64,000 nucleotides of DNA from Mycolicibacterium goodii (GTDB lineage: Bacteria; Actinomycetota; Actinomycetes; Mycobacteriales; Mycobacteriaceae). The stretch is taken from positions 1,612,001 to 1,676,000 of the forward strand of contig NZ_CP012150.1 in NCBI RefSeq assembly GCF_001187505.1, read 5' to 3'. Below are positions 1 to 64,000 of the stretch, in pieces. A model generated the notes under the pieces. It made no database searches, was not told the origin of the DNA, and saw only the letters and a list, made by a program, of their open reading frames with translations. Position numbers and translations under genes: made by a program. Position 1 is the stretch's first letter. Every line of letters starts with the position of its first letter.

Positions 1-1
1 G

Positions 2-1954
2 ACACACCCGGACCGCATGCTGCGCCCCATGGTCCGCGACCGGATCACCGACCCCTGGCGCGAGGTCGAGTGGGACGAGGCGATCAACACGGTGGCCCGC
101 CGCATGCTCGAGATCGCCCAGCGGCACGGATCCGGCGCGATCGGTGCGATCACGTCGTCACGCTGCACCAACGAAGAGGTGTACGTCGTGCAGAAGATGG
201 TGCGCGCCGCGTTCGGCAACAACAACGTCGACACCTGCGCGCGGGTGTGCCACTCGCCCACGGGCTACGGGCTCAAGCAGACGTTCGGCGAATCCGCAGG
301 CACGCAGGACTTCCGGTCGGTCGCCGAGGCCGACGTCATCATGGTCATCGGGGCCAACCCGACCGACGGGCACCCGGTGTTCGCGTCGCGGATGAAGCAG
401 CGGATTCGCCAGGGTGCGCGGTTGATCGTCGTCGATCCGCGCCGCATCGACCTCGTCCGCTCACCGCACATCGAGGCCGACCATCACCTGCAGTTGCGTC
501 CGGGCAGCAACGTCGCGGTGGTCAACGCCATGGCGCACGTCGTGGTGACCGAGGGGCTCGCCGACGCGTCGTTCGTGGCCGAGCGGTGCGAGGGCTTCGG
601 CGAATGGGCCGAGTTCATCGCCCGCGAGGAGAACAGCCCGGAAGCGGTCGAACCGATCACCGGGGTGCCCGCCGAGGAGCTGCGCGCCGCGGCCCGCCTG
701 TACGCGCTGGCGCCGAACGCCGCGATCTACTACGGCCTCGGGGTCACCGAGCACAGCCAGGGCTCGACCATGGTTATCGGTATGGCCAACCTTGCGATGG
801 CGTGCGGCAACATCGGCCGCGACGGTGTCGGCGTGAACCCGCTGCGCGGCCAGAACAACGTGCAGGGGTCCTGCGACATGGGTTCGTTCCCGCACGAGTT
901 GCCCGGCTACCGGCACGTGTCCGACGACGCGGTCCGGCAGGTGTTCGAGAAGCTCTGGGGCACCGAGCTGTTGGCCGAGCCGGGACTGCGCATCCCGAAC
1001 ATGTTCGACGCCGCGATCGAGGGCACCTTCCGCGGCCTGTTCGTGCATGGCGAGGATATCGCCCAGTCGGATCCGAACGTCAAGCATGTTCTCGCGGCTC
1101 TGGAGGCGATGGAACTCGTGGTCGTGCAGGACCTGTTCCTGAACGAGACGTCGAAGTACGCGCACGTGTTCCTGCCCGGCGCCTCGTTTTTGGAGAAGGA
1201 CGGAACCTTCACCAACGCCGAACGGCGGATCAACCGTGTGCGTGCGGTGATGAAACCCAAGAGCGGCAGACACGAATGGGACATCGTCTGCCAGATCGCC
1301 ACGGCCATGGGCTATCCCATGCACTACGACCACCCGAGCCAGATCATGGACGAGATCGCCGCGCTGACACCGACGTTCACCGGCGTCTCGTTCGACAAAC
1401 TCGACGAGCTGGGCAGCATCCAGTGGCCGTGTGACGGGGACGCACCCGAGGGCACCCCGATCATGCACGTCGACGCGTTCACCAGGGGGCTCGGCCGGTT
1501 CGTGCCCACCCCGTTCGTGCCGACCGACGAGCGCAGCACCCGGCGGTTCCCGCTCATCCTCACCACCGGACGGATCCTCAGCCAGTACAACGTGGGAGCG
1601 CAGACCCGGCGGACGGCCAACATCGCCTGGCACGCCGAGGATGTGCTCGAGATCCATCCGCACGATGCCGAGGTGCGGGGGATCGCCGATGGCGATCTGG
1701 TGACGCTGGCCAGTCGCGTCGGCGAGACCAGGTTGCACGCGCAGATTTCCGACCGGATGCCCACCGGGGTCGTGTACACCACGTTCCACTATCCGGTCAC
1801 CGGGGCGAATGTCGTGACCACGGACAACTCCGACTGGGCCACGAACTGTCCCGAGTACAAGGTGACCGCCGTCCAGGTCGCCTTGGCACACCCGACCGCA
1901 CGGCAGGCCGAAGCACGGGTCACCGGGCTTCCCGAGACACAACTGGTGAGGTGA
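2..1954 (+). CDS. Formate dehydrogenase alpha (catalytic) subunit, 5' end outside the window
   Basis: The reading frame is open from base 2, so this is the C-terminal ~650 residues of a longer protein. It is a molybdopterin (Mo-bisPGD) oxidoreductase of the NAD-linked formate dehydrogenase FdsA/FdhA type, oxidising formate to CO2 in the cytoplasm. The catalytic motif RVCHSPTG is visible, with the metal-ligand residue encoded as Cys (TGC at 248-250), not selenocysteine. The motifs NPLRGQNNVQGSCDMG and FLNETSKYAHVFLPG are typical of the family. The C-terminus has the MopB-binding domain (TTGRILSQYN). The N-terminal Fe-S domain must lie upstream. The delta-subunit gene follows one base after the stop, and fdhD lies 2 kb away, both supporting the call. 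Confidence 0.93.
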   Translation, partial: THPDRMLRPMVRDRITDPWREVEWDEAINTVARRMLEIAQRHGSGAIGAITSSRCTNEEVYVVQKMVRAAFGNNNVDTCARVCHSPTGYGLKQTFGESAGTQDFRSVAEADVIMVIGANPTDGHPVFASRMKQRIRQGARLIVVDPRRIDLVRSPHIEADHHLQLRPGSNVAVVNAMAHVVVTEGLADASFVAERCEGFGEWAEFIAREENSPEAVEPITGVPAEELRAAARLYALAPNAAIYYGLGVTEHSQGSTMVIGMANLAMACGNIGRDGVGVNPLRGQNNVQGSCDMGSFPHELPGYRHVSDDAVRQVFEKLWGTELLAEPGLRIPNMFDAAIEGTFRGLFVHGEDIAQSDPNVKHVLAALEAMELVVVQDLFLNETSKYAHVFLPGASFLEKDGTFTNAERRINRVRAVMKPKSGRHEWDIVCQIATAMGYPMHYDHPSQIMDEIAALTPTFTGVSFDKLDELGSIQWPCDGDAPEGTPIMHVDAFTRGLGRFVPTPFVPTDERSTRRFPLILTTGRILSQYNVGAQTRRTANIAWHAEDVLEIHPHDAEVRGIADGDLVTLASRVGETRLHAQISDRMPTGVVYTTFHYPVTGANVVTTDNSDWATNCPEYKVTAVQVALAHPTARQAEARVTGLPETQLVR

Positions 1955-1955
1955 G

Positions 1956-2183
1956 ATGCAGGTTCACGAAGCGCCCAAGAAGGCAGCCAACGAGATCAAG
2001 CTGATCAATCAGATCGCCGCGCACTTCGGCTATCTGCCCGACGACAAGGCGGCCGCGGCGGTGGCCGACCATGTCCGAAGGTTCTGGGAGCCACGGATGC
2101 AGCGCCGGTTGTTCGACCTGATCTACGCCGACGCCAGCGAACTCACGCCGGTGGCGATGGCCGCCGCGTCGCGGTTACGCTGA
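1956..2183 (+). CDS. Formate dehydrogenase delta subunit (FdsD-like)
   Basis: A 75-residue soluble protein starting one base after the formate dehydrogenase alpha stop, so almost certainly translationally coupled. The sequence (KLINQIAAHFGYLPDDKAAAAVADHVRRFWEPRM) matches the short FdsD family, which accompanies soluble NAD-dependent formate dehydrogenases and is thought to help assembly or stability of the complex. It is the last gene of the operon, followed by a strong terminator hairpin. Confidence 0.88.
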   Translation: MQVHEAPKKAANEIKLINQIAAHFGYLPDDKAAAAVADHVRRFWEPRMQRRLFDLIYADASELTPVAMAAASRLR

Positions 2184-2194
2184 CCCGCAAACTA

Positions 2195-2231
2195 CTTTGG
2201 CCTGGGCCCCGGAGAGGGGCCCAGGCCAAAG
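2195..2231. terminator. Perfect 15-bp hairpin, probable bidirectional terminator
   Basis: Arms CTTTGGCCTGGGCCC (2195-2209) and its exact complement (2217-2231) enclose a 7-base loop. It sits between the ends of two converging units (formate dehydrogenase operon on +, 108-residue gene on -). There is no U-tract, as is usual in mycobacteria. Confidence 0.75.
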
Positions 2232-2241
2232 CCGTTGTGCG

Positions 2242-2568
2242 TCAGGGGTGGCGCCGTACGGCGGCGAGGCTCTGCGCCCCGATCCCCTCGTGGTCGACAT
2301 CCCGCCAGAAATCGATGCCGTAGTCCGCATCCGGGATCTGGATCTTCTCCGCCGGTGCGGACGAGGGGCGGGTGCTCGACGGTGCCAGATCGGCGAGGTC
2401 GATCTTGAGCCGTTCGATACCGTTGCGGATGCGCTCGACGTCGTTGACGACGCGGTGCACGGCCGGGACGCGGCCGTGGGTGGATTCCAGCGCACTCACC
2501 TGGTGCATGAGGTTGTCGATCAACCTGTGCAGGCTGTCGACGACTGGGTTCGCGGCGAAGCTGGTCAT
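2242..2568 (-). CDS. Conserved hypothetical 108-residue protein
   Basis: Not recognised. It is a soluble, largely helical protein. The first ~70 residues (VDSLHRLIDNLMHQVSALE, then VNDVERIRNGIERLKIDLADL) have heptad-like spacing and could form a coiled coil. The C-terminal third is polar. It lies 39 bp downstream of an OFA-type transporter gene on the same strand, so is probably its operon partner. No signal peptide or membrane segment is seen. Confidence 0.6.
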   Translation of the reverse strand: MTSFAANPVVDSLHRLIDNLMHQVSALESTHGRVPAVHRVVNDVERIRNGIERLKIDLADLAPSSTRPSSAPAEKIQIPDADYGIDFWRDVDHEGIGAQSLAAVRRHP

Positions 2569-2607
2569 GGCACTCCTTGACGGGTAGGGGTTTTCAGGGG
2601 ACAGCGA

Positions 2608-3942
2608 TCAGCGCGGCAGTGCGACGATCGGGAAACCGGGGCGGTGCAGCATCCGCGTCATCGCGGCGGCACCGAGGCTGAGCAGGCCCGCGACCACGAA
2701 CGGGTTCAGCAGGTGTGAGCTGATCAGCAGGGCGGGCACGCCGATGCCGATCAGGCCGCCGAACAGCTTGGCGCTGTAGACCAGGGCGAAGTTGCGTACC
2801 GCGTTGGGCTCACCGAAGTAGTCGGCGACCAGGCTGGCGATCAGCGGATAGAAGGCGCCGCCGGACAGTCCGCTGAGCCCGGCGAAGACGACGAACGTGA
2901 TGGGTGCGACGGCAGATGCCGAGTAGACGAGGCCGAGTTGGGCGCAGCCCTGCACCAGCAGGGCCGCGCTGAGCACCTGACGCCGCCCGAGTCGGTCCGA
3001 CGCCCACCCGGCGATGCTGCGGCCCGCACCGTTGACCACGGCGAGCAGGCCGACGGACAGCGCCGCAACGGTCAACGAGAAGCCTTGGTGGACAGCCATT
3101 ATCGGGACGTAGACGACGGCGAGGAGCGCCGCGGCCGCCGCGATGACCATGATCAGGTACATCACCACGAACGCGGGCGTGCGGGCCGCTTCTCTCGGGG
3201 AGAACTGGCGGATCGCGGTGACGTTGTTGCGCAGGCTGTGGTTGAGGGTCTTGTCGATGGCCCAGCGGCGTGGGTCGATGTGGGCCGGCCACCATCCCTG
3301 CGGCGGGTCGCGCAGCAGAGCCCCGGACTGGGCCACCACGACGAGGAGGATGACCGCGACCGCCGTGAACAATCCGGTGCGCGTCTCGGAGGTGAGGGTG
3401 AGCGCGAACGCCACGATGAACGGCACCGCGCCGCATCCGATCGCGCCGGTGACGAGACCGATTCGGGCCGCGCGCTTTTCCGGATACCATTTGGCGACCG
3501 TGGCGGTGCATGTCGCGTAGACGATGCCGGCACCCGTTCCGGACAACACCGAGTACCCGAGTATGGCCAGCGCGATGTTGTCGGTGTGCGCGACGGTGAA
3601 AGGTCCTGCGGCGCACAGCAACGCACCGATCGGGACGGCGCGGGAAGGGGACAGGGCGAACCGGTGGCTCAACACCGCGGTGGGTGCGGCGGCGCCGGCC
3701 TGGAACACCACCCAGAGGGCCAGCACCCACAGCGCGCCGATGAGGCTGCGTCCCTCGGTGACGTGCAGTGCGGTGAGCGCGAGCCCATAGCCGTACTGCA
3801 GTACCCCGACGCCCGCCATGGCGATCCAGGCGAACGCCAGCATCCACGCCCGCGAGCAGCCGATGAGGTCCTGCGGATGTTCACCGACTCGGTAGGTGCG
3901 ACCTCGCAGATCGCGTACCACGACGGGTGCCTTGGCTGCCAT
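2608..3942 (-). CDS. OFA-family MFS transporter 1 (oxalate/formate-type)
   Basis: A 444-residue integral membrane protein with about 12 hydrophobic segments, in the oxalate:formate antiporter branch of the major facilitator superfamily. Family signatures visible are the N-terminal YRVGEHPQDLIGCSRAWM, KWYPEKRAARIGLVTGAIGCG after helix 4, RDPPQGWWP before the central loop, and YFGEPNAVRNFALVYSAKLFGG in the C-half. It is the most divergent of the three paralogues here. The start chosen is ATG at 3942; an in-frame codon 45 bp upstream (3987) would place the operator at 3957-3971 inside the gene. Its substrate is inferred from context as a monocarboxylate or dicarboxylate such as formate or oxalate. 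Confidence 0.87.
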   Translation of the reverse strand: MAAKAPVVVRDLRGRTYRVGEHPQDLIGCSRAWMLAFAWIAMAGVGVLQYGYGLALTALHVTEGRSLIGALWVLALWVVFQAGAAAPTAVLSHRFALSPSRAVPIGALLCAAGPFTVAHTDNIALAILGYSVLSGTGAGIVYATCTATVAKWYPEKRAARIGLVTGAIGCGAVPFIVAFALTLTSETRTGLFTAVAVILLVVVAQSGALLRDPPQGWWPAHIDPRRWAIDKTLNHSLRNNVTAIRQFSPREAARTPAFVVMYLIMVIAAAAALLAVVYVPIMAVHQGFSLTVAALSVGLLAVVNGAGRSIAGWASDRLGRRQVLSAALLVQGCAQLGLVYSASAVAPITFVVFAGLSGLSGGAFYPLIASLVADYFGEPNAVRNFALVYSAKLFGGLIGIGVPALLISSHLLNPFVVAGLLSLGAAAMTRMLHRPGFPIVALPR

Positions 3943-3956
3943 GTCGACTCCTAGAT

Positions 3957-3971
3957 TGCATACCGTATGCA
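3957..3971. promoter_or_regulatory. Palindromic operator, probable GntR site
   Basis: TGCATAC-C-GTATGCA, a perfect 7+1+7 palindrome immediately before the ATG of OFA transporter 1. The same TTGCATAC half-site recurs before gntR (5743), OFA transporter 2 (7358) and the CoA-transferase gene (7742). This makes it the likely binding site of the GntR protein encoded at 4965-5693. Confidence 0.7.
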
Positions 3972-3980
3972 CAAGACTAA

Positions 3981-3994
3981 GTGACATAGGTCAC
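3981..3994. promoter_or_regulatory. Crp-type site GTGA-N6-TCAC
   Basis: GTGACATAGGTCAC is an exact match to the mycobacterial cAMP-receptor-protein core (GTGA-N6-TCAC). It lies between the divergent OFA transporter 1 and fdhD genes and could act on both promoters. Confidence 0.55.
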
Positions 3995-4090
3995 GCTGTC
4001 CACCGTGGTGGGTAATCGTCCGCTCGGCGGGTGGCCCATCCGAGCCCGTTCGCTGAGGCGACCGACCATTCGAGGGGAGAGCTAGAGTGA

Positions 4091-4101
4091 ATACAACATA
4101 C
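4091..4101. promoter_or_regulatory. Candidate GntR site before fdhD
   Basis: ATACAACATAC lies 14 bp before the fdhD ATG and directly abuts its ribosome-binding site (AAAAGGAG). The near-identical ATACGACATAC is found at 7431-7441 before OFA transporter 2. Binding here would block the fdhD ribosome-binding region and probably the promoter. Confidence 0.45.
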
Positions 4102-4115
4102 AAAAGGAGTGCTCG

Positions 4116-4958
4116 ATGGGCCGCGTGACGAACAGATACCGGGTGGTGCGACTGGCCGAGGGCGGCGCGGATGAACGCCCGGACACCCTGGCGGCGGAAG
4201 AACCGCTGGAGATCCGGGTCGCCGGGCGTCCGCTCACGGTCACCATGCGCACTCCCGGAAACGATTTCGACCTCGCCAGGGGCTTCCTGGTCAGCGAGGG
4301 AGTGGTGGCCCGCGCAGGCGACGTCGTCGGGATCCAATACTGCGCGGGCGCGACGCGGGACGGTTCGAACACCTACAACGTGCTCGACGTCCTGCTCGCC
4401 GATGGCGTGACGGCACCGGATGCGTCGCTGGAACGCAACTTCTACACCACGTCGTCGTGTGGGGTGTGCGGCAAGGCCAGCCTGGAGGCCGTGCGCACGG
4501 TCAGTTCGTGGGCCGTGCGGGACGATCCGGTGCAGTTGTCCGCCGCGACCATCGTCACCATGCCGGACAAGCTCAGGGCCGCCCAGCGGGTGTTCGACCG
4601 CACCGGTGGGTTGCACGCCGCGGCGCTGTTCGACGCCGACGGCGAATTGCTCTGCGTGCGTGAGGACGTCGGACGCCACAACGCGGTCGACAAGGTGGTC
4701 GGCTGGGCGCAGGACGGCGGCCTGCTCCCGCTGCGTAGCGCCGTGTTGATGGTCAGCGGGCGCGCATCCTTCGAGCTCGTCCAGAAGGCGGTGATGGCCG
4801 GGATCCCGGCACTGGCCGCGGTTTCGGCGCCGTCGTCGCTCGCGGTGGACCTCGCGAGGGAGATGGGCCTGACCCTGGTCGGCTTCCTGCGGGGCGCGAC
4901 GATGAACATCTACTCCGGCGCCGAACGCATCCGCGACGACCGGTACGCGACGGTCTGA
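4116..4958 (+). CDS. fdhD: Formate dehydrogenase accessory sulfurtransferase FdhD
   Basis: A 280-residue cytoplasmic protein. FdhD passes sulfur from a cysteine desulfurase to the Mo-bisPGD cofactor of formate dehydrogenase, which is needed for activity. The CxxC motif ([15 protein letters not shown]), the [10 protein letters not shown] stretch and [15 protein letters not shown] are all characteristic. The start ATG has a good ribosome-binding site (AAAAGGAG) six bases upstream. It is divergent from OFA transporter 1 and converges with gntR (6-base gap). Its presence supports the view that the first gene is a true formate dehydrogenase. Confidence 0.95.
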
Positions 4959-4964
4959 GCCGGC

Positions 4965-5693
4965 TCAGACCTGAGCGGCCTTGGCCATCCGCTGCTCGTG
5001 ATAGGTCTGCCGGGTCCGGTCGGTGTGCCTGCGCATGATGTCGGTGGCCAGCTCCACGTCGTGGGCCGCGATCGCCTTGATCAACTCGGCGTGCTCGGAC
5101 CAGGCATCGTGTCCGCGTGGCCGCGCGATCGGCAGGTAGTACCAGCGCCATTTGCGCTCGACGAGGCTGATGTGGTCGGCGAGCACCTGATTCCCGGCGA
5201 GGTCGGTGATCGCGGCGTGCAGGGCCGCGTTGGCCTCGACGAGGCCTTCCGAGTCGTTGGTGGTGAGCGCGTCGAGGCCGTCCTGCTGCAGTTCCCACAG
5301 CCGGTTCACGTCCTCGGGAGTCGCCCGCTCGGCGGCCAGGCCGGCCGAGTAGGTCTCGAGCACCGTTCGCACGCCGAGCAGTTGGTCCACCTCTTCTTCG
5401 GAGGGGGTGTGCACGAAGGCGCCCTGGGCGGGCCGCAGTTCGATCCAGCCGTCGGCCTGCAGCCGCTGCAGCGCCTCACGGACGGGCTGGCGGCTGACCC
5501 CCAGGTACTCGGCGAGTTCCGCCTCCACCAGGTGCTGCCCGCGCTGCAGCGTGCCCTGGATGATCATCTCGATGATCGCGTCGTAGACGGCTTGGCGCAG
5601 CGGAGCGGGCCGTACGACGCGAGGTGCGGCGTCGCCCAGCATGTTGGCCGGCGATACCTTCTTGCGTTTGCCGGCGGGATACGGACGAGACAT
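4965..5693 (-). CDS. GntR/FadR-family regulator of the formate/oxalate locus
   Basis: A 242-residue DNA-binding repressor or activator. The N-terminal winged helix (residues ~30-95) contains LRQAVYDAIIEMIIQGTLQRG and YLGVSRQPVREALQRLQADG, the classic GntR recognition helix. The C-terminal ~140 residues form an all-helical FCD ligand domain (LLGVRTVLETYSAGLAAERA; later HAAITDLAGNQ and the SEHAELIKAIAAHD metal/ligand His). ATG at 5693 is chosen because AAGGAG lies just upstream; an in-frame start at 5816 has none. A palindrome half-site at 5743 suggests autoregulation. The ligand is unknown; formate, oxalate or oxalyl-CoA would fit the neighbours. Confidence 0.9.
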   Translation of the reverse strand: MSRPYPAGKRKKVSPANMLGDAAPRVVRPAPLRQAVYDAIIEMIIQGTLQRGQHLVEAELAEYLGVSRQPVREALQRLQADGWIELRPAQGAFVHTPSEEEVDQLLGVRTVLETYSAGLAAERATPEDVNRLWELQQDGLDALTTNDSEGLVEANAALHAAITDLAGNQVLADHISLVERKWRWYYLPIARPRGHDAWSEHAELIKAIAAHDVELATDIMRRHTDRTRQTYHEQRMAKAAQV

Positions 5694-5742
5694 GGCTGGC
5701 GGCTCCTTAGCCTTCGAGGTTGTCCCCAGCTTACCGGTTTTT

Positions 5743-5752
5743 GGTATGCAAT
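5743..5752. promoter_or_regulatory. GntR half-site before gntR
   Basis: GGTATGCAAT, the inverse of the ATTGCATAC half-site, lies about 50 bp before the gntR start. It is only a half palindrome, so its role in autoregulation is tentative. Confidence 0.4.
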
Positions 5753-5892
5753 GAACCGTCTGGGGCCAGGGTATTCGGCCGAGTCGCGGCCGCGCCGAAC
5801 CCAACCGTGCGCGCACACGAAACGACCCCGGGCGCGGGGTCTTGTCGACCTCACCCGCACCCGGGGCCGTATCTGACTCGTCGCGGACCGGA

Positions 5893-7296
5893 TCAGTCGG
5901 CCGCCAGCGATGCCTCCTTCTCCTGGCTGGAGTGCCGTGCCGGGGTCGACCCGGACACCCGCTCGGACTTCGGCAGCTTGGGCTGCTTGAGCAGCAGGGT
6001 CAGGAAGGCACACACCACGCCAACGGTTCCGGCGATGGTGAACGCCGCGCCGTAGCCCCACGCGCTGACCACGACCGAGCCAAGGCCGGCACCCACCAGA
6101 CCGGAGACCAGCTTCGAGCTGTACACCAGGCCGTAGTTGGTGGCGTTGTTGTTCTCCCCGAAGTAGTCGGCGGTCATCGCCGCGAACAGCGGGAAGATCG
6201 CGCCGCCACCGAAGCCCGACACCATCGAGGCCAACAGGAACAACGGCATGTTGCCGATGGACCCGGACAGGTACACCGCGTACTGCGCCAGGCCGAGCAC
6301 CAGACAGACGAGGATCAGCGTGTCACGGCGGCCGAACCGGTCGGAGATCCAGCCGATCACGCCGCGGCCGGTGCCGTTGATGATGGCCTTGAGGCTCATC
6401 GCCAGGGCGACGATGCCGCCGGCGAAACCCATCTCCTTGCCGAACGGGACCTGCATGGCGATGCCGAAGATGTTGATGCCTGCCGTGCACAGCAGGACGA
6501 ACCACATCAGCGGCAGGATGCCGGTCTTGATGGCCTCCATCGGCGTGAACTGCTTGACCGCGGGCGGGTTCTTGCGCAGCGACCGTGCGATGCGCGGGTC
6601 GGAGGCCGCGCCCAGCGGGTCGACGTGCGGCGGCCACCAGTTCTTCGGCGGGTCCTTGAAGAAGAAGCCGCTGACCGCCACCAGTCCGGCCAGGAAGACG
6701 CCGACTGCGAACAGGACGCCCTGGTAGTTGGACAGATCCATGTACGACGTGAAGATGAAGATGAAGGGAACCGATCCGTAGGCGAAACCGCCGTTGACGA
6801 AGCCGGTCTTGCCGCCTTTGCGTTCCGGATACCACTTGCCCACCATGTTCACGCAGGTGGCGTATACGAAGCCGGCCGCGCCTCCGCCGAAGAAGCTGAA
6901 GCCCAGGTAGGCGAAGAAGACGTTGGGCGAGTACGCCAGCGACAGGTAGCCAAGCAGCGAACCCACGGCGCCCAGCATCATGGCCGCGCGTGCCGAGAGC
7001 TTGCCGCTCTCGCGCAGCCGGCCGGCCGGGAAGGCCACCGCGGCCTGGAAGAGGACCCACACACCGAGCAGCCAGAAGATGTGGGCGCCGTGCCAGCCGT
7101 GCGCGTCGGCCAGGGTGTCCTCGGCCGAGGTGAAGGCGTACTCCGAAGAGCTGATCGCCATCATGGAAATCCACGGCAGCCAGACCATCCAGGCGCGGGA
7201 GCGTCCCATGATGTCGCGGTCGGTCTCGCCGATCCGGTACACCCTGCCGTTGTCGTCGACCACCTCGCGGTAGGTCGGCTGAGCTGTTGAGGTCAT
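5893..7296 (-). CDS. OFA-family MFS transporter 2 (oxalate/formate-type)
   Basis: A 467-residue, 12-helix MFS protein of the oxalate/formate antiporter family. Visible signatures are YRIGETDRDIMGRSRAWMVWLPW at the N-terminus, VNMVGKWYPERKGGKTGFVNGG, FKDPPKNWWPP, and ADYFGENNNATNYGLVYSSKL. It is very close to transporter 3 (9332-10711), sharing long identical motifs, and less close to transporter 1. The last ~40 residues are polar and cytoplasmic. It probably moves formate and/or oxalate across the membrane for the CoA-transferase and formate dehydrogenase encoded nearby. Its promoter region carries a Crp-type site and two GntR-like sites. Confidence 0.92.
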   Translation of the reverse strand: MTSTAQPTYREVVDDNGRVYRIGETDRDIMGRSRAWMVWLPWISMMAISSSEYAFTSAEDTLADAHGWHGAHIFWLLGVWVLFQAAVAFPAGRLRESGKLSARAAMMLGAVGSLLGYLSLAYSPNVFFAYLGFSFFGGGAAGFVYATCVNMVGKWYPERKGGKTGFVNGGFAYGSVPFIFIFTSYMDLSNYQGVLFAVGVFLAGLVAVSGFFFKDPPKNWWPPHVDPLGAASDPRIARSLRKNPPAVKQFTPMEAIKTGILPLMWFVLLCTAGINIFGIAMQVPFGKEMGFAGGIVALAMSLKAIINGTGRGVIGWISDRFGRRDTLILVCLVLGLAQYAVYLSGSIGNMPLFLLASMVSGFGGGAIFPLFAAMTADYFGENNNATNYGLVYSSKLVSGLVGAGLGSVVVSAWGYGAAFTIAGTVGVVCAFLTLLLKQPKLPKSERVSGSTPARHSSQEKEASLAAD

Positions 7297-7357
7297 GCGC
7301 GCTGAACCTCTCGGTCAAGGGTCGGCCCGTTCGGGCCGGCCCTGTGGATTCTGAATA

Positions 7358-7366
7358 TTGCATACA
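7358..7366. promoter_or_regulatory. GntR half-site before OFA transporter 2
   Basis: TTGCATACA lies about 60 bp upstream of the transporter ATG and is identical in its first eight bases to one arm of the palindrome at 3957. Confidence 0.45.
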
Positions 7367-7406
7367 GATTCATGTCGGGTAACCAATCGATCAGGTGGGG
7401 CAACAC

Positions 7407-7420
7407 GTGACGACGATCAC
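7407..7420. promoter_or_regulatory. Crp-type site GTGA-N6-TCAC
   Basis: GTGACGACGATCAC matches the mycobacterial Crp core exactly. It lies 110 bp upstream of OFA transporter 2 and is followed 8 bp later by a GntR-like site (7429-7441). This suggests joint control by carbon status and substrate. Confidence 0.5.
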
Positions 7421-7428
7421 AACGCAAG

Positions 7429-7441
7429 GTATACGACATAC
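7429..7441. promoter_or_regulatory. GntR-like site GTATACGACATAC
   Basis: ATACGACATAC differs at one base from the site before fdhD (4091-4101), and the GTAT...ATAC arms give it dyad character. It is likely part of the same regulon. Confidence 0.45.
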
Positions 7442-7741
7442 AAATCTGTGCGCAAGGGCAAATTCCGCTGTGAATCGACTGGACGTTCTCCACCGAGGGC
7501 TTGACGCCCGCCTGCAACGCCGTGACCTCTGTCGATGCGAACCTTGAAAAACGCTGTGAATGAGGAAAATTCATCGTAGCGCCGGATTTGGCCCGACAAC
7601 CGCAGGGCTGCGACGGGCCGGTACGCACGATGTGCGCGTCCGATCGGGTCGTTGCGTCCGGTGGTTCCGCCGATCTGCCTGATCGAGATCTGCGCGAAGG
7701 CTGGACAAGGCAGTGTTACGTGGGACACACTTTCGAGGAAC

Positions 7742-7754
7742 GCATACGGTATGC
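7742..7754. promoter_or_regulatory. Palindromic operator before the CoA-transferase gene
   Basis: GCATAC-G-GTATGC, a perfect 6+1+6 palindrome followed by a further half-site (GATTGCAT, 7761-7768). It lies 84 bp before the CoA-transferase start and matches the operator at 3957. Confidence 0.65.
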
Positions 7755-7837
7755 AATCGGGATTGCATCGGATCTGCCGGTCTGCAGGCAGTTCGCGGAG
7801 AACCCCAGCGACCTTTGGCGAGTAGAGGGATGGTGAC

Positions 7838-9118
7838 ATGGCCGAGACCCGACCTGTGAACGATGGCCCTGCGGTGCCGACAAACGTCGACGGAAAGGCG
7901 CTGTCAGGAGTCCGGGTTCTGGACATGACGCACGTGCAGTCCGGGCCGTCGGCGACGCAGCTGCTGGCGTGGCTGGGAGCCGACGTCATCAAGCTCGAGG
8001 CGCCCAAGACCGGCGACATCACCCGCAGCCAGCTGCGCGACGTGCCCGGCGTCGACAGCCTCTACTTCACGATGCTCAACTGCAACAAGCGCAGCATCAC
8101 GGTGAACATGAAGACCGATGCGGGCAAGCAGATCTTCATCGACCTGGTGTCCCGGGTGGACATCCTGGTGGAGAACTTCGGTCCCGGCGTCGTCGACCGC
8201 TTCGGATTCCCGTGGGAGCGGCTGCACAACATCAACCCGAGGCTCATCTACGCCTCGATCAAGGGTTTCGGCCCGGGCCGGTACGCGAACTTCAAGGCCT
8301 ACGAGGTCATCGCACAGGCCATGGGTGGTTCGATGGCCACCACCGGGTTCGAACATGCGCCACCCACGGTCACCGGTGCGCAGATCGGTGACTCGGGCAC
8401 CGGTATCCACCTGGTCGCGGGAATCCTTGCCGCGCTGTACCAGCGCACCAACACCGGGCGCGGCCAACGCGTCGAGGTCGCGATGCAGGAGGCCGTGCTC
8501 AACCTGTGCCGCGTGAAACTGCGTGACCAGCAACGGCTCACACACGGCCCGCTGGCCGAATACCCCAACGAGAACTTCACCGACGAGGTGCCGAGGGCAG
8601 GCAACGCCTCCGGCGGCGGGCAGCCCGGCTGGGCGGTTCGCACCAAGGGCGGCGGACCCAACGACTACATCTACGTCATCGTCCAGCCCCAAATCTGGGC
8701 CCCGCTGGCGAAACTGATCGGCCACCCCGAGCTCGCCGATCACCCGGCCTGGGCACGGCCGGAGGATCGACTGGACAAGCTGGACAAGATGTTCGCGCTG
8801 ATCGAGGACTGGTCCGAGCGGCACTCCAAGTGGGAGGCGTTGGAAGCGCTCAACGCGCTGAACGTCCCGTGCGGCCCGGTGCTCGGCACCAAGGAACTCA
8901 TCGAGGACGAGACCCTGGCCGAACTCGGCGCGGTGGTCACCGTCGAACACCCGCAGCGGGGCTCGTTCAAGACCGTCGGATCGCCGCTGCGCCTGTCGGA
9001 TTCCCCGGTCGAGATCGTCCGCTCACCGCTGCTCGGCGAGCACACCGACGCGATCTGCGCCGAACTGGGCTATTCGCCGGAACAACTCGAACTCTTCCGG
9101 GTCTCCGGAGCCATCTGA
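7838..9118 (+). CDS. frc: Formyl-CoA:oxalate CoA-transferase (class III CoA transferase)
   Basis: A 426-residue cytoplasmic family III CoA-transferase. It would move CoA from formyl-CoA to oxalate, giving oxalyl-CoA for decarboxylation and releasing formate for the dehydrogenase. Visible family features are LDMTHVQSGPSATQLLAWLGADVIK, LNCNKRSITVN, the catalytic Asp in IGDSGTGIH (Asp185), and a glycine-rich loop GGGQPGW that in Frc closes over the active site. The length agrees with Frc (~428). ATG 7838 follows AGAGGGATGG. No oxalyl-CoA decarboxylase gene is in this window; it may lie left of base 1. A related succinyl-CoA:oxalate transferase cannot be excluded. Confidence 0.85.
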   Translation: MAETRPVNDGPAVPTNVDGKALSGVRVLDMTHVQSGPSATQLLAWLGADVIKLEAPKTGDITRSQLRDVPGVDSLYFTMLNCNKRSITVNMKTDAGKQIFIDLVSRVDILVENFGPGVVDRFGFPWERLHNINPRLIYASIKGFGPGRYANFKAYEVIAQAMGGSMATTGFEHAPPTVTGAQIGDSGTGIHLVAGILAALYQRTNTGRGQRVEVAMQEAVLNLCRVKLRDQQRLTHGPLAEYPNENFTDEVPRAGNASGGGQPGWAVRTKGGGPNDYIYVIVQPQIWAPLAKLIGHPELADHPAWARPEDRLDKLDKMFALIEDWSERHSKWEALEALNALNVPCGPVLGTKELIEDETLAELGAVVTVEHPQRGSFKTVGSPLRLSDSPVEIVRSPLLGEHTDAICAELGYSPEQLELFRVSGAI

Positions 9119-9212
9119 AAACTACGGGTCAGCAGCCCACGGACGAAAGGGCACGCGTATCGAGTCAAGCCGCAAGGCACTACCGCAAGTGCATTGAGTC
9201 GACGACGATCAT

Positions 9213-9230
9213 CGGCGCGCCAGCGCGCCG
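9213..9230. terminator. Short GC hairpin between frc and OFA transporter 3
   Basis: CGGCGCG-CCAG-CGCGCCG (7-bp stem) lies in the 213-bp spacer. It may end part of the frc transcript. The two genes are on the same strand and could still be co-transcribed. Confidence 0.35.
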
Positions 9231-9331
9231 CGATTACGGCGAGCGCTCGACATCGTGCACGGTGCCCACCACCGTGTGCGAATGGGGCAATCGAGCGCCG
9301 GCCGCGATCATTGCAAGAAAGAGAATGAACG

Positions 9332-10711
9332 ATGTCATCAGCGCTCGCAAATTACCGCGAGATAACTGACGCGAACAACCGCGTCTACCGCGTCGGGGAA
9401 TCCGACCGCGACATCCTGGGCCGCTCGAGGGCCTGGATGGTCTGGCTGCCGTGGCTCGCCATGATGGCCGTCAGTGTCTACGAGTACGGCTACGGCGCCG
9501 CCGAGGAGGCGATCCGGGACGCACACGGATGGAGCATGTCCGAGACGTTCTGGCTGCTCGCCATCTGGGCCCTGTTCCAGGCCGGCATCGCCTTCCCCGC
9601 CGGGAAACTCCGCGAGAAGGGCATCGTGTCGGCGCGTGCCGCGATGCTCATCGGCGCGGCGTTGTCAGCACTCGGTTTCGTCACCCTCACCCAGGGCAAC
9701 CTCTTCATCGCATACCTCGGCTTCGCCGTCTGCGGTGGTATCGGGGCGGGCCTGGTGTACGCGACGTGTATCAACATGGTCGGCAAGTGGTACCCCGAAC
9801 GGCGCGGCGGCAAGACCGGCTTCGTCAACGGCGGATTTGCTTACGGCGCCGTACCTTTCATCTTCATCTTCAGCTACGCGCTGCACCCGAGCACGTATGT
9901 GTGGGTACTCGACCTGGTCGGGGCCTACATGCTGGTCGTCCTCGTCATCTGCGGCCTGCTGTTCCGTGACCCGCCGAAGAACTGGTGGCCGGAGGCGGTC
10001 GACCCGCTGCAGTGGGCCAGCAGCAAGGCCGGGGCCAAGGGACTGGCCAAGAACCCGCCCGCCGTACGGCAGTTCACCCCGATGGAGGCGATCAGGACCG
10101 GCATGCTGCCGCTGATGTGGCTGTCGCTGGGCATCAGCGCGGGTGTGTCCCTGTTCGGCAGCAGCTACATGGTGCCGTTCGCCAAAGAACTCGGTTTCGG
10201 CCCGCTGATCGCCGCGTCTTCGGCGGGTGTGCTGTCGATCATCAACGGCACGGGCCGCGGCGCGACCGGCTGGGTGTCGGACCGGCTCGGGCGCAAGCTG
10301 ACGCTCATCCTGGTGCTGTTGGTATCGGCGGTGGCACTGGTGGGCCTGCTCTACGCGGGCCAGGCACACAACGAGGTCCTGTTCCTGTTCTTCGCCTTCC
10401 TGGTGGGCTTCGGCGGCGGCGCGTTCTACCCGATGTTCGCGGCGCTGACGCCGGATTACTTCGGCGAGAACAACAACGCCAGCAACTACGGCCTGGTCTA
10501 CAGCTCGAAGCTGCTCGGCTCGGTCGTCGGTATCGGTGTGGGTGCCAGCGTGATCGACAGCTGGGGTTACGCCGGTGCGTACTGGATCGCCGCGGCCAGC
10601 GCGCTGGTGTCGGCAGGTATCGCGGTGTTCCTGCGCCAGCCGGGCCGTCGCAGCGGCACGGCGGTATCGCCCAAGTCGACGCGGACGACCTCACTGGCGT
10701 CGGCGGACTGA
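9332..10711 (+). CDS. OFA-family MFS transporter 3 (oxalate/formate-type)
   Basis: A 459-residue, 12-helix transporter nearly the twin of transporter 2: YRVGESDRDILGRSRAWMVWLPW, INMVGKWYPERRGGKTGFVNGG, FRDPPKNWWPE, PDYFGENNNASNYGLVYSSKL. It lies downstream of frc on the same strand, so is the best candidate for the oxalate importer/formate exporter serving Frc. The start has a weak purine-rich site (AAGAAAGAGAATG). It ends just before a terminator hairpin. Confidence 0.92.
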   Translation: MSSALANYREITDANNRVYRVGESDRDILGRSRAWMVWLPWLAMMAVSVYEYGYGAAEEAIRDAHGWSMSETFWLLAIWALFQAGIAFPAGKLREKGIVSARAAMLIGAALSALGFVTLTQGNLFIAYLGFAVCGGIGAGLVYATCINMVGKWYPERRGGKTGFVNGGFAYGAVPFIFIFSYALHPSTYVWVLDLVGAYMLVVLVICGLLFRDPPKNWWPEAVDPLQWASSKAGAKGLAKNPPAVRQFTPMEAIRTGMLPLMWLSLGISAGVSLFGSSYMVPFAKELGFGPLIAASSAGVLSIINGTGRGATGWVSDRLGRKLTLILVLLVSAVALVGLLYAGQAHNEVLFLFFAFLVGFGGGAFYPMFAALTPDYFGENNNASNYGLVYSSKLLGSVVGIGVGASVIDSWGYAGAYWIAAASALVSAGIAVFLRQPGRRSGTAVSPKSTRTTSLASAD

Positions 10712-10720
10712 TGGGGCAAG

Positions 10721-10754
10721 CGGCCGAGGGGAACCGAGGGGGTCCCCTCGGCCG
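10721..10754. terminator. 12-bp hairpin terminator after OFA transporter 3
   Basis: CGGCCGAGGGGA (10721-10732) pairs perfectly with TCCCCTCGGCCG (10743-10754) across a 10-base loop, 10 bp after the transporter stop codon. Confidence 0.7.
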
Positions 10755-10811
10755 TGCTTCACCAGAGGTTTTTCCCAGAAGGTTTCACCACAGAAGGAGA
10801 GAGCCAGCGCC

Positions 10812-11741
10812 GTGCCGACCCTGCTGATCCACCACGAGATCTTCGCCGCCCACCGGACCGCGGCCGGGCACCCGGAACGCCCGGACCGCTACCGCGCGGT
10901 CGAGATGGCGTTGGCGCACAGCCGCTTCGACGCGTTGCTGCGAGTCGAGGCCGAACTCGCCGAACTCGACGTCACGCGGTATGTCCACAGCAACGCCTAC
11001 GTCGACGCGCTCGAGGCAGCCCGCCCGACCGAGGGGTTCGTCTACCTCGACGGCGGCGACACCATGATGGAGCCCTCGACGTGGGAGGTCGTGCTTCGCG
11101 GCGTCGGCGGCACGCTGCAGGCGGTCGACAGCGTGCTCGACGGCACCGCGCAGAACGCGTTCGTGGCGTGCCGTCCACCCGGACATCACGCGGAAACCGA
11201 ACGCGCGATGGGCTTCTGCCTGTTCAACAACATCAGCATCGGCGCGCGGCATGCGCAGCTCAAACACGGGCTGTCCCGTGTCGCGATCGTCGACTTCGAC
11301 GTGCATCACGGCAACGGCACCCAGGAGATCTTCTACTCCGATGCCAGTGTGCTGTACGCCTCGACCCACCAGATGCCGTTGTTCCCGGGTACCGGCGCGG
11401 TCGACGAGACCGGCGTCGGCAACATCTTCAACACACCGTTGCGCCCCGGTGACGGCGGCGACCAACTACGGGAGGCGTTCCGGGACCGCATCATCGAAGC
11501 GGTCGACCGGTTCGAACCCGAGCTGATCATCGTCTCAGCGGGTTTCGACGCTCACGAGCGTGACCCGTTGGGGTCGCTTCGGATGACCGCCGATGATTTC
11601 GCCTGGGCGACCAGGCAACTGATGGCGGCATCAGAGCGGCACTGTGACGGCCGGCTGGTGTCGGTGCTGGAGGGCGGATACGACCTGCAGGGGCTGCGCG
11701 AGTCGGTCAGCGCTCACGTCGACGAGTTGATGCGGGGCTGA
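10812..11741 (+). CDS. Histone deacetylase-superfamily amidohydrolase
   Basis: A 309-residue Zn-dependent deacetylase-fold enzyme related to class II HDACs, acetylpolyamine amidohydrolases and AcuC. Motifs seen are HPERPDRYRAVE near the N-terminus, RPPGHHAETERAMGFCLFNN (catalytic His pair), DFDVHHGNGTQEIFY (zinc ligands Asp and His), and LEGGYDLQGL at the C-end. GTG 10812 is chosen; the longer in-frame extension has no homology features and overlaps the terminator. Bacterial members act on acetylated small amines or proteins; the substrate here is unknown. Its stop abuts the convergent next gene with no gap. Its place beside the oxalate genes may be accidental. Confidence 0.85.
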   Translation: MPTLLIHHEIFAAHRTAAGHPERPDRYRAVEMALAHSRFDALLRVEAELAELDVTRYVHSNAYVDALEAARPTEGFVYLDGGDTMMEPSTWEVVLRGVGGTLQAVDSVLDGTAQNAFVACRPPGHHAETERAMGFCLFNNISIGARHAQLKHGLSRVAIVDFDVHHGNGTQEIFYSDASVLYASTHQMPLFPGTGAVDETGVGNIFNTPLRPGDGGDQLREAFRDRIIEAVDRFEPELIIVSAGFDAHERDPLGSLRMTADDFAWATRQLMAASERHCDGRLVSVLEGGYDLQGLRESVSAHVDELMRG

Positions 11742-12404
11742 TCAGTGGACCAGTTCGCGCAGGCCTTGATCCCACTCGCGGTTGCGCCGCCGGGTGAGCG
11801 CCACGTGGACCGCGGCGTAGCCGCCGCCGATCAGCACCACCATCGCCAGCCAGGCGAACACGAACGCCCCGATGCCCGCGATGCGCGCGTCGGAATCGGT
11901 CTTCGGCGCGCTGGTGACGGCGCCCTTGTCGTCGAGCCAGATGCGGACCTTGTCACCGGCCTTCACCGGATGGTCGACGGCGCTCAGGGCTTGGCGCACA
12001 CCGCTCTGGGTGTTCCACTGCACCCGCACATGGAACGACGCAGGCGTCGTCGCCTCGGCCAGCGTGGGGTCGATGGTGCTGCCCGCGAGCGCGGTCGCCT
12101 CGATGGGGTGACGGGCCGCGGCCTCGGCAGCTATGGCCTGTGCACGCCCGGCGTAGCCGGCGTGGCCGAGGTGTGCGGCCGGGTAGATCGCCGCGATCGT
12201 CAGTAGCACGGCGGTGACGAGCGTCCATGCCTGAAGGCGGTCGGCACGGCGCACGAGCGGTGTGCGGACGAATGCACAGGCCGCCCACCAGCGGACGGGG
12301 GTCGCCGTGGTAGACGGAACCCGTGCGCGGGTTTTTGATACATGCATTGATGGTGGCTCATCCACCTGCTCGCGTGCCACCCAGCTGCCCGCGATATCGG
12401 TCAC
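11742..12404 (-). CDS. Rv1733c-like two-helix membrane protein
   Basis: A 220-residue membrane protein resembling the mycobacterial Rv1733c family of conserved transmembrane proteins. One hydrophobic segment lies at residues ~60-80 (LVTAVLLTIAAIYPAAHLG) and a second near residues 178-203 (IGAFVFAWLAMVVLIGGGYAAVHVAL). Between them is an ~95-residue domain presumably outside the membrane (VRIWLDDKGAV). The C-terminus ends in a basic stretch (TRRRNREWDQGL). The start is GTG at 12404 with AGGAAAGGG upstream; ATG at 12347 is an alternative. No function is established. Confidence 0.72.
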   Translation of the reverse strand: MTDIAGSWVAREQVDEPPSMHVSKTRARVPSTTATPVRWWAACAFVRTPLVRRADRLQAWTLVTAVLLTIAAIYPAAHLGHAGYAGRAQAIAAEAAARHPIEATALAGSTIDPTLAEATTPASFHVRVQWNTQSGVRQALSAVDHPVKAGDKVRIWLDDKGAVTSAPKTDSDARIAGIGAFVFAWLAMVVLIGGGYAAVHVALTRRRNREWDQGLRELVH

Positions 12405-12440
12405 ACCCTTTCCTGTGAACCGTGAAACCCCAGCAAAACA

Positions 12441-12509
12441 CCCCGACGAAACGTCATTCCGTCAGGAAAAGTGCGAGAAGTCACCTGACGGCGTGACGTT
12501 TCGGCGGGG
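12441..12509. terminator. Long imperfect inverted repeat (terminator-like)
   Basis: Arms of 26 and 26 bases around a 17-base loop. CGAAACGTCA and CGTCAGG on the left pair with CCTGACG and TGACGTTTCG on the right, with three mismatched central bases and one outer mismatch. It sits between the TetR gene end and the start of the 220-residue gene (both on -), so probably ends the tetR transcript. Confidence 0.55.
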
Positions 12510-12537
12510 GTGGGGTGAGCCGGCCCTGCTCTCCGCG

Positions 12538-13104
12538 TCAATCGCGCCCGAGGTGCCGCGGATCACCCAGCCGTGAGGTCACCGCGTCGGTGTTGGTCTC
12601 ACCGATGGCGTGGGGTCGGCCTTGGTCCAGACCGGTGGCCGCCCTGAGGAACGGACCGAACAGGCGCCAGCCCAGCTGCAGGGCCAGGGCGTCCGCGGTG
12701 GCGACACGAGCGGTGTAATCGTCTCGATGTTGCTCTCGCGCGGCCTCGACGAGTTGTTCGACGACGGGGAACCGGTGTTGGAGCCGTCCGACGTCATAGC
12801 CGTCCAGCAGCGCCCGGGCGATGACCTTCCAACTTCGTTCGGCGCGTGCCTCGATCACCTCGTCGGGAGCATCGCTGTCGCGCGCGGACGCAAGGTCCTC
12901 GGCGAGGTGGTCGAGCACCGCGCCCACGACTGCCTCCTTGTTGCCGATGTGGCGAAAGATCAGACCGGCGTTGACGCCTGAGCGCTCGGCGATGTCGCGC
13001 AAGGAGGTCGCGGCGGGGCCGCGTTCGGCGAACAGGTCCGCGGCATGGGTCAGCACGACGGGGCGGATCCGTGCGCCCGCGTCACCGCCACTTGCTGTAG
13101 TCAC
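12538..13104 (-). CDS. TetR-family regulator divergent from a TauD-type dioxygenase
   Basis: A 188-residue TetR-type repressor. The N-terminal helix-turn-helix covers about residues 13-60 (LTHAADLFAERGPAATSLRDIAERSGVNAG, then LIFRHIGNKEAVVGAVL). The remainder is the helical ligand and dimer domain. It starts at GTG 13104, and its start codon overlaps the first of two palindromic operators, so it should repress itself and the divergent dioxygenase gene. Its ligand is unknown. Confidence 0.9.
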   Translation of the reverse strand: MTTASGGDAGARIRPVVLTHAADLFAERGPAATSLRDIAERSGVNAGLIFRHIGNKEAVVGAVLDHLAEDLASARDSDAPDEVIEARAERSWKVIARALLDGYDVGRLQHRFPVVEQLVEAAREQHRDDYTARVATADALALQLGWRLFGPFLRAATGLDQGRPHAIGETNTDAVTSRLGDPRHLGRD

Positions 13105-13112
13105 TCGACTAC
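13097..13112. promoter_or_regulatory. TetR operator 1
   Basis: GTAGTC-ACTC-GACTAC, a perfect 6+4+6 palindrome overlapping the GTG start of the tetR gene. Confidence 0.8.
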
Positions 13113-13120
13113 ATTAGCGT

Positions 13121-13136
13121 GTAGTCATTCGACTAC
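13121..13136. promoter_or_regulatory. TetR operator 2
   Basis: GTAGTC-ATTC-GACTAC, the same palindrome with one spacer base changed, 24 bp centre-to-centre from operator 1. It ends 17 bp before the dioxygenase ATG. A separation of about two helical turns suggests binding of two dimers on one DNA face. Confidence 0.8.
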
Positions 13137-13153
13137 GACGAAAAGGAGCACGG

Positions 13154-14092
13154 ATGACCGACATGCGCCATGCCCCACGGCCGGCACCACGGCGGATCCC
13201 CGGATTCCCCGTGCTGGCAGGACCGTTCAGCCACCTCGCAGCCGAGCGTGACCGGCTGGCTGCCCTGCGGTGGCGGCACTTCGACGCCGAGCAGACGGGT
13301 GTGACGCTGGGGGCGCAGATCTCGGGTGTGGATCTCACAGCGCCCCTGGCCGACGAGGTGTTCGCAGAACTGCGCGCAGCGCTGCACGAGTACAAGGTGC
13401 TGTTTATCCGTGACCAGCCGATGTCCGCGCAAGCGCACGCCGCGCTGGCCCGTCGGTTCGGCCCCGTGGAGGTGCATCCGCTGTTGCCGTCCAACACTGC
13501 GGATTCGGCGTTGGCCCGCTTCCAGAAGGACGCGACCGTCTCCGGATTCGAGAACGCCTGGCATCACGACGTCACGTGGCGGCGCGAGCCGTCCATCGTG
13601 GCGATACTGCACGCCATCGAGGTACCTCCGATCGGAGGTGACACGTTGTTCACCGACATGTACGCCGCGTACGACTCGCTCGACGACGACACCCGACGCG
13701 AGATCGACGACCTCGACGCCGTGCACGACTTCACGCACTACATCCGGGAGTTGCTGCCGGAGGAGAAGATCGCCGAGTTGCGGGCCGCGCACCCGCCGGT
13801 CACCCATCCCGTGGTGTGCACGCATCCGGTGACCGGTCGTCGCCACCTCTACGTCAATCGCATGTTCGTCAGCCACATCGCCGGATACTCCGAGCAGGCG
13901 AGCCTCGACCTGCTGGATCGCTTGTGCCGCACGGCCGACGCGCCTGAGCACCAGTGCCGGTTCCGGTGGGCGCCCGACTCGGTGGCGATCTGGGACAACC
14001 GAGCGGTGCAACACTACGCGGCCAGTGACTACTGGCCCCACACCCGGATCGTGGAGCGAGCGTCGGTGACCGGACCGGTGCCCTCGCGCTGA
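13154..14092 (+). CDS. TauD/AtsK-type Fe(II)/2-oxoglutarate dioxygenase
   Basis: A 312-residue cytoplasmic oxygenase that uses Fe(II), O2 and 2-oxoglutarate to hydroxylate its substrate. In the TauD/AtsK group this usually releases sulfite or sulfate from alkyl-sulfonates or sulfate esters. The HxD iron motif is at His137-x-Asp139 (AWHHDVTW). The distal His and the 2-oxoglutarate Arg are in the C-terminal IWDNRAVQHYAASDYWPHTRIVER stretch. GGDTLFTDMYAAYDSL is a family signature. ATG 13154 follows AAAAGGAG. It is controlled by the divergent TetR with twin operators. The substrate cannot be read from the sequence; herbicide-type or alkyl-sulfate substrates are possible. Confidence 0.88.
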   Translation: MTDMRHAPRPAPRRIPGFPVLAGPFSHLAAERDRLAALRWRHFDAEQTGVTLGAQISGVDLTAPLADEVFAELRAALHEYKVLFIRDQPMSAQAHAALARRFGPVEVHPLLPSNTADSALARFQKDATVSGFENAWHHDVTWRREPSIVAILHAIEVPPIGGDTLFTDMYAAYDSLDDDTRREIDDLDAVHDFTHYIRELLPEEKIAELRAAHPPVTHPVVCTHPVTGRRHLYVNRMFVSHIAGYSEQASLDLLDRLCRTADAPEHQCRFRWAPDSVAIWDNRAVQHYAASDYWPHTRIVERASVTGPVPSR

Positions 14093-14180
14093 GGTCAGAG
14101 TCGACGGATGCGGCGTGCGCCGTCTACAACGGAGTGATGCGACCACTCGTCGACAGCGCCGACGCGCCCAGCGGTGTCCG

Positions 14181-15953
14181 ATGACCGGCTTCACCACCCG
14201 TCCGACCCTGACAGGGTGGCACGGCATGGCCGCGTCGACGCATTGGCTGGCGTCCGGCACCGCGCTGTCGGTGCTGGAACGTGGCGGCAACGCGTTCGAC
14301 GCCGCCGCGGCCGCGGGTTTCGTCCTGCATGTCGCCGAACCGCATCTCAACGGCCCAGGTGGGGACATGGTGGCCCTGGTGTCCACCGCCGATGCGCCTG
14401 CGCCCGTGGTGTTGGTGGGACAGGGTCCTGCACCGGCGGGGGCGACGATCGGCGCTTTCCGTGAGCGCGGGCTGACGCATGTGCCCGGGGCGGGCGCGCT
14501 CGCAGCGGCGGTGCCCGCGGCGGTGGAGTCGTGGCTGCACCTGCTGGAGCGATACGGCACCTGGCGGCTGGGCGACGTGCTCGGCTATGCGATCGACCAC
14601 GCCGAGCGCGGCATCGAATGCAGTGACCAACTCTCGGCGGTGCTCACCACGATGGCCGGCCACTTCGAGCGGCACTGGCCCACATCGCGCGACGTGTGGC
14701 TGCCGCAGGACACCGCACCCGCGCCAGGTGAGCTGGTCCGGAATCCGGCCTACGCGGCGGTGCTGCGCCGGCTGTCTAGGGCAGGTGAGACCGGTACCCG
14801 CACTGACGGCATCGTCCGGGCGCGAACGCTGTGGCGAGGTGAGATCGCCGCCACCATAGCCGATTTCGTGAGAACACCACACCGGCACTCCGACGGCCGT
14901 GACCACGCCGGGGTGCTCACCCGCGCAGATTTCCAGACCCTGCGCATCCGCACGGAGACCCCGTTGCGCTTGCGGTTCAAAGACGTCGACGTCGTCAAGG
15001 CCGGGTTCTGGTCCTCGGGCCCGGTGTTGTTGCAGGCGTTGGGAATTCTCGCCCATGCCGCGGGCACCCGCAGCATCGACCCCGGCACCGCCGAGGGAAT
15101 CCATACGATCGTCGAGACCATCAAGCTCGCGATGGCCGACCGCGAGGCGTACTACGGCGACGCCCGACCCGGCAACGGGATACTCACCCAACTGCTCGCC
15201 ACCGGGTACTGTGCGCAGCGCGCCGAGCAGATCACCGATCGGGCGATGACCGCCGTCGAACCCGGTGAACTCCCGGGACTCCGGCCCTATCGTCCGCAGC
15301 CTGCGTTCGCTCCGCGGGCCGACGTGGGAACCGGTGAGCCGACGGTGTCACGAACCGGTGAGATGCGGGGCGACACCTGTCATCTCGATGTTGTGGACCG
15401 ATTCGGCAACATGATCTCGGCGACGCCGTCCGGCGGCTGGCTGCAATCGTCACCAGCCGTCCCCGGGCTGGGTTTGTGCCTGGGCACGCGCCTGCAGATG
15501 ACCTGGCTCGACGAGGACAGCCCGTCGGCGTTGGTGCCGGGGACCCGCCCGCGGACCACGCTGAGCCCGACGATGGTGCTCGATGCGGATGTGCCGGTCG
15601 TGTCCCTGGGCACCCCGGGGGGTGACCAGCAGGACCAGTGGCAGCTGCTCTATCTGTTGCGCACCATCGTCGGAGGTTTCACGCCGCAACAGGCCATCGA
15701 CGCCCCGATGTTCCACACCACCGCGTTCCGGAGTTCGTTCGTTCCGCGTACCGCGTCGGAATGCGGTGTCGTCGTGGAGGATCGGGCCGGTGCCGAGGTG
15801 ATCGACGGGTTGCGCAGGCGCGGGCACGATGTGACCGTCGCGACCGGATGGTCACTCGGCAGACTGTCGATGGTGGGACGTGACCGCGTGACCGGCCGGT
15901 TGTCCGCCGCCGCCAACCCGCGCGGGGGCACCGGCTACGCCGTCGGACGGTGA
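14181..15953 (+). CDS. Gamma-glutamyltransferase/cephalosporin-acylase family protein
   Basis: A 590-residue Ntn-hydrolase of the GGT family. The N-terminal large-subunit motif GTALSVLERGGNAFDAAAAAGFVLHVAEPHLNGPGGD is typical. The self-cleavage nucleophile is Thr399 in GDTCHLDVVDRFGN; the second position of the usual TTH motif is Cys, as in a distinct acylase-like branch. LGTPGGDQQDQWQLLYLLRT is another branch hallmark. ATG 14181 is preferred over an upstream in-frame ATG (14115) because homology begins with FTTRPTLTGWHGM. No signal peptide is evident, unlike classic periplasmic GGTs. The substrate could be a gamma-glutamyl or acyl-amide compound. The 3' end overlaps the convergent membrane-protein gene by ~100 bp. 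Confidence 0.87.
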   Translation: MTGFTTRPTLTGWHGMAASTHWLASGTALSVLERGGNAFDAAAAAGFVLHVAEPHLNGPGGDMVALVSTADAPAPVVLVGQGPAPAGATIGAFRERGLTHVPGAGALAAAVPAAVESWLHLLERYGTWRLGDVLGYAIDHAERGIECSDQLSAVLTTMAGHFERHWPTSRDVWLPQDTAPAPGELVRNPAYAAVLRRLSRAGETGTRTDGIVRARTLWRGEIAATIADFVRTPHRHSDGRDHAGVLTRADFQTLRIRTETPLRLRFKDVDVVKAGFWSSGPVLLQALGILAHAAGTRSIDPGTAEGIHTIVETIKLAMADREAYYGDARPGNGILTQLLATGYCAQRAEQITDRAMTAVEPGELPGLRPYRPQPAFAPRADVGTGEPTVSRTGEMRGDTCHLDVVDRFGNMISATPSGGWLQSSPAVPGLGLCLGTRLQMTWLDEDSPSALVPGTRPRTTLSPTMVLDADVPVVSLGTPGGDQQDQWQLLYLLRTIVGGFTPQQAIDAPMFHTTAFRSSFVPRTASECGVVVEDRAGAEVIDGLRRRGHDVTVATGWSLGRLSMVGRDRVTGRLSAAANPRGGTGYAVGR

Positions 15954-16385
15954 ATCCGACTTGAGACCCCGAACCCGTCGCTTCAGTCGGACGCTGCGCA
16001 AGACCTGGACGGTCATGTTCGTCGACGTGATGATCGGGATGACGCCGAGAAATGTGCGCTCCGATGGGGTGCGGCCGTGCAGTTGTTCGAGACTGCCGAA
16101 CACGTAGAAGCAACCGAGAAAGAACAGCGTGGCCGGAATGGCAAGTGCCAGTGCGCTGCCGCGGTCGTCGAGGACCTGACGGGCCAGTGTCAACTCGTCG
16201 TCGGAAAGCGTTTCGCGCCTGCCGACCTTGCGCACCGCGGCGGTCACCACGCCGATACCGAGCCGCGCGGTGACGTGTGGGCGCTTCATGATCCGCCTGG
16301 TGAAGAAAAACGCGATGGTCGCGCACACCCAGATCAGGGTGAACGAGATGATCGCCAAAATCCCGTACAGGGTGGAGGTCGTCAT
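15852..16385 (-). CDS. Small membrane protein coupled to mmpL
   Basis: 177 residues, not recognised. Hydrophobic segments lie at residues ~7-30 (GILAIISFTLIWVCATIAFFF) and ~80-97 (ALAIPATLFFLGCFYVFGSL), with a third weaker one near 112-120. In between is a basic helical stretch (RLGIGVVTAAVRKVGRRE). The start overlaps the mmpL stop by four bases (ATGA), so it is the third gene of the mmpS-mmpL operon. The last ~35 residues lie antisense to the end of the GGT-like gene and are low-complexity (GGGGQPAGH), so the true C-terminus is suspect. It may be an accessory factor for MmpL export. Confidence 0.65.
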   Translation of the reverse strand: MTTSTLYGILAIISFTLIWVCATIAFFFTRRIMKRPHVTARLGIGVVTAAVRKVGRRETLSDDELTLARQVLDDRGSALALAIPATLFFLGCFYVFGSLEQLHGRTPSERTFLGVIPIITSTNMTVQVLRSVRLKRRVRGLKSDSPSDGVAGAPARVGGGGQPAGHAVTSHHRQSAE

Positions 16386-19225
16386 GCCACCGTCTCCTTG
16401 TCACGTTGCCGCAGTGGTTGTCTGAGCGGGCGTTGACGGATGAGGGTGGGCCACCAGAACCACGGGCCGAGCAGGCGCAGCAAGCAGGGCACCACCAGTG
16501 ACCGGACGATCATGGTGTCGAGGAGCAATCCGATGCACACCGTGGAGCCCAGTTGGCCGATGGTGCGCAGATCGCTGATGAGCATCGCCAACATGGTGAA
16601 CGCGAACACCAGACCTGCCGATGTCACCACGGCGCCGGTGCTTCCCAACGCGCGGATCAGTCCGGTGTTGAGTCCGGCCCCGGTCTCCTCCTTGACGCGC
16701 GAGATCAACAGCAGGTTGTAGTCGGATCCGACGGCGACGAGGATGATGAAGCTCAACGGCAGGATCAGCCAATGCAGGTGCAGGCCGATCAGATGCTGCC
16801 ACACCATCACCGACAACCCGAAGGCGCCGGCGAAGGAGAACGCGACGGTGCCGGGAATGACCATGGCCGCCACCAGGCTTCGGGTCAGATACAACATGAT
16901 GAGGAAGATCAACACGAACGCCGCGATCGCCACGATGAGCAGGTCCGACGCGGCGTAGGTCTTGATGTCCTTGTTGTTGGACGCCGATCCGCCGAGGTAG
17001 ATCTTGGCGCCGGCCAGCGAGGTTTCCTTGAGCGCCATCTTGATGGCGTCCGGGAACTGCTCGACGTGCTCGATGCCCTCCGGGGCCATGGCATTGCCCT
17101 CGTGGGTGATGATGAACCGGGCGGCCTTGCCGTCCGGTGACATCAGCAGTTTCATGCCGGTCTTGACGTCGTCGTTGTCGAACGCCTCGTGGGGGATGTA
17201 GAAGAAGTCGTCACTGCGCGCCCGGTCGAAGTCGTTGCCGACGTTGATCTGGTCGTAGTACGTCTGATCGGTCTGGGTGGACTGCAGATGCCCCGGACCG
17301 TAGTTGTTGGTGAGGATGCCCAGCACGGCCTGGCTGTCGGCGATCATCCGTTCCAGTTGCGTGATCATCTGCGGCAGCAGCCGATCCAGCGCCTCGAATG
17401 ACACAACGGCGTCACCGATCTGCTCGTCGAGGCTGTCGATGCCGTCGAGCGAGTCGAACAGCGAGCGCATCGCGAAGCACACCGGGATGTCGAAACAGTG
17501 CGGCTCCCAGTAGAAGTAGTTCTTCAGCGGGCGCAGGAAGTCGTCGAGGTTCGAGATACCTTCGTTCACGTCGTCGGTCACCTGTTCGAGGTTTTCGAAT
17601 GTCAATACGGTCGAATGCAATTCGTCTGACATCTGCCGAGTGATGGTGATGACCTGCTGCAGTACCGCGACCGAACGTGCCTGGATCTCGGCCTGCCGGT
17701 CGGTGTTCTCGTTCTGTTTCTCGCTGAACGGCAACTGCTGACCACTCACGCTGCCCTGCGTGGTGAACAGGTAGGGAATCGTCGCATGCTCCAACGGCCG
17801 GCCCAGCGGCCTGGTGATGCTCTGGACCATGGCGACGCCGGGAAGCCGGATGAGGCTCTTGGCCACCCGGTCCAGGGAGATGAAGTCCGCCGAGTTGCGC
17901 ATGTCGTGATCGGATTCGATCATCAGCATCTCGCTGAACAACTTGCTCTGGTTGAAGTGCCGGTCCGCGGCCTCGAAGCCGAGATTGGCCGGTGCATCGG
18001 CGGGTTGGTAGGCCCGGTCGTCGTAGTTGACCTGATAGGTCGGGACGAACACCGCGCCGATCATGACGACCGCGGTGCTGGCCACGAAGACGGGTTTTGG
18101 CCATCTCACCACGCTGGTGGCGATGCGCCGGTACAGCCGCCCCCGCGCGGGACGGGTCGGGTCGAACAGGCCGAGCAGGCTGCCCAGTGTCAGTAGTGCC
18201 GGGGCGAGCGTGAGTGCCGCGGCGATGGTGAACAGCATGCTGATCGCCACGGCAGGCCCCATGGTGTGGAAGTAGTCGAGGCGGGCCAGGCTCAGGCAGT
18301 AACAGGCGCCCGCGATGGTCAGGCCCGATCCGATGATGATAGGGGCGACGCTGCGGTATGCGGTGAAGTACGCGTCTTCGCGGGACTCGCCGGCCTGGCG
18401 GGCCTCGTGATAGCGGCCGAGCAGGAAGATGCCGTAGTCCGTCCCCGCACCCAACGTCAGTGCCACCACCACGTTCACCGCGAACGACGACAGCGGGATG
18501 ATCCCGAAGTGCCCGAGGGTGGCGATGACGCCCTTGGCGACGAGCATCTCGATGAGCACACTGGGCAGCGGGACGAGCAGGCTCGACACCGACCGGTAGA
18601 CGAGCAGCAGCATCACGACGATGAGGATGATGGTGAGGATGGTGATGTTGTTGAGGCTGGAGTTCGCGATGGCGAGCGTGTCCGAGGCCAGCGGTGCGGC
18701 CCCACTGACGTAAACCTTGAGGCCCGGTGGTGGGGCGTCGTCGGCGACGATGTCGCGGACCGCCTCGACGGACTCGTTGGCCTCCAGTTGGCCGATGTTG
18801 CCCGCGAGCCGAAGCAGGACGAACGACGCTTTGCCGTCCAGACTTTGGGCGCCCGCGGCGGTGATGGGCTTGCCCCACAGGTCCATCACGTACTGCACGT
18901 GCGCGGTGTCCTGCTGCAATCGGCGGATCAGGTCGTCGTAGTACCGGTGGTCGCCGTCGTCGAGTGGCCGGTCGGCCTCCAAGACCAGCATGGTCAGGTT
19001 GGTCGAGTCGGACTCCTGGAACTTCTCGCCGATGTGCAGCAGAGCAACCTGGGAGGGGGCGTAACTCGGGATCATCGGACCTGCGAGTTCGTCGGCGACC
19101 CGCTCGACCTGCGGGATGAAGGTGTTGGTGCTGACTGCCAGCAGCGCCCAGAACACGATGATGGGGACGGCCAGGACGCGTACGGTGCGCGCGAAGAATG
19201 GCCGGCCCGCCCGGTGCGCGCTCAT
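16382..19225 (-). CDS. MmpL-family RND transporter (first copy)
   Basis: A 947-residue inner-membrane transporter of the mycobacterial RND family that exports lipids or siderophores using the proton gradient. The architecture is one N-terminal helix, a ~170-residue periplasmic domain, a first helix bundle with GAGTDYGIFLLGRYHEA, a long periplasmic loop rich in helices (residues ~385-715), and a second bundle with AVGSDYNLLLISRVKEE. The two Asp-Tyr pairs are the proton relay. The cysteine pair in WEPHCFDIPVCFAMRS marks the MmpL4/MmpL5-like clade. The ATG overlaps the mmpS stop (ATGA). The exported substrate is unknown. Confidence 0.93.
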   Translation of the reverse strand: MSAHRAGRPFFARTVRVLAVPIIVFWALLAVSTNTFIPQVERVADELAGPMIPSYAPSQVALLHIGEKFQESDSTNLTMLVLEADRPLDDGDHRYYDDLIRRLQQDTAHVQYVMDLWGKPITAAGAQSLDGKASFVLLRLAGNIGQLEANESVEAVRDIVADDAPPPGLKVYVSGAAPLASDTLAIANSSLNNITILTIILIVVMLLLVYRSVSSLLVPLPSVLIEMLVAKGVIATLGHFGIIPLSSFAVNVVVALTLGAGTDYGIFLLGRYHEARQAGESREDAYFTAYRSVAPIIIGSGLTIAGACYCLSLARLDYFHTMGPAVAISMLFTIAAALTLAPALLTLGSLLGLFDPTRPARGRLYRRIATSVVRWPKPVFVASTAVVMIGAVFVPTYQVNYDDRAYQPADAPANLGFEAADRHFNQSKLFSEMLMIESDHDMRNSADFISLDRVAKSLIRLPGVAMVQSITRPLGRPLEHATIPYLFTTQGSVSGQQLPFSEKQNENTDRQAEIQARSVAVLQQVITITRQMSDELHSTVLTFENLEQVTDDVNEGISNLDDFLRPLKNYFYWEPHCFDIPVCFAMRSLFDSLDGIDSLDEQIGDAVVSFEALDRLLPQMITQLERMIADSQAVLGILTNNYGPGHLQSTQTDQTYYDQINVGNDFDRARSDDFFYIPHEAFDNDDVKTGMKLLMSPDGKAARFIITHEGNAMAPEGIEHVEQFPDAIKMALKETSLAGAKIYLGGSASNNKDIKTYAASDLLIVAIAAFVLIFLIMLYLTRSLVAAMVIPGTVAFSFAGAFGLSVMVWQHLIGLHLHWLILPLSFIILVAVGSDYNLLLISRVKEETGAGLNTGLIRALGSTGAVVTSAGLVFAFTMLAMLISDLRTIGQLGSTVCIGLLLDTMIVRSLVVPCLLRLLGPWFWWPTLIRQRPLRQPLRQRDKETVA

Positions 19226-19716
19226 GCGGACTTGACTCTGCAGGTGACGTCGGCGTTGGCGTGGGTGGACGAACTCTCGTCACGCACAACGTCGTTCACG
19301 AGTATGCGGCAGCCAACCTCGCCGCCCTCGACCTGTGCGGAGATGCTTCCGGAGACGACGGTGAGGGTTGTGGTCTCGGTATGTGACCACGGCAGTTCGG
19401 TGATGTCGACCCGGTGGGGGTTGCCTTCGATGTCGATGTAGGTCAACAGGCCGCCCCGGCCGACCGCACCGAACAATTCGTACGTCATGCGTTTGGGGGT
19501 GAACTGCTCGGGTGCCTGCGCGGTGAGTACGGACGGGACGGGTCCGGGTGCGGACATCTGGTGGACCTTCCAGACCGCTACCGATCCGATACCGAGTGCG
19601 ATGACGGTGACGGCGGGCAACCATGCCGTCTGCAGGGTTTTCGGCACGACAGAGCGTCGCGCCGTCGTGCCGGCAGCAGTGTTCGGTGCTGCCTGCTCGG
19701 GGGCAACGGAAGTCAT
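19222..19716 (-). CDS. MmpS-family accessory protein (first copy)
   Basis: A 164-residue single-pass membrane protein. Its N-terminal ~35 residues are cytoplasmic, a hydrophobic helix follows (LPAVTVIALGIGSVAVW), then an extracytoplasmic beta-sandwich with MTYELFGAVGRGGLLTYIDIEGNPHRVDITELPW and the Cys pair GEVGCRILVNDVVRDE / VTCRVKSA. MmpS partners assist their cognate MmpL. It has a longer N-terminus than typical MmpS4/5 (~140). It is first in the operon and divergent from a MarR gene. Confidence 0.92.
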   Translation of the reverse strand: MTSVAPEQAAPNTAAGTTARRSVVPKTLQTAWLPAVTVIALGIGSVAVWKVHQMSAPGPVPSVLTAQAPEQFTPKRMTYELFGAVGRGGLLTYIDIEGNPHRVDITELPWSHTETTTLTVVSGSISAQVEGGEVGCRILVNDVVRDESSSTHANADVTCRVKSA

Positions 19717-19722
19717 ATGTAT

Positions 19723-19736
19723 ATCACCTATGTGAT
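19723..19736. promoter_or_regulatory. Palindrome at the mmpS promoter, candidate MarR operator
   Basis: ATCAC-CTAT-GTGAT, a perfect 5+4+5 palindrome 7 bp before the mmpS start codon and within the 137-bp divergent region shared with the MarR gene. The MarR protein at 19854 is the obvious candidate to bind it. Confidence 0.55.
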
Positions 19737-19853
19737 TCGATGCTGCAGAGATCGATTTGTACCGAGAGGCTAAACTTGCACATGGCCGGCAATTATTCCC
19801 GTCGGTTGGAGAGTCCGGTGAGTTTTGTATCGCGTAGATGATATAAATGCCAT

Positions 19854-20318
19854 GTGAGCGCAGTGGTGGGCACCAGCAGTGTGGAGGCCATCTCGGAGAT
19901 GATCGTCACCAGTGCCGACCTGCTGTGGCGACATCTCGTCGACCGCACCGCATTGAGCGCGAGCGCAACGCTTGTGCTCAACCGGCTCCAACGTCAGGGG
20001 CCGATGCGGCTGACCGCACTCGCCGAGGCCGAAGGGGCGAGCCAGTCGGGTATGACGCAACTCGTGCAGCGACTGGAGCACCAGGGACTGCTGGAACGTT
20101 GCACTGACCCCGAAGACGGACGCGTCCGGCTGGTGGCGATCAGTGACGCGGGCAAGAAGCAGTGGGAAACTCGCGCCGAGATTCGCAGGCAGCGCATCAC
20201 CGAACTTCTTGCCGGGGTGCCCGAAGACGACCAGACGGCGTTGGCGCTCGCGGCTCAAATCGGGGCGCGGGTGCTCACTCAGATGCGCGAAATCGCCGAC
20301 GCGGCGGTCAGTGAGTGA
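19854..20318 (+). CDS. MarR-family regulator divergent from mmpS-mmpL
   Basis: A 154-residue winged-helix regulator. SASATLVLNRLQRQGPMRLTALAEAEGASQSGMTQLVQRLEHQGLLERCTDPEDGRVRLVAISDAGKK spans the winged helix (residues ~35-100) with the wing DPEDGR. Flanking helices form the dimer interface. It is divergent from the mmpS-mmpL operon, the same layout as the MarR-type repressor/mmpS5-mmpL5 efflux system of M. tuberculosis, so it probably represses the operon. The start is GTG 19854; other in-frame starts downstream are possible. Its 3' end overlaps the convergent GNAT gene by 11 bp. Confidence 0.88.
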   Translation: MSAVVGTSSVEAISEMIVTSADLLWRHLVDRTALSASATLVLNRLQRQGPMRLTALAEAEGASQSGMTQLVQRLEHQGLLERCTDPEDGRVRLVAISDAGKKQWETRAEIRRQRITELLAGVPEDDQTALALAAQIGARVLTQMREIADAAVSE

Positions 20319-20766
20319 TCCGCTTGGCGTAGAACACGCGGGAGTAGCCGTCCTGTTCGCCGCGGGCGGTCTCGACGTAACCGTGCCGGGGATAGAAGGT
20401 CTGGTTCTCGGTCATCTTCGCGTTGGTGTACAGGCGGACCTCGGGTAGCCCGAGTTCGCGCGCATCCTCCTCGGCGCGTGCGAGCAGGCGGGCACCATAG
20501 CCACGGCCCTGGGTGCCGGGTGCGACCGCGACCGTGTCCAGCAGCAGATGGTCGTCGTGCACTTCGTTGACCAACGCCCCCACCAGCCGGCCTTGCGCCT
20601 CCAGTACCCACACCCGCGAATTCTCGATCGCCGCAGCGTAATCCGCGGCCATCGGGGCGGGTTCCCTACCGATGCGGGGAACGTAGATCGCAAACGCATC
20701 CTGCACCAGCCGCCGGATGGCGGGCACGTCCGTGGGTTCGGCTCGGCGCATCACGGTGTCGTTCAC
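20308..20766 (-). CDS. GNAT-family N-acetyltransferase
   Basis: A 152-residue acetyl-CoA-dependent acetyltransferase fold: VMRRAEPTDVPAIRRLV at the start, LLLDTVAVAPGTQGRGYGARLL carrying the acetyl-CoA pyrophosphate loop (QGRGYG), and NAKMTENQTFYPRHGYVE at the end. The substrate is unknown. The start codon overlaps the stop of the anmK remnant (ATGA), suggesting it was once the second gene of an anmK operon. It may now depend on read-through or its own promoter. Confidence 0.87.
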   Translation of the reverse strand: MNDTVMRRAEPTDVPAIRRLVQDAFAIYVPRIGREPAPMAADYAAAIENSRVWVLEAQGRLVGALVNEVHDDHLLLDTVAVAPGTQGRGYGARLLARAEEDARELGLPEVRLYTNAKMTENQTFYPRHGYVETARGEQDGYSRVFYAKRITH

Positions 20767-21215
20767 CCGTCAACCGTAGGACAGGTGACGCGGAGAATGC
20801 GAGGTGCGGTGGCCACCGGGTCCGGCAGCCGCCGGGCAGGCCCGTGAACCGTGAGGAAACCGAGAACAGCGAAGGCCAGCGCTTCCTTCGCCTCCGAGGG
20901 AAGGCCGAGTTCGTCGCTGTGACGCAACGGCACGCCCGGCAGTTCCCGCCGGATCATGGCCATCAGCACGGGATTTCGTGTCCCGCCGCCCGAGACGAAA
21001 AGTTCTGTGACTTGGTGGGTGTGGCACGCATCGGCGACCGTGACGGCCGTCAGCCGGGTCAGCGTCGCCAGCAGATCCTCGGCTCGTAGCGGCGGCAACC
21101 CGTCGAGGGCGTTGCGCAGATAGGGCAGGTGGAAATGTTCCTTGCCGGTGGTCTTCGGGGCAGACCTGCGGTAGTAGGCGTCATCGGGCAGCGCATGTAG
21201 CGGTGCGGTGTCCAC
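20763..21215 (-). pseudogene. anmK: Anhydro-N-acetylmuramic acid kinase remnant (C-terminal third)
   Basis: About 150 residues matching the C-terminal part of AnmK, the kinase that phosphorylates and hydrolyses anhydroMurNAc in cell-wall recycling. PKTTGKEHFHLPYLRNAL and TELFVSGGGTRNPVLMAMIRREL are diagnostic. Full-length AnmK is ~380 residues. The N-terminal ATPase half with its phosphate-binding loop is absent, and a stop codon (TGA) lies upstream in frame within 60 bp of 21215. So this cannot be active. The divergent murQ fragment next door is also broken. Confidence 0.85.
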
Positions 21216-21314
21216 GTGGCCCGCGGCAGCACTTGAAAAAACCCGTGCGGCGGTTCAACCTCATCGGCGTTCACCCCGACACGCATCCAACAGCGAATGA
21301 CATCAAGGGATTTC

Positions 21315-21467
21315 ATGAACCTCAGCACACTGGAGACCGAGCGCCGCAACGCGCGGACCGCCGACCTGGACCGGTTGTCCGTCCTCGAACTGCTGTCCGT
21401 CATGAACGCCGAGTACCAAACCGTCGCGGTGGGTGGAGACATCCGCACGGCCATCGGCGCAGACTGA
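21315..21467 (+). pseudogene. murQ: MurNAc-6-phosphate etherase remnant (N-terminal 50 codons)
   Basis: A 50-codon frame beginning MNLSTLETERRNARTADLDR and continuing LSVLELLSVMNAEYQTVAV, which is the conserved N-terminus of MurQ (normally ~300 residues). After the first ~43 residues the sequence departs from the family and stops at 21465-21467. The SIS sugar-phosphate domain is missing. It lies divergent from the anmK remnant, the usual layout of these two genes, so both were lost from one recycling locus. Confidence 0.75.
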
Positions 21468-21498
21468 TCCGGTGGTTTCGGGTCAGTCGGGCGCCACG

Positions 21499-22209
21499 TC
21501 AGGCGGCGTTGACGCGCTCAGCGGCGAAGACCGCGCCCTGGTTGGTCAGATCACCGTCGTAACTGCTCGGATTGTGCACGGCGAAGTTCAAACCGTCGGA
21601 GCACACCGGGTCCTCGGTGGCGCAGAACGTGCGGGTCTTCGTCTCATAGAGCGGACCGATCACCACCCGGGGCTCCCCGAGGAAGTTCATGGCCCGCTCG
21701 TTCGGCAGTCCGAAAAGCACGACGGCGGCGACGTGTTCGGCAACATCGGGTTGCAGTGGTTTGGGCACCGTGGCGGGGTCGACGCCATCGGGTACGGCAG
21801 CCGAGGTCACAAAACCCGCGACCGCCGCACCTTGTGAGTAGCCGCCGAGGACCATCTTGGTTTGCGGGCACGTCTCGGCCGTGGAAAGGATGCGGGTGCT
21901 GGCGTCTCTCACTCCGTCGACGCCGGTTGCCCATTGATCGCTGGCGGGGTAGTTGACGGGATACACGCCGAGTGACTGCTGGCCCACCTGGCCACGGAGC
22001 GCATCGATGAACGCCTGGCCGGTCGGACCAACGCCCGGCGCTTCGTTGGTCCCGCGAGCGAAGACGACCTCGACGTCAGGACATGACGCGGGCGCTGCGA
22101 AGGATGGCGGCGCGGTCAGCACTGCAAGCAGCGGCAGTGCCGATACGCAGCACCCTCCCAGGCTTCGACCAAAACCCAATTCGACGTCCCCTTCTCCTCG
22201 CAGATTCAC
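21499..22209 (-). CDS. Cutinase-family secreted serine esterase
   Basis: Up to 236 residues. It is an alpha/beta-hydrolase of the mycobacterial cutinase-like (Culp) group acting on lipid esters outside the cell. CPDVEVVFARGTNEAPGVGPTG is the oxyanion region, GGYSQGAAV holds the catalytic Ser, CATEDPVCSDG the Asp, and FAVHNPSSY the His. Cys pairs are conserved. A signal peptide ends near SFAAPAS. The start is uncertain: GTG 22209 gives an unusually acidic leader. TTG 22179 follows GAGAAGGGG and gives a cleaner signal peptide (LGFGRSLGGCCVSALPLLAV). Confidence 0.9.
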   Translation of the reverse strand: MNLRGEGDVELGFGRSLGGCCVSALPLLAVLTAPPSFAAPASCPDVEVVFARGTNEAPGVGPTGQAFIDALRGQVGQQSLGVYPVNYPASDQWATGVDGVRDASTRILSTAETCPQTKMVLGGYSQGAAVAGFVTSAAVPDGVDPATVPKPLQPDVAEHVAAVVLFGLPNERAMNFLGEPRVVIGPLYETKTRTFCATEDPVCSDGLNFAVHNPSSYDGDLTNQGAVFAAERVNAA

Positions 22210-22397
22210 GGGCTAGACGTTATCCTCCCCGGAAAAACGTCGAGATGCAGCATTGCGTTCCGAACGGACAGGCCTGCATGGTCCTCATCACAATGGCCCT
22301 GCGGAGAACCCTGGTCACCAGTCGTAGGTGATCGGCCGACGATCAGTAGTCTCGCGGGCATGTCGTCTGTTGTTGTCACCGGGATACCGCAACGGCA

Positions 22398-23171
22398 ATG
22401 AGCGACGAATTCGTCAAGAGCAATCCGGCCGCGCCGCAGGGGTTCTTCGCCGCCGAGGCAACGGGGTTGGCCTGGCTGCGCGTCGACGGCGGTGTGCGCA
22501 GCGTGCGTGTTCTGAATTGCGACGGAACGGCTTTGACGTTGGAAAGACTCGAATCGGCACCGCCGACTGCCGCTGCCGCCCGCGAATTCGGCATGCGCTT
22601 GGCCATCACCCACAACGCCGGGGCCCGCGGTTTCGGTGCGGGGCCGGACGGTTACCAGGGGCCGGGGTTCTTCGGGCCGATGTCGCACCCGTTACCGATG
22701 TCATTGGTCGGCCACGATTCGTGGGGTGAGTTCTATGCCGGCGAGCGTCTGCGCCCCATGGCGGAGTTGGCGGCGCCGAAGTTGAGTAGGCCTGCTCGTC
22801 ACGCAGTAGACGATGTCATCGAACTATGTGCCGCAGGCACTTTCGACGACGAGGATTTCGCGTGTCGACTGCACGGTGACCTGTGGAGTGGCAATGTGAT
22901 GTGGACGCCGGCGGGTGCGGTGCTGATCGACCCGGCCGCGCACGGCGGTCACCGCGAAACCGATCTCGCCATGCTGGCACTGTTCGGCTGTCCGTTCTAC
23001 GCACACGTGCTCGATGGCTATCAGTCGGTGCAGCCCTTGCGGGTCGGATGGCAGGACCGCGTCGGCCTGCACCAGTTGTACCCGCTGCCGGCGCACGTCG
23101 TGCTGTTCGGCGGTGGGTACGCGACGCAGACGCACCGGGCCGCCGCGAGCGTGCTGGCGGCATTTGGCTGA
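22398..23171 (+). CDS. Fructosamine kinase-family protein
   Basis: 257 residues. FN3K-family kinases phosphorylate ketoamines or protein-bound fructosamines to start deglycation. The kinase-like fold is shown by CRLHGDLWSGNVMW (catalytic loop with Asp and Asn) and LIDPAAHGGHRETDLAML (metal-binding Asp). GFFAAEATGLAWL and GPGFFGPMSHPLPM are typical of bacterial members. The length is slightly short of the usual 260-290, with nothing obvious missing. It is a monocistronic cytoplasmic enzyme. Confidence 0.85.
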   Translation: MSDEFVKSNPAAPQGFFAAEATGLAWLRVDGGVRSVRVLNCDGTALTLERLESAPPTAAAAREFGMRLAITHNAGARGFGAGPDGYQGPGFFGPMSHPLPMSLVGHDSWGEFYAGERLRPMAELAAPKLSRPARHAVDDVIELCAAGTFDDEDFACRLHGDLWSGNVMWTPAGAVLIDPAAHGGHRETDLAMLALFGCPFYAHVLDGYQSVQPLRVGWQDRVGLHQLYPLPAHVVLFGGGYATQTHRAAASVLAAFG

Positions 23172-23497
23172 CGAGCGCGCCACCAGCTAACGGCGGATAC
23201 CGCAGCGCCGTGGTCCTCTGAGGAATCGGCGTGAATTGCAGCGGCGATGCCACCGCTACGTGGCCAAGCGACCCGATTCTTGCGGCCGGAATGTTCTGGC
23301 AACATTGCCACGTTTCGCTGTGCAGTGCTTGCACTCGTCGACTGTGGGGTGTGATCGCAGGTCGGCGCGTGATACGACTGGACGCGGCCGTCAATAAAAA
23401 TTCGCTTGAATTGTTCGTAATCAACTAGTGACAAGCATCACGGAGGTGCTAGTTTTCCTGAGAGCAACCTGAGAAGGTCGACTGAAAGGACCGCCCA
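23172..23497. other. 326-bp upstream region of the large secreted protein gene
   Basis: No open frame with coding character. It is locally A/T-richer than its surroundings near 23395-23425 (AATAAAAATTCGC). It holds a Crp-type site at 23428 and the promoter of the 791-residue protein. Otherwise nothing recognisable. Confidence 0.5.
23428..23441. promoter_or_regulatory. Crp-type site GTGA-N6-TCAC
   Basis: GTGACAAGCATCAC, an exact GTGA-N6-TCAC match, 57 bp before the start codon of the 791-residue secreted protein. A second dyad (CTAG...CTAG, 23425-23452) brackets it. Confidence 0.5.
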
Positions 23498-25873
23498 GTG
23501 GCCGGAAACAACAGCAATCGAAACAAGCGCGCAAAGAAGATCGCGACGCTTGGTGCCGCCACTGTCACGGCCACGGCGTTGACGGCAGGTATCGCTCCCA
23601 TCAGCGAAGCAAACGCGGCCGTGGTGGCACGGGAGGCGGCGCTTCAGGCGGACTTCCGGCCCTTCCCGCCGCCCGATCAGATCCCGGACCTCACCGGAGG
23701 GTCGGGGAGCGCGGGCTACGACCTGGCGCAGGAAATCGGGGCACAGTTCCTGACCGCGCTGGTGCAGAGCATCAGCCTCGAAGCGCTCGCGCAGGCGGCC
23801 GGCCTCGACCCGCAGTCCATCGCCACCGGCCTGGTGAACAACACGTTGGGCGACGCACTCGGTGGCGTCCTGGGGCAGGTGCCGATCGACCTCTCCGGCG
23901 TGCTGCAACCGTTGGTGGCGCAGGCGTTGACGCCGCTGTTGACCGCGATTGTGGGGGATCTGCCGATCCTCGACGGCCTCCCGCAAAACCTGGTGGACGC
24001 GGTCGTAGGCCTGGTTGTCTCCGACCTGGCCGGAAGCCTCCTCGACCCCGACGCGATCGACTCGATCGACTCGATCGACAATCTCGGTGCGCTACTGGAT
24101 GCGCTCGGTCTCGATCTGTCCAACCCACTCGACGCGTCCGGCGATCCGATCCCCGGACTGAACATCGTCACGACCGGATCACCGTTCACCTTGCTCAAAC
24201 TCTTCGGCGTGGATCTCGGGTGGGCGCCACCCTTCCCCAACTCGGTCGCCCAGGACATCAACAACACCGAGTACCTGAAGGTCGGGCTGACGGGCCTGCT
24301 GGACAACCTGGACGTCGAGCTCGACCCGATCAATCTGAGCGGCATCGGGGATCTGGGAATCCTCGACCCCAAACACATTCTGGGGAAGCTGCCCGACCTC
24401 GTCGCGCTCCGAATCCCCGTCGTCGTCGGCTTCCAACTGGGCGCGTTCGCGGCGGGCGCGGCGTACCAGCAGGTCGTGGACGACCTGCCGAATCAGCCGG
24501 GCGGCGCGAACTACACCGGCACGAATCCGCTTCTGGGAAGTTTCACGGTCCTGCCGATGGTGTTGATCGACAACCCCGGTCGCGCCAACGGAGGCCTGTT
24601 CGCCCGCGCCTACCCGCTGTTCCGCCTCATGGGTATCGACACCGTCACCCCGGACACGCAGGTGCAAAGCAGCACGAATGGCGATTCGGCGCTGAGCAAC
24701 ATCCAGCTCCTCGGCCTCACGGTGGGCGGCGCGAACCTGATCCCGATCAAAGTCGACGCCACGGCGGAGTATCTGCCGATGTCCGACTTCGCCGCCTGGC
24801 CGAATCCGTTCACGATGACGAACAACGTTGCGGCGGCGATGTTCCCGACGTACATCCTGCGCAACCAGAGCATTCCCGGCATCGTCACGGATCTGACCGG
24901 GGAAGTCGTCGGCCAGCTGCTGGAAGACGTCACCGATTACGTGGCGGACCCCGACGACGACGAGACGAAGGGCCCCAAGCTCAACATCTACTACACGTTG
25001 GATGCCAAGAGCCTGCCGTTGCTCGAGCCGACGTACCTCGCCGTCGACCTGATCAATCTGTTCACCGGCCTGAACCTCAACAATCCGATCGGCACGGCCC
25101 TCTCGCCGGCGCTGACCACGCTGGTGAATCTCGGCTACACCGACGTGCGCCGGGTCGAGACCGCCGACGGCGTCGAATATGTGCGCGACTTCGATGATTC
25201 CGATGTCCCGACCGCCTTCGGATCATTCCCCGAGGTCGACTGGGCGAAGGTGCCCGGCGATGTGGTCACCCAACTGGTGCGCGGGGTCCGGACGGCGATC
25301 GGCGACGGACTGGTCGATCAGGATCCGGTACCGAGCCCGCTCACCACACTTCTCGGCCTGCTCGGTCTGGATGACGCACTACCGTCGGGTGGCGAGATCC
25401 TCGATGTCGCCGCGCGGCAGCTCGAGCCGACCACGCAGTTCCAACCGCAGCAGGCCGCGGATGCGAAGGTCACCGGCCCGGACGCGACCGTCGTGAATCT
25501 GGCGTCGCCGCAAGAGGAAACGTCTTCGCAATCGACCGATCCCGTTGAGGCCGAGCCTGGTGAGAAGGCCGGTGGCGGGGTCAAGAAGGCCGCCGCGGAC
25601 ATCGATGGTGTGCGTGCCGAGATCGAGGCCACGGTGAAGAAGGCCAACGAGCGCGCCGAGGCGTCGGCGCAGAAGGCGCGGGAGCGTACGCAGAAGGCCG
25701 TCCAGGATGCTCAGGACCGGGTGAACAAGATCGCCGAGAACGGTCGCAAGCAGATCAAGGCCGTCGCCGATGGCATCGAGAAGGCCGTGAAGAAGGCGAC
25801 CACCAAGCCGGCCAAGAAGGCCGGGAGCGACGACAACGAGAAGGACGACAAGAAAGCCAAGGACGCCGCGTAG
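23498..25873 (+). CDS. Large secreted protein with Lys/Ala-rich coiled-coil tail
   Basis: 791 residues. A Sec-type signal peptide (NRNKRAKKIATLGAATVTATALTAGIAP) ends near ANA (residue ~40). Residues ~75-220 are rich in Leu/Gly/Asp amphipathic repeats (LVNNTLGDALGGVLGQVPIDL). Residues ~275-590 form a globular region resembling the PE-PPE/alpha-beta hydrolase-like domains of mycobacterial secreted proteins (GAFAAGAAYQQVVDDLPNQP, PNPFTMTNNVAAAMFPTYIL), without an obvious GxSxG. The last ~100 residues are Lys/Ala/Glu-rich helical repeats (KKANERAEASAQKARERTQK, then KKATTKPAKKAG), like the tails of HBHA or histone-like proteins. It has its own promoter region with a Crp-type site. Function unknown; possibly surface-attached. 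Confidence 0.72.
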   Translation: MAGNNSNRNKRAKKIATLGAATVTATALTAGIAPISEANAAVVAREAALQADFRPFPPPDQIPDLTGGSGSAGYDLAQEIGAQFLTALVQSISLEALAQAAGLDPQSIATGLVNNTLGDALGGVLGQVPIDLSGVLQPLVAQALTPLLTAIVGDLPILDGLPQNLVDAVVGLVVSDLAGSLLDPDAIDSIDSIDNLGALLDALGLDLSNPLDASGDPIPGLNIVTTGSPFTLLKLFGVDLGWAPPFPNSVAQDINNTEYLKVGLTGLLDNLDVELDPINLSGIGDLGILDPKHILGKLPDLVALRIPVVVGFQLGAFAAGAAYQQVVDDLPNQPGGANYTGTNPLLGSFTVLPMVLIDNPGRANGGLFARAYPLFRLMGIDTVTPDTQVQSSTNGDSALSNIQLLGLTVGGANLIPIKVDATAEYLPMSDFAAWPNPFTMTNNVAAAMFPTYILRNQSIPGIVTDLTGEVVGQLLEDVTDYVADPDDDETKGPKLNIYYTLDAKSLPLLEPTYLAVDLINLFTGLNLNNPIGTALSPALTTLVNLGYTDVRRVETADGVEYVRDFDDSDVPTAFGSFPEVDWAKVPGDVVTQLVRGVRTAIGDGLVDQDPVPSPLTTLLGLLGLDDALPSGGEILDVAARQLEPTTQFQPQQAADAKVTGPDATVVNLASPQEETSSQSTDPVEAEPGEKAGGGVKKAAADIDGVRAEIEATVKKANERAEASAQKARERTQKAVQDAQDRVNKIAENGRKQIKAVADGIEKAVKKATTKPAKKAGSDDNEKDDKKAKDAA

Positions 25874-25892
25874 CCGCCGACACCTTCGGATC

Positions 25893-26201
25893 TCAGGCGT
25901 GGTGCACGGACTCGACGGTGTACAGGTGCGGCTCGAAGCTCACCGCGATCTGCGCGCACTTGCCCATGTGTTCACCCGCGGTGGGATCGGCGAGCATCGC
26001 CTGGTAGGCCTCGACACTTTCCCACTGGGCGTAGTTGGTGACGCGCGTCCCGTCGACGCTCAGATGGATATTGGCCGAGATGAAACCCGGTACATGGCGC
26101 ATCACGTCCTCGGTCGCTCGGCTCAACAACTCGACGAGTTCTCGTGAGCGTTCCGGTTCGACCGTGAACACGTTGATCAGTGTCGCGATCGGTGCGTGCA
26201 C
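25893..26201 (-). CDS. ABM-domain (antibiotic biosynthesis monooxygenase-like) protein
   Basis: A 102-residue dimeric ferredoxin-like fold protein of the ABM/YgiN type. NVFTVEPERSRELVELLSRATEDVMRHVPGFISANIHLSVDGTRVTNYAQWESVEAYQAML is the full domain. Members include quinol monooxygenases and haem-degrading enzymes, but no residue here decides the chemistry. The start is GTG at 26201. Confidence 0.8.
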   Translation of the reverse strand: MHAPIATLINVFTVEPERSRELVELLSRATEDVMRHVPGFISANIHLSVDGTRVTNYAQWESVEAYQAMLADPTAGEHMGKCAQIAVSFEPHLYTVESVHHA

Positions 26202-26203
26202 TC

Positions 26204-26296
26204 ATGTTGCAGGGGCTTTCGTCGCCGGCGCAGAAGCAACTCGCACAGTCGCTGTTGCGTTGTGCCGAGAACCTCGAATCCTCGGCGGAGGGTTAG
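26204..26296 (+). other. Possible 30-codon gene remnant
   Basis: ATG at 26204 opens a frame ending TAG at 26294-26296. The product includes SSPAQKQLAQSLLRCAENLE, which reads like the C-terminal helix of a MarR-type regulator. It fills the gap between two minus-strand genes and has no clear ribosome-binding site. It may be a relic of a lost regulator or chance. Confidence 0.25.
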
Positions 26297-28443
26297 TTGC
26301 GGGCGAGGGCGCTGCGGGTGAGCTCACCGATGACCGGTGACATCAGCTGCGCGTACTCGGCGGTGATGTGGTTGTCGTCGCGGAACACCAGGGTGTTGCC
26401 GATGATGACCGGGCAGCGCTGATCGGTGCAGAAATACTCGCCGAGATCGGCGTACTGGCCACCACCCGCGCGTACAGCCGCGGCCTCGGCGGCAATACCG
26501 CTGTCGTTCAATGCGATCGACCGCTGTGGTGCGCAGGCCAGGGCGTCGTCCACGTGCGCGGAGACGCACGTCGGGACCGTGCCGAGCGGATCGGGGACCG
26601 GGCCGAGCACCAGCACCCGCGCGCCGGTGCCGCGCAGTTGCGCGACGAGTCGCGTCAAGCCGTCGAGCCAGGCCCCGTCGTAGCTGACGAAGCCGAAATC
26701 GGCGCCGTAGCGGCGCACCATGTCGAGCACGATCAACCCGGGGTGTTCCCGCTCGATGCGCTCGAGCACCGCGGCGCGCCATTGCTTGCACTCGGTGAAC
26801 TCGCGGCCCAGATAGGGGCTGACGATCGGCAGCCTCATCAACGGGCAGGTCACCTTGGCCATGGTCTCCAGACGCCAACCCTGCTGCTGGGCCACCGGTT
26901 CGAGCGCGGGCTGCCACATCGCCGCGTGGGAATCCCCGATGAGCGCCACCTTCACCGTCGAATCCGGCACCCCAGAGGCACATTCGGGTTGTGCGATGTC
27001 CTCCCACGACAACACGCACCCGTTGACGAACACCTCCGGCTTGCCGATCGCGTCCAGGCGCGGGTTCAGATTCGACGGCACCGCATGCGGGTACACCGAC
27101 TGCGCGACCGCGTCGCGCAACTGCTCGGACGGGGTGGGGGCCCGCGGTGAGGGCGGGTCGACGATCGCGGCGGCGGGCACCGCCTCACCGGATCCGGTGG
27201 GCACCGGCCGCAGGGCCAGCAGCGCCAACCCGGCGCACACCGCGACGCCGGTCGCGGTCGCGCCGACGGCCAGGCTGCGCCAGGCCGACGAGCGCAGCGC
27301 CGCGGCGAACCGGGCGGGATTCTCGACCAGGTGCAAGGTCAGGATCGCCAAGCCGAGCGACATCAGGACCATCGCCAACCGCCCGGCCAGTCCCAGGTCC
27401 GCACCGATCAGCGCGGGCGCCAACAGCAGCGCCGGCCAGTGCCACAGGTACCACGAGTACGACACGCGACCGAGGGCCCGCAGCACCGGCTTCGACAGCA
27501 GCCGCCCGACACCCAGATCCGGTGTCGCGCAGCCGGCCCCGATCACCAGAGCGGTGCCCAGCACCGGCAGCAGCGCCGCGGTGCCGGGATAGGGCGTCGC
27601 CGCACCGATCTGGTTGCACGTGGCGAGGATCAACACCAGGCCGCCCCAGCCGACGACCGCGGCGCACACCGGGGGAAGCCTGCGCCACCGGGTGGCGGTC
27701 AAGGCGATCAGACCGCCGATCGCCAACTCCCAGGCGCGCGTCGGCAGGGAGAAGAACGCCCACGCCGGCAGCGTCCTGGTCCACACCAGCGACAGCGCCA
27801 GCGAGCCGGCCGCCAGGGCCGCGAGCACCAGGAAATAGGGGAGCGGCGAGGCGGTGCTGCGGCCGCCGCCTGCCGATCGGTGGCGCAACCACCAGGCGAC
27901 ACCGAGGATGAGCGCAGGCCACACCAGATAGAACTGCTCTTCGACACCCAGCGACCAGTAGTGCTGCAGCGGTGACGGTGGTGTGTCGGCGGCCAGGTAG
28001 TCGGTGCCCTCGACCGCGAACCGGAAGTTGCCCAGGTAGAGCGCGCCGGCAATGGCGTCACCCAGGACGTTTCGGGCCTGCAGCGGCGGAAGCAGCACGG
28101 CCGCGGCGACCGACGTCGCCACCAGCACCACCGCGGCGGCGGGCAGTAGTCGTCGGGCCCGCGCCGCGTAGAAGGACGCCAGACCGACCGTGCCGGTGCG
28201 GGCGGTTTCGCCGACGAGCAGACCGGTGATCAGGAAGCCCGACACCACGAAGAACACGTCGACGCCGACGAAGCCGCCGCGTAATCCGGGCAGGCCCGCG
28301 TGGTAGAGCACCACCGCAAGCACGGCGACCGCGCGCAGACCCTCGATGTCCGGGCGGAACTGCGTGTTGGACAGACTCTTTCGTCCGCTCGCGGACGGTA
28401 CGCGTCGGGTCGGGCCTTTCGAAGCTGCGGTCACTCTGTTCAC
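26293..28443 (-). CDS. OafA/YrhL-type membrane acyltransferase with SGNH domain
   Basis: A 716-residue two-domain enzyme. The N-terminal acyltransferase-3 domain has ~10-11 membrane helices (FRPDIEGLRAVAVLAVVLYHAG with catalytic His; FFVVSGFLITGLLVGE). A C-terminal extracytoplasmic SGNH domain follows, with VALIGDSHAAMW near its start and a C-terminal DxxH-like FRDDNHITAEY. Such proteins move acyl groups from the cytoplasm to cell-envelope polysaccharide, peptidoglycan or glycolipid. GTG 28443 is chosen (GTG 28434 is possible); the open frame runs further upstream but the extra residues overlap the divergent RNase gene. Confidence 0.9.
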   Translation of the reverse strand: MNRVTAASKGPTRRVPSASGRKSLSNTQFRPDIEGLRAVAVLAVVLYHAGLPGLRGGFVGVDVFFVVSGFLITGLLVGETARTGTVGLASFYAARARRLLPAAAVVLVATSVAAAVLLPPLQARNVLGDAIAGALYLGNFRFAVEGTDYLAADTPPSPLQHYWSLGVEEQFYLVWPALILGVAWWLRHRSAGGGRSTASPLPYFLVLAALAAGSLALSLVWTRTLPAWAFFSLPTRAWELAIGGLIALTATRWRRLPPVCAAVVGWGGLVLILATCNQIGAATPYPGTAALLPVLGTALVIGAGCATPDLGVGRLLSKPVLRALGRVSYSWYLWHWPALLLAPALIGADLGLAGRLAMVLMSLGLAILTLHLVENPARFAAALRSSAWRSLAVGATATGVAVCAGLALLALRPVPTGSGEAVPAAAIVDPPSPRAPTPSEQLRDAVAQSVYPHAVPSNLNPRLDAIGKPEVFVNGCVLSWEDIAQPECASGVPDSTVKVALIGDSHAAMWQPALEPVAQQQGWRLETMAKVTCPLMRLPIVSPYLGREFTECKQWRAAVLERIEREHPGLIVLDMVRRYGADFGFVSYDGAWLDGLTRLVAQLRGTGARVLVLGPVPDPLGTVPTCVSAHVDDALACAPQRSIALNDSGIAAEAAAVRAGGGQYADLGEYFCTDQRCPVIIGNTLVFRDDNHITAEYAQLMSPVIGELTRSALARN

Positions 28444-28506
28444 TCGGGTAACGATCGTCCCACGAGAACCCGCGCTAACCCGGGATTTGTTGCTAGCGTC
28501 GTGCCG

Positions 28507-28893
28507 ATGCGACGCAGGTGGTGGACGCGCGCTCCGATGGCGCTGGTGTTCGCGCTCCTGGTGGGGTGCACGTCCACCGCGCCTCCGCAGGCGGGCGACG
28601 GTACGTGCAGCCTGCAGAGCCTGCCGCCCGAGGTCGCCGACACCGTCGACCTCATCGAGTCCGGCGGGCCGTTTCCGTATCCACGCAACGACGGCGTCGT
28701 CTTCGGGAACTTCGAGGGACTGTTGCCCGAGCACGAGCGCGGGTATTACCACGAGTACACGGTCCCGACGCCCGGGCTCGCTCACCGCGGCGCCCGACGG
28801 ATCGTGACGGGTGGGACGCCGCTCGACGACCCGCCCGAGATGTACTACACCGACGACCACTACGAGTCGTTCTGTCTGATCGGAGGCATGTGA
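28507..28893 (+). CDS. Guanyl-specific ribonuclease (RNase Sa-like) lipoprotein
   Basis: 128 residues: a lipoprotein signal peptide with lipobox LVGC (Cys21) then an RNase Sa/T1-type domain. PPEVADTVDLIESGGPFPYP, GVVFGNFEGLLP, GYYHEYTVPTPG, RGARRIVTGG and DDHYESFCLI follow Streptomyces RNase Sa along its whole length. The catalytic Glu83 (in YHEYT), Arg97/98 and His118 are all present, as is the disulfide pair Cys34-Cys123. It would cleave RNA after G outside the membrane. The stop overlaps the barstar start (GTGA), giving a nuclease-inhibitor pair. Confidence 0.92.
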   Translation: MRRRWWTRAPMALVFALLVGCTSTAPPQAGDGTCSLQSLPPEVADTVDLIESGGPFPYPRNDGVVFGNFEGLLPEHERGYYHEYTVPTPGLAHRGARRIVTGGTPLDDPPEMYYTDDHYESFCLIGGM

Positions 28894-29168
28894 AGACGTA
28901 TCGGATCGACGGATCGGCAGTGCACTCGAAAGCGGACTTCTTCACCGAGATCGGCCGTGCGGTCAACGGCGACGGCGGCTACTTCGGTTCGAACCTCGAC
29001 GCGCTCGCGGACTGCCTGCGCGGAGGGTTCGGCACCCCAGAGGACGGCAAGTTCCGGTTCGTGATGACCTCGTACAAACAGGTGAAAGACGCAGTGGGGG
29101 AAGATGTTTGGAGAACCCTGCTGACGATCTTCACCAGCGGGGGCGTCGATCTCTGGTTGCGTGCCTGA
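28890..29168 (+). CDS. Barstar-family ribonuclease inhibitor
   Basis: 92 residues starting at GTG 28890, overlapping the RNase stop codon. KTYRIDGSAVHSKADFFTEIGRAV plus GYFGSNLDALADCLRGGFG is the barstar fold signature, with the acidic helix that plugs the RNase active site. It has no signal peptide, so it stays in the cytoplasm and protects against enzyme that fails to be exported or is imported from neighbours. Confidence 0.92.
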   Translation: MKTYRIDGSAVHSKADFFTEIGRAVNGDGGYFGSNLDALADCLRGGFGTPEDGKFRFVMTSYKQVKDAVGEDVWRTLLTIFTSGGVDLWLRA

Positions 29169-29170
29169 GC

Positions 29171-30250
29171 TCAGTTGAACGCGAGCCAGCTGGGCAGCGC
29201 ACGCTCGCGTGAATCGCACAGCACCTGACGCGTATCGCAGTTGCCGCGCGGAGAGCCTGCGCCGCTCCACATTCCGCCGGTGTCGCGGCGCAGCACGATC
29301 GCCGACGAGCCGCCGCCGTCGAGCAGCACGGCGTGCTCGGCGCCCAGACCGCGGAAGAGGTCCTGCATGTTGTCGGGGGTGTAGCTGCCGCCCTGGAAGA
29401 CGAAGAGCTGGTCGGCGGCGCGGTTGTACCCCAGCGCGGTGCGGGCGGCGCTCGGTCCGCCGTCGTTGAGTTGGCCGGTGTCACCCGGTGCGAGCAGTCC
29501 GATCCCGGCGACCGCGACGAACCGCGTGCCGCTGTCGACCAGCCGTTGGATCTCCGGCGACGCGGCGTCATAGTCGTTGGGGCCCTTGGGCATGATGACG
29601 TACGGGGCGCCACCGACCGGAAGGATCATCGTGGCCAGTGCCGACCAGTGCTCGTTGCCGCCGGACAGGCCCTGCTTACCCGCGTAGGCCAGGGTCCCGG
29701 TGACGGCCTGGTTGGCGCGGCCCCCACCGCGCGTGTTGTCGACGTAGGCACCCAGCGGTGAACTGCACTTGGTGTCGCGCCATGAACCGCCCTTCTGCGG
29801 CCGGACGTCGAAGAAGTTCGCGTTGACCGCAATGGTGGGCTGCCCCAGCACATACCATGCGTTCAGCGGCGCATAGGTTTCCGATGCCTGCCACAGACCT
29901 TCGTTGGTGCGCGCGCCGGGGGTCCGCTCACACCGCGACTGATAACCCTGATGGGTGTCGACCAGCAGGCGCGGGCTCAGCCGCGTCGACGCGTTCTTGA
30001 TGATCATCAGGTGACCACCGTTGTTCAGCGTGTAGGCGCGGCCGTCGGCGGCGAGGAACGGTGCGGCGAACTGACCGCCGAAGTTGTACACCAGGTACGA
30101 GCCCTTGGTGTTGGCGATCGCACCGATCAGCAGCGCTCTGGGGTCCTCGGCCGTGGCGGTCGGGGACCCACCCGCACCCAGCACAGCACACAACGCGAAC
30201 GTTGCGGCACCCGCCGTGACGCGTCGGAGCAGTTTTGCCAGTCGAGGCAC
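29171..30250 (-). CDS. Secreted phosphodiester glycosidase (NAGPA/DUF2233) family protein
   Basis: 359 residues with a Sec signal peptide (LLRRVTAGAATFALCAVLGAGG, cleavage near ATA-ED). The NAGPA-type domain is shown by PTIAVNANFFDVRPQKGGSW, AALGYNRAADQLFVFQGG-like TALGYN, and the C-terminal HAVLLDGGGSSAIVL. Family members hydrolyse sugar-1-phosphate diesters, and in bacteria probably act on cell-wall sugar phosphates. It converges with the barstar gene with two bases between stops. Confidence 0.85.
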   Translation of the reverse strand: MPRLAKLLRRVTAGAATFALCAVLGAGGSPTATAEDPRALLIGAIANTKGSYLVYNFGGQFAAPFLAADGRAYTLNNGGHLMIIKNASTRLSPRLLVDTHQGYQSRCERTPGARTNEGLWQASETYAPLNAWYVLGQPTIAVNANFFDVRPQKGGSWRDTKCSSPLGAYVDNTRGGGRANQAVTGTLAYAGKQGLSGGNEHWSALATMILPVGGAPYVIMPKGPNDYDAASPEIQRLVDSGTRFVAVAGIGLLAPGDTGQLNDGGPSAARTALGYNRAADQLFVFQGGSYTPDNMQDLFRGLGAEHAVLLDGGGSSAIVLRRDTGGMWSGAGSPRGNCDTRQVLCDSRERALPSWLAFN

Positions 30251-30353
30251 GAAACAACAATAGCCACACTGGTCACGCTGTCAACATGCGTAACGACCAG
30301 GTCACGGTTCGGTCGCGGGTCGGTGCAGGCTTCGCCGAAAACCCGAAATCGAG

Positions 30354-32716
<2,363 letters not shown>

Positions 32717-32717
<1 letters not shown>

Positions 32718-33136
32718 CAGTGTGCGCGCTCCTGGATACGGATCATCGTGCCCGCGGGATCGCGTACCGCGCAGTCGCGGACACCATAGGGTTGGTCGGT
32801 CGGTTCCTGCACGATCTCGGCCGTGGTGGCCTGAATTCTCTCGAATGCGGCGTCGACATCGGCGGTGGCCAGGACGATGCTGGCGAACGTGCCCTTCGCC
32901 ATCATCTCGGCGATCATCTTCCCCTCCTTCTGCGTGATCGCCGGATCGGCCGCGGGGGGATACAGCACGATCGAGGTGCCCGGCTGATCCGGCGGACCGA
33001 CGGTGATCCACCGCATGGTGCCGTGGCCGACATCGAGGCGGACCTCGAAGCCAAGGACGTCGCGGTAGAACCGCAGCGACGCCTCCGGGTCCTCATGCGG
33101 CACGAACGTGTTGTAGATGGTGAGGTCGTTGGTCAT
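32717..33136 (-). CDS. VOC-superfamily (glyoxalase/bleomycin-resistance fold) protein
   Basis: 139 residues: IYNTFVPHEDPEASLRFYRDVLGFEVRLDVGHG at the start and QPYGVRDCAVRDPAGTMIRIQE at the end are the paired beta-alpha-beta modules of the VOC fold. Members bind or detoxify small molecules, including drug-binding resistance proteins. ATG 33136 is chosen. It lies 5 bp after the AraC gene and overlaps the UvrA-like gene. Confidence 0.87.
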
Positions 33137-33141
33137 GGATC

Positions 33142-33588
<447 letters not shown>

Positions 33589-33598
33589 GGAGCCGATG

Positions 33599-34882
33599 TT
33601 ACGGCGGCGGGGCAAGCCGGTACACGGCTCCGGCGAAGTCGTCGGTGATGTACACCGCGTTGTCAGAGCCCCCGTCGGGTCCCGCGACCGCGGCCACCGG
33701 CCGGCCCCAGCGCTGCCCGTCGTCGTCCTGGAATCCGCCGACGAGGGTCTGCTGCGGGCCCAAAGTGCCGTCGCGCCAAGCGAAGAACGACACCTCGGGG
33801 GCACGCGGCGCGTCGCGGTTCCACGACCCGTGCACACCGACCAGCGCACCCGACCCGAACGGTTGCGGGAGCTCGGCGAAACTCATCCCCAGTGGCGCGG
33901 AGTGTGCACCGAGGGTTTGCTCGATGGGAGGCAATGCGGCACAGTCCATCTCGGCACCGTCGCGGTTGGTCTGCATGTCCCGGATCAGCTTCGCCGGCGG
34001 CGGGCCGTCGGGATTGCAGTACGGCCAACCCAGTTCGCGGCCTGGTGTCAGGCGCGCGACCGACTCGGGCGGATGGTCGTCGACGTAGGACTGGACCACG
34101 CGTCCGTCGGGATCGGCGACGTTGTCCCGGTTGTTGACCGCGGTCCACAACGACCCGTCCGGTGCGAACGCCAACCCGGTCCCGTTGCGCACACCGGTCG
34201 CGAAGGGTTCGGCAGGTCCACCGCCTGGCGGCACCCGCATGATGGTCGCGCGCGGCGGGTCGGCCGTGCGGTCCTCGGCCGAGATGTTGCCCGTCGAGCC
34301 GATCGAGAAGTACACGGCGCCATCGTCTCCGGCCACAACACTCTTGAGCGCGTGCGCATAGGCGCCGCGCAGGTCGGGGCTCTTGGCGTCGGGGAGGTTG
34401 TCGGCGATCGTCCGGCGGTTCACCGCCGCGCCGTCGGCGTAGTCGTAGGCATCGATCTGATCGCTCTCGGCCACATACAGCGTCGACCCGGCGAAGAACA
34501 GCCCGTGCGGTTGGTCGAGCCCGTCGAGCAGGGTGCTCTGTGCGGGAAGCACTTTGAGCACCTGCCCGGTGCTGGGGACCGAGATCAGCAGGGCGCCGTC
34601 GGGCGCCCATGCGGCCATCCGGGCCTTCGGTACCCGGGCCACGACACTCAACGTCCACCCGGCGGGCACCAGGGCCTGCCGCGGCCGGTCGAGCGGTGCG
34701 GCGTCGAGGCCCGCGGGCACCTCGAGCGTCACCGGGGTCAGCGCCGCCGCGTCGGGCGGGCGTTGCGCGGTGGTTTCCGGCGACGGGGCAGGTGGCGCGG
34801 GATCCTGCGGTTCGGTACCGCATCCGGCCGCTACGACGGATGCGGTGAGAACGAGCGCGCTAATCCCCCGCCAGGCTCGCAT
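33599..34882 (-). CDS. PQQ-dependent sugar dehydrogenase-like lipoprotein
   Basis: 427 residues. A lipoprotein signal peptide (RGISALVLTASVVAAGC, lipobox VAAGC) and a Pro-rich linker precede a six-bladed beta-propeller of the glucose/sorbosone dehydrogenase family: YFSIGSTGNISAEDR, GVRNGTGLAFAPDGSLWTAVNNRDN, GALVGVHGSWNRD, VYITDDFAGAVYRL. Members use PQQ and calcium to oxidise sugars outside the cell. Whether PQQ is bound here is not decided. The start overlaps the pirin gene by 23 bp, suggesting a two-gene operon. Confidence 0.85.
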   Translation of the reverse strand: MRAWRGISALVLTASVVAAGCGTEPQDPAPPAPSPETTAQRPPDAAALTPVTLEVPAGLDAAPLDRPRQALVPAGWTLSVVARVPKARMAAWAPDGALLISVPSTGQVLKVLPAQSTLLDGLDQPHGLFFAGSTLYVAESDQIDAYDYADGAAVNRRTIADNLPDAKSPDLRGAYAHALKSVVAGDDGAVYFSIGSTGNISAEDRTADPPRATIMRVPPGGGPAEPFATGVRNGTGLAFAPDGSLWTAVNNRDNVADPDGRVVQSYVDDHPPESVARLTPGRELGWPYCNPDGPPPAKLIRDMQTNRDGAEMDCAALPPIEQTLGAHSAPLGMSFAELPQPFGSGALVGVHGSWNRDAPRAPEVSFFAWRDGTLGPQQTLVGGFQDDDGQRWGRPVAAVAGPDGGSDNAVYITDDFAGAVYRLAPPP

Positions 34883-35606
34883 GCATCTCCCAGACCAGGA
34901 TCTCGGCATCTTCGGCGGCTTGGTCGGCGGCCGGGTCGGCGGCTTGGTCGGCGGCCACGCGTTGCCCGGCGGAACCGGTGATCCGTGCGGCGTCGCCCTC
35001 ACCCAGCGCGCCGGAACCCTCGAGCGTGACGCGTCCCCGCGCGACGAACAGATGTACATAGCGGGCCTCGGGCAGCTCGACAGCGTCACCGGGCCGCAAC
35101 CGGGCACCGTGCAGCGTGGCGTTGCGGTTGTGCAGCGTCACCGCGGCGTCACCGGAACCCGACGCGATCGCGGTGAGCGAGCTGGTCAGCGCGACCTCCC
35201 GCTGCTCGTAGCCCGGCGTCAAGCCGGTCCGGTCCGGGATCACCCACATCTGCACGAAGTGCACCGGGTTCTGCGTCGATGCGTTGCGCTCCGAGTGCTG
35301 CACCCCGGTGCCCGCCGACATGCGTTGCGCCAACCCCGGGTAGATCACCCCGGAGTTGCCCATCGAGTCGGCGTGCGCCAGTTCGCCCTGCAGCACCCAC
35401 GTGACGATCTCCATGTCGCGGTGGGGGTGGGTGTCGAACCCCGCGGCCGGCGCCACCACGTCGTCGTTGTTGACCAGCAGCAGGCCGTGGTGGGTGTTGG
35501 CGGGGTCGTAGTAGTCGCCGAATGAGAACGAATGCCGTGACTGCAGCCAGTCCGTGGTGGAGACGCCACGGTCGTCGGCGCGCCGGATGTCGACGGTCGG
35601 AGGCAT
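34860..35606 (-). CDS. Pirin-family cupin protein (Rv0181c-like)
   Basis: 248 residues with the bicupin pirin fold: FSFGDYYDPANTHHGLLLVNNDDVV, GFDTHPHRDMEIVTWVLQGELAHADSMGN (metal-binding His residues) and GTGVQHSERNAS. Pirins are Fe-binding; some have quercetinase activity. The position next to sigG matches the M. tuberculosis order, although several genes now separate them. It is followed by the overlapping sugar dehydrogenase gene. Confidence 0.9.
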   Translation of the reverse strand: MPPTVDIRRADDRGVSTTDWLQSRHSFSFGDYYDPANTHHGLLLVNNDDVVAPAAGFDTHPHRDMEIVTWVLQGELAHADSMGNSGVIYPGLAQRMSAGTGVQHSERNASTQNPVHFVQMWVIPDRTGLTPGYEQREVALTSSLTAIASGSGDAAVTLHNRNATLHGARLRPGDAVELPEARYVHLFVARGRVTLEGSGALGEGDAARITGSAGQRVAADQAADPAADQAAEDAEILVWEMHASLAGD

Positions 35607-35683
35607 GGCACCAGCCTAGAGACCCGCCGACGCACAGGCTCCCAACCGACCGGTGGATCGGGTGCGTGTCCTACGCTGTGGAC

Positions 35684-36460
35684 GTGGATATCAACGGAGC
35701 TAGCGCAATCGTCACCGGTGGCGCATCAGGTATCGGCGCGGCAACTGCCCGCCAGCTGGCAGCCAAGGGAGCCAAGGTCGTCATCGCCGACCTCCAGGCA
35801 GACAAGGGCGAGGCCCTCGCCAAGGAACTCGGCGGCGCGTTCGTCAGCGTCGATGTCACCGACACCGACCAGATCATCGCTGCGGTCGACAAGGCCACCG
35901 AGCTCGGGCCGCTGCGCGCCCTGGTGAACTCGGCAGGCATCGGCTGGGCCCAACGCACCATCGGCAAGGACGGCGAGTACGCGTCGGCGCACAACCTCGA
36001 CGCCTACAAGAAGGTGCTCGCGATCAACCTGGTCGGCACCTTCGACTGCATCCGCCTGGCCGCGACCGCAATGAGCCGCAACGAGCCCACCGAAACCGGT
36101 GAGCGCGGCGCGATCGTCAACATGACCAGCGTCGCGGCTTTCGACGGCCAGATCGGCCAGGCCGCCTACTCGTCGTCCAAGGGTGGTGTCGTCGGCCTGA
36201 CCCTGCCGGTGGCGCGGGACCTCGCCGCGGTGGGCGTCCGCGTCAACACCGTGGCCCCGGGTCTCATCGACACCCCGATCTACGGCGAAGGCGAAGCTTC
36301 CGAGGCGTTCAAGGCCAAGCTCGGCGAGTCGGTGCTGTTCCCGCACCGCCTCGGCAAGCCCGAGGAACTGGCCTCGATGGTCATCGAGCTGATCACCAAC
36401 TCCTACATGAACGCCGAGGTCGTCCGCGTCGACGGCGGCATCCGGATGCCTCCGAAGTAA
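35684..36460 (+). CDS. Short-chain dehydrogenase (type II hydroxyacyl-CoA dehydrogenase-like)
   Basis: A 258-residue NAD(P)-binding [23 protein letters not shown] (Rossmann loop), [33 protein letters not shown] (catalytic Ser and Tyr-x-x-x-Lys), and [12 protein letters not shown]. The whole sequence resembles the HSD10-type 3-hydroxyacyl-CoA dehydrogenases of fatty acid, isoleucine or sterol breakdown. GTG 35684 is preferred (GTG 35678 also in frame). The stop codon is 20 bp from the insertion point of the IS110 element. Confidence 0.88.
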
Positions 36461-36491
36461 ATCGCTTTCTTCGCGAGCAGTAGCTCCTATG

Positions 36492-37553
36492 TCAAGCCGC
36501 TGCTGATTGTGGCGGCTGACTGGGGGTTTGGTGTGCGGTGTCGTGGCGTAGGGCGTGGTAGACGCGGCGGGCGATGCGGCGTTTGACGCAGCGTAGGGCG
36601 GCGGCTTTGGTTTTCCCGGCTTCTCGGAGGCGTTGGTAGTACTGGTGTCCGGGGCTGTTGGGCATACGGATCTGGGTCAACGCGATGCGGTGAAAAGCCG
36701 CGTTGAGTTGACGGTTACCAGCCCGGCTGAGGCGCATTTGTCCGGCGCTGGCTCCCGACCATGCCGGGATCGGGGCCACCCCGCAGTGAGCGGCGAACGC
36801 CGGTTCGCTGCGAAACCGGTCGATCCCGGCGGCTTCGGCGACGATCTTGGCCGCGGTTAACTCCGCGCACCCTTCAATCGCCAGCAGCGCCAGGGCGATC
36901 TGCTGGACCCGGGCGCTCAGGCGTTTGGCCAGGGCGTTGATCTCGGTGGTTAGCCGGATGATGTCGACCAGCTCGGCTCGAGCGATTTCGGCGAGCACCC
37001 CGGTCGGCTCGGCCAGCCAGGCCTGCAGGGCCTGCTGATGCTTGAGGGTGTCAAGCGCACCTACCGTGGCAGCCTGCTCGGGATCGAGGTCGTGGATATG
37101 CCAGCGCAGCCGGTTGATCGCCGCGGTGCGTTGGGCGACAAGCACATCGCGGCGATCGGTGAGCAGCTTGAGCTCCAGGGAGGTCTGGTCATGGCTGGCG
37201 ACGGGCAGGTCCGGTTCGCGCAGCACCGCCCGGGCCACCGCCAGCGCATCGATCGGATCGGACTTGCCGCGGCTACGTGCGGACTTGCGCACCGCGGCCA
37301 TCAGTTTGGTGGGTACCCGCACCACCTGCTGGCCTGCGCTGAGCAGATCACGTTCCAGGCGGGCGGACATGTTGCGGCAGTCCTCGATGCCCCAGACCAG
37401 CTCGCCGCCGAACTCCTCGCGTGCCCACGCAATCGCGGCGCGGTGCCCGGCGGTGGTCGCCCGCACGGTCTTGCTGCCCAGTTTGCGTCCGACCTCGTCG
37501 ACAGCGACAAAGGTGTGGCTGGACTTGTGCACATCGGCTCCAACAACAACCAT
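36492..37553 (-). CDS. IS110-family transposase (RNA-guided DEDD recombinase)
   Basis: 353 residues. An N-terminal RuvC-like DEDD domain has Asp7 (VVGADVHKSSH), Glu57 (VWGIEDCRN), Asp99 and Asp102 (KSDPIDALAVAR). A coiled-coil middle follows, then the C-terminal Transposase_20-type domain (IEGCAELTAAKIVAEAAGID, AHCGVAPIPAWSGASAGQMR) carrying the Ser nucleophile in WSGAS, and a basic tail (CVKRRIARRVYHALRHD). ATG 37553 is chosen because AAGGAGG lies 8 bases upstream; the in-frame GTG 37571 would overlap that site. The stop codon is embedded in a TTGACA hexamer at the element's right end. Confidence 0.95.
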   Translation of the reverse strand: MVVVGADVHKSSHTFVAVDEVGRKLGSKTVRATTAGHRAAIAWAREEFGGELVWGIEDCRNMSARLERDLLSAGQQVVRVPTKLMAAVRKSARSRGKSDPIDALAVARAVLREPDLPVASHDQTSLELKLLTDRRDVLVAQRTAAINRLRWHIHDLDPEQAATVGALDTLKHQQALQAWLAEPTGVLAEIARAELVDIIRLTTEINALAKRLSARVQQIALALLAIEGCAELTAAKIVAEAAGIDRFRSEPAFAAHCGVAPIPAWSGASAGQMRLSRAGNRQLNAAFHRIALTQIRMPNSPGHQYYQRLREAGKTKAAALRCVKRRIARRVYHALRHDTAHQTPSQPPQSAAA

Positions 37554-37599
37554 GGTGGTTGCCTCCTTCACCAGTGAACAGAGGTGTGTTGAGGTCGGG

Positions 37600-37770
37600 C
37601 CGGCCGGCGGACACTTCTCAGTCGGGGCGATGCCACGCTCCTATCAAGTCACGCCGGTCGGTCCTTCACACCTGGTGCCGGCACTACTGCTCAGCGCCAA
37701 CCCCCCCCGGGGCGGCAGACGCAAAACGAGCCAGACACCAGATGATCCAGACCCAACCACCGCAACGCGG
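37600..37770 (-). ncRNA. Predicted bridge RNA of the IS110 element
   Basis: Read on the minus strand, the left end has two stem-internal-loop structures. Target loop 37740-37673: base stem TGGTG/CACCA, inner stem CGCC/GGCG, left guide GTTTTGCGTCTGC (37727-37715) and right guide GAGCAG (37692-37687). They match the host target GTTTTACGT-CT-GCTC on either side of the core. Donor loop 37661-37600: base stem CCGACCGGCG/CGCCGGCCGG (9 of 10 pairs), inner hairpin GGC-ATC-GCC, left guide ATAGGAGC (37644-37637) matching the element's right end, and right guide ACTGAG (37622-37617) complementary to CT-CAGT at its left end. The RNA ends are approximate. The order target loop, donor loop, transposase is that of known IS110 bridge RNAs. 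Confidence 0.82.
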
Positions 37771-37891
37771 CAAAATCCAGACTGACACTGAGACGTAAAA
37801 CTGCGCTTTTTCATGCGAAATTGGGCAGTTTTATGTCTGTTCGGCAAGTTATCCACAGGGCAGATGCGGTGGTCGTGGCGGTTTCGCCGCG

Positions 37892-38779
37892 ATGCCGCAA
37901 ACAATCGACGCCATGGCAGTCGAGGGTCCCTTCCGTGATGGCGTAGCGACCACGCAACAATTGCTCGCGACCATGAGCTATCGAGGGCTCGCCAGGCGGG
38001 TTCGCGACGGCGAACTGTTCCGCGTGTGCCATGGCGTGTACTCGATGGAACCGCCCGATACCGCGTGCCGGCTGCGCGCGCTCGATCTGCTGTCGAGCAC
38101 ACCGATCGTCGCGTGCATGAACACCGCCGCGCAGGTCTACGGCTTCGACACCGACCCCGACTTCCGACTCCACATCCTGGACCCGGGTGTACGTGTGCGG
38201 CCGTCACCGGATCTGGTGGTGCATCAGCGGATCGGTGCACCGCTGAAGAAGGTCGACGGCCGGTTGTTGACGGCGCCGGCGTGGACGGCGATCGAATTGG
38301 CGCGCACCCTCCGGCGTCCACGAGCACTGGCGACCCTGGACGCCGCCCTGCGGAGCGCGACCTGCACGAAAGCCGAACTCGAGAGCACGCTGGCCGAACA
38401 TCGCGGCAGACGCGGGGTCGTCAAGGTCCGTGAACTGCTGCCGCTCGCCGACGCGCGGGCCGAGTCGCCGATGGAGTCCGAGATGCGGCTGGTGTTCATT
38501 GATTGGGCCCTGCCCGTCCCGGAGTTGCAGTACGAGATGTGCGATCTGCACGGTCAGCTGTGGCGGGTGGATTTCGCCTGGCCGGAGTATCGGGTGGCCG
38601 CGGAGTACGACAGCGTTGATTGGCACGCCAACACCGCTGCGTTCAAGCACGACCGGATGAAGGTCGCACGCCTGCAGGAAATGGGATGGGTCAGCGTGCC
38701 CGCCGTCAGCGACGACATTCGGAAGTTTCCGGCCGAACTGTGCGCGCGGATCCGTCGGGAGCTCCTTCGCGCCGCCTGA
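37892..38779 (+). CDS. DUF559-type endonuclease-fold protein with AbiEi-like N-terminus
   Basis: 295 residues. The N-terminal ~90 resemble the winged-helix of mycobacterial AbiEi/type IV antitoxin-like proteins (GVATTQQLLATMSYRGLARRVRDG, then ELFRVCHGVYSM). The C-terminal ~100 match the DUF559/Vsr-like nuclease fold: QLWRVDFAWPEYRVAAEYDSVDWHAN, then HDRMKVARLQEMGWVSV. Acidic residues of a possible active site (Asp in VDFAW, Glu and Asp in AEYDS) are present. The start may be ATG 37892 or ATG 37913. Such genes are numerous in fast-growing mycobacteria; the function is not established. It lies between two copies of the same hairpin repeat. Confidence 0.75.
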   Translation: MPQTIDAMAVEGPFRDGVATTQQLLATMSYRGLARRVRDGELFRVCHGVYSMEPPDTACRLRALDLLSSTPIVACMNTAAQVYGFDTDPDFRLHILDPGVRVRPSPDLVVHQRIGAPLKKVDGRLLTAPAWTAIELARTLRRPRALATLDAALRSATCTKAELESTLAEHRGRRGVVKVRELLPLADARAESPMESEMRLVFIDWALPVPELQYEMCDLHGQLWRVDFAWPEYRVAAEYDSVDWHANTAAFKHDRMKVARLQEMGWVSVPAVSDDIRKFPAELCARIRRELLRAA

Positions 38780-38788
38780 TTCCCTTGC

Positions 38789-38846
38789 CGAGCAGACGCA
38801 AAACTGCCTGTTTTCGCGGTAAAAACGGCAGTTTTGCGTCTGCTCG
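38789..38846. repeat. Chromosomal hairpin repeat, copy 2 (perfect 20-bp arms)
   Basis: CGAGCAGACGCAAAACTGCC (38789-38808) and its exact complement (38827-38846) flank an 18-base loop. It lies between convergent genes (DUF559 protein and alcohol dehydrogenase), so probably works as a bidirectional terminator. The right arm reads GCAGTTTTGCGTCTGCTCG, a perfect unoccupied match to the bridge-RNA guides of the nearby IS110 element. Confidence 0.88.
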
Positions 38847-38847
38847 C

Positions 38848-38883
38848 GGGAGATGGTTACCAGTCGGGAGATGGTTACCAGTC
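38848..38883. repeat. 18-bp tandem duplication over the adh stop codon
   Basis: GGGAGATGGTTACCAGTC occurs twice head to tail (38848-38865 and 38866-38883). The second unit includes the last two codons (Asp-Trp) and the stop codon of the alcohol dehydrogenase; the first repeats them just beyond the stop. Confidence 0.85.
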
Positions 38884-39999
38884 GGACTCGTCGTACTTGA
38901 TGACGCCGCGGATGTTGTTGCCGTCCAACATGTCCTGGTACCCGGAGTTGATGTCCTCGAGCCTGTAGGTCCGGGTGATCATGTCGTCGATGTTGAGCAG
39001 GCCGGACTTGTACAGCGCCGCCAGTCGCGGGGTCTCGACGTGGCTGCTGCCGCCGCCGAAGATGTTGCCCTTCAACGTCTTCTGCAACATCGTGAACAGA
39101 AAGAGGTTGAGCTTGACGTCGACGTCGGTCATCGCGCCCATACCCGTCACGACGCATGTGCCGGTCTTGGCGGTCAGGATCAACGCCTCTTCGATGTACT
39201 CGCCCTTCATCTCGCCGACGGCGATGATGACCTTGTCCGCCATCAGACCGCGGGTGACGTCGATGACGGGGGCGATGGCCTCGGCCATCGTGGGGTAGAC
39301 GTGGGTGGCGCCGAACTTGGTGGCCTGCTCACGCTTCCACTCGTTCGGGTCGATCGCGATGACCTGTTTGGCGCCCGAGATCACCGCACCCTGAAGTGCG
39401 CTCATGCCGATGCCGCCGACGCCGACGATGATCACGGTCTCACCGGGTTGGACCTGTGCGACATTGGTGGCCGAACCGAACCCGGTGGGCACCGCGCAAC
39501 CCATGATGGCCGCGGTCTCGAACGGGATGTCCTTGTCGATCTTGACGACCGAGTCCTTGTGCACCGTCATGTACGGCGCGAAGGTGCCGAGCAGGTTCAT
39601 CGGCGACACCTCGTGACTGCCGGCGTGGATGCGGCTGGTGCCGTCGGCAATCGCCTTGCCGCCCAGGAGAACCGCGCCGCGGTCACACAGTGAGCGGAAG
39701 CCCTTGAGACACGGCGGGCACTCGCCGCAGGCCGGGATGAACGCCAGGATGACATGGTCGCCCTCCTGCAGCCCGGTGACGTTGCTGCCGACCTTGGTGA
39801 TCACGCCTGCGCCCTCGTGGCCACCGAGGGCGGGCAGGCCGATCGGCGTCGCGCCCGTGGTGATGTGGTAGTCGGAATGGCACATGCCGGCGGCGTGCAG
39901 CCGGATCTGCACCTCATCGGCGACGGGGTCGCCCAGATCGATCTCGTCGACCTTGAACGGCGAATTCAGTTCCCAGAGCAGAGCGCCTTTGGTCTTCAT
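38875..39999 (-). CDS. NDMA-type zinc-dependent alcohol dehydrogenase
   Basis: 374 residues of the MDR superfamily, in the actinobacterial Zn alcohol dehydrogenase group that often needs a tightly bound NAD(H) (NDMA-dependent in vitro). Catalytic Zn ligands are in AAGMCHSDYHITTG and GGHEGAGV; the structural Zn site is PACGECPPCLKGFRSLC; the coenzyme loop is IVGVGGIGMSALQGA followed by AIDPNEWKRE. It ends at a tandem-duplicated stop region. A KstR-type operator 13 bp before the ATG suggests a role in sterol or steroid side-chain metabolism. Confidence 0.92.
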   Translation of the reverse strand: MKTKGALLWELNSPFKVDEIDLGDPVADEVQIRLHAAGMCHSDYHITTGATPIGLPALGGHEGAGVITKVGSNVTGLQEGDHVILAFIPACGECPPCLKGFRSLCDRGAVLLGGKAIADGTSRIHAGSHEVSPMNLLGTFAPYMTVHKDSVVKIDKDIPFETAAIMGCAVPTGFGSATNVAQVQPGETVIIVGVGGIGMSALQGAVISGAKQVIAIDPNEWKREQATKFGATHVYPTMAEAIAPVIDVTRGLMADKVIIAVGEMKGEYIEEALILTAKTGTCVVTGMGAMTDVDVKLNLFLFTMLQKTLKGNIFGGGSSHVETPRLAALYKSGLLNIDDMITRTYRLEDINSGYQDMLDGNNIRGVIKYDESDW

Positions 40000-40011
40000 G
40001 GATTGCGATAA

Positions 40012-40025
40012 TAGAACAGGTTGCA
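40012..40025. promoter_or_regulatory. KstR-type operator
   Basis: TAGAACAGGTTGCA fits the mycobacterial cholesterol-regulon motif TnnAACnnGTTnnA at every fixed position. It lies 13 bp upstream of the alcohol dehydrogenase ATG, where a repressor would block transcription. Confidence 0.7.
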
Positions 40026-40177
40026 GAATAGTCCACTACCTAGTTTCTGGCCTGCAGGTTTGCTGGCTTCACTGCGTCGTTTGCGGACCTCATGGGCGGG
40101 TGCGGCGATGACTTCTCGGTGCACGACGGGTCCAACCGGGGGAGACCAGAAGCCCGCAGAGTCAGAAAGGTGCACCG

Positions 40178-40671
40178 ATGAGCAACCCCACGATCAACGC
40201 CAGCATCGTCCCCAACCTGTGGTTCGACCGGGAAGCCGAAGAGGCCGCCAAGCACTACATCGCGGCCTTCGGGGGCAACGGCCGGATCCTCAACACCATC
40301 GCCGCGCACCCCGAATCACCCTCGCCGCAGGACGTTCCGGTGGTCGTCGAGTTCGAGCTCGCCGGACAGCGCCTGGTGGGCATCAACGGAGGCCCACAGT
40401 TCACGTTCACCGAGGCCATCTCGCTGGAGGTGCGGGTGACCGGCCAGGACCAGATGGACCGACTGTGGGCCGCGTTGAGCGAAGACGGCGAGGAGCTGCC
40501 GTGCGGATGGCTCAAGGACAAGTACGGGCTGGCATGGCAGATCACCCCGACCGAGTACTACGACATGGTCACCACAGGAGACGACGCGGCCAAGGCCCGG
40601 CTGATGTCCGCCGTGCTCGGCACGCAGGGCAAGTTCGACCTGGCCAAGCTGCAGGCGGCGTTCGCCGACTC

Positions 40672-40675
<4 letters not shown>
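40178..40675 (+). CDS. PhnB-like VOC protein
   Basis: 165 residues. INASIVPNLWFDREAEEAAKHYIAAFGG is the start of the PhnB/3-demethylubiquinone-methyltransferase-like VOC group, and GEELPCGWLKDKYGLAWQITP plus LAKLQAAF closes it. The function is unknown despite the family name. It converges with sigG, their ends overlapping by four bases. Confidence 0.87.
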
Positions 40676-43608
<2,933 letters not shown>

Positions 43609-43636
43609 TGTCGGACGCCGTGACTAGGTTTCGCAC

Positions 43637-44380
43637 ATGAGCGACGACAAGATGCTCGCCCGCATCGCAGCCCTGCTGCGACAGGCCGAGGGCACCGACA
43701 ATCCACACGAGGCGGAGGCCTTCATGGCCGCCGCGCAGCGGCTGGCCACCGCGACGTCCATCGACCTGGCCCTGGCGCGTGCGCACTCCGACAAACGCAC
43801 CAGGGCGCAGATGCCGGTTCAGCGCACGATCACCATCGGCCAGGCCGGCACCAAGGGGCTGCGCACCTACGTGCACCTGTTCGTGCTGATCGCCCAGGCC
43901 AACGACGTGAAATGCGACGTGGCCTCCAACTCGACGTTCGTCTATGCGTACGGGTTTGCCGAGGACATCGACACCACGCACGCGCTCTACACGAGCCTGG
44001 TGATGCAGATGGTCCGCGCGTCGGAGGCCTATATCGCCTCGGGGGCGCACCGGCCGACACCGACGATCACCGCTCGGCTGAACTTCCAGCTCGCGTTCGG
44101 CGCCCGCGTCGGTCAACGACTCGCGGCGGCCCGCGACGAGGCCAGGCAGGAGGCCGACGAGTCCGATCGGCCCGGCACCGCACTCGCGTTGCGCGACAAG
44201 GACATCGAGCTGAAGAGCTTCTACCGGCAGGCGTCGCAGGCGCGTGGTACGTGGCGGGCCACGAGCGCGTCGGCGGGCTACTCGTCGGCGGCACGCCGGG
44301 CCGGGGACCGGGCCGGCCGACGCGCGCGACTCGGCCCGACCGAGGAACTGTCCGGCGCGCGCGGCGCTCTGGAGAAGTGA
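43637..44380 (+). CDS. DUF2786 protein (Rv0184-like)
   Basis: 247 residues. KMLARIAALLRQAEGTDNPHEAEAFMAAAQRLATATSIDL is the DUF2786 domain at the N-terminus. The rest is helical and basic, ending in an Arg/Ala-rich tail. The function is unknown. The stop overlaps the following metallopeptidase start (GTGA), the same order as Rv0184-Rv0185. DUF2786 proteins occur in phages too and are sometimes linked to DNA processing. Confidence 0.85.
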   Translation: MSDDKMLARIAALLRQAEGTDNPHEAEAFMAAAQRLATATSIDLALARAHSDKRTRAQMPVQRTITIGQAGTKGLRTYVHLFVLIAQANDVKCDVASNSTFVYAYGFAEDIDTTHALYTSLVMQMVRASEAYIASGAHRPTPTITARLNFQLAFGARVGQRLAAARDEARQEADESDRPGTALALRDKDIELKSFYRQASQARGTWRATSASAGYSSAARRAGDRAGRRARLGPTEELSGARGALEK

Positions 44381-44853
44381 CCGCGCGCGATACCCAGCGG
44401 GCCCGTGTCTACGCCGCTGAGGAATTCGTACGGACGATGTTCGACCGTGCGGCACAACACAGTTCGCGTGCCATCGATTTCTTCGGGACGCAGCTCACGT
44501 TGCCGCCCGAGGGGAAGTTCGGATCCGTTGCGGCAGTACAGCGTTACGTCGACGACGTGATCGCGCGGGTCGGGGCCACCCCCGTACAGGTGCGGGCCCG
44601 ACGCGGGACGAAAGCCGCGCACTACGAAACCGACGGTGCGGTCATCGCGGTCCCCGAACAGGACACCACCTGGGCGCTGCGTGAGCTGGTGGTTCTCCAC
44701 GAGCTCGCCCACCATCTGTGTGCCTGCGGTCCCGATGCCCCGGCCCATGGCCCCGAATTCGTGGCGACGTATTGCCAACTGTGCGAGACCATCATGGGAC
44801 CGGAGGTGGGGCTGGTGCTGCGCATGGTGTACGCCAGGGAGGGCGTCGGCTGA
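44377..44853 (+). CDS. Small zinc-metallopeptidase-like protein (Rv0185-like)
   Basis: 158 residues from GTG 44377. VVLHELAHHLCACG contains the HExxH zinc motif, and GPEFVATYCQLCETIMG supplies a further conserved block. It has no signal peptide or membrane segment. It is coupled to the DUF2786 gene. The mycobacterial family is small and of unknown substrate. Confidence 0.82.
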   Translation: MTARDTQRARVYAAEEFVRTMFDRAAQHSSRAIDFFGTQLTLPPEGKFGSVAAVQRYVDDVIARVGATPVQVRARRGTKAAHYETDGAVIAVPEQDTTWALRELVVLHELAHHLCACGPDAPAHGPEFVATYCQLCETIMGPEVGLVLRMVYAREGVG

Positions 44854-44871
44854 CTGCGCTAACCTACGCAC

Positions 44872-45528
44872 GTGGCAGACCCCACCGATGTAGACGTCCT
44901 GTACGACCAACTGCTGCTGACCGAGGATGAGGCGCTGGCCGCGGCGCGCCGGTCCACGCAGGCCGCGGACATGCCCGCGATCGAGGTGTCGGCGCAGTAC
45001 GGCAAGTTCCTGTCGCTACTGGTGAGGATGTCCGGGGCCCGGCGCGTGCTGGAGATCGGCACCCTCGGCGGCTACAGCACCATCAACCTCGCGCGCGGGG
45101 CAGGCGACGACGGCAGCGTCGTCACCCTGGAATACCAACCCCGCCACGCCGAGGTGGCGCGCGCCAACCTGCAGCGCGCCGGTGTCGCCGACCGGGTCGA
45201 GGTCATCGTCGGCGCCGCGCTCGAGAGCCTGCCGCAACTGGCCGAGCGCGGCGACGCCTTCGACTTCGTGTTCATCGACGCCGACAAGGAGAACAACGTC
45301 TCCTACGTCGAATGGGCGATCAAACTCGGCCACCCCGGCACGGTTGTCGTGGTGGACAACGTGACCCGGTCCGGGCGGGTACTCGATCCTGCCGCCGACG
45401 ACCCGCAGGCACGCGGCGTGCACGACATGCTGACGATGATGGGCGAGAACCCGCGCCTCGAGGCCGCCGCCATCCAGACGGTCGGCGCCAAGGGCTGGGA
45501 TGGCTTCGCCGTCGCTCTGATCAAGTGA
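44872..45528 (+). CDS. SAM-dependent O-methyltransferase (Rv0187-like)
   Basis: 218 residues of the catechol/caffeoyl-CoA O-methyltransferase class: [19 protein letters not shown] (SAM loop), [42 protein letters not shown] (metal Asp), [12 protein letters not shown]. Cytoplasmic and metal dependent. It starts at GTG 44872 and its end overlaps the convergent mmpL by eight bases. The natural substrate is unknown. Confidence 0.9.
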
Positions 45529-48427
45529 CCTGACTGGTCGCGTCCGCAGGTTCGCGCTGCACCGGCTCCGGCCACGGCGACGGCTTCGGGCGTTGGCGCA
45601 CCATCTGCGGCCACCAGAACCACTTGCCCAGCAGGGCCGCGATCGACGGTGTCATGAACGAGCGGATCACCAGGGTGTCGAACAGCAGGCCCAGGCCGAT
45701 CGTGGTGCCGACCTGACCGATGATCGCCAACTCGCTGACGGCCATCGACATCATGGTGAACGCGAACACCAGGCCGGCGGCCGTGACCACCGAGCCGCTG
45801 CCGCCCATGGCGCGGATCATGCCGGTGTTGAGGCCGGCGTGGATCTCCTCCTTGATGCGCGACACCAGCAGCAGGTTGTAGTCGGCACCCACGGCCAGCA
45901 GCACGATCACCGACATCGCCAGCACCATCCAGTGCAGCTCGAGCCCGATCAGGTGCTGCCAGATGAGCACAGAAAGACCGAAGGCGCTGCCGAGCGAGAT
46001 CACCACGGTGCCGACGATCACCGCCGAGGCCACCACCGCGCGGGTGATGATCAGCATGATGATGAAGATCAGGCACAGCGAGGCGATACCGGCGATGATC
46101 AGGTCGTAGTTGGCGCCTTCCTGCATGTCCTTGAACGTCGCCGCGGTGCCGCCGAGGTAGATCTTCGAACCCTCCAGCGGCGTGCCCTTGATGGCTTCCT
46201 TGGCCGCCAGTTTCACGTCGTCGATCTTCTTGATGCCCTCGGGGCTCATCGGATCGCCCTCGTGGCTGATGATGAAGCGCACCGCGTGCCCGTCGGGCGA
46301 CAGGAACATCTTCATCCCGCGTTTGAAGTCGGGGTTCTCGAAGGCCTCCGGCGGCAGATAGAACGAGTCGTCGTTCTTGGCCTTGTCGAACGCCTCGCCC
46401 ATGGCGGTCGAATTGTCCTGCATCGCGGCCATCTGATCCTGAAGACCGGCGTTGGTGGCCTGCATGGTCAGCATCATGGTCTTCATCGTCTTCATGGTCG
46501 CGATCATCGGTTCCATGTTCGCGATCATCAGCGGGATGAGTGCGTTCATCCGGTCCATGTCAGGGATGACCTGCTCGAAATCCGCTGTCATGGTGTCGAT
46601 TCCGTCCAAGGTGTCGAACACCGACCGCAGGGAGTAGCACATCGGGATGTCGTAGCAGTGCGGTTCCCAGTACAGGTAGTTGCGGATCGGCCGGAAGAAG
46701 TCGTCGAAGTCGGCGATGTTGTCGCGCAACTGCTTGATGTCGTCGACCATGCCGTGCATCTTGCCGACCATGCTGTTCATGGTGGTCCGCATCTGCTCCA
46801 TGAGCTCGATCATCTTGGTCATCGTGTCGACGGTGACCTGCATCTGATCGGCCTGAACCAGCATGTCCGCCATGCGATCCTGCATGTACTTCTGGTTCAT
46901 GGTCTGCGTGGTGCCCTGCATGCTGATGGTGAACGGGATCGAGGTGTGCTCGATCGGCGTGCCCTGCGGGCGCGTGATGGCCTGCACGCGGGAGATACCG
47001 GGAACCCCCACAACACGTTTGGCGATCCGCTCGATCACCAGGAAGTCTGCGCTGTTGCGCAGGTCATGGTCGGATTCGATCATCAGCAGTTCCGGGTTCA
47101 TCCGGGCCTGCGAGAAGTGCCGGTCGGCCGCGGCGTAGCCGCTGTTGGCGGGCAGATCGGCCGGCTGGTAGTCGCGGTCGTTGTAGTTGGTGCGGTACCC
47201 CGGCAGCGTCAGCAGGCCGATCATCGACAAGCCGATCGTCGCGATCAGGATCGGTCCGGGCCAACGCACCACGGCCGCGCCGACCTTGCGCCAGCCGCGG
47301 GTGCGCATGGCACGCCTGGGCTCGAGGGTCTTGCCGAACCGGCTGGCCACCGTGATGATCGCCGGCCCGACGGCCAGGGCGGTGAGTACCACGACGGTCA
47401 TGCCGATCGCCAGCGGGATGCCCAGCGACTGGAAGTACGGCATGCGGGTGAAGTGCAGGCACAGCGTGGCGCCCGCGATGGTCATACCCGAGCCCAGCAC
47501 CACGTGGGCGGTGCTGTGGAACATGGTGTAGTAGGCCTGTTCTCGGCTTTCGCCGATACTTCTGGCCTCTTGATACCGGCCGATCAGGAAGATCGCGTAG
47601 TCGGTGGCCGCGGCGATCGCCAGCGTCACCAGCAGGTTGGTGGCGAACGTCGACAGGCCGATGATCTCGTAGTAGCCCAGGAAGGCGATCACGCCGCGCG
47701 CCGCCGCGAGCGAGAAGACCACCATCACCAGCGACAGGATCACCGTGATGATCGACCGGTAGACCATCAGCAGCATGATGATGATGACCGTGAAGGTCAG
47801 CATCTCGATCATCCGCATCGAGCGGTCACCGGCGAGCTGCTGATCGGCCGACATGGCGGCCGGGCCGGTGACATAGGCCTTGACCCCCGGCGGGGCGGGC
47901 ACGCTGTTGACGATGTCCTGGACGGCCTTCACCGATTCGTTGGCGAGCGCCTCACCCTGATTGCCGGCGGTGTAGACCTGCACGTACGACGCCAGGCCGT
48001 CCGAGCTCTGGGCGCCCGACGCGGTGAGCGGGTCACCCCAGAAGTCCTGGACGTGCTCGACGTGCTTCTTGTCCGCCTCGAGCTTGTCGACGATCTCGTC
48101 GTAGTACTTGTGCGCCTCGTCGCCCAGTGGCTGCTCGCCCTCCAGCACGATCATCACCGAGCTGTTGGACTTGAACTCCTCGAACACCTGGCCGACGCGC
48201 TTCATGGCGATCATCGACGGCGCGTCGTCGGGGCTCATCGACACCGACCGCATCTCCCCGACCTCTTCGAGCTGGGGGACGACGGTGTTCAGGATGGCGA
48301 TGAGGACGATCCAGACCAGGATGACCGGAATCGCCAAGGTGCGGATGACCTTGGCGATTCCACCGTGGTCGGTGTACTTGCTCTGCGCCGACGGGATGGC
48401 GTCGGTCGGGGCGTCGTGGGTGCTCAT
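45521..48427 (-). CDS. MmpL-family RND transporter (second copy)
   Basis: 968 residues with the standard MmpL layout. The two Asp-Tyr proton-relay pairs are in [17 protein letters not shown] and [18 protein letters not shown]. The periplasmic loop (residues ~430-740) is long, helical and Met-rich ([22 protein letters not shown]) and carries [23 protein letters not shown], the MmpL4/5-type Cys pair. It is co-transcribed with the upstream mmpS (ATGA overlap). The pair sits between the Rv0187-like gene and ilvD, where M. tuberculosis has no mmpL, so it is an insertion relative to that genome. Substrate unknown. Confidence 0.93.
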
Positions 48428-48852
48428 GCAGATTTCACCAGGCAGAAGGTTTGGGCGTTCACGCCGTTGGAGGTGCGCTCGTCTTTCAGTTCGTCGTCGA
48501 CGGTGATCCGGCAGGTGATGGAGCTGCCGTTGCCCTGCGCCACGATATTGGGGAACACCGAGGGCGCCGTGGATTCCAGGCGCAGGGTCCAGGGCAGGGT
48601 GGCACCGTCGACGCGTTGCGGCTGGGCATCGAGATCCAGGTAGTTCACATCCGCGGTCGCGCCGGGCTCGCCGTAGATCTCGTAGACGACGACCTTGGGA
48701 TCGAACGGCTTGGTGTCGTCGACCTTGGCGCTGGCGAGGCTGGGGTCGTCACCGGAGCCGAAGAACGTACGGACGCGCATCACGGTGAAGGCACCGACGA
48801 GAACCACCGCGCCGATGAGCACGGGGATCCAGAACTGTCTCAACAGCTTCAT
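48424..48852 (-). CDS. MmpS-family accessory protein (second copy)
   Basis: 142 residues from ATG 48852: a short basic N-terminus, one membrane helix ([19 protein letters not shown]) and the MmpS beta-sandwich ([56 protein letters not shown]). Its length is typical of MmpS4/5. It is first in the mmpS-mmpL operon and divergent from a TetR gene 230 bp away, which may regulate it. Confidence 0.92.
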
Positions 48853-49083
48853 GGTCGCTGGTCGGCCTTTCGCGTATTGGGTGCGCGGCGTCCGACGAGG
48901 GTGGTGGCCGCGACCGGGCACGTGGTGAACGTGCTTGGCATCACTGGCTCCTCCCCGCAGAATCCTTGCCGGACGACAAGAGAAACCTATACAGTCGGCT
49001 AACCGGGATCAAGTCCGAAGACTGACTAAAGAGTGTGATCTGGCCCGCGCCGCAGTACTCTCGGCGCGACGAAGGGACGGGGT

Positions 49084-49653
49084 GTGGCGAAGTCGGTTGC
49101 ACCGCGCGGATTCGCGCGCGAGCGGGTGCTCGAAGCGGCGCTGAACCTGTTCGCAGAGCACGGGGTCAACGGCACGTCCTTGCAGATGATCGCCGATCGT
49201 CTCGGTGTCAGCAAAGCTGCCGTCTACTACCAGTTCCACTCCAAGGACGACATCGTCTTCGCGGTCGTGGAGCCGATCTTCGACGATATGCGCCGCATGC
49301 TGAGAATCGCCGAGGCGATGTCGTCGCCCGACGCCCGCCGCGAGGCCGCCGTCGGCGGGATGTTGGAACTGGCGGTGCGGCACCGGCGGGTCTCGGCGGT
49401 GTTCCATGGCGATCCGGCGATGAAAGACCTCATGCACAGCCGCGCGGATCTCAACGAGGTCATCGAGCGACTGACCGCGATTTTGCTCGGGCCGGATCCC
49501 GACACATCGTGCCGCGTGATGATGTCGATGCTGGCGTCCGGAATCTTCAGCAGCGCAATGGATCCCGATCTTGCCGACATCGATGACGAGGAACTGCACC
49601 GGGTGCTGCTCGACTGTACGCAGCGACTGTTGCGCGCACCGGTTTCCAGTTAG
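49084..49653 (+). CDS. TetR-family regulator
   Basis: 189 residues from GTG 49084. The HTH is at residues ~12-58: RERVLEAALNLFAEHGVNGTSLQMIADRLGVSKAAVYYQFHSKDDIVFAV. The helical ligand domain follows. It is divergent from mmpS-mmpL (second copy), a layout common for MmpL regulators. The intergenic region has repeated AGTCGGCTAA / GACTGACTAA elements (48992-49028), but no clean palindrome. Confidence 0.88.
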   Translation: MAKSVAPRGFARERVLEAALNLFAEHGVNGTSLQMIADRLGVSKAAVYYQFHSKDDIVFAVVEPIFDDMRRMLRIAEAMSSPDARREAAVGGMLELAVRHRRVSAVFHGDPAMKDLMHSRADLNEVIERLTAILLGPDPDTSCRVMMSMLASGIFSSAMDPDLADIDDEELHRVLLDCTQRLLRAPVSS

Positions 49654-49725
49654 TGCCGTTACGGCTGCGTCAAAACCCTCTCTGGGCGAGGTCTCGGATC
49701 CTATCCTGACCGCAGGTGGTTTGGC

Positions 49726-52700
49726 ATGGCGGCCTGCGGCAGGTGTGGCACCGAACTTCGTCCTGGTGCGAGGTTCTGTGACTCGTGCGGCACCGCAGCT
49801 GTCGGCGGCTCCGAACATGCTGAGTACAAACAGGTTACGGTGCTGTTCGCCGACGTCGTCGACTCGATGCGGTTGGCGGCCGCGGTCGGTGCGGAGCGGT
49901 TGCGCGACATCCTCTCGGCCCTGGTGAGCAGATGCTCGGGTGTCGTCGACCGCTACGGTGGCACCGTCGACAAATTCACCGGCGACGGCATCATGGCCCT
50001 GTTCGGCGCCCCACTGGCGCTGGAGGACCACGCCCTGCGGGCCTGCCTCGCGGCGTTGGAGCTGCAGCGCGAGAGCCACCGACTCGCCGATGAACTCGAC
50101 CTGCCCTCCGGGGTCCGCCTGCAGATCCGGGTTGGTCTCAATTCGGGCCAGGTCGTCGCCGGTGAGATGAGCGCGGGTGGAGTCGGCTACACCGCGATCG
50201 GCGAGCAGGTGGGCATGGCCCAACGCATGGAGTCGGTGGCACCGCACGGCGGCATCATGTGCAGCGACACCACCGCGCGGCTGGTCGAGGATTCGGTGAC
50301 GCTCGACGCGCCGGAGATGGTGCACATCAAGGGTTTTGAGCGTCCCGTCGTGGCACACAGGCTGCTCTCCGCGACGGCCGCGGCCCAGCACGCGGGCCGC
50401 AGCGATCCGAGGCTGGTGGGGCGGACCTGGGAGCTCAACGCGATCGCCGGCCTGCTCGACGAGGCCGTCGGGGGCCGAGGATGTATCGTCAACATCGTCG
50501 GCCCGCCCGGCATCGGCAAGAGCCGCATGGTGCGCGAATCGATCGAGTTGGCGCGCCGCCGTGGGGTTTCGGTGTTCTACACCTACTGCGAGTCGCACGC
50601 CAGCGACATCCCGTTCCACGTCGTCGTGCCGTTGCTGCGGGAAGGTTTCGGCGTGTCGGGGATGCAACCCGCGCCCGCGCGCGCCTGGGTGCGCGCGCTG
50701 GTGCCCGACGCCGATCCGGAGGATCTGCTGCTACTCGACGACGTGCTCGGTATCGCCGACCCGGACGTGCCGATGCCCGACGTCGACCCCGACGCGCGTC
50801 GTCGCCGCCTGGCGGCAGTGATCAACGCGGCGTCGCTGGCCCGGCAGGAACCGGGGCTCTACGTGCTCGAAGACGTGCACTGGATCGATGAGGTGAGCGA
50901 ATCGATGCTCGCCGAGTTCCTGACCGTCGTCACGCACACCCACTCCGTCATCCTGATCACCTACCGGCCCGAGTACACCGGTGTGCTGGCCCGTGTGAGC
51001 GGTGCACAGACAATTGCGTTGCGGCCGTTGACCGATGGACAGACCTCGACACTGCTCACCGAACTGCTCGGACCCGGCGCCGCCGCGCACGAACTCGCCG
51101 TCCGCATCGCCGAACGCGCCGCAGGCAACCCGTTCTTCACCCAGGAGATCGTGCGTGACCTCGCCGAGCGCGGTGTGCTGCGCGGCGAGCGCGGCGCGTA
51201 CCGATTCCACGGCGCCGACGTCGACGTGGGCGTGCCCGCCACACTGCAGGCCACGATCGCCGCGCGCATCGACCGGCTCGACGTGGCGGTCAAGCGGACG
51301 CTGAGCGCCGCCGCCGTCATCGGCCAGCGGTTCGGGCCCGACATGCTCGCCGCGCTGGGCGCCGACGCATCGGTGCGGGCCCTCATCGACGCCGAACTCG
51401 TCGACCAGGTGATGTTCGCGCCCCGGCCCGAGTACGCGTTCCGGCATCCGCTGATCCGGGTGGTGGCCCTCGAGTCGCAGCTGAAATCCGATCGGGCCGA
51501 ACTACATCGGCGTCTCGCCGCGGAGATCGTGCGCCGAGCGCCGCACGCCGCCGACGAGAACGCGGCCCTGATCGCCGAGCACCACGAAGAGGCCGGTGAC
51601 CTGCCCGCCGCGTTCGACTGGCACATGCGGGCCGGGCGGTGGCTGACCAACCGGGACATCAACGCCGCGCGCCTGAGCTGGCAGCGGGCCCGCAACGTCG
51701 CCGACCGGCTACCGGAGGACATCGAGGACCGGGACGCCAGGACGATCGCGCCGCGCACCCTGCTGTGTCTGAGCACCTGGCGGGCCGGCGGCCATCTCGC
51801 CGACACCGGCTTCGACGAGTTGTGCAGACTGGCGGGCGCCGCCGACGACAAGGTGTCGCTGGCCACCGCGATGGCGGGCCAGGTGGCGGCCCTGCTGGTG
51901 CACGCGCACTACCGCGAATCCTCCCGTCTGGCTTCCGAACTCACCAGTCTGCTGGAGGCCATCGGGGATCGGACCCTGACCGTCTCGTTGCTATTCGCGG
52001 CGATCGGCGCGAAGTTCGAGACCGGTGAGGCCGCCGAGGCGGTGCGGTTGGCCGACCGGATCATCGAACTGGCCGACGGCGACCTCAGCCTGGGCAATCT
52101 GATCATCGGCTCGCCGCTGGTGACGGCGTGGACCGTGGGCGGCCTGGCGCGGGCGTGTCTCGGAGATCCGCGCTGGCGCAAGGACATCGAGCAGGCGACG
52201 AAGATGGTCGGGGATTTCGGCATCGCGACCCGGGCATTGATGCTCACCTACAAGTGCATCGGTCTGCCCACCGGCCTCCTCGCGCTCACCCCGGATCTGC
52301 TGGAGGAATCCCGCGAGGTGCTCGAGGCGGCCGAACGCTCCGCCGACGACCTGGCACTGGCCGGCGCTCGGGTCTCGCGGGGAATGGTGCTGATGTGGCA
52401 GGGCGGGCCGGGTCGGGACGAGGGCCTCGAGCTGCTGCGGTTGGGTCGCGAAGCGTCGGTGCGGGAGCAGTTCTCGATGGCCGCGGTGCCCGCGGTCGAC
52501 AACGAGTTGGCCCGCGACATGGCCGCGCACGGCGACCTCGACGGCGCGATCGAACTGGCGCAGGCCGTCGTCGAGGTCGGTGTCGACACCGGTGAGGCGA
52601 TCAACATGACTGCGAGCGTGACCGTGCTGGTGGAGTCGCTGCTCGCGCGGGGCGAACCGGCAGACCTCGACCGCGCGCACCGAGTGCTCGACCGGTTCGC

Positions 52701-52881
52701 GGCGTCACCGGTGGACCTGGGATTCGTGTTGTACGAGGTTCCGCTGCTGCGGTTGCGGGCCTTGCTCGCGCGGGCCCGAGGAGACGACGCCGGATACCGC
52801 GAGTTCGTTTCGCGCTACCGCGATCTGGCGACGGCGTGCGGTTTCGAGGGTCACATGGCGCTGGCGGCGCAAATGGCGTGA
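49726..52881 (+). CDS. Zinc-ribbon/class III cyclase/ATPase/TPR signalling protein
   Basis: 1051 residues: zinc ribbon (CGRCGTELRPGARFCDSCG, residues 4-22), class III nucleotidyl cyclase domain (~37-190), AAA-type ATPase (~228-500; Walker A VGPPGIGKSRMV, Walker B LYVLEDVHWID), then ~450 residues of TPR-like helical repeats. In the cyclase domain the metal Asp residues (LFADVVDS; FTGDGIMALFG) and the adenine-selecting Lys (DKFTGD) are kept. The GDxVNxAAR motif is GEQVGMAQR, so the transition-state Asn is Gly and the purine-binding Asp is Glu. Activity may be weak. The architecture is common in mycobacteria, usually with a C-terminal LuxR HTH, which is missing here. Confidence 0.87.
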   Translation: MAACGRCGTELRPGARFCDSCGTAAVGGSEHAEYKQVTVLFADVVDSMRLAAAVGAERLRDILSALVSRCSGVVDRYGGTVDKFTGDGIMALFGAPLALEDHALRACLAALELQRESHRLADELDLPSGVRLQIRVGLNSGQVVAGEMSAGGVGYTAIGEQVGMAQRMESVAPHGGIMCSDTTARLVEDSVTLDAPEMVHIKGFERPVVAHRLLSATAAAQHAGRSDPRLVGRTWELNAIAGLLDEAVGGRGCIVNIVGPPGIGKSRMVRESIELARRRGVSVFYTYCESHASDIPFHVVVPLLREGFGVSGMQPAPARAWVRALVPDADPEDLLLLDDVLGIADPDVPMPDVDPDARRRRLAAVINAASLARQEPGLYVLEDVHWIDEVSESMLAEFLTVVTHTHSVILITYRPEYTGVLARVSGAQTIALRPLTDGQTSTLLTELLGPGAAAHELAVRIAERAAGNPFFTQEIVRDLAERGVLRGERGAYRFHGADVDVGVPATLQATIAARIDRLDVAVKRTLSAAAVIGQRFGPDMLAALGADASVRALIDAELVDQVMFAPRPEYAFRHPLIRVVALESQLKSDRAELHRRLAAEIVRRAPHAADENAALIAEHHEEAGDLPAAFDWHMRAGRWLTNRDINAARLSWQRARNVADRLPEDIEDRDARTIAPRTLLCLSTWRAGGHLADTGFDELCRLAGAADDKVSLATAMAGQVAALLVHAHYRESSRLASELTSLLEAIGDRTLTVSLLFAAIGAKFETGEAAEAVRLADRIIELADGDLSLGNLIIGSPLVTAWTVGGLARACLGDPRWRKDIEQATKMVGDFGIATRALMLTYKCIGLPTGLLALTPDLLEESREVLEAAERSADDLALAGARVSRGMVLMWQGGPGRDEGLELLRLGREASVREQFSMAAVPAVDNELARDMAAHGDLDGAIELAQAVVEVGVDTGEAINMTASVTVLVESLLARGEPADLDRAHRVLDRFAASPVDLGFVLYEVPLLRLRALLARARGDDAGYREFVSRYRDLATACGFEGHMALAAQMA

Positions 52882-52893
52882 CGCTCGATCACC

Positions 52894-52954
52894 GCGAGCG
52901 TGCGTGAACTGCTGGGGATCTACGGCGTGTCCAGGGGCAGACACGCACGCTCGC
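52894..52954. terminator. Perfect 13-bp inverted repeat between cyclase and ilvD
   Basis: GCGAGCGTGCGTG (52894-52906) and its exact complement (52942-52954) lie either side of a 35-base loop, in the 96-bp gap between two convergent genes. It is probably a bidirectional terminator. The loop is long, and the sequence differs from the 36471/38789 hairpin family apart from the GCGAGC start. Confidence 0.6.
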
Positions 52955-52977
52955 ATGCAGGCAGCGGAACAAGCGGG

Positions 52978-54693
52978 TCAGGTGCAGACGGCGCCGACGG
53001 CGGCGGACTGGACCAGCTTGGTGTACTTGGCCAACACGCCGGTGCGGTACCGCGGCGGCAGGGGCTCGAAGCCGGCCTTGCGGGCCTCGAACTCCTCCTC
53101 GTCGACGAGCACGTCGAGCGTGCCCTTGGCGACGTCGAGGCGGATGCGGTCCCCGTCGCGCACGAACGCGATCGGCCCGCCGTCGACGGCCTCCGGCGCG
53201 ATGTGCCCGACGCACAGCCCCGTGGTACCGCCGGAGAACCGGCCGTCGGTCATCAGCAGCACGTCCTTGCCCAGGCCCGCGCCCTTGATGGCGCCGGTGA
53301 TCGCCAGCATCTCGCGCATACCGGGTCCGCCCTTGGGACCCTCGTAACGGATCACCACGACGTCGCCCGCCTGGATGGTGCCATCCTCGAGCGCATCCAT
53401 CGCGGCGCGTTCGCGGTCGAAAACCCTTGCGGTGCCTTCGAACACGTCCGAGTCGAAGCCGGCCGACTTGACCACGGCGCCCTCCGGCGCGAGCGAGCCG
53501 TGCAGGATGGTGATGCCGCCGGTCGGGTGGATCGGGTTGTTCATCGCGCGCAGCACCTTGCCGTCGGGATCCGGTGGTGCGATGTGCGCGAGGTTCTCGG
53601 CCATGGTCTGACCCGTGACGGTGAGGCAATCACCGTGCAGCAGACCGGCATCCAGCAGGGCGCGCATCACCACGGGCACACCACCGATCTCGTCGACGTG
53701 CTTCATGACGTGGCGGCCGAACGGCTTCACATCCGCCAGGTGCGGCACCTTGTTGCCGACGCGGGTGAAATCGTCGAGGGTCAACTCGACCTCGGCCTCG
53801 CGGGCGATCGCCAGCAGGTGCAGCACCGCGTTGGTGGAACCGCCGAACGCCATGACCACGGCGATGGCGTTCTCGAAGGCCTCCTTGGTGAGGATGTCGC
53901 GCGCGGTGATGCCGCGGCGCAGCAGTTCGACGACCGCCTCGCCGGAGCGGCGGGCGAAGTCGTCGCGACGCTTGTCGATCGCGACCGGCGATGCGCTGCC
54001 CGGCAGCGAAAGGCCAAGGGCCTCGGCGGCGCTGGCCATGGTGTTGGCGGTGTACATGCCGCCGCACGCGCCTTCGCCAGGACAGATCGCGCGCTCGATG
54101 ATGTCGACGTCCGCACGCGACATCAGGCCGCGCACACACGCGCCGACGGCCTCGAACGCGTCGATGATCGTGACTTCCTTCTCGGTGCCGTCGGTCAGCT
54201 TCGCGACACCCGGCATGATCGAGCCGTTGTACAGGAACACCGAGGCCAGGTTCAGCCGCGCGGCGGCCATCAGCATGCCGGGGATGGACTTGTCACAGCC
54301 GGCCAGCAGCACCGTGCCGTCGAGCCGTTCGGCCTGCACGACGGTCTCGACGCTGTCGGCGATCACCTCGCGGGACACCAGCGAGAAGTGCATGCCTTCG
54401 TGGCCCATAGAGATGCCGTCGGACACCGAGATGGTGCCGAACTCGAGCGGATATCCGCCTGCCTGGTGGATGCCGCCCTTGACCGACTGCGCGAGCCGCT
54501 GCAGCGACATGTTGCACGGCGTGATCTCGTTCCACGACGACCCGACGCCGATCTGGGGCTTCTCCCAGTCGTCGTCGCCCATACCTACCGCACGGAGCAT
54601 CCCACGGGCGGCCGCTTTCTCGAGGCCGTCGGTGACGTCGCGACTGCGGGGCTTGATGTCAGGGGTCTCGTGGGACTTGTCGTTTGAGGGCAT
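52978..54693 (-). CDS. ilvD: Dihydroxyacid dehydratase IlvD
   Basis: 571 residues. It converts 2,3-dihydroxy acids to 2-keto acids in valine, isoleucine and leucine synthesis using an Fe-S cluster and Mg. Cluster-type cysteines lie in [28 protein letters not shown] and [37 protein letters not shown] is the C-terminal signature. ATG 54693 is chosen over upstream codons; the long form overlaps the ricR gene. It is divergent from ricR across a copper-type operator (Rv0189c-Rv0190 order). Confidence 0.96.
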
Positions 54694-54741
54694 GGGTGTC
54701 AGTATGCTCGCTCGGTTTCTTCGCGGCCAAACCAGTATGCA

Positions 54742-54756
54742 TACCCCCATGGGGTA
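54742..54756. promoter_or_regulatory. CsoR/RicR-type palindromic operator
   Basis: TACCCC-CAT-GGGGTA, a perfect palindrome of the TACCCC...GGGTA kind bound by mycobacterial copper repressors. It lies 16 bp before ricR and 49 bp before ilvD, so it may autoregulate ricR and also touch ilvD expression. Confidence 0.78.
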
Positions 54757-54772
54757 CCGGTATGCTGGTGTG

Positions 54773-55078
54773 ATGGACACGACTGACGACTCGGCTGTGC
54801 ACGGCTACTCGGCGCAGAAGGAGAACTACGCCAAGCGGCTACGCCGTATCGAGGGTCAGGTCCGGGGCATCGCGAAGATGATCGACGAGGACAAGTACTG
54901 CATCGACGTGCTCACCCAGATCAGCGCCGTCAACAGCGCGCTGCAGTCGGTTGCACTCGGACTGCTCGACGAACACCTCGGTCACTGTGTGAGCCAGGCC
55001 GTCGCCGAAGGCGGTGAACAGGCCGAGGCCAAACTCGCCGAGGCATCCGCCGCGATCGCGCGCCTGGTCCGATCCTGA
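54773..55078 (+). CDS. ricR: RicR/CsoR-family copper-sensing repressor
   Basis: 101 residues, all helical. The Cu(I) ligand set Cys43-His68-Cys72 ([16 protein letters not shown]) is intact. [22 protein letters not shown] is the family signature helix with the basic DNA-contact residues. Cu(I) binding would release it from the TACCCC operator just upstream. The gene order (ilvD, this gene, MFS exporter, L,D-transpeptidase) matches Rv0189c-Rv0192, where Rv0190 is RicR. Confidence 0.9.
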
Positions 55079-55079
55079 G

Positions 55080-55313
55080 ATGGCCGCGTTCAAGATCGCC
55101 CTGGTCGTCTTCATCGCGGCCGCCCTGATCTTCATCGTGGTCACCGGTGTTCGCCGGTGGCGGGCCGACCGCAGCCTCATCGACCTCAGCGAGCCGCTGC
55201 AGGCGCGCTACGGCACGACCATGTCGGGCTGGCCCGGCGCAATCGAAGGGCAGACCAACCAGACCGTCGCCGAGGAGACCATCGACCCGGACCCGCCGGG
55301 CCGGTTGCCCTAG
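55080..55313 (+). CDS. Small single-pass membrane protein downstream of ricR
   Basis: 77 residues: an N-terminal hydrophobic helix ([21 protein letters not shown]) followed by a polar tail with no known domain. ATG 55080 is one base after the ricR stop, so it is co-translated with ricR. A role in copper response is only suggested by this link. The stop overlaps the convergent thiamine-binding-like gene by four bases. Confidence 0.68.
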
Positions 55314-55606
55314 CCGAGTTCGCGCTCGATCCGCTCGACCTTCGCGGTGAGCTGACCGGTGTAGCCGGGGCGGATATCGGCCTTGAGGACGAGGCTGACC
55401 CGCGGGGACACCGCGGCCACCGCGTCGACGGCGCGTTTCACCACGGCCATCACCTCGTCCCATTCACCCTCGATGTTGGTGAACATCGAGTTGGTCTCGT
55501 TGGGCAGGCCGGACTCACGGACCACCCGCACGGCCGCGGCGACCGCGGCGCTGACACCGCCGGACTCGTCACCGCCGGTCGGGCTGACACTGAAGGCAAC
55601 AATCAC
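55310..55606 (-). CDS. MTH1187/YkoF-type thiamine-binding protein
   Basis: 98 residues from GTG 55606: [63 protein letters not shown] is the UPF0045/MTH1187 fold, whose members bind thiamine or related pyrimidines as tetramers. Cytoplasmic. Its role in mycobacteria is unproven. Confidence 0.85.
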
Positions 55607-55669
55607 CTCACCGATTCTGCGCGCCGCCGCAGCTTGCCGACACCTCAAGCCGTTAGCGTGGCCCCCACC

Positions 55670-56881
55670 ATGACCGTGACGTCACCGAGGGTGAACCCGT
55701 GGACGCTGCGCGTCACCGTGCAACTGACGGTGCTCGCGGCGGCGGCGTTCGTCTACGTCACCGCCGAGATCCTCCCGGTGGGCGCACTGCCCGCGATCGC
55801 CACGGATCTCGGCGTCAGCGAGGGTCTCGTCGGGACCCTGATGGCCGGCTACGCGTTGGTCGCCGCGCTCACCACGGTAGCGCTGGTGCGGTTGACCGCA
55901 CGCTGGCCGCGACGGCGCACGCTTCTCGCGACGATGGTGTGTCTGACCGTCTCCCAGATCATTTCGACCATGGCGCCGAATTTCGCGGTACTCGCGGGCG
56001 GGCGTGTGCTGTGCGCGCTGACCCACGGTCTGATGTGGTCGGTGATCGCACCGATCGGCGTGCGACTCGTGCCGCCCACCCACGCAGGCCGCGCGACCGC
56101 CGCGGTGTACGTGGGCACCGGACTGGCACTCGTGGTGGGCAACCCGCTGACCGCGGCGATGAGCGCACTGTGGGGCTGGCGGCAGGCCGTGCTGGCGGTG
56201 GCCGTCGCCGCCGCGGCGGTGACGCTGGCCGCCCGTGTGGTGCTGCCGCTCATGCCCGTCGAACCCGTCGAAGCCCGGACACCAGGCCTGCCCTCGCGCA
56301 ACCGCGGTCTGCTCACCTTGTCGCTGCTGACGCTGATCGGCGTCACCGGGCATTTCGTGGCCTACACGTTCATCGTCGCGATCATCCGCGACGTCGTCGG
56401 CGTCGACGGACCCAACCTGGCCTGGCTGCTCGCCGGGTACGGCGTCGCCGGTCTGGCCGCGATGGCGGTGATGGCCCGGCCGCTGGATCTGTGGCCGCGG
56501 GCATCGGTGACCGGCTGCCTCGCGGTGCTGGCGGCGGCGTTGGTGACGCTGGCGGTCCTGGCCGCCGGGCACCAGGGCGGCCCGGCGGCGACGGTGATCG
56601 GAACCGTCGCGATCGTGCTGTGGGGCGCCTCCTCCACGGCGTTGCCGCCCATGCTGCAGACCTCGGCGATGCGCACCTCACCCGGCGATCCCGACGGTGC
56701 GTCCGGTCGGTACGTCGCGGCGTTCCAGGTCGGCATCATGGCGGGCGCGCTCGCCGGGGCGGGCCTCTACGAGGCCATCGGGCTCACGGTCATGATCGGC
56801 GCCGCCGCGGTCCTCATCGCCGTCGCGATGTGCGGCGCGCTGATCGCGCGCGACGTGTTCGGCCGCTCCCGGCTGCTGTGA
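55670..56881 (+). CDS. MFS exporter of the DHA1 type (Rv0191-like)
   Basis: 403 residues with 12 hydrophobic segments. [59 protein letters not shown] carries the first two helices and the loop 2-3 motif, and [18 protein letters not shown] is the motif C region. The family includes drug and arabinose-type exporters. Gene order supports orthology with Rv0191, linked to drug efflux in M. tuberculosis. It ends 158 bp before the L,D-transpeptidase gene. Confidence 0.88.
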
Positions 56882-57039
56882 CCGTGCTAACGCGCGGCCG
56901 CATCCCGGCGATCAACAACCAGTTGGCGCAGGTGAGCGGCCCGGGCCGGGGGCGTTCGGCATCGAGCGGGGATTCGACCGACCCGGCCTCATCTGCGCAC
57001 TGTGCGACACTGGAACCAGTTGTGCTCTGGAGGTACCGC

Positions 57040-58080
57040 ATGCCGAAATCGGCAAAACGCAGACTGATCACCGCTTTCATGGCCGCGGGATTGGTCGGTG
57101 GACTGGTCATGAGCCCGTCCGCTCTGGCAGATCCCGAAGTACCGGCCCCGCCGGCTCCCGTCGATCCGGCCGCGCCACCGGCGCCGCCCGATCCGTTCGC
57201 GTTCCCGCCGCCGGCCGACCCGCTGGCGCCCCCGGTGGCCGCTCCCGCGGCACCCGGCGCGACCGCCACGGGTCCCGAGGCGGAGGTGATCACCAACTAC
57301 GGCGCACCGGCCGTGCCGATCGAAGGCGTCCCCGAGGGACAGAACCCGGAACCGTTCACCGGCCAGCCGCCGTTCCTGCCGCCGTCGTTCAACCCGGTCA
57401 ACGGCTCGATGGTGGGTGTCGCGAAACCGATCTACATCAACTTCCAGCGGCCCATCGCCAACCGGCAGATGGCCCAGGACGCCATCCGCATCACGTCGAA
57501 CCCGCCGGTGCCCGGCCGGTTCTACTGGGTCAGTGACACCCAGCTGCGGTGGCGCCCGCAGGACTTCTGGCCGTCCAACACCGTGGTGAACATCGACGCC
57601 GCCGGCACCAAGTCCAGCTTCCGCGTCGGCGACTACCTGGTGGCCACCGTCGACGACAGCACCCACCAGATGGAGATCCGCCGCAACGGCGAGCTGGAGA
57701 AGACCTTCCCGGTGTCGATGGGCAAGAGCGACGGCAAGCACGAGACCAAGAACGGCACCTACTACGTGCTGGAGAAGTTCGCGGACATCGTGATGGACTC
57801 CTCGACCTACGGCGTGCCCGTGGACTCGGCCGAGGGATACAAGCTCAAGGTCAAGGACGCCGTCCGCATCGACAACAGCGGCATCTTCGTGCACAGCGCC
57901 CCGTGGTCGGTGGGCGACCAGGGCAAGCGCAACGTCAGCCACGGCTGCATCAACCTGAGCCCCGAGAACGCGCGCTGGTTCTACGAGCAGTTCGGCAGCG
58001 GCGATCCCGTGGTCATCAAGAACAGCAAGGGCGGCCTGTACAACCAGCCCGACGGGGCGTCGGACTGGCAGATGTTCTGA
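57040..58080 (+). CDS. ldtE: L,D-transpeptidase (YkuD domain), LdtE/LdtMt4-like
   Basis: 346 residues. A signal peptide ([25 protein letters not shown]) precedes a Pro/Ala-rich linker (residues ~33-95), an Ig-like domain ([20 protein letters not shown]) and the YkuD catalytic domain with [14 protein letters not shown] and [20 protein letters not shown]. The nucleophile is Cys303 of SHGC. It forms 3-3 cross-links in peptidoglycan or anchors proteins, and is sensitive to carbapenems as a class. GGAGG lies seven bases before ATG 57040. Order and length fit Rv0192 and its M. smegmatis counterpart LdtE; the symbol rests on that. Confidence 0.9.
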
Positions 58081-58092
58081 CCGTCCCCCATA

Positions 58093-58129
58093 CGAAGAAC
58101 CCCCGCAGCCAGGCTGCGGGGGTTCTTCG
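58093..58129. terminator. Strong 18-bp hairpin between ldt and zmp1 genes
   Basis: CGAAGAACCCCCGCAGCC (58093-58110) and its exact complement (58112-58129) separated by one base. It sits between convergent stop codons, with TTCTTCG on one side and AAGAAC on the other, so it can act in both directions. Confidence 0.88.
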
Positions 58130-58141
58130 TTGTCGGGGGTG

Positions 58142-60142
58142 TCAGTTCCAGATCCGGACCCGGCGCTCGGGCTCCAGGAACAGCTCGTCGTCCTCGGTGA
58201 CGTCGAACGCCTGGTAGAACGAGTCGATGTTGCGCACGACGCCGTTGCACCGGAACTCCGGCGGCGAATGCGGGTCGACGGCGAGCCTGCGGATGGCCTC
58301 GGCCTCACGGGATTTGGTGCGCCACACCTGGGCCCACCCGAAGAACACCCGCTGCACACCGGTGAGCCCGTCGATCACCGGGGCCTGTTCGCCCTTGAGC
58401 GATAGCTGGTAGGCGAGCAGGGCGATGGACAGGCCGCCGAGATCGCCGATGTTCTCGCCGACGGTGAACGCCCCGTTGACATGATGCGACGGAGCGAGCC
58501 CACGCGGCGTGAACTGCTCGTACTGCTCGATCAACGCCTTTGTGCGGGTACCGAATTCGGCACGGTCGGCGTCGGTCCACCAGTCCACGAGATTGCCGTC
58601 GCCGTCGTACTTGGCGCCCTGATCGTCGAAACCGTGCCCGATCTCATGGCCGATCACCGCGCCGATCCCGCCGTAGTTGGCCGCGTCGTCGGCGTCGGCG
58701 TCGAAGAACGGCGGCTGCAGAATCGCTGCGGGGAACACGATCTCGTTCATGCCGGGGTTGTAGTAGGCGTTCACGGTCTGCGGCGTCATGAACCACTCGT
58801 CGCGGTCCACCGGTCCGCCCAGCTTGTTCAGCTCACGGTCGGAGTTGACGATGTAGCCGCGCCGGTAGTTGCCGTACAGGTCGTCCCGCTCGATGACGAC
58901 CGCCGAGTAGTCCCGCCAACGCGGCGGATACCCGATCTTCGGGGTGAACTTGTCCAGCTTGGCCAGCGCCTTGGCCCGGGTCTCCGGGGTCATCCAGTCC
59001 AGCTGGTTGATGCTGACCCGGTAGGCCTCACGCAGGTTGGCCACCAGCTCGTCCATCCGCGCCTTGGCCTCCGGCGGGAAGTGCCGCTGCACGTAGAGCT
59101 TGCCCAGTGCATCGCCCATGAGGTTCTCCACCACCGACACCGCCCGCTTCCAGCGGTCACGGATCTGTTCGGTGCCCGACAGCGTGCGGCCGTAGAACGC
59201 GAAGTCCTCGGCGACCAGGTCATCGGTGAGCAGCCCGGCGCGGGCATGGATGACGCGCCAGCGCGCCCACGCCTTCCAGTCCTCAAGGTCCTCCGAGGCC
59301 CACAGCGCGGCGAACGCCGTCAGGTAATCGGGCTGGCGCACCACGAGCTCGGACACCGTCTCGGGCGTCGTGCCGAGCCCGGAGAGCCACCCGGCCCAGT
59401 CGAATCCCGGCGCCTGCTGGGGCAAATCGGCGAAGGTGCGCAGGTTGTAGGTGAGATCGGCGTCGCGGCGTTTGACCACGTCCCAGTGCGCGGCGGCGAT
59501 TTTGGACTCTAGCGCCACGATGCGCGCGGCGGTGTCGGCCTGATCCCCGCCGTACACGAGCTCGAACATCCGCGCGATGTGCTTGGGGTAGCCGGCCAGG
59601 ATCTCGGCGTGCTGCTCGTCGCGGAAGTACGACTCGTCGGGCAGTCCGATGCCGGACTGTCCCATGTGCAGCAGGTAGCGCGTCGAGTTCTTCGAATCGG
59701 TGTCGACGTACACGCCCGCGCCGCCGCCGACACCGGTGCGCTGCAGGGCGCCCAGCACGGCCGCCAGCGCGTCGGCGTCGGATGCCGCGTCGATGGCCGC
59801 GAGTTCGTCGAGCAACGGCTGCAGGCCGCGCTCGGCGATGGTCTGGGTGTCCATGAAGCTCGCGTACAGGTCACCGATGCGCTGTTCGTCGGTGCGCTCG
59901 GGGGCGCCCGACGCCGCGGCCTCGGTGATCAGATCGCGGATCTGCTCCTCGGCGCGGTCGTAGAGCAGGCGGAACGCGCCGTCGGTGGCCCGGTCCGCGG
60001 GAATCTCGTATTCGGTCAGCCAGCGCCCGTTGACGTGGCCGAACAGGTCGTCTTGTGGGCGGGTCTGCGGATCGACGTGGGTCAGGTCGATACCTGACTT
60101 GAGGGTCGGGTCCGCTGCGCCACGAGTTGCTTCTACCGTCAC
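58142..60142 (-). CDS. zmp1: M13-family zinc metallopeptidase Zmp1 (neprilysin-like)
   Basis: 666 residues, the expected size. The zinc motif HEIGH is in AVIGHEIGHGFDDQGAKYD (about residue 495), the third ligand Glu in GENIGDLGGLSIAL, and the substrate-binding NAYYNP (NAYY) and C-terminal EFRCNG are present. There is no signal peptide, as in mycobacterial Zmp1, which is nevertheless found outside the cell. GTG 60142 is chosen; the longer frame is antisense to the next gene. In M. tuberculosis Zmp1 affects phagosome maturation. Here it is flanked by the Rv0199-like gene as in that genome. Confidence 0.93.
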   Translation of the reverse strand: MTVEATRGAADPTLKSGIDLTHVDPQTRPQDDLFGHVNGRWLTEYEIPADRATDGAFRLLYDRAEEQIRDLITEAAASGAPERTDEQRIGDLYASFMDTQTIAERGLQPLLDELAAIDAASDADALAAVLGALQRTGVGGGAGVYVDTDSKNSTRYLLHMGQSGIGLPDESYFRDEQHAEILAGYPKHIARMFELVYGGDQADTAARIVALESKIAAAHWDVVKRRDADLTYNLRTFADLPQQAPGFDWAGWLSGLGTTPETVSELVVRQPDYLTAFAALWASEDLEDWKAWARWRVIHARAGLLTDDLVAEDFAFYGRTLSGTEQIRDRWKRAVSVVENLMGDALGKLYVQRHFPPEAKARMDELVANLREAYRVSINQLDWMTPETRAKALAKLDKFTPKIGYPPRWRDYSAVVIERDDLYGNYRRGYIVNSDRELNKLGGPVDRDEWFMTPQTVNAYYNPGMNEIVFPAAILQPPFFDADADDAANYGGIGAVIGHEIGHGFDDQGAKYDGDGNLVDWWTDADRAEFGTRTKALIEQYEQFTPRGLAPSHHVNGAFTVGENIGDLGGLSIALLAYQLSLKGEQAPVIDGLTGVQRVFFGWAQVWRTKSREAEAIRRLAVDPHSPPEFRCNGVVRNIDSFYQAFDVTEDDELFLEPERRVRIWN

Positions 60143-60205
60143 CCCGACATTCTTCCAGAAGGCCGCCGCGGCACCCGGCGGCGAAAGAACGCTACCCTCA
60201 CGGCC

Positions 60206-60829
60206 ATGCCTGACGCGCCCAGCAAGGACGGCCCCGAGACGGACACCGAGAAGGACAGCCCGGTCGGCTCGGGCGGGATCTTCACCGGTTACGGCGTCGC
60301 GTCGGCCGTGCTCGGCGTCATCGCGGTCGCCGCGGTGGTGCTCGGCACCATGATCTTCACCGCGCACCGGGAGCAGACGAGCGAGCGTGAGTATCAGACC
60401 CGGGTGCTGCAGACCGCGGCCGAGTGGGCGAGCGTGCTGATCAACATGACCGCCGACACCGTGCAGGCCGATATGCAGAAGCTGCACGACGGCACCGTCG
60501 GCCAACTCAACAACGACTTCGAGTCCGCGGTGCAGCCGTACCGCGAGCTGGTGCAGCGGCTCAAATCGCGCACGACCGGGCAGATCGACTCGGTGGCGAT
60601 CGAATCGCTTTACCACCCGCAGCCGGGACCCGACGGTCGTGTGACGCCTCCGGAACGGGCCGAGCTGACCGGGATGGTGTCGCGCATCGACACGGTGTTG
60701 GTGGTGGCGACGTCGGTGACCGAGAGCGCGGGCACCGACCAGCCGAGAACCGTGCGGTGGAACCTGCGCCTGGACGTCGCCGATGTCGACGGTCAGCTGA
60801 TGATCTCGCGGCTGGAGCCCATCCGATGA
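60206..60829 (+). CDS. Mce-associated-type membrane protein (Rv0199-like)
   Basis: 207 residues: an acidic N-terminus, one membrane helix (ASAVLGVIAVAAVVLGTMIF, residues ~32-52), then an outward alpha/beta domain (TAHREQTSEREYQTRVLQTA; VESLYHP-like IESLYHP; VRWNLRLDVADVDGQLMISRLEP). This fold is shared with Mce-associated proteins. It couples to the next gene by an ATGA overlap, suggesting a complex. Function unknown. Confidence 0.82.
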   Translation: MPDAPSKDGPETDTEKDSPVGSGGIFTGYGVASAVLGVIAVAAVVLGTMIFTAHREQTSEREYQTRVLQTAAEWASVLINMTADTVQADMQKLHDGTVGQLNNDFESAVQPYRELVQRLKSRTTGQIDSVAIESLYHPQPGPDGRVTPPERAELTGMVSRIDTVLVVATSVTESAGTDQPRTVRWNLRLDVADVDGQLMISRLEPIR

Positions 60830-61515
60830 GGAACCGGTTGCGGGTCCTCGCCTTCGACGTCGCCGCACCGCTGGCGGCGATCGTCGCGCTGGTCTACCTC
60901 GGCGTCGCGCTCGGCTGGCCGCTGTGGTGGGTGTCGGTGTGCTCGATCCTGTGCCTGCTGATCGTCCAGGCGGTGGTGGTGAACGTGGTGCTGGCCCGCC
61001 GCGACGGCGTGACGGTGGGCACCGACGACGACGGACCCGGTCTGCGCCTGGCGGTGGTCGGCGTTGCCACGGCCGCGCTGGTCGCCGCGATGGTGGTGGG
61101 TTATCTGCGCTGGACGGCGCCCGATGACACGTTCAACCGCGACCGCGAGCAGGTGGTGCGCATCGCCAGCAGCGTCGCAGAGGCCACCGCGACGTTCACG
61201 CCGCAGAGCCCGACGGCGTCCATCGACCGGGCGACCGCCCAGATGTCACCCGAGCGCGCCGAGGCGTTCAAGAACGAATTCGCCAATGTGGCAAAGGATC
61301 TCACGAGCCGCAACGTCTCGGCGCAGGCCAGCACGATCTCGGCGGGTGTCGAGGCGCTCGGACCAGAGGCGGCCAGCGTCGCCGTGGTGTTGCGCGGCAC
61401 CCAGAGCGTGCCGGGCAAACCGACCGACAACGCCGTGCTGGCACTGCGGGTGACGCTGACAAAGACCGACGGCCGCTGGCTGGTCGACGATGTGCGGCCG
61501 CTGCACTCCCGCTGA
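60826..61515 (+). CDS. Two- to three-helix membrane protein (Rv0200-like)
   Basis: 229 residues from ATG 60826, the same length as Rv0200. Hydrophobic helices lie at ~7-28 and ~30-58 (the first pair close together) and ~70-92 (LAVVGVATAALVAAMVVGYL). An extracytoplasmic Mce-associated-like domain follows (DDTFNRDREQVVRIASSVAEATATFTPQ; GRWLVDDVRPLHSR). It is partner to the preceding gene. Function unknown. Confidence 0.84.
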   Translation: MRNRLRVLAFDVAAPLAAIVALVYLGVALGWPLWWVSVCSILCLLIVQAVVVNVVLARRDGVTVGTDDDGPGLRLAVVGVATAALVAAMVVGYLRWTAPDDTFNRDREQVVRIASSVAEATATFTPQSPTASIDRATAQMSPERAEAFKNEFANVAKDLTSRNVSAQASTISAGVEALGPEAASVAVVLRGTQSVPGKPTDNAVLALRVTLTKTDGRWLVDDVRPLHSR

Positions 61516-61516
61516 G

Positions 61517-61987
61517 TCAGTACGCCTTCTGCGGTCGGCGGGAGTCGATCACACCGGTGTTGAACCCGGCCAGGTGCAGGCCTCCGGCGAACCGGGCGTG
61601 CTCGATCTTCACGCAGCGGTCCTGCACCACCTGCAGCCCGGCGGCCTCGCCGTCACGGACCACGTCGTCATGGCGCAGCCCCAGCTGCAGCCACAGCGTC
61701 TTGGCGCCCACCGCGATGGTCTCCTGCAGCACCGCGGGCAGATCCTCGCGGCGCCGGAACACGTCGACCAGATCCGGCACGACGGGCAGGTCGGCCAGGC
61801 TCGGATACACCGGGGTGCCCTCGATGTCGCTGATCGTGGGGTTGACCAGATAGATGTCGTAGTCGCTGGTCGACTTCAGGTATGTCCACACGAAGTAGCT
61901 GGCCCGCGACGTGTTGGCCGAGGCGCCGACGATGGCCACCGAGCGGGTCTCGCGCAGGATGCGCTGGCGGGTCAGGGCGTCGGTCAT
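61517..61987 (-). CDS. CoA-binding domain protein (YccU-like)
   Basis: 156 residues with a Rossmann-type CoA-binding fold: RSVAIVGASANTSRASYFVWTYL, YDIYLVNPTISDIEGTPVYPSLADLP, LVDVFRRREDLPAVLQETIAVGAKTLWLQLG, and VVQDRCVKIEHARF. It is a single-domain relative of succinyl-CoA synthetase alpha. The start overlaps the metY stop (ATGA), so it belongs to the metY operon. Physiological role unknown. Confidence 0.88.
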   Translation of the reverse strand: MTDALTRQRILRETRSVAIVGASANTSRASYFVWTYLKSTSDYDIYLVNPTISDIEGTPVYPSLADLPVVPDLVDVFRRREDLPAVLQETIAVGAKTLWLQLGLRHDDVVRDGEAAGLQVVQDRCVKIEHARFAGGLHLAGFNTGVIDSRRPQKAY

Positions 61988-63276
61988 TCGGCTTTCTCCG
62001 CTTGTGTCAGTGCCTGGTCGAGGTCCCAGATGATGTCATCGGCGTCCTCGATGCCCACGCTGATGCGGATGAGCTCGGGGCCGACGCCACCGGCGGTCAA
62101 CTGCTCGTCGGTGAGCTGGCGGTGCGTCGTGCTGGCCGGGTGCACCACGAGCGTGCGCACGTCGCCGATGTTGGCCAGGTGGCTCGCCAACTGGACGGAG
62201 TTGATGAACTTCTCGCCTGCCGCGCGCCCGCCCTTGACGCCGAACGCGAACACCGCGCCGGGACCGTCGGGCAGGTACCGCTTGGCCCGGTCGTGGTGCG
62301 GGTGCGATGGCAGGCCCGCCCAGCGCACGTAGGTGACGCGCGGGTCGGCCTCCAGCCACTCGGCGACCGCGCGGGCGTTGGCCAGGTGGGCGGCCATGCG
62401 CTGCGGCAGTGTCTGCACACCCTGCAGCAGCTGGAAGGCCGACTGCGGGGCCAGGGTGGCGCCCAGATCGCGCAGCTGCTCGCTGCGCAGCTTGGTCAGA
62501 AACCCGAACTCACCGAAGTTGCCCCACCAGCTCAACCCGCCGTACGACGCGACCGGTTCGGTCATCTGCGGGAATTTGCCTGCGCCCCAATCGAATTTGC
62601 CGGCGTCGACCGCGACGCCACCGAGGGTGGTGCCGTGCCCGCCGATGAACTTGGTGGCCGAGTGCACGACGATGTCGGCGCCGTGTTCGATCGGCCTGCA
62701 CAGCGCCGGCGTGGCCACCGTGCTGTCGACGACGAGCGGCACACCGGCGTCGCGGGCGACCTCGGCCAGACCCGTGAGGTCGGCGATCTCGCCGGACGGG
62801 TTGGCGATCACCTCGGCGTAGATCAGCCGGGTGCGGTCGGTGACGGCCGCGGCGTAGTCGGCCGGATCGGTGCCGCCGACGAACGTGGTGTCGATGCCGA
62901 ACCGGCGCAGCGAGACGTCGAGCTGCGTGACGGTGCCGCCGTAGAGGCTCGCGGCCGACACGATGTGGTCGCCCGCGCCCGCGAGCGCGGCGAACACCGC
63001 GAACTGGGCCGACAGACCGCTGGCCGTGGCCACCGCACCCAATCCGTTCTCCAGGCTCGCGATGCACTCCTCGAAGGCCGCGACGGTGGGATTGCCGATC
63101 CGGCTGTAGATGTTGCCGTATTTCTGCAGCGCGAACAGGTTGGCCGCATCGTCGGTGTCGTTGAAGACGAAGCTGGCATTGGCGTAGATCGGCGTCACCC
63201 TGGCACCGGTGGCAGCATCCGGACGTTGTCCGGCGTGTATGGCGCGGGTGGCCAGGCCGAAGGTTCGGTCAGTCAC
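61984..63276 (-). CDS. metY: O-acetylhomoserine (O-acetylserine) sulfhydrylase
   Basis: A 430-residue PLP enzyme of the Cys/Met metabolism family that makes homocysteine from O-acetylhomoserine and sulfide. [53 protein letters not shown], and [18 protein letters not shown] with the PLP lysine Lys209 are diagnostic. The length and C-terminal pattern fit sulfhydrylases rather than cystathionine gamma-synthase. It starts at GTG 63276. It is first gene of a two-gene unit with the CoA-binding protein. Confidence 0.92.
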
Positions 63277-63353
63277 GGGTAGTCATCAGTACCCGTGGTG
63301 TGGGTGGCAGTCAAGCCATCCGCGCAGCGTGAACCGAATCGCGCCCGCACGCC

Positions 63354-63935
63354 TCACTTGGTGCCGCGCTGGGCGGCGATCTTCGCGAACCGGTCGGACA
63401 GCCGCTGCATCCGCAGCAGCAGCGACGCGCGCGGGCTGACGCTGCCCTCCAGATAGGTCGCGAACTCTTCGTTGGACACCCCGATGCGCGAGGCGAATTC
63501 CTGTGGTGCGAGCTTGGACCGGCGCAGCATGGCCTGGACCTGTTTGGCCACCTCGGCGCGCTCGGAGGCCTCCAGATGATCGCGGGTGCGCACGAGCACT
63601 TCGGCGAGCGCCTTGGAGACCCCGTACGGCCGTGCGGTCTCCAGCACCTCCTCGACCTGGCGGGCGGTGCGGCCGTAGGGATCCCGTTTGATCGCGGCGA
63701 CGATGCGCTGCCACACCATCAGGTCGTCGGTCTCGAGGGCGGCGCGGATCGCGGCAGTGGGCCAGTACTCGACCGGCCGGTCGTCGAACTGGCGTTGGGC
63801 TGCGCGCGGGCGGGCACCGGCCGGGCGCGGCCCCTGATTGTGTTGGCCCGTGGATCGGTCCGGGGACGGTTGTATCGGCGACATTCCTTTTCGACGCGCA
63901 TCCCGCATGTCCCGAACGTCGGGGGCCAACGTCAC
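63354..63935 (-). CDS. XRE-type helix-turn-helix protein
   Basis: Up to 193 residues. A disordered, Arg/Pro-rich N-terminus (to ~55) and a helical middle (IRAALETDDLMVWQRIVAAIKRDPYGRTARQVEEVL) precede a C-terminal HTH (KLAPQEFASRIGVSNEEFATYLEGSVSPRASLLLRM). GTG 63935 overlaps the stop of the preceding, partly visible gene (GTGA), so the two are coupled. ATG 63884 is a later possible start. The arrangement resembles an HTH antitoxin or regulator paired with an upstream partner, but the partner is cut off by the window. Confidence 0.78.
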   Translation of the reverse strand: MTLAPDVRDMRDARRKGMSPIQPSPDRSTGQHNQGPRPAGARPRAAQRQFDDRPVEYWPTAAIRAALETDDLMVWQRIVAAIKRDPYGRTARQVEEVLETARPYGVSKALAEVLVRTRDHLEASERAEVAKQVQAMLRRSKLAPQEFASRIGVSNEEFATYLEGSVSPRASLLLRMQRLSDRFAKIAAQRGTK

Positions 63936-64000
63936 TTCGCCTCCTCCAGCATTGCTACCGCGACCGACAGGCAGCGCTGCCTGACCTTTTCCCAGTCCTC
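63932..64000 (-). CDS. C-terminal 22 codons of an upstream gene (partial)
   Basis: The minus-strand frame is open from the window edge to TGA at 63932-63934. It encodes EDWEKVRQRCLSVAVAMLEE and two further residues. It is too short to identify. Its stop overlaps the start of the HTH-protein gene, showing they are one operon. Confidence 0.6.
   Translation of the reverse strand, partial: EDWEKVRQRCLSVAVAMLEEAK

Follow-up and report, generated by a model that had tools for sequence, protein, structure and literature searches.

The IS110 element and its predicted bridge RNA

An insertion sequence of the IS110 group was located on the minus strand of the window, i.e., the whole analyzed stretch of 64,000 nt from Mycolicibacterium goodii. 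The element, its gene and the host DNA at its two ends comprised the following features:

36481..37790, minus strand: IS110-group element, one of four full copies in the genome, which also holds one left-end fragment
36492..37553, minus strand: recombinase gene, 353 aa from its ATG, with relatives in Pfam, NCBIfam and PDB
37791..37792, minus strand: left core CT, from comparison of the own copies
36479..36480, minus strand: right core CT, from the same comparison
37793..37801, minus strand: left target half GTTTTACGT, host DNA, read from the flanks of the own copies
36473..36478, minus strand: right target half GCTCGC, host DNA, read in the same way
36481..36490, minus strand: left donor half ATAGGAGCTA, the right end of the element, from the donor match; GACATAGGAG is common to relatives

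The recombinase, for which an alternative start (GTG at 37571) would add 6 aa, possessed the N-terminal RuvC-like DEDD domain and the C-terminal Transposase_20 domain of the IS110 group (Pfam DEDD_Tnp_IS110, 94.9 bits, and Transposase_20, 75.9 bits, both above the cut-off). It scored 205.5 bits against the NCBIfam model NF033542 (IS110 family RNA-guided transposase; cut-off 140), and two PDB relatives in all were found by sequence, IS621 (8wt6) and ISCro4 (9t56). There were 237 non-coding nt left of the ATG and 11 nt right of the stop codon, which is the long-left, short-right arrangement; the long, RNA-encoding right end of the IS1111 group was absent from this element with its 11-nt right end.

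The genome (7,105,933 bases, one contig) contained four full copies; a fifth copy was a left-end fragment, 684 bases long and 99% identical. The left flank read CAGTTTTRCGT-CT in all five, the right flank read CT-GCTCG in the four copies that have one, and the short shared core CT stood at both ends of each full copy. Insertion of other copies at unrelated targets, which the preliminary description had named as counter-evidence, was therefore not what was found: all five own copies share one guide-matching motif, which reads CAGTTTTRCGT-CT-GCTCG in the copies with both flanks. The fragment (L005, G000:C1:5984650-5985333) had a left flank matching the guide and no right end. A sixth listed match in the genome was a 56-nt stretch at 83%.

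Within the left end, the following parts of a bridge RNA were predicted:

37590..37775, minus strand: predicted bridge RNA, ends approximate, from the left-end alignment and consensus fold
37759..37771, minus strand: possible 5′ stem-loop GCCGC-GTT-GCGGT, read from the sequence and conserved in the alignment
37730..37744, minus strand: closing stem of the target loop, 5′ side (helix 1, 99.3% of cells paired)
37715..37727, minus strand: left target guide GTTTTGCGTCTGC, from the flank match (0.70 bits, the least conserved of the stretches compared)
37696..37716, minus strand: inner hairpin of the target loop (helix 2, 98.4% of cells paired)
37687..37692, minus strand: right target guide GAGCAG, from the flank match (1.01 bits)
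37669..37682, minus strand: closing stem of the target loop, 3′ side, from the consensus-fold helix test
37648..37655, minus strand: closing stem of the donor loop, 5′ side (helix 3, nearly invariant, with little covariation)
37637..37644, minus strand: left donor guide ATAGGAGC, an 8-nt match to 36490-36483 (1.98 bits)
37617..37622, minus strand: right donor guide ACTGAG, the reverse complement of CTCAGT at 37792-37787 (1.84 bits)
37606..37614, minus strand: closing stem of the donor loop, 3′ side, from the consensus-fold helix test

Of the 11 positions of left target and core, the left target guide matched 10 in the window copy, the one difference being a G opposite T, i.e., a wobble, and all 11 in the left flanks of the other four own copies. 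The right target guide GAGCAG was the exact reverse complement of CTGCTC (core plus right target). On the donor side, the left guide had its 8-nt match with the donor end ATAGGAGCTA, and ACTGAG had a 6-nt match as the reverse complement of CTCAGT (core plus CAGT). The predicted target site for the window recombinase with its RNA would then be GTTTTGCGTCTGCTC. The preliminary description had placed both pairs of guides in a target and a donor loop on the minus strand, had rebuilt the host target from the two flanks with CT-GCTCGC on its right side, and had reported one tolerated G:T difference, an exact right complement and donor matches of eight and six bases. All of this was recovered, with the reservation that the core is missing from the left donor guide, whose match ends before it (the guide continues GTGG after ATAGGAGC, the donor TACT). 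When the 231-nt left end was shuffled 20,000 times with dinucleotides preserved and one mismatch allowed in the left target guide, the target pair was found in one shuffle, the donor pair in none and both together in none.

Conservation, expressed as bits per column over 29 left-end sequences, was high in the left end outside the target guides, so that two variable target guides (0.70 and 1.01 bits) were embedded in a conserved scaffold together with near-invariant donor guides (1.98 and 1.84 bits). This is in line with published IS110 RNAs, in which, according to the available part of PMC11208160, the first loop shows low and the second higher conservation. Since the donor guides hardly vary, the evidence on the donor side is the matching itself.

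The predicted RNA has two internal loops of conserved structure, as in the IS110 group. The stem and hairpin of the target loop and the stem and hairpin of the donor loop formed standard pairs in 98.9% of cells over the 29 relatives, in agreement with the closing stems and inner hairpins described before; sliding one helix side by 1 to 3 columns lowered this to 36–47%. Changes on both sides occurred in 5 of 32 pairs, a number reached by none of 500 shuffles, which ignore relatedness and concern helices that the same alignment had supplied through its consensus fold; the lack of loop covariation that had been put forward as a ground for doubt was thus not found. The donor loop is supported by conservation and not by covariation, because it hardly varies. 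Folded singly, the window sequence was not significant (z −1.40; 16 of 200 shuffles as good). RNAalifold added a helix that would enclose the target loop, and it paired the 3′ half of the 5′ stem-loop at 37759..37771 with columns 198-201, which is why that helix is listed as possible. Rfam gave no family at the gathering score over the window, and over the left end, at E up to 10, two weak matches far below the cut-offs. The run of G within the target loop's inner hairpin (37701-37708) had 8, 7, 7, 6, and 6 G in the own copies L001-L005; its length was the sole left-end difference noticed in the alignment among L001, L002, and L004 (L005 was not aligned).

Guides and flanks of related elements

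When the genus was searched with the recombinase, 76 of 148 genomes had a match at E 1e-3 and 82 of 396 did at E 1e-100. Of 130 loci examined, 103 had a recognizable left flank or target loop and 27 had neither. The covariation test covered 93 of the 103 (L053, L086, L087, L103, and L104 included); L059, L083, L105, L133, L136, L137, L153, L154, L160, and L182 were dropped for a missing or masked flank, an unrecognized loop anchor or a duplicated left end. The right guide was unrecognized in L170 and L171. A few of the 93 copies represented one insertion present in two genomes (L138/L150 and L077/L141), and classes were counted once. In L083 and L136, the complete left end was preceded in tandem by a second, partial one; the two partial ends stopped within the target loop, each at a different point, and one of them contained an N.

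A quick recombinase tree comprised three groups: clade A, to which the window element belongs and whose sites are terminator-like palindromes; a mixed group, with 11 of 21 sites called convergent; and the large clade B.

Guides varied together with flanks. In the 93 copies, which fell into 42 left-guide classes, the left guide matched its own flanks at 8.02 of 9 positions and other flanks at 5.06 (best 9-base match, taken from a small set of registers applied equally to real and permuted pairs). None of 200,000 permutations reached the observed mean, the largest being 6.02. The own guide was best or tied in 35 of the 42 classes, and another guide scored higher in seven. For 30 right-guide classes the values were 5.29 of 6 for own flanks and 4.07 for others (0 of 100,000 permutations). 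Permutation within clades, for the 40 of 42 classes with an assigned clade (two had no right flank for assignment), gave 16 of 100,000 in clade A (8 classes), none in clade B (23) and one in clade C (9); the permutations assume independent guide classes, an assumption that does not fully hold, and the within-clade tests lessen the effect of relatedness and do not remove it. When 47 copies were compared at fixed register (wobbles counted), the agreement was weak (mean at most 5.91 of 10), as elements differ from one another in register by one or two bases.

As in the IS110 group, the target-loop guides correspond to pairing with the bottom strand of the left and the top strand of the right target half, and they covary with them. 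The check proposed in the preliminary description, covariation of guide changes with flanks, thus came out positively on both sides, and together with the motif shared by the own copies it supports the view that the predicted RNA is the guide of its own element.

Similar elements were also plasmid-borne (49 records: Rhodococcus 20, Mycobacterium 17, Streptomyces 7, and Mycolicibacterium 5), the two records covering most of the query being from Mycobacterium. Phage records gave no match, and a single-protein scan of the genome contigs gave 72 pattern matches with no relative among them.

Target sites of clades A and B

The motif CAGTTTTRCGTCTGCTC occurred 80 times in the genome at no more than one mismatch, and its reversed control did not occur. 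Sixty-six occurrences formed 33 inward-facing pairs 39 nt apart and 14 were single, which made 47 places in total. The paired form is a palindrome of ~56 bp, GAGCAGACGCAAAACTG-N22-CAGTTTTGCGTCTGCTC, and the target of the element is one of its arms. In the window, it was present in split and in intact form:

37791..37842, minus strand: larger piece of the split palindrome, from the inverted repeat and reconstructed sites
36475..36480, minus strand: smaller piece of the split palindrome, CTGCTC, from own copies and reconstructed sites
38790..38845, no strand: intact, unoccupied palindrome with two facing target sites, between convergent genes ~1 kb from the element

Insertion cut off just the last few bases of one arm, and most of the stem remained beside the left end. 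The intact palindrome was flanked by a gene at 37892-38779 (plus strand) and an NDMA-dependent alcohol dehydrogenase gene at 38875-39999 (minus strand). Positions 38782-38853, folded as RNA, gave z values of −7.6 and −8.5, one per strand.

Gene context was determined for 41 of the 47 places by simple GC3-based gene calling; the occupied L002 and L003 and four others were left out, and L123 had no palindrome pattern. Among the 40 distinct palindromes, 31 were situated between convergent genes, five between tandem genes, two were called divergent and two were in called genes; one of the divergent calls (L023) was an occupied site, and the miscall came from the gene of the element itself. For 28 of the 31 convergent cases, both stop codons were 3-31 nt away, most often about 11. 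No T-run followed the stem in the flanks inspected. Mycobacterial terminators may lack a T-run. Thus, of the marks of a bidirectional terminator, the position after convergent stop codons was found and a stem with T-run was not. We regard the palindrome as probably a bidirectional transcription terminator because 31 of 40 lie between convergent genes, and since no T-run follows the stem, this function is deduced from position and hairpin.

Of 148 genomes of the genus, 41 contained the palindrome arm (at most one mismatch), with 1 to 76 matches per genome; the genome of the window had 76, and four others (G077, G119, G128, and G138) had 44-62. The best recombinase matches of these four had E 5e-34 or worse or were unlisted, and the palindrome therefore seems independent of the element. 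A 14-base string of the palindrome was not found in the literature searched; the TRIT terminator family of RNIE (Gardner, 2011) is mentioned in an excerpt of PMC3526491, and an excerpt of PMC5217627 concerns another, different mycobacterial palindrome.

Other members of clade A were mostly inserted in palindromes of the same outer form and a different inner sequence, and their guides differed accordingly. In G314, for instance, the guide was ATTTCGCGTCTGC; four of five left flanks ended CTTTC(A/G)CGTCT, and the fifth CTCTCACGTCT. By crude gene calling, the 16 occupied clade A sites with both flanks were convergent in nine cases, tandem in five, divergent in one and within a gene in one. The same arrangement was present in L183, a relative from another family of the order, whose recombinase is 76% identical. 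Eleven of the 12 other clade A copies shown had a left core CT and a right core TT (L039, L040, L067, L068, L127-L129, and L143-L146), and L041 had the right core TG. The TT right cores suggest that donor and target may have different cores in clade A.

Elements of clade B were inserted directly before start codons. The 62 distinct right flanks comprised 41 ATG, 20 GTG and one exception (L134, for which the label B came only from the right end and which the tree places close to clade A), and the downstream frame was open for at least 60 codons in 58 of the 62. Among the 54 sites whose left flank was usable, 52 had a TANNNT ending 5 to 7 nt ahead of the start codon (34 at 5, 16 at 6 and two at 7, with the core counted once), compared with 1.35% of random positions in the same loci and one of 36 non-B sites. 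The same pattern was present in all 25 distinct left guides of clade B. Example loci were L043, L046-L052, L054-L056, L069-L082, L084, L085, and L147-L161. A reading of the TA as part of a stop codon was rejected, as the third base was C or T in 12 of 52 and the sixth was T in 52 of 54.

The right guides of clade B carried the complement of the start codon: CAC faced GTG in eight of nine copies, and CAT faced ATG in 33 of 45 and, by wobble, GTG in the remaining 12. Right guides ending in GGG faced CC before the start codon at 15 of 20 distinct sites, and those ending in GCG faced GC at 15 of 29. Judged by these correspondences, the clade B guides address a −10 box and a start codon from the same scaffold as in clade A. 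The M. tuberculosis −10 motif is TANNNT, with its center 7-12 bp upstream of the transcription start, and leaderless genes account for 26% of those with a primary start site (PMC3898074, available in part); the clade B sites therefore have the layout of leaderless promoters. AGGAG, contributed by the right end of the element, stood six bases ahead of the start codon in 61 of 62 right flanks (ATAGGAG-NAAC-NN-RTG). We infer that the host promoter drives the clade B element and that the gene is translated from the Shine-Dalgarno sequence supplied.

Interpretation and relation to known systems

Anatomy, guide-target match, the shared site of the five copies and guide-flank covariation are all observed. 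From them, we put a probability of roughly 0.93 on the reading that this IS110 insertion sequence would be guided by a bridge RNA from its left end to a palindrome arm, most likely that of a bidirectional terminator. The left end would encode an RNA with two loops; the donor loop would pair with the element's own joined ends; the DEDD/serine recombinase would join the excised circle to the target site at the CT core; and the use of one arm of a dispersed palindrome would provide tens of landing sites outside genes. Expression of the RNA, its pairing in the cell, the circle intermediate and the recombination itself are all presumed in this scheme.

Two other accounts of the guide-target match were considered. 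One is that the recombinase protein reads the target and the resemblance between left end and flank is incidental. It draws support from the tree, on which target class agrees with recombinase clade (the 5 labels change 5 times, where 4 is the minimum), but within clade B, with its one target class, guides fit their own flanks at 7.73 against 5.61 of 9 (0 of 100,000 permutations), and single bases follow the guides, as described above for right guides ending in GGG or GCG and for those with CAC or CAT; we consider it very improbable. The other is that the guide was copied from the target after insertion, the match being a consequence and not a cause. The close guide/flank match in most elements would agree with this; however, the four copies in G134 share the guide TTAGGCTGTG at the differing flanks TACGCTGCGG, TTAGGCTGCA, TTAGGCTCGC, and ATAGGCTCAT, and the four copies in G136 and the four in G102 likewise have one guide and differing flanks. 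Rewriting of guides after insertion was rejected, since copies of the same genome keep one guide at differing flanks, and copying is scarcely credible.

The nature of the target permits another explanation, in which the palindrome is not a terminator but a protein-binding site, or a repeat of the mobile or REP-like kind, and an abundant repeat is used as by IS621. The absence of a T-run, the patchy copy number among the genomes of the genus, and the targeting of REP sequences by IS110 elements, well documented in the available part of PMC1525189, favor it. Against it stand the predominance of convergent positions, the short distances to both stop codons, and the paucity of divergent calls, one of the two being the miscall at L023. 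We regard this explanation as unlikely and retain guidance to a probable terminator arm.

A broader proposal, to which we give even odds, is that the target loop diverged on a conserved scaffold into addresses of transcription landmarks: terminator arms in clade A, and in clade B the −10 box (left guide) and the start codon (right guide) of leaderless genes. Clade B would insert between promoter and gene, capture the host promoter for its RNA and recombinase and return an AGGAG Shine-Dalgarno sequence; clade A would be shielded behind a hairpin. If true, the guides would encode a gene-expression strategy and not just a harmless address, and natural guides would appear to read conserved, abundant, predictable regulatory landmarks (terminator-like arms, or a −10 box with a start codon). 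Within this single genus, related guides number in the dozens and each has sites of its own, which offers a natural test of bridge-RNA targeting beyond enterobacterial models; the matched guide-target sets with their tolerated mismatches would be useful for working out pairing rules, and clade B yields a directly testable claim, promoter capture at leaderless genes.

RNA-guided insertion with two loops, guide covariation and REP targets is already published, for IS621 and related systems (PMC11208160, PMC11187229, and PMC1525189, each available in part), and NF033542 already names the family RNA-guided. The proposed novel part is therefore the landmark-reading of the guides. As far as the available parts of PMC11208160 and PMC11208158 describe it, IS621 of E. 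coli (PDB 8wt6) shares with the window element the DEDD and Transposase_20 recombinase, the long left and short right end, an RNA with target and donor loops (predicted here), the CT core, guides split into left and right, and a target in a palindromic repeat. It differs in that the recombinases are weakly similar (phmmer E 2.8e-08), the palindrome of the window element is another one and lies mostly between convergent genes, and the core is absent from the left donor guide of the window element.

The seekRNA of IS1111/IS110 elements, in the excerpts of PMC11187229, is likewise a target-choosing RNA from a non-coding region beside the recombinase gene, and natural re-direction between relatives is reported there; the longer non-coding region of IS1111 elements is not upstream of the gene, whereas that of the window element is. 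ISPa11, ISPpu9, ISPpu10, and ISRm19 have in common with it that the copies of each are all found in a dispersed palindrome (PMC1525189, in part); they belong to other hosts, and the likeness is drawn without comparison of palindrome sequences. These REP-targeting elements were described in 2006, before the guide RNAs were reported in the 2024 papers.

In the literature searched, neither terminator palindromes nor a −10 box with start codon was found as a target class for IS110, and among titles on IS110 and leaderless genes none concerned mycobacterial targets. In the available main text of PMC11208160, words starting with Mycobac or terminator were absent, as was the term start codon, and the words Mycobacterium and IS900 were absent from PMC11187229.

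The mycobacterial IS110 element IS900 of M. avium subsp. paratuberculosis has CATG in its target motif, as do many clade B sites, and its motif CATGN6TCTCCTT includes the reverse complement of a Shine-Dalgarno-like stretch beside the CATG (PMC8141618, in part). In comparison, clade B sites consist of a −10 box and a start codon, and the window element uses neither feature. The title of Doran (1997), listed among the references of PMC8141618, states that IS900 targets translation initiation signals.
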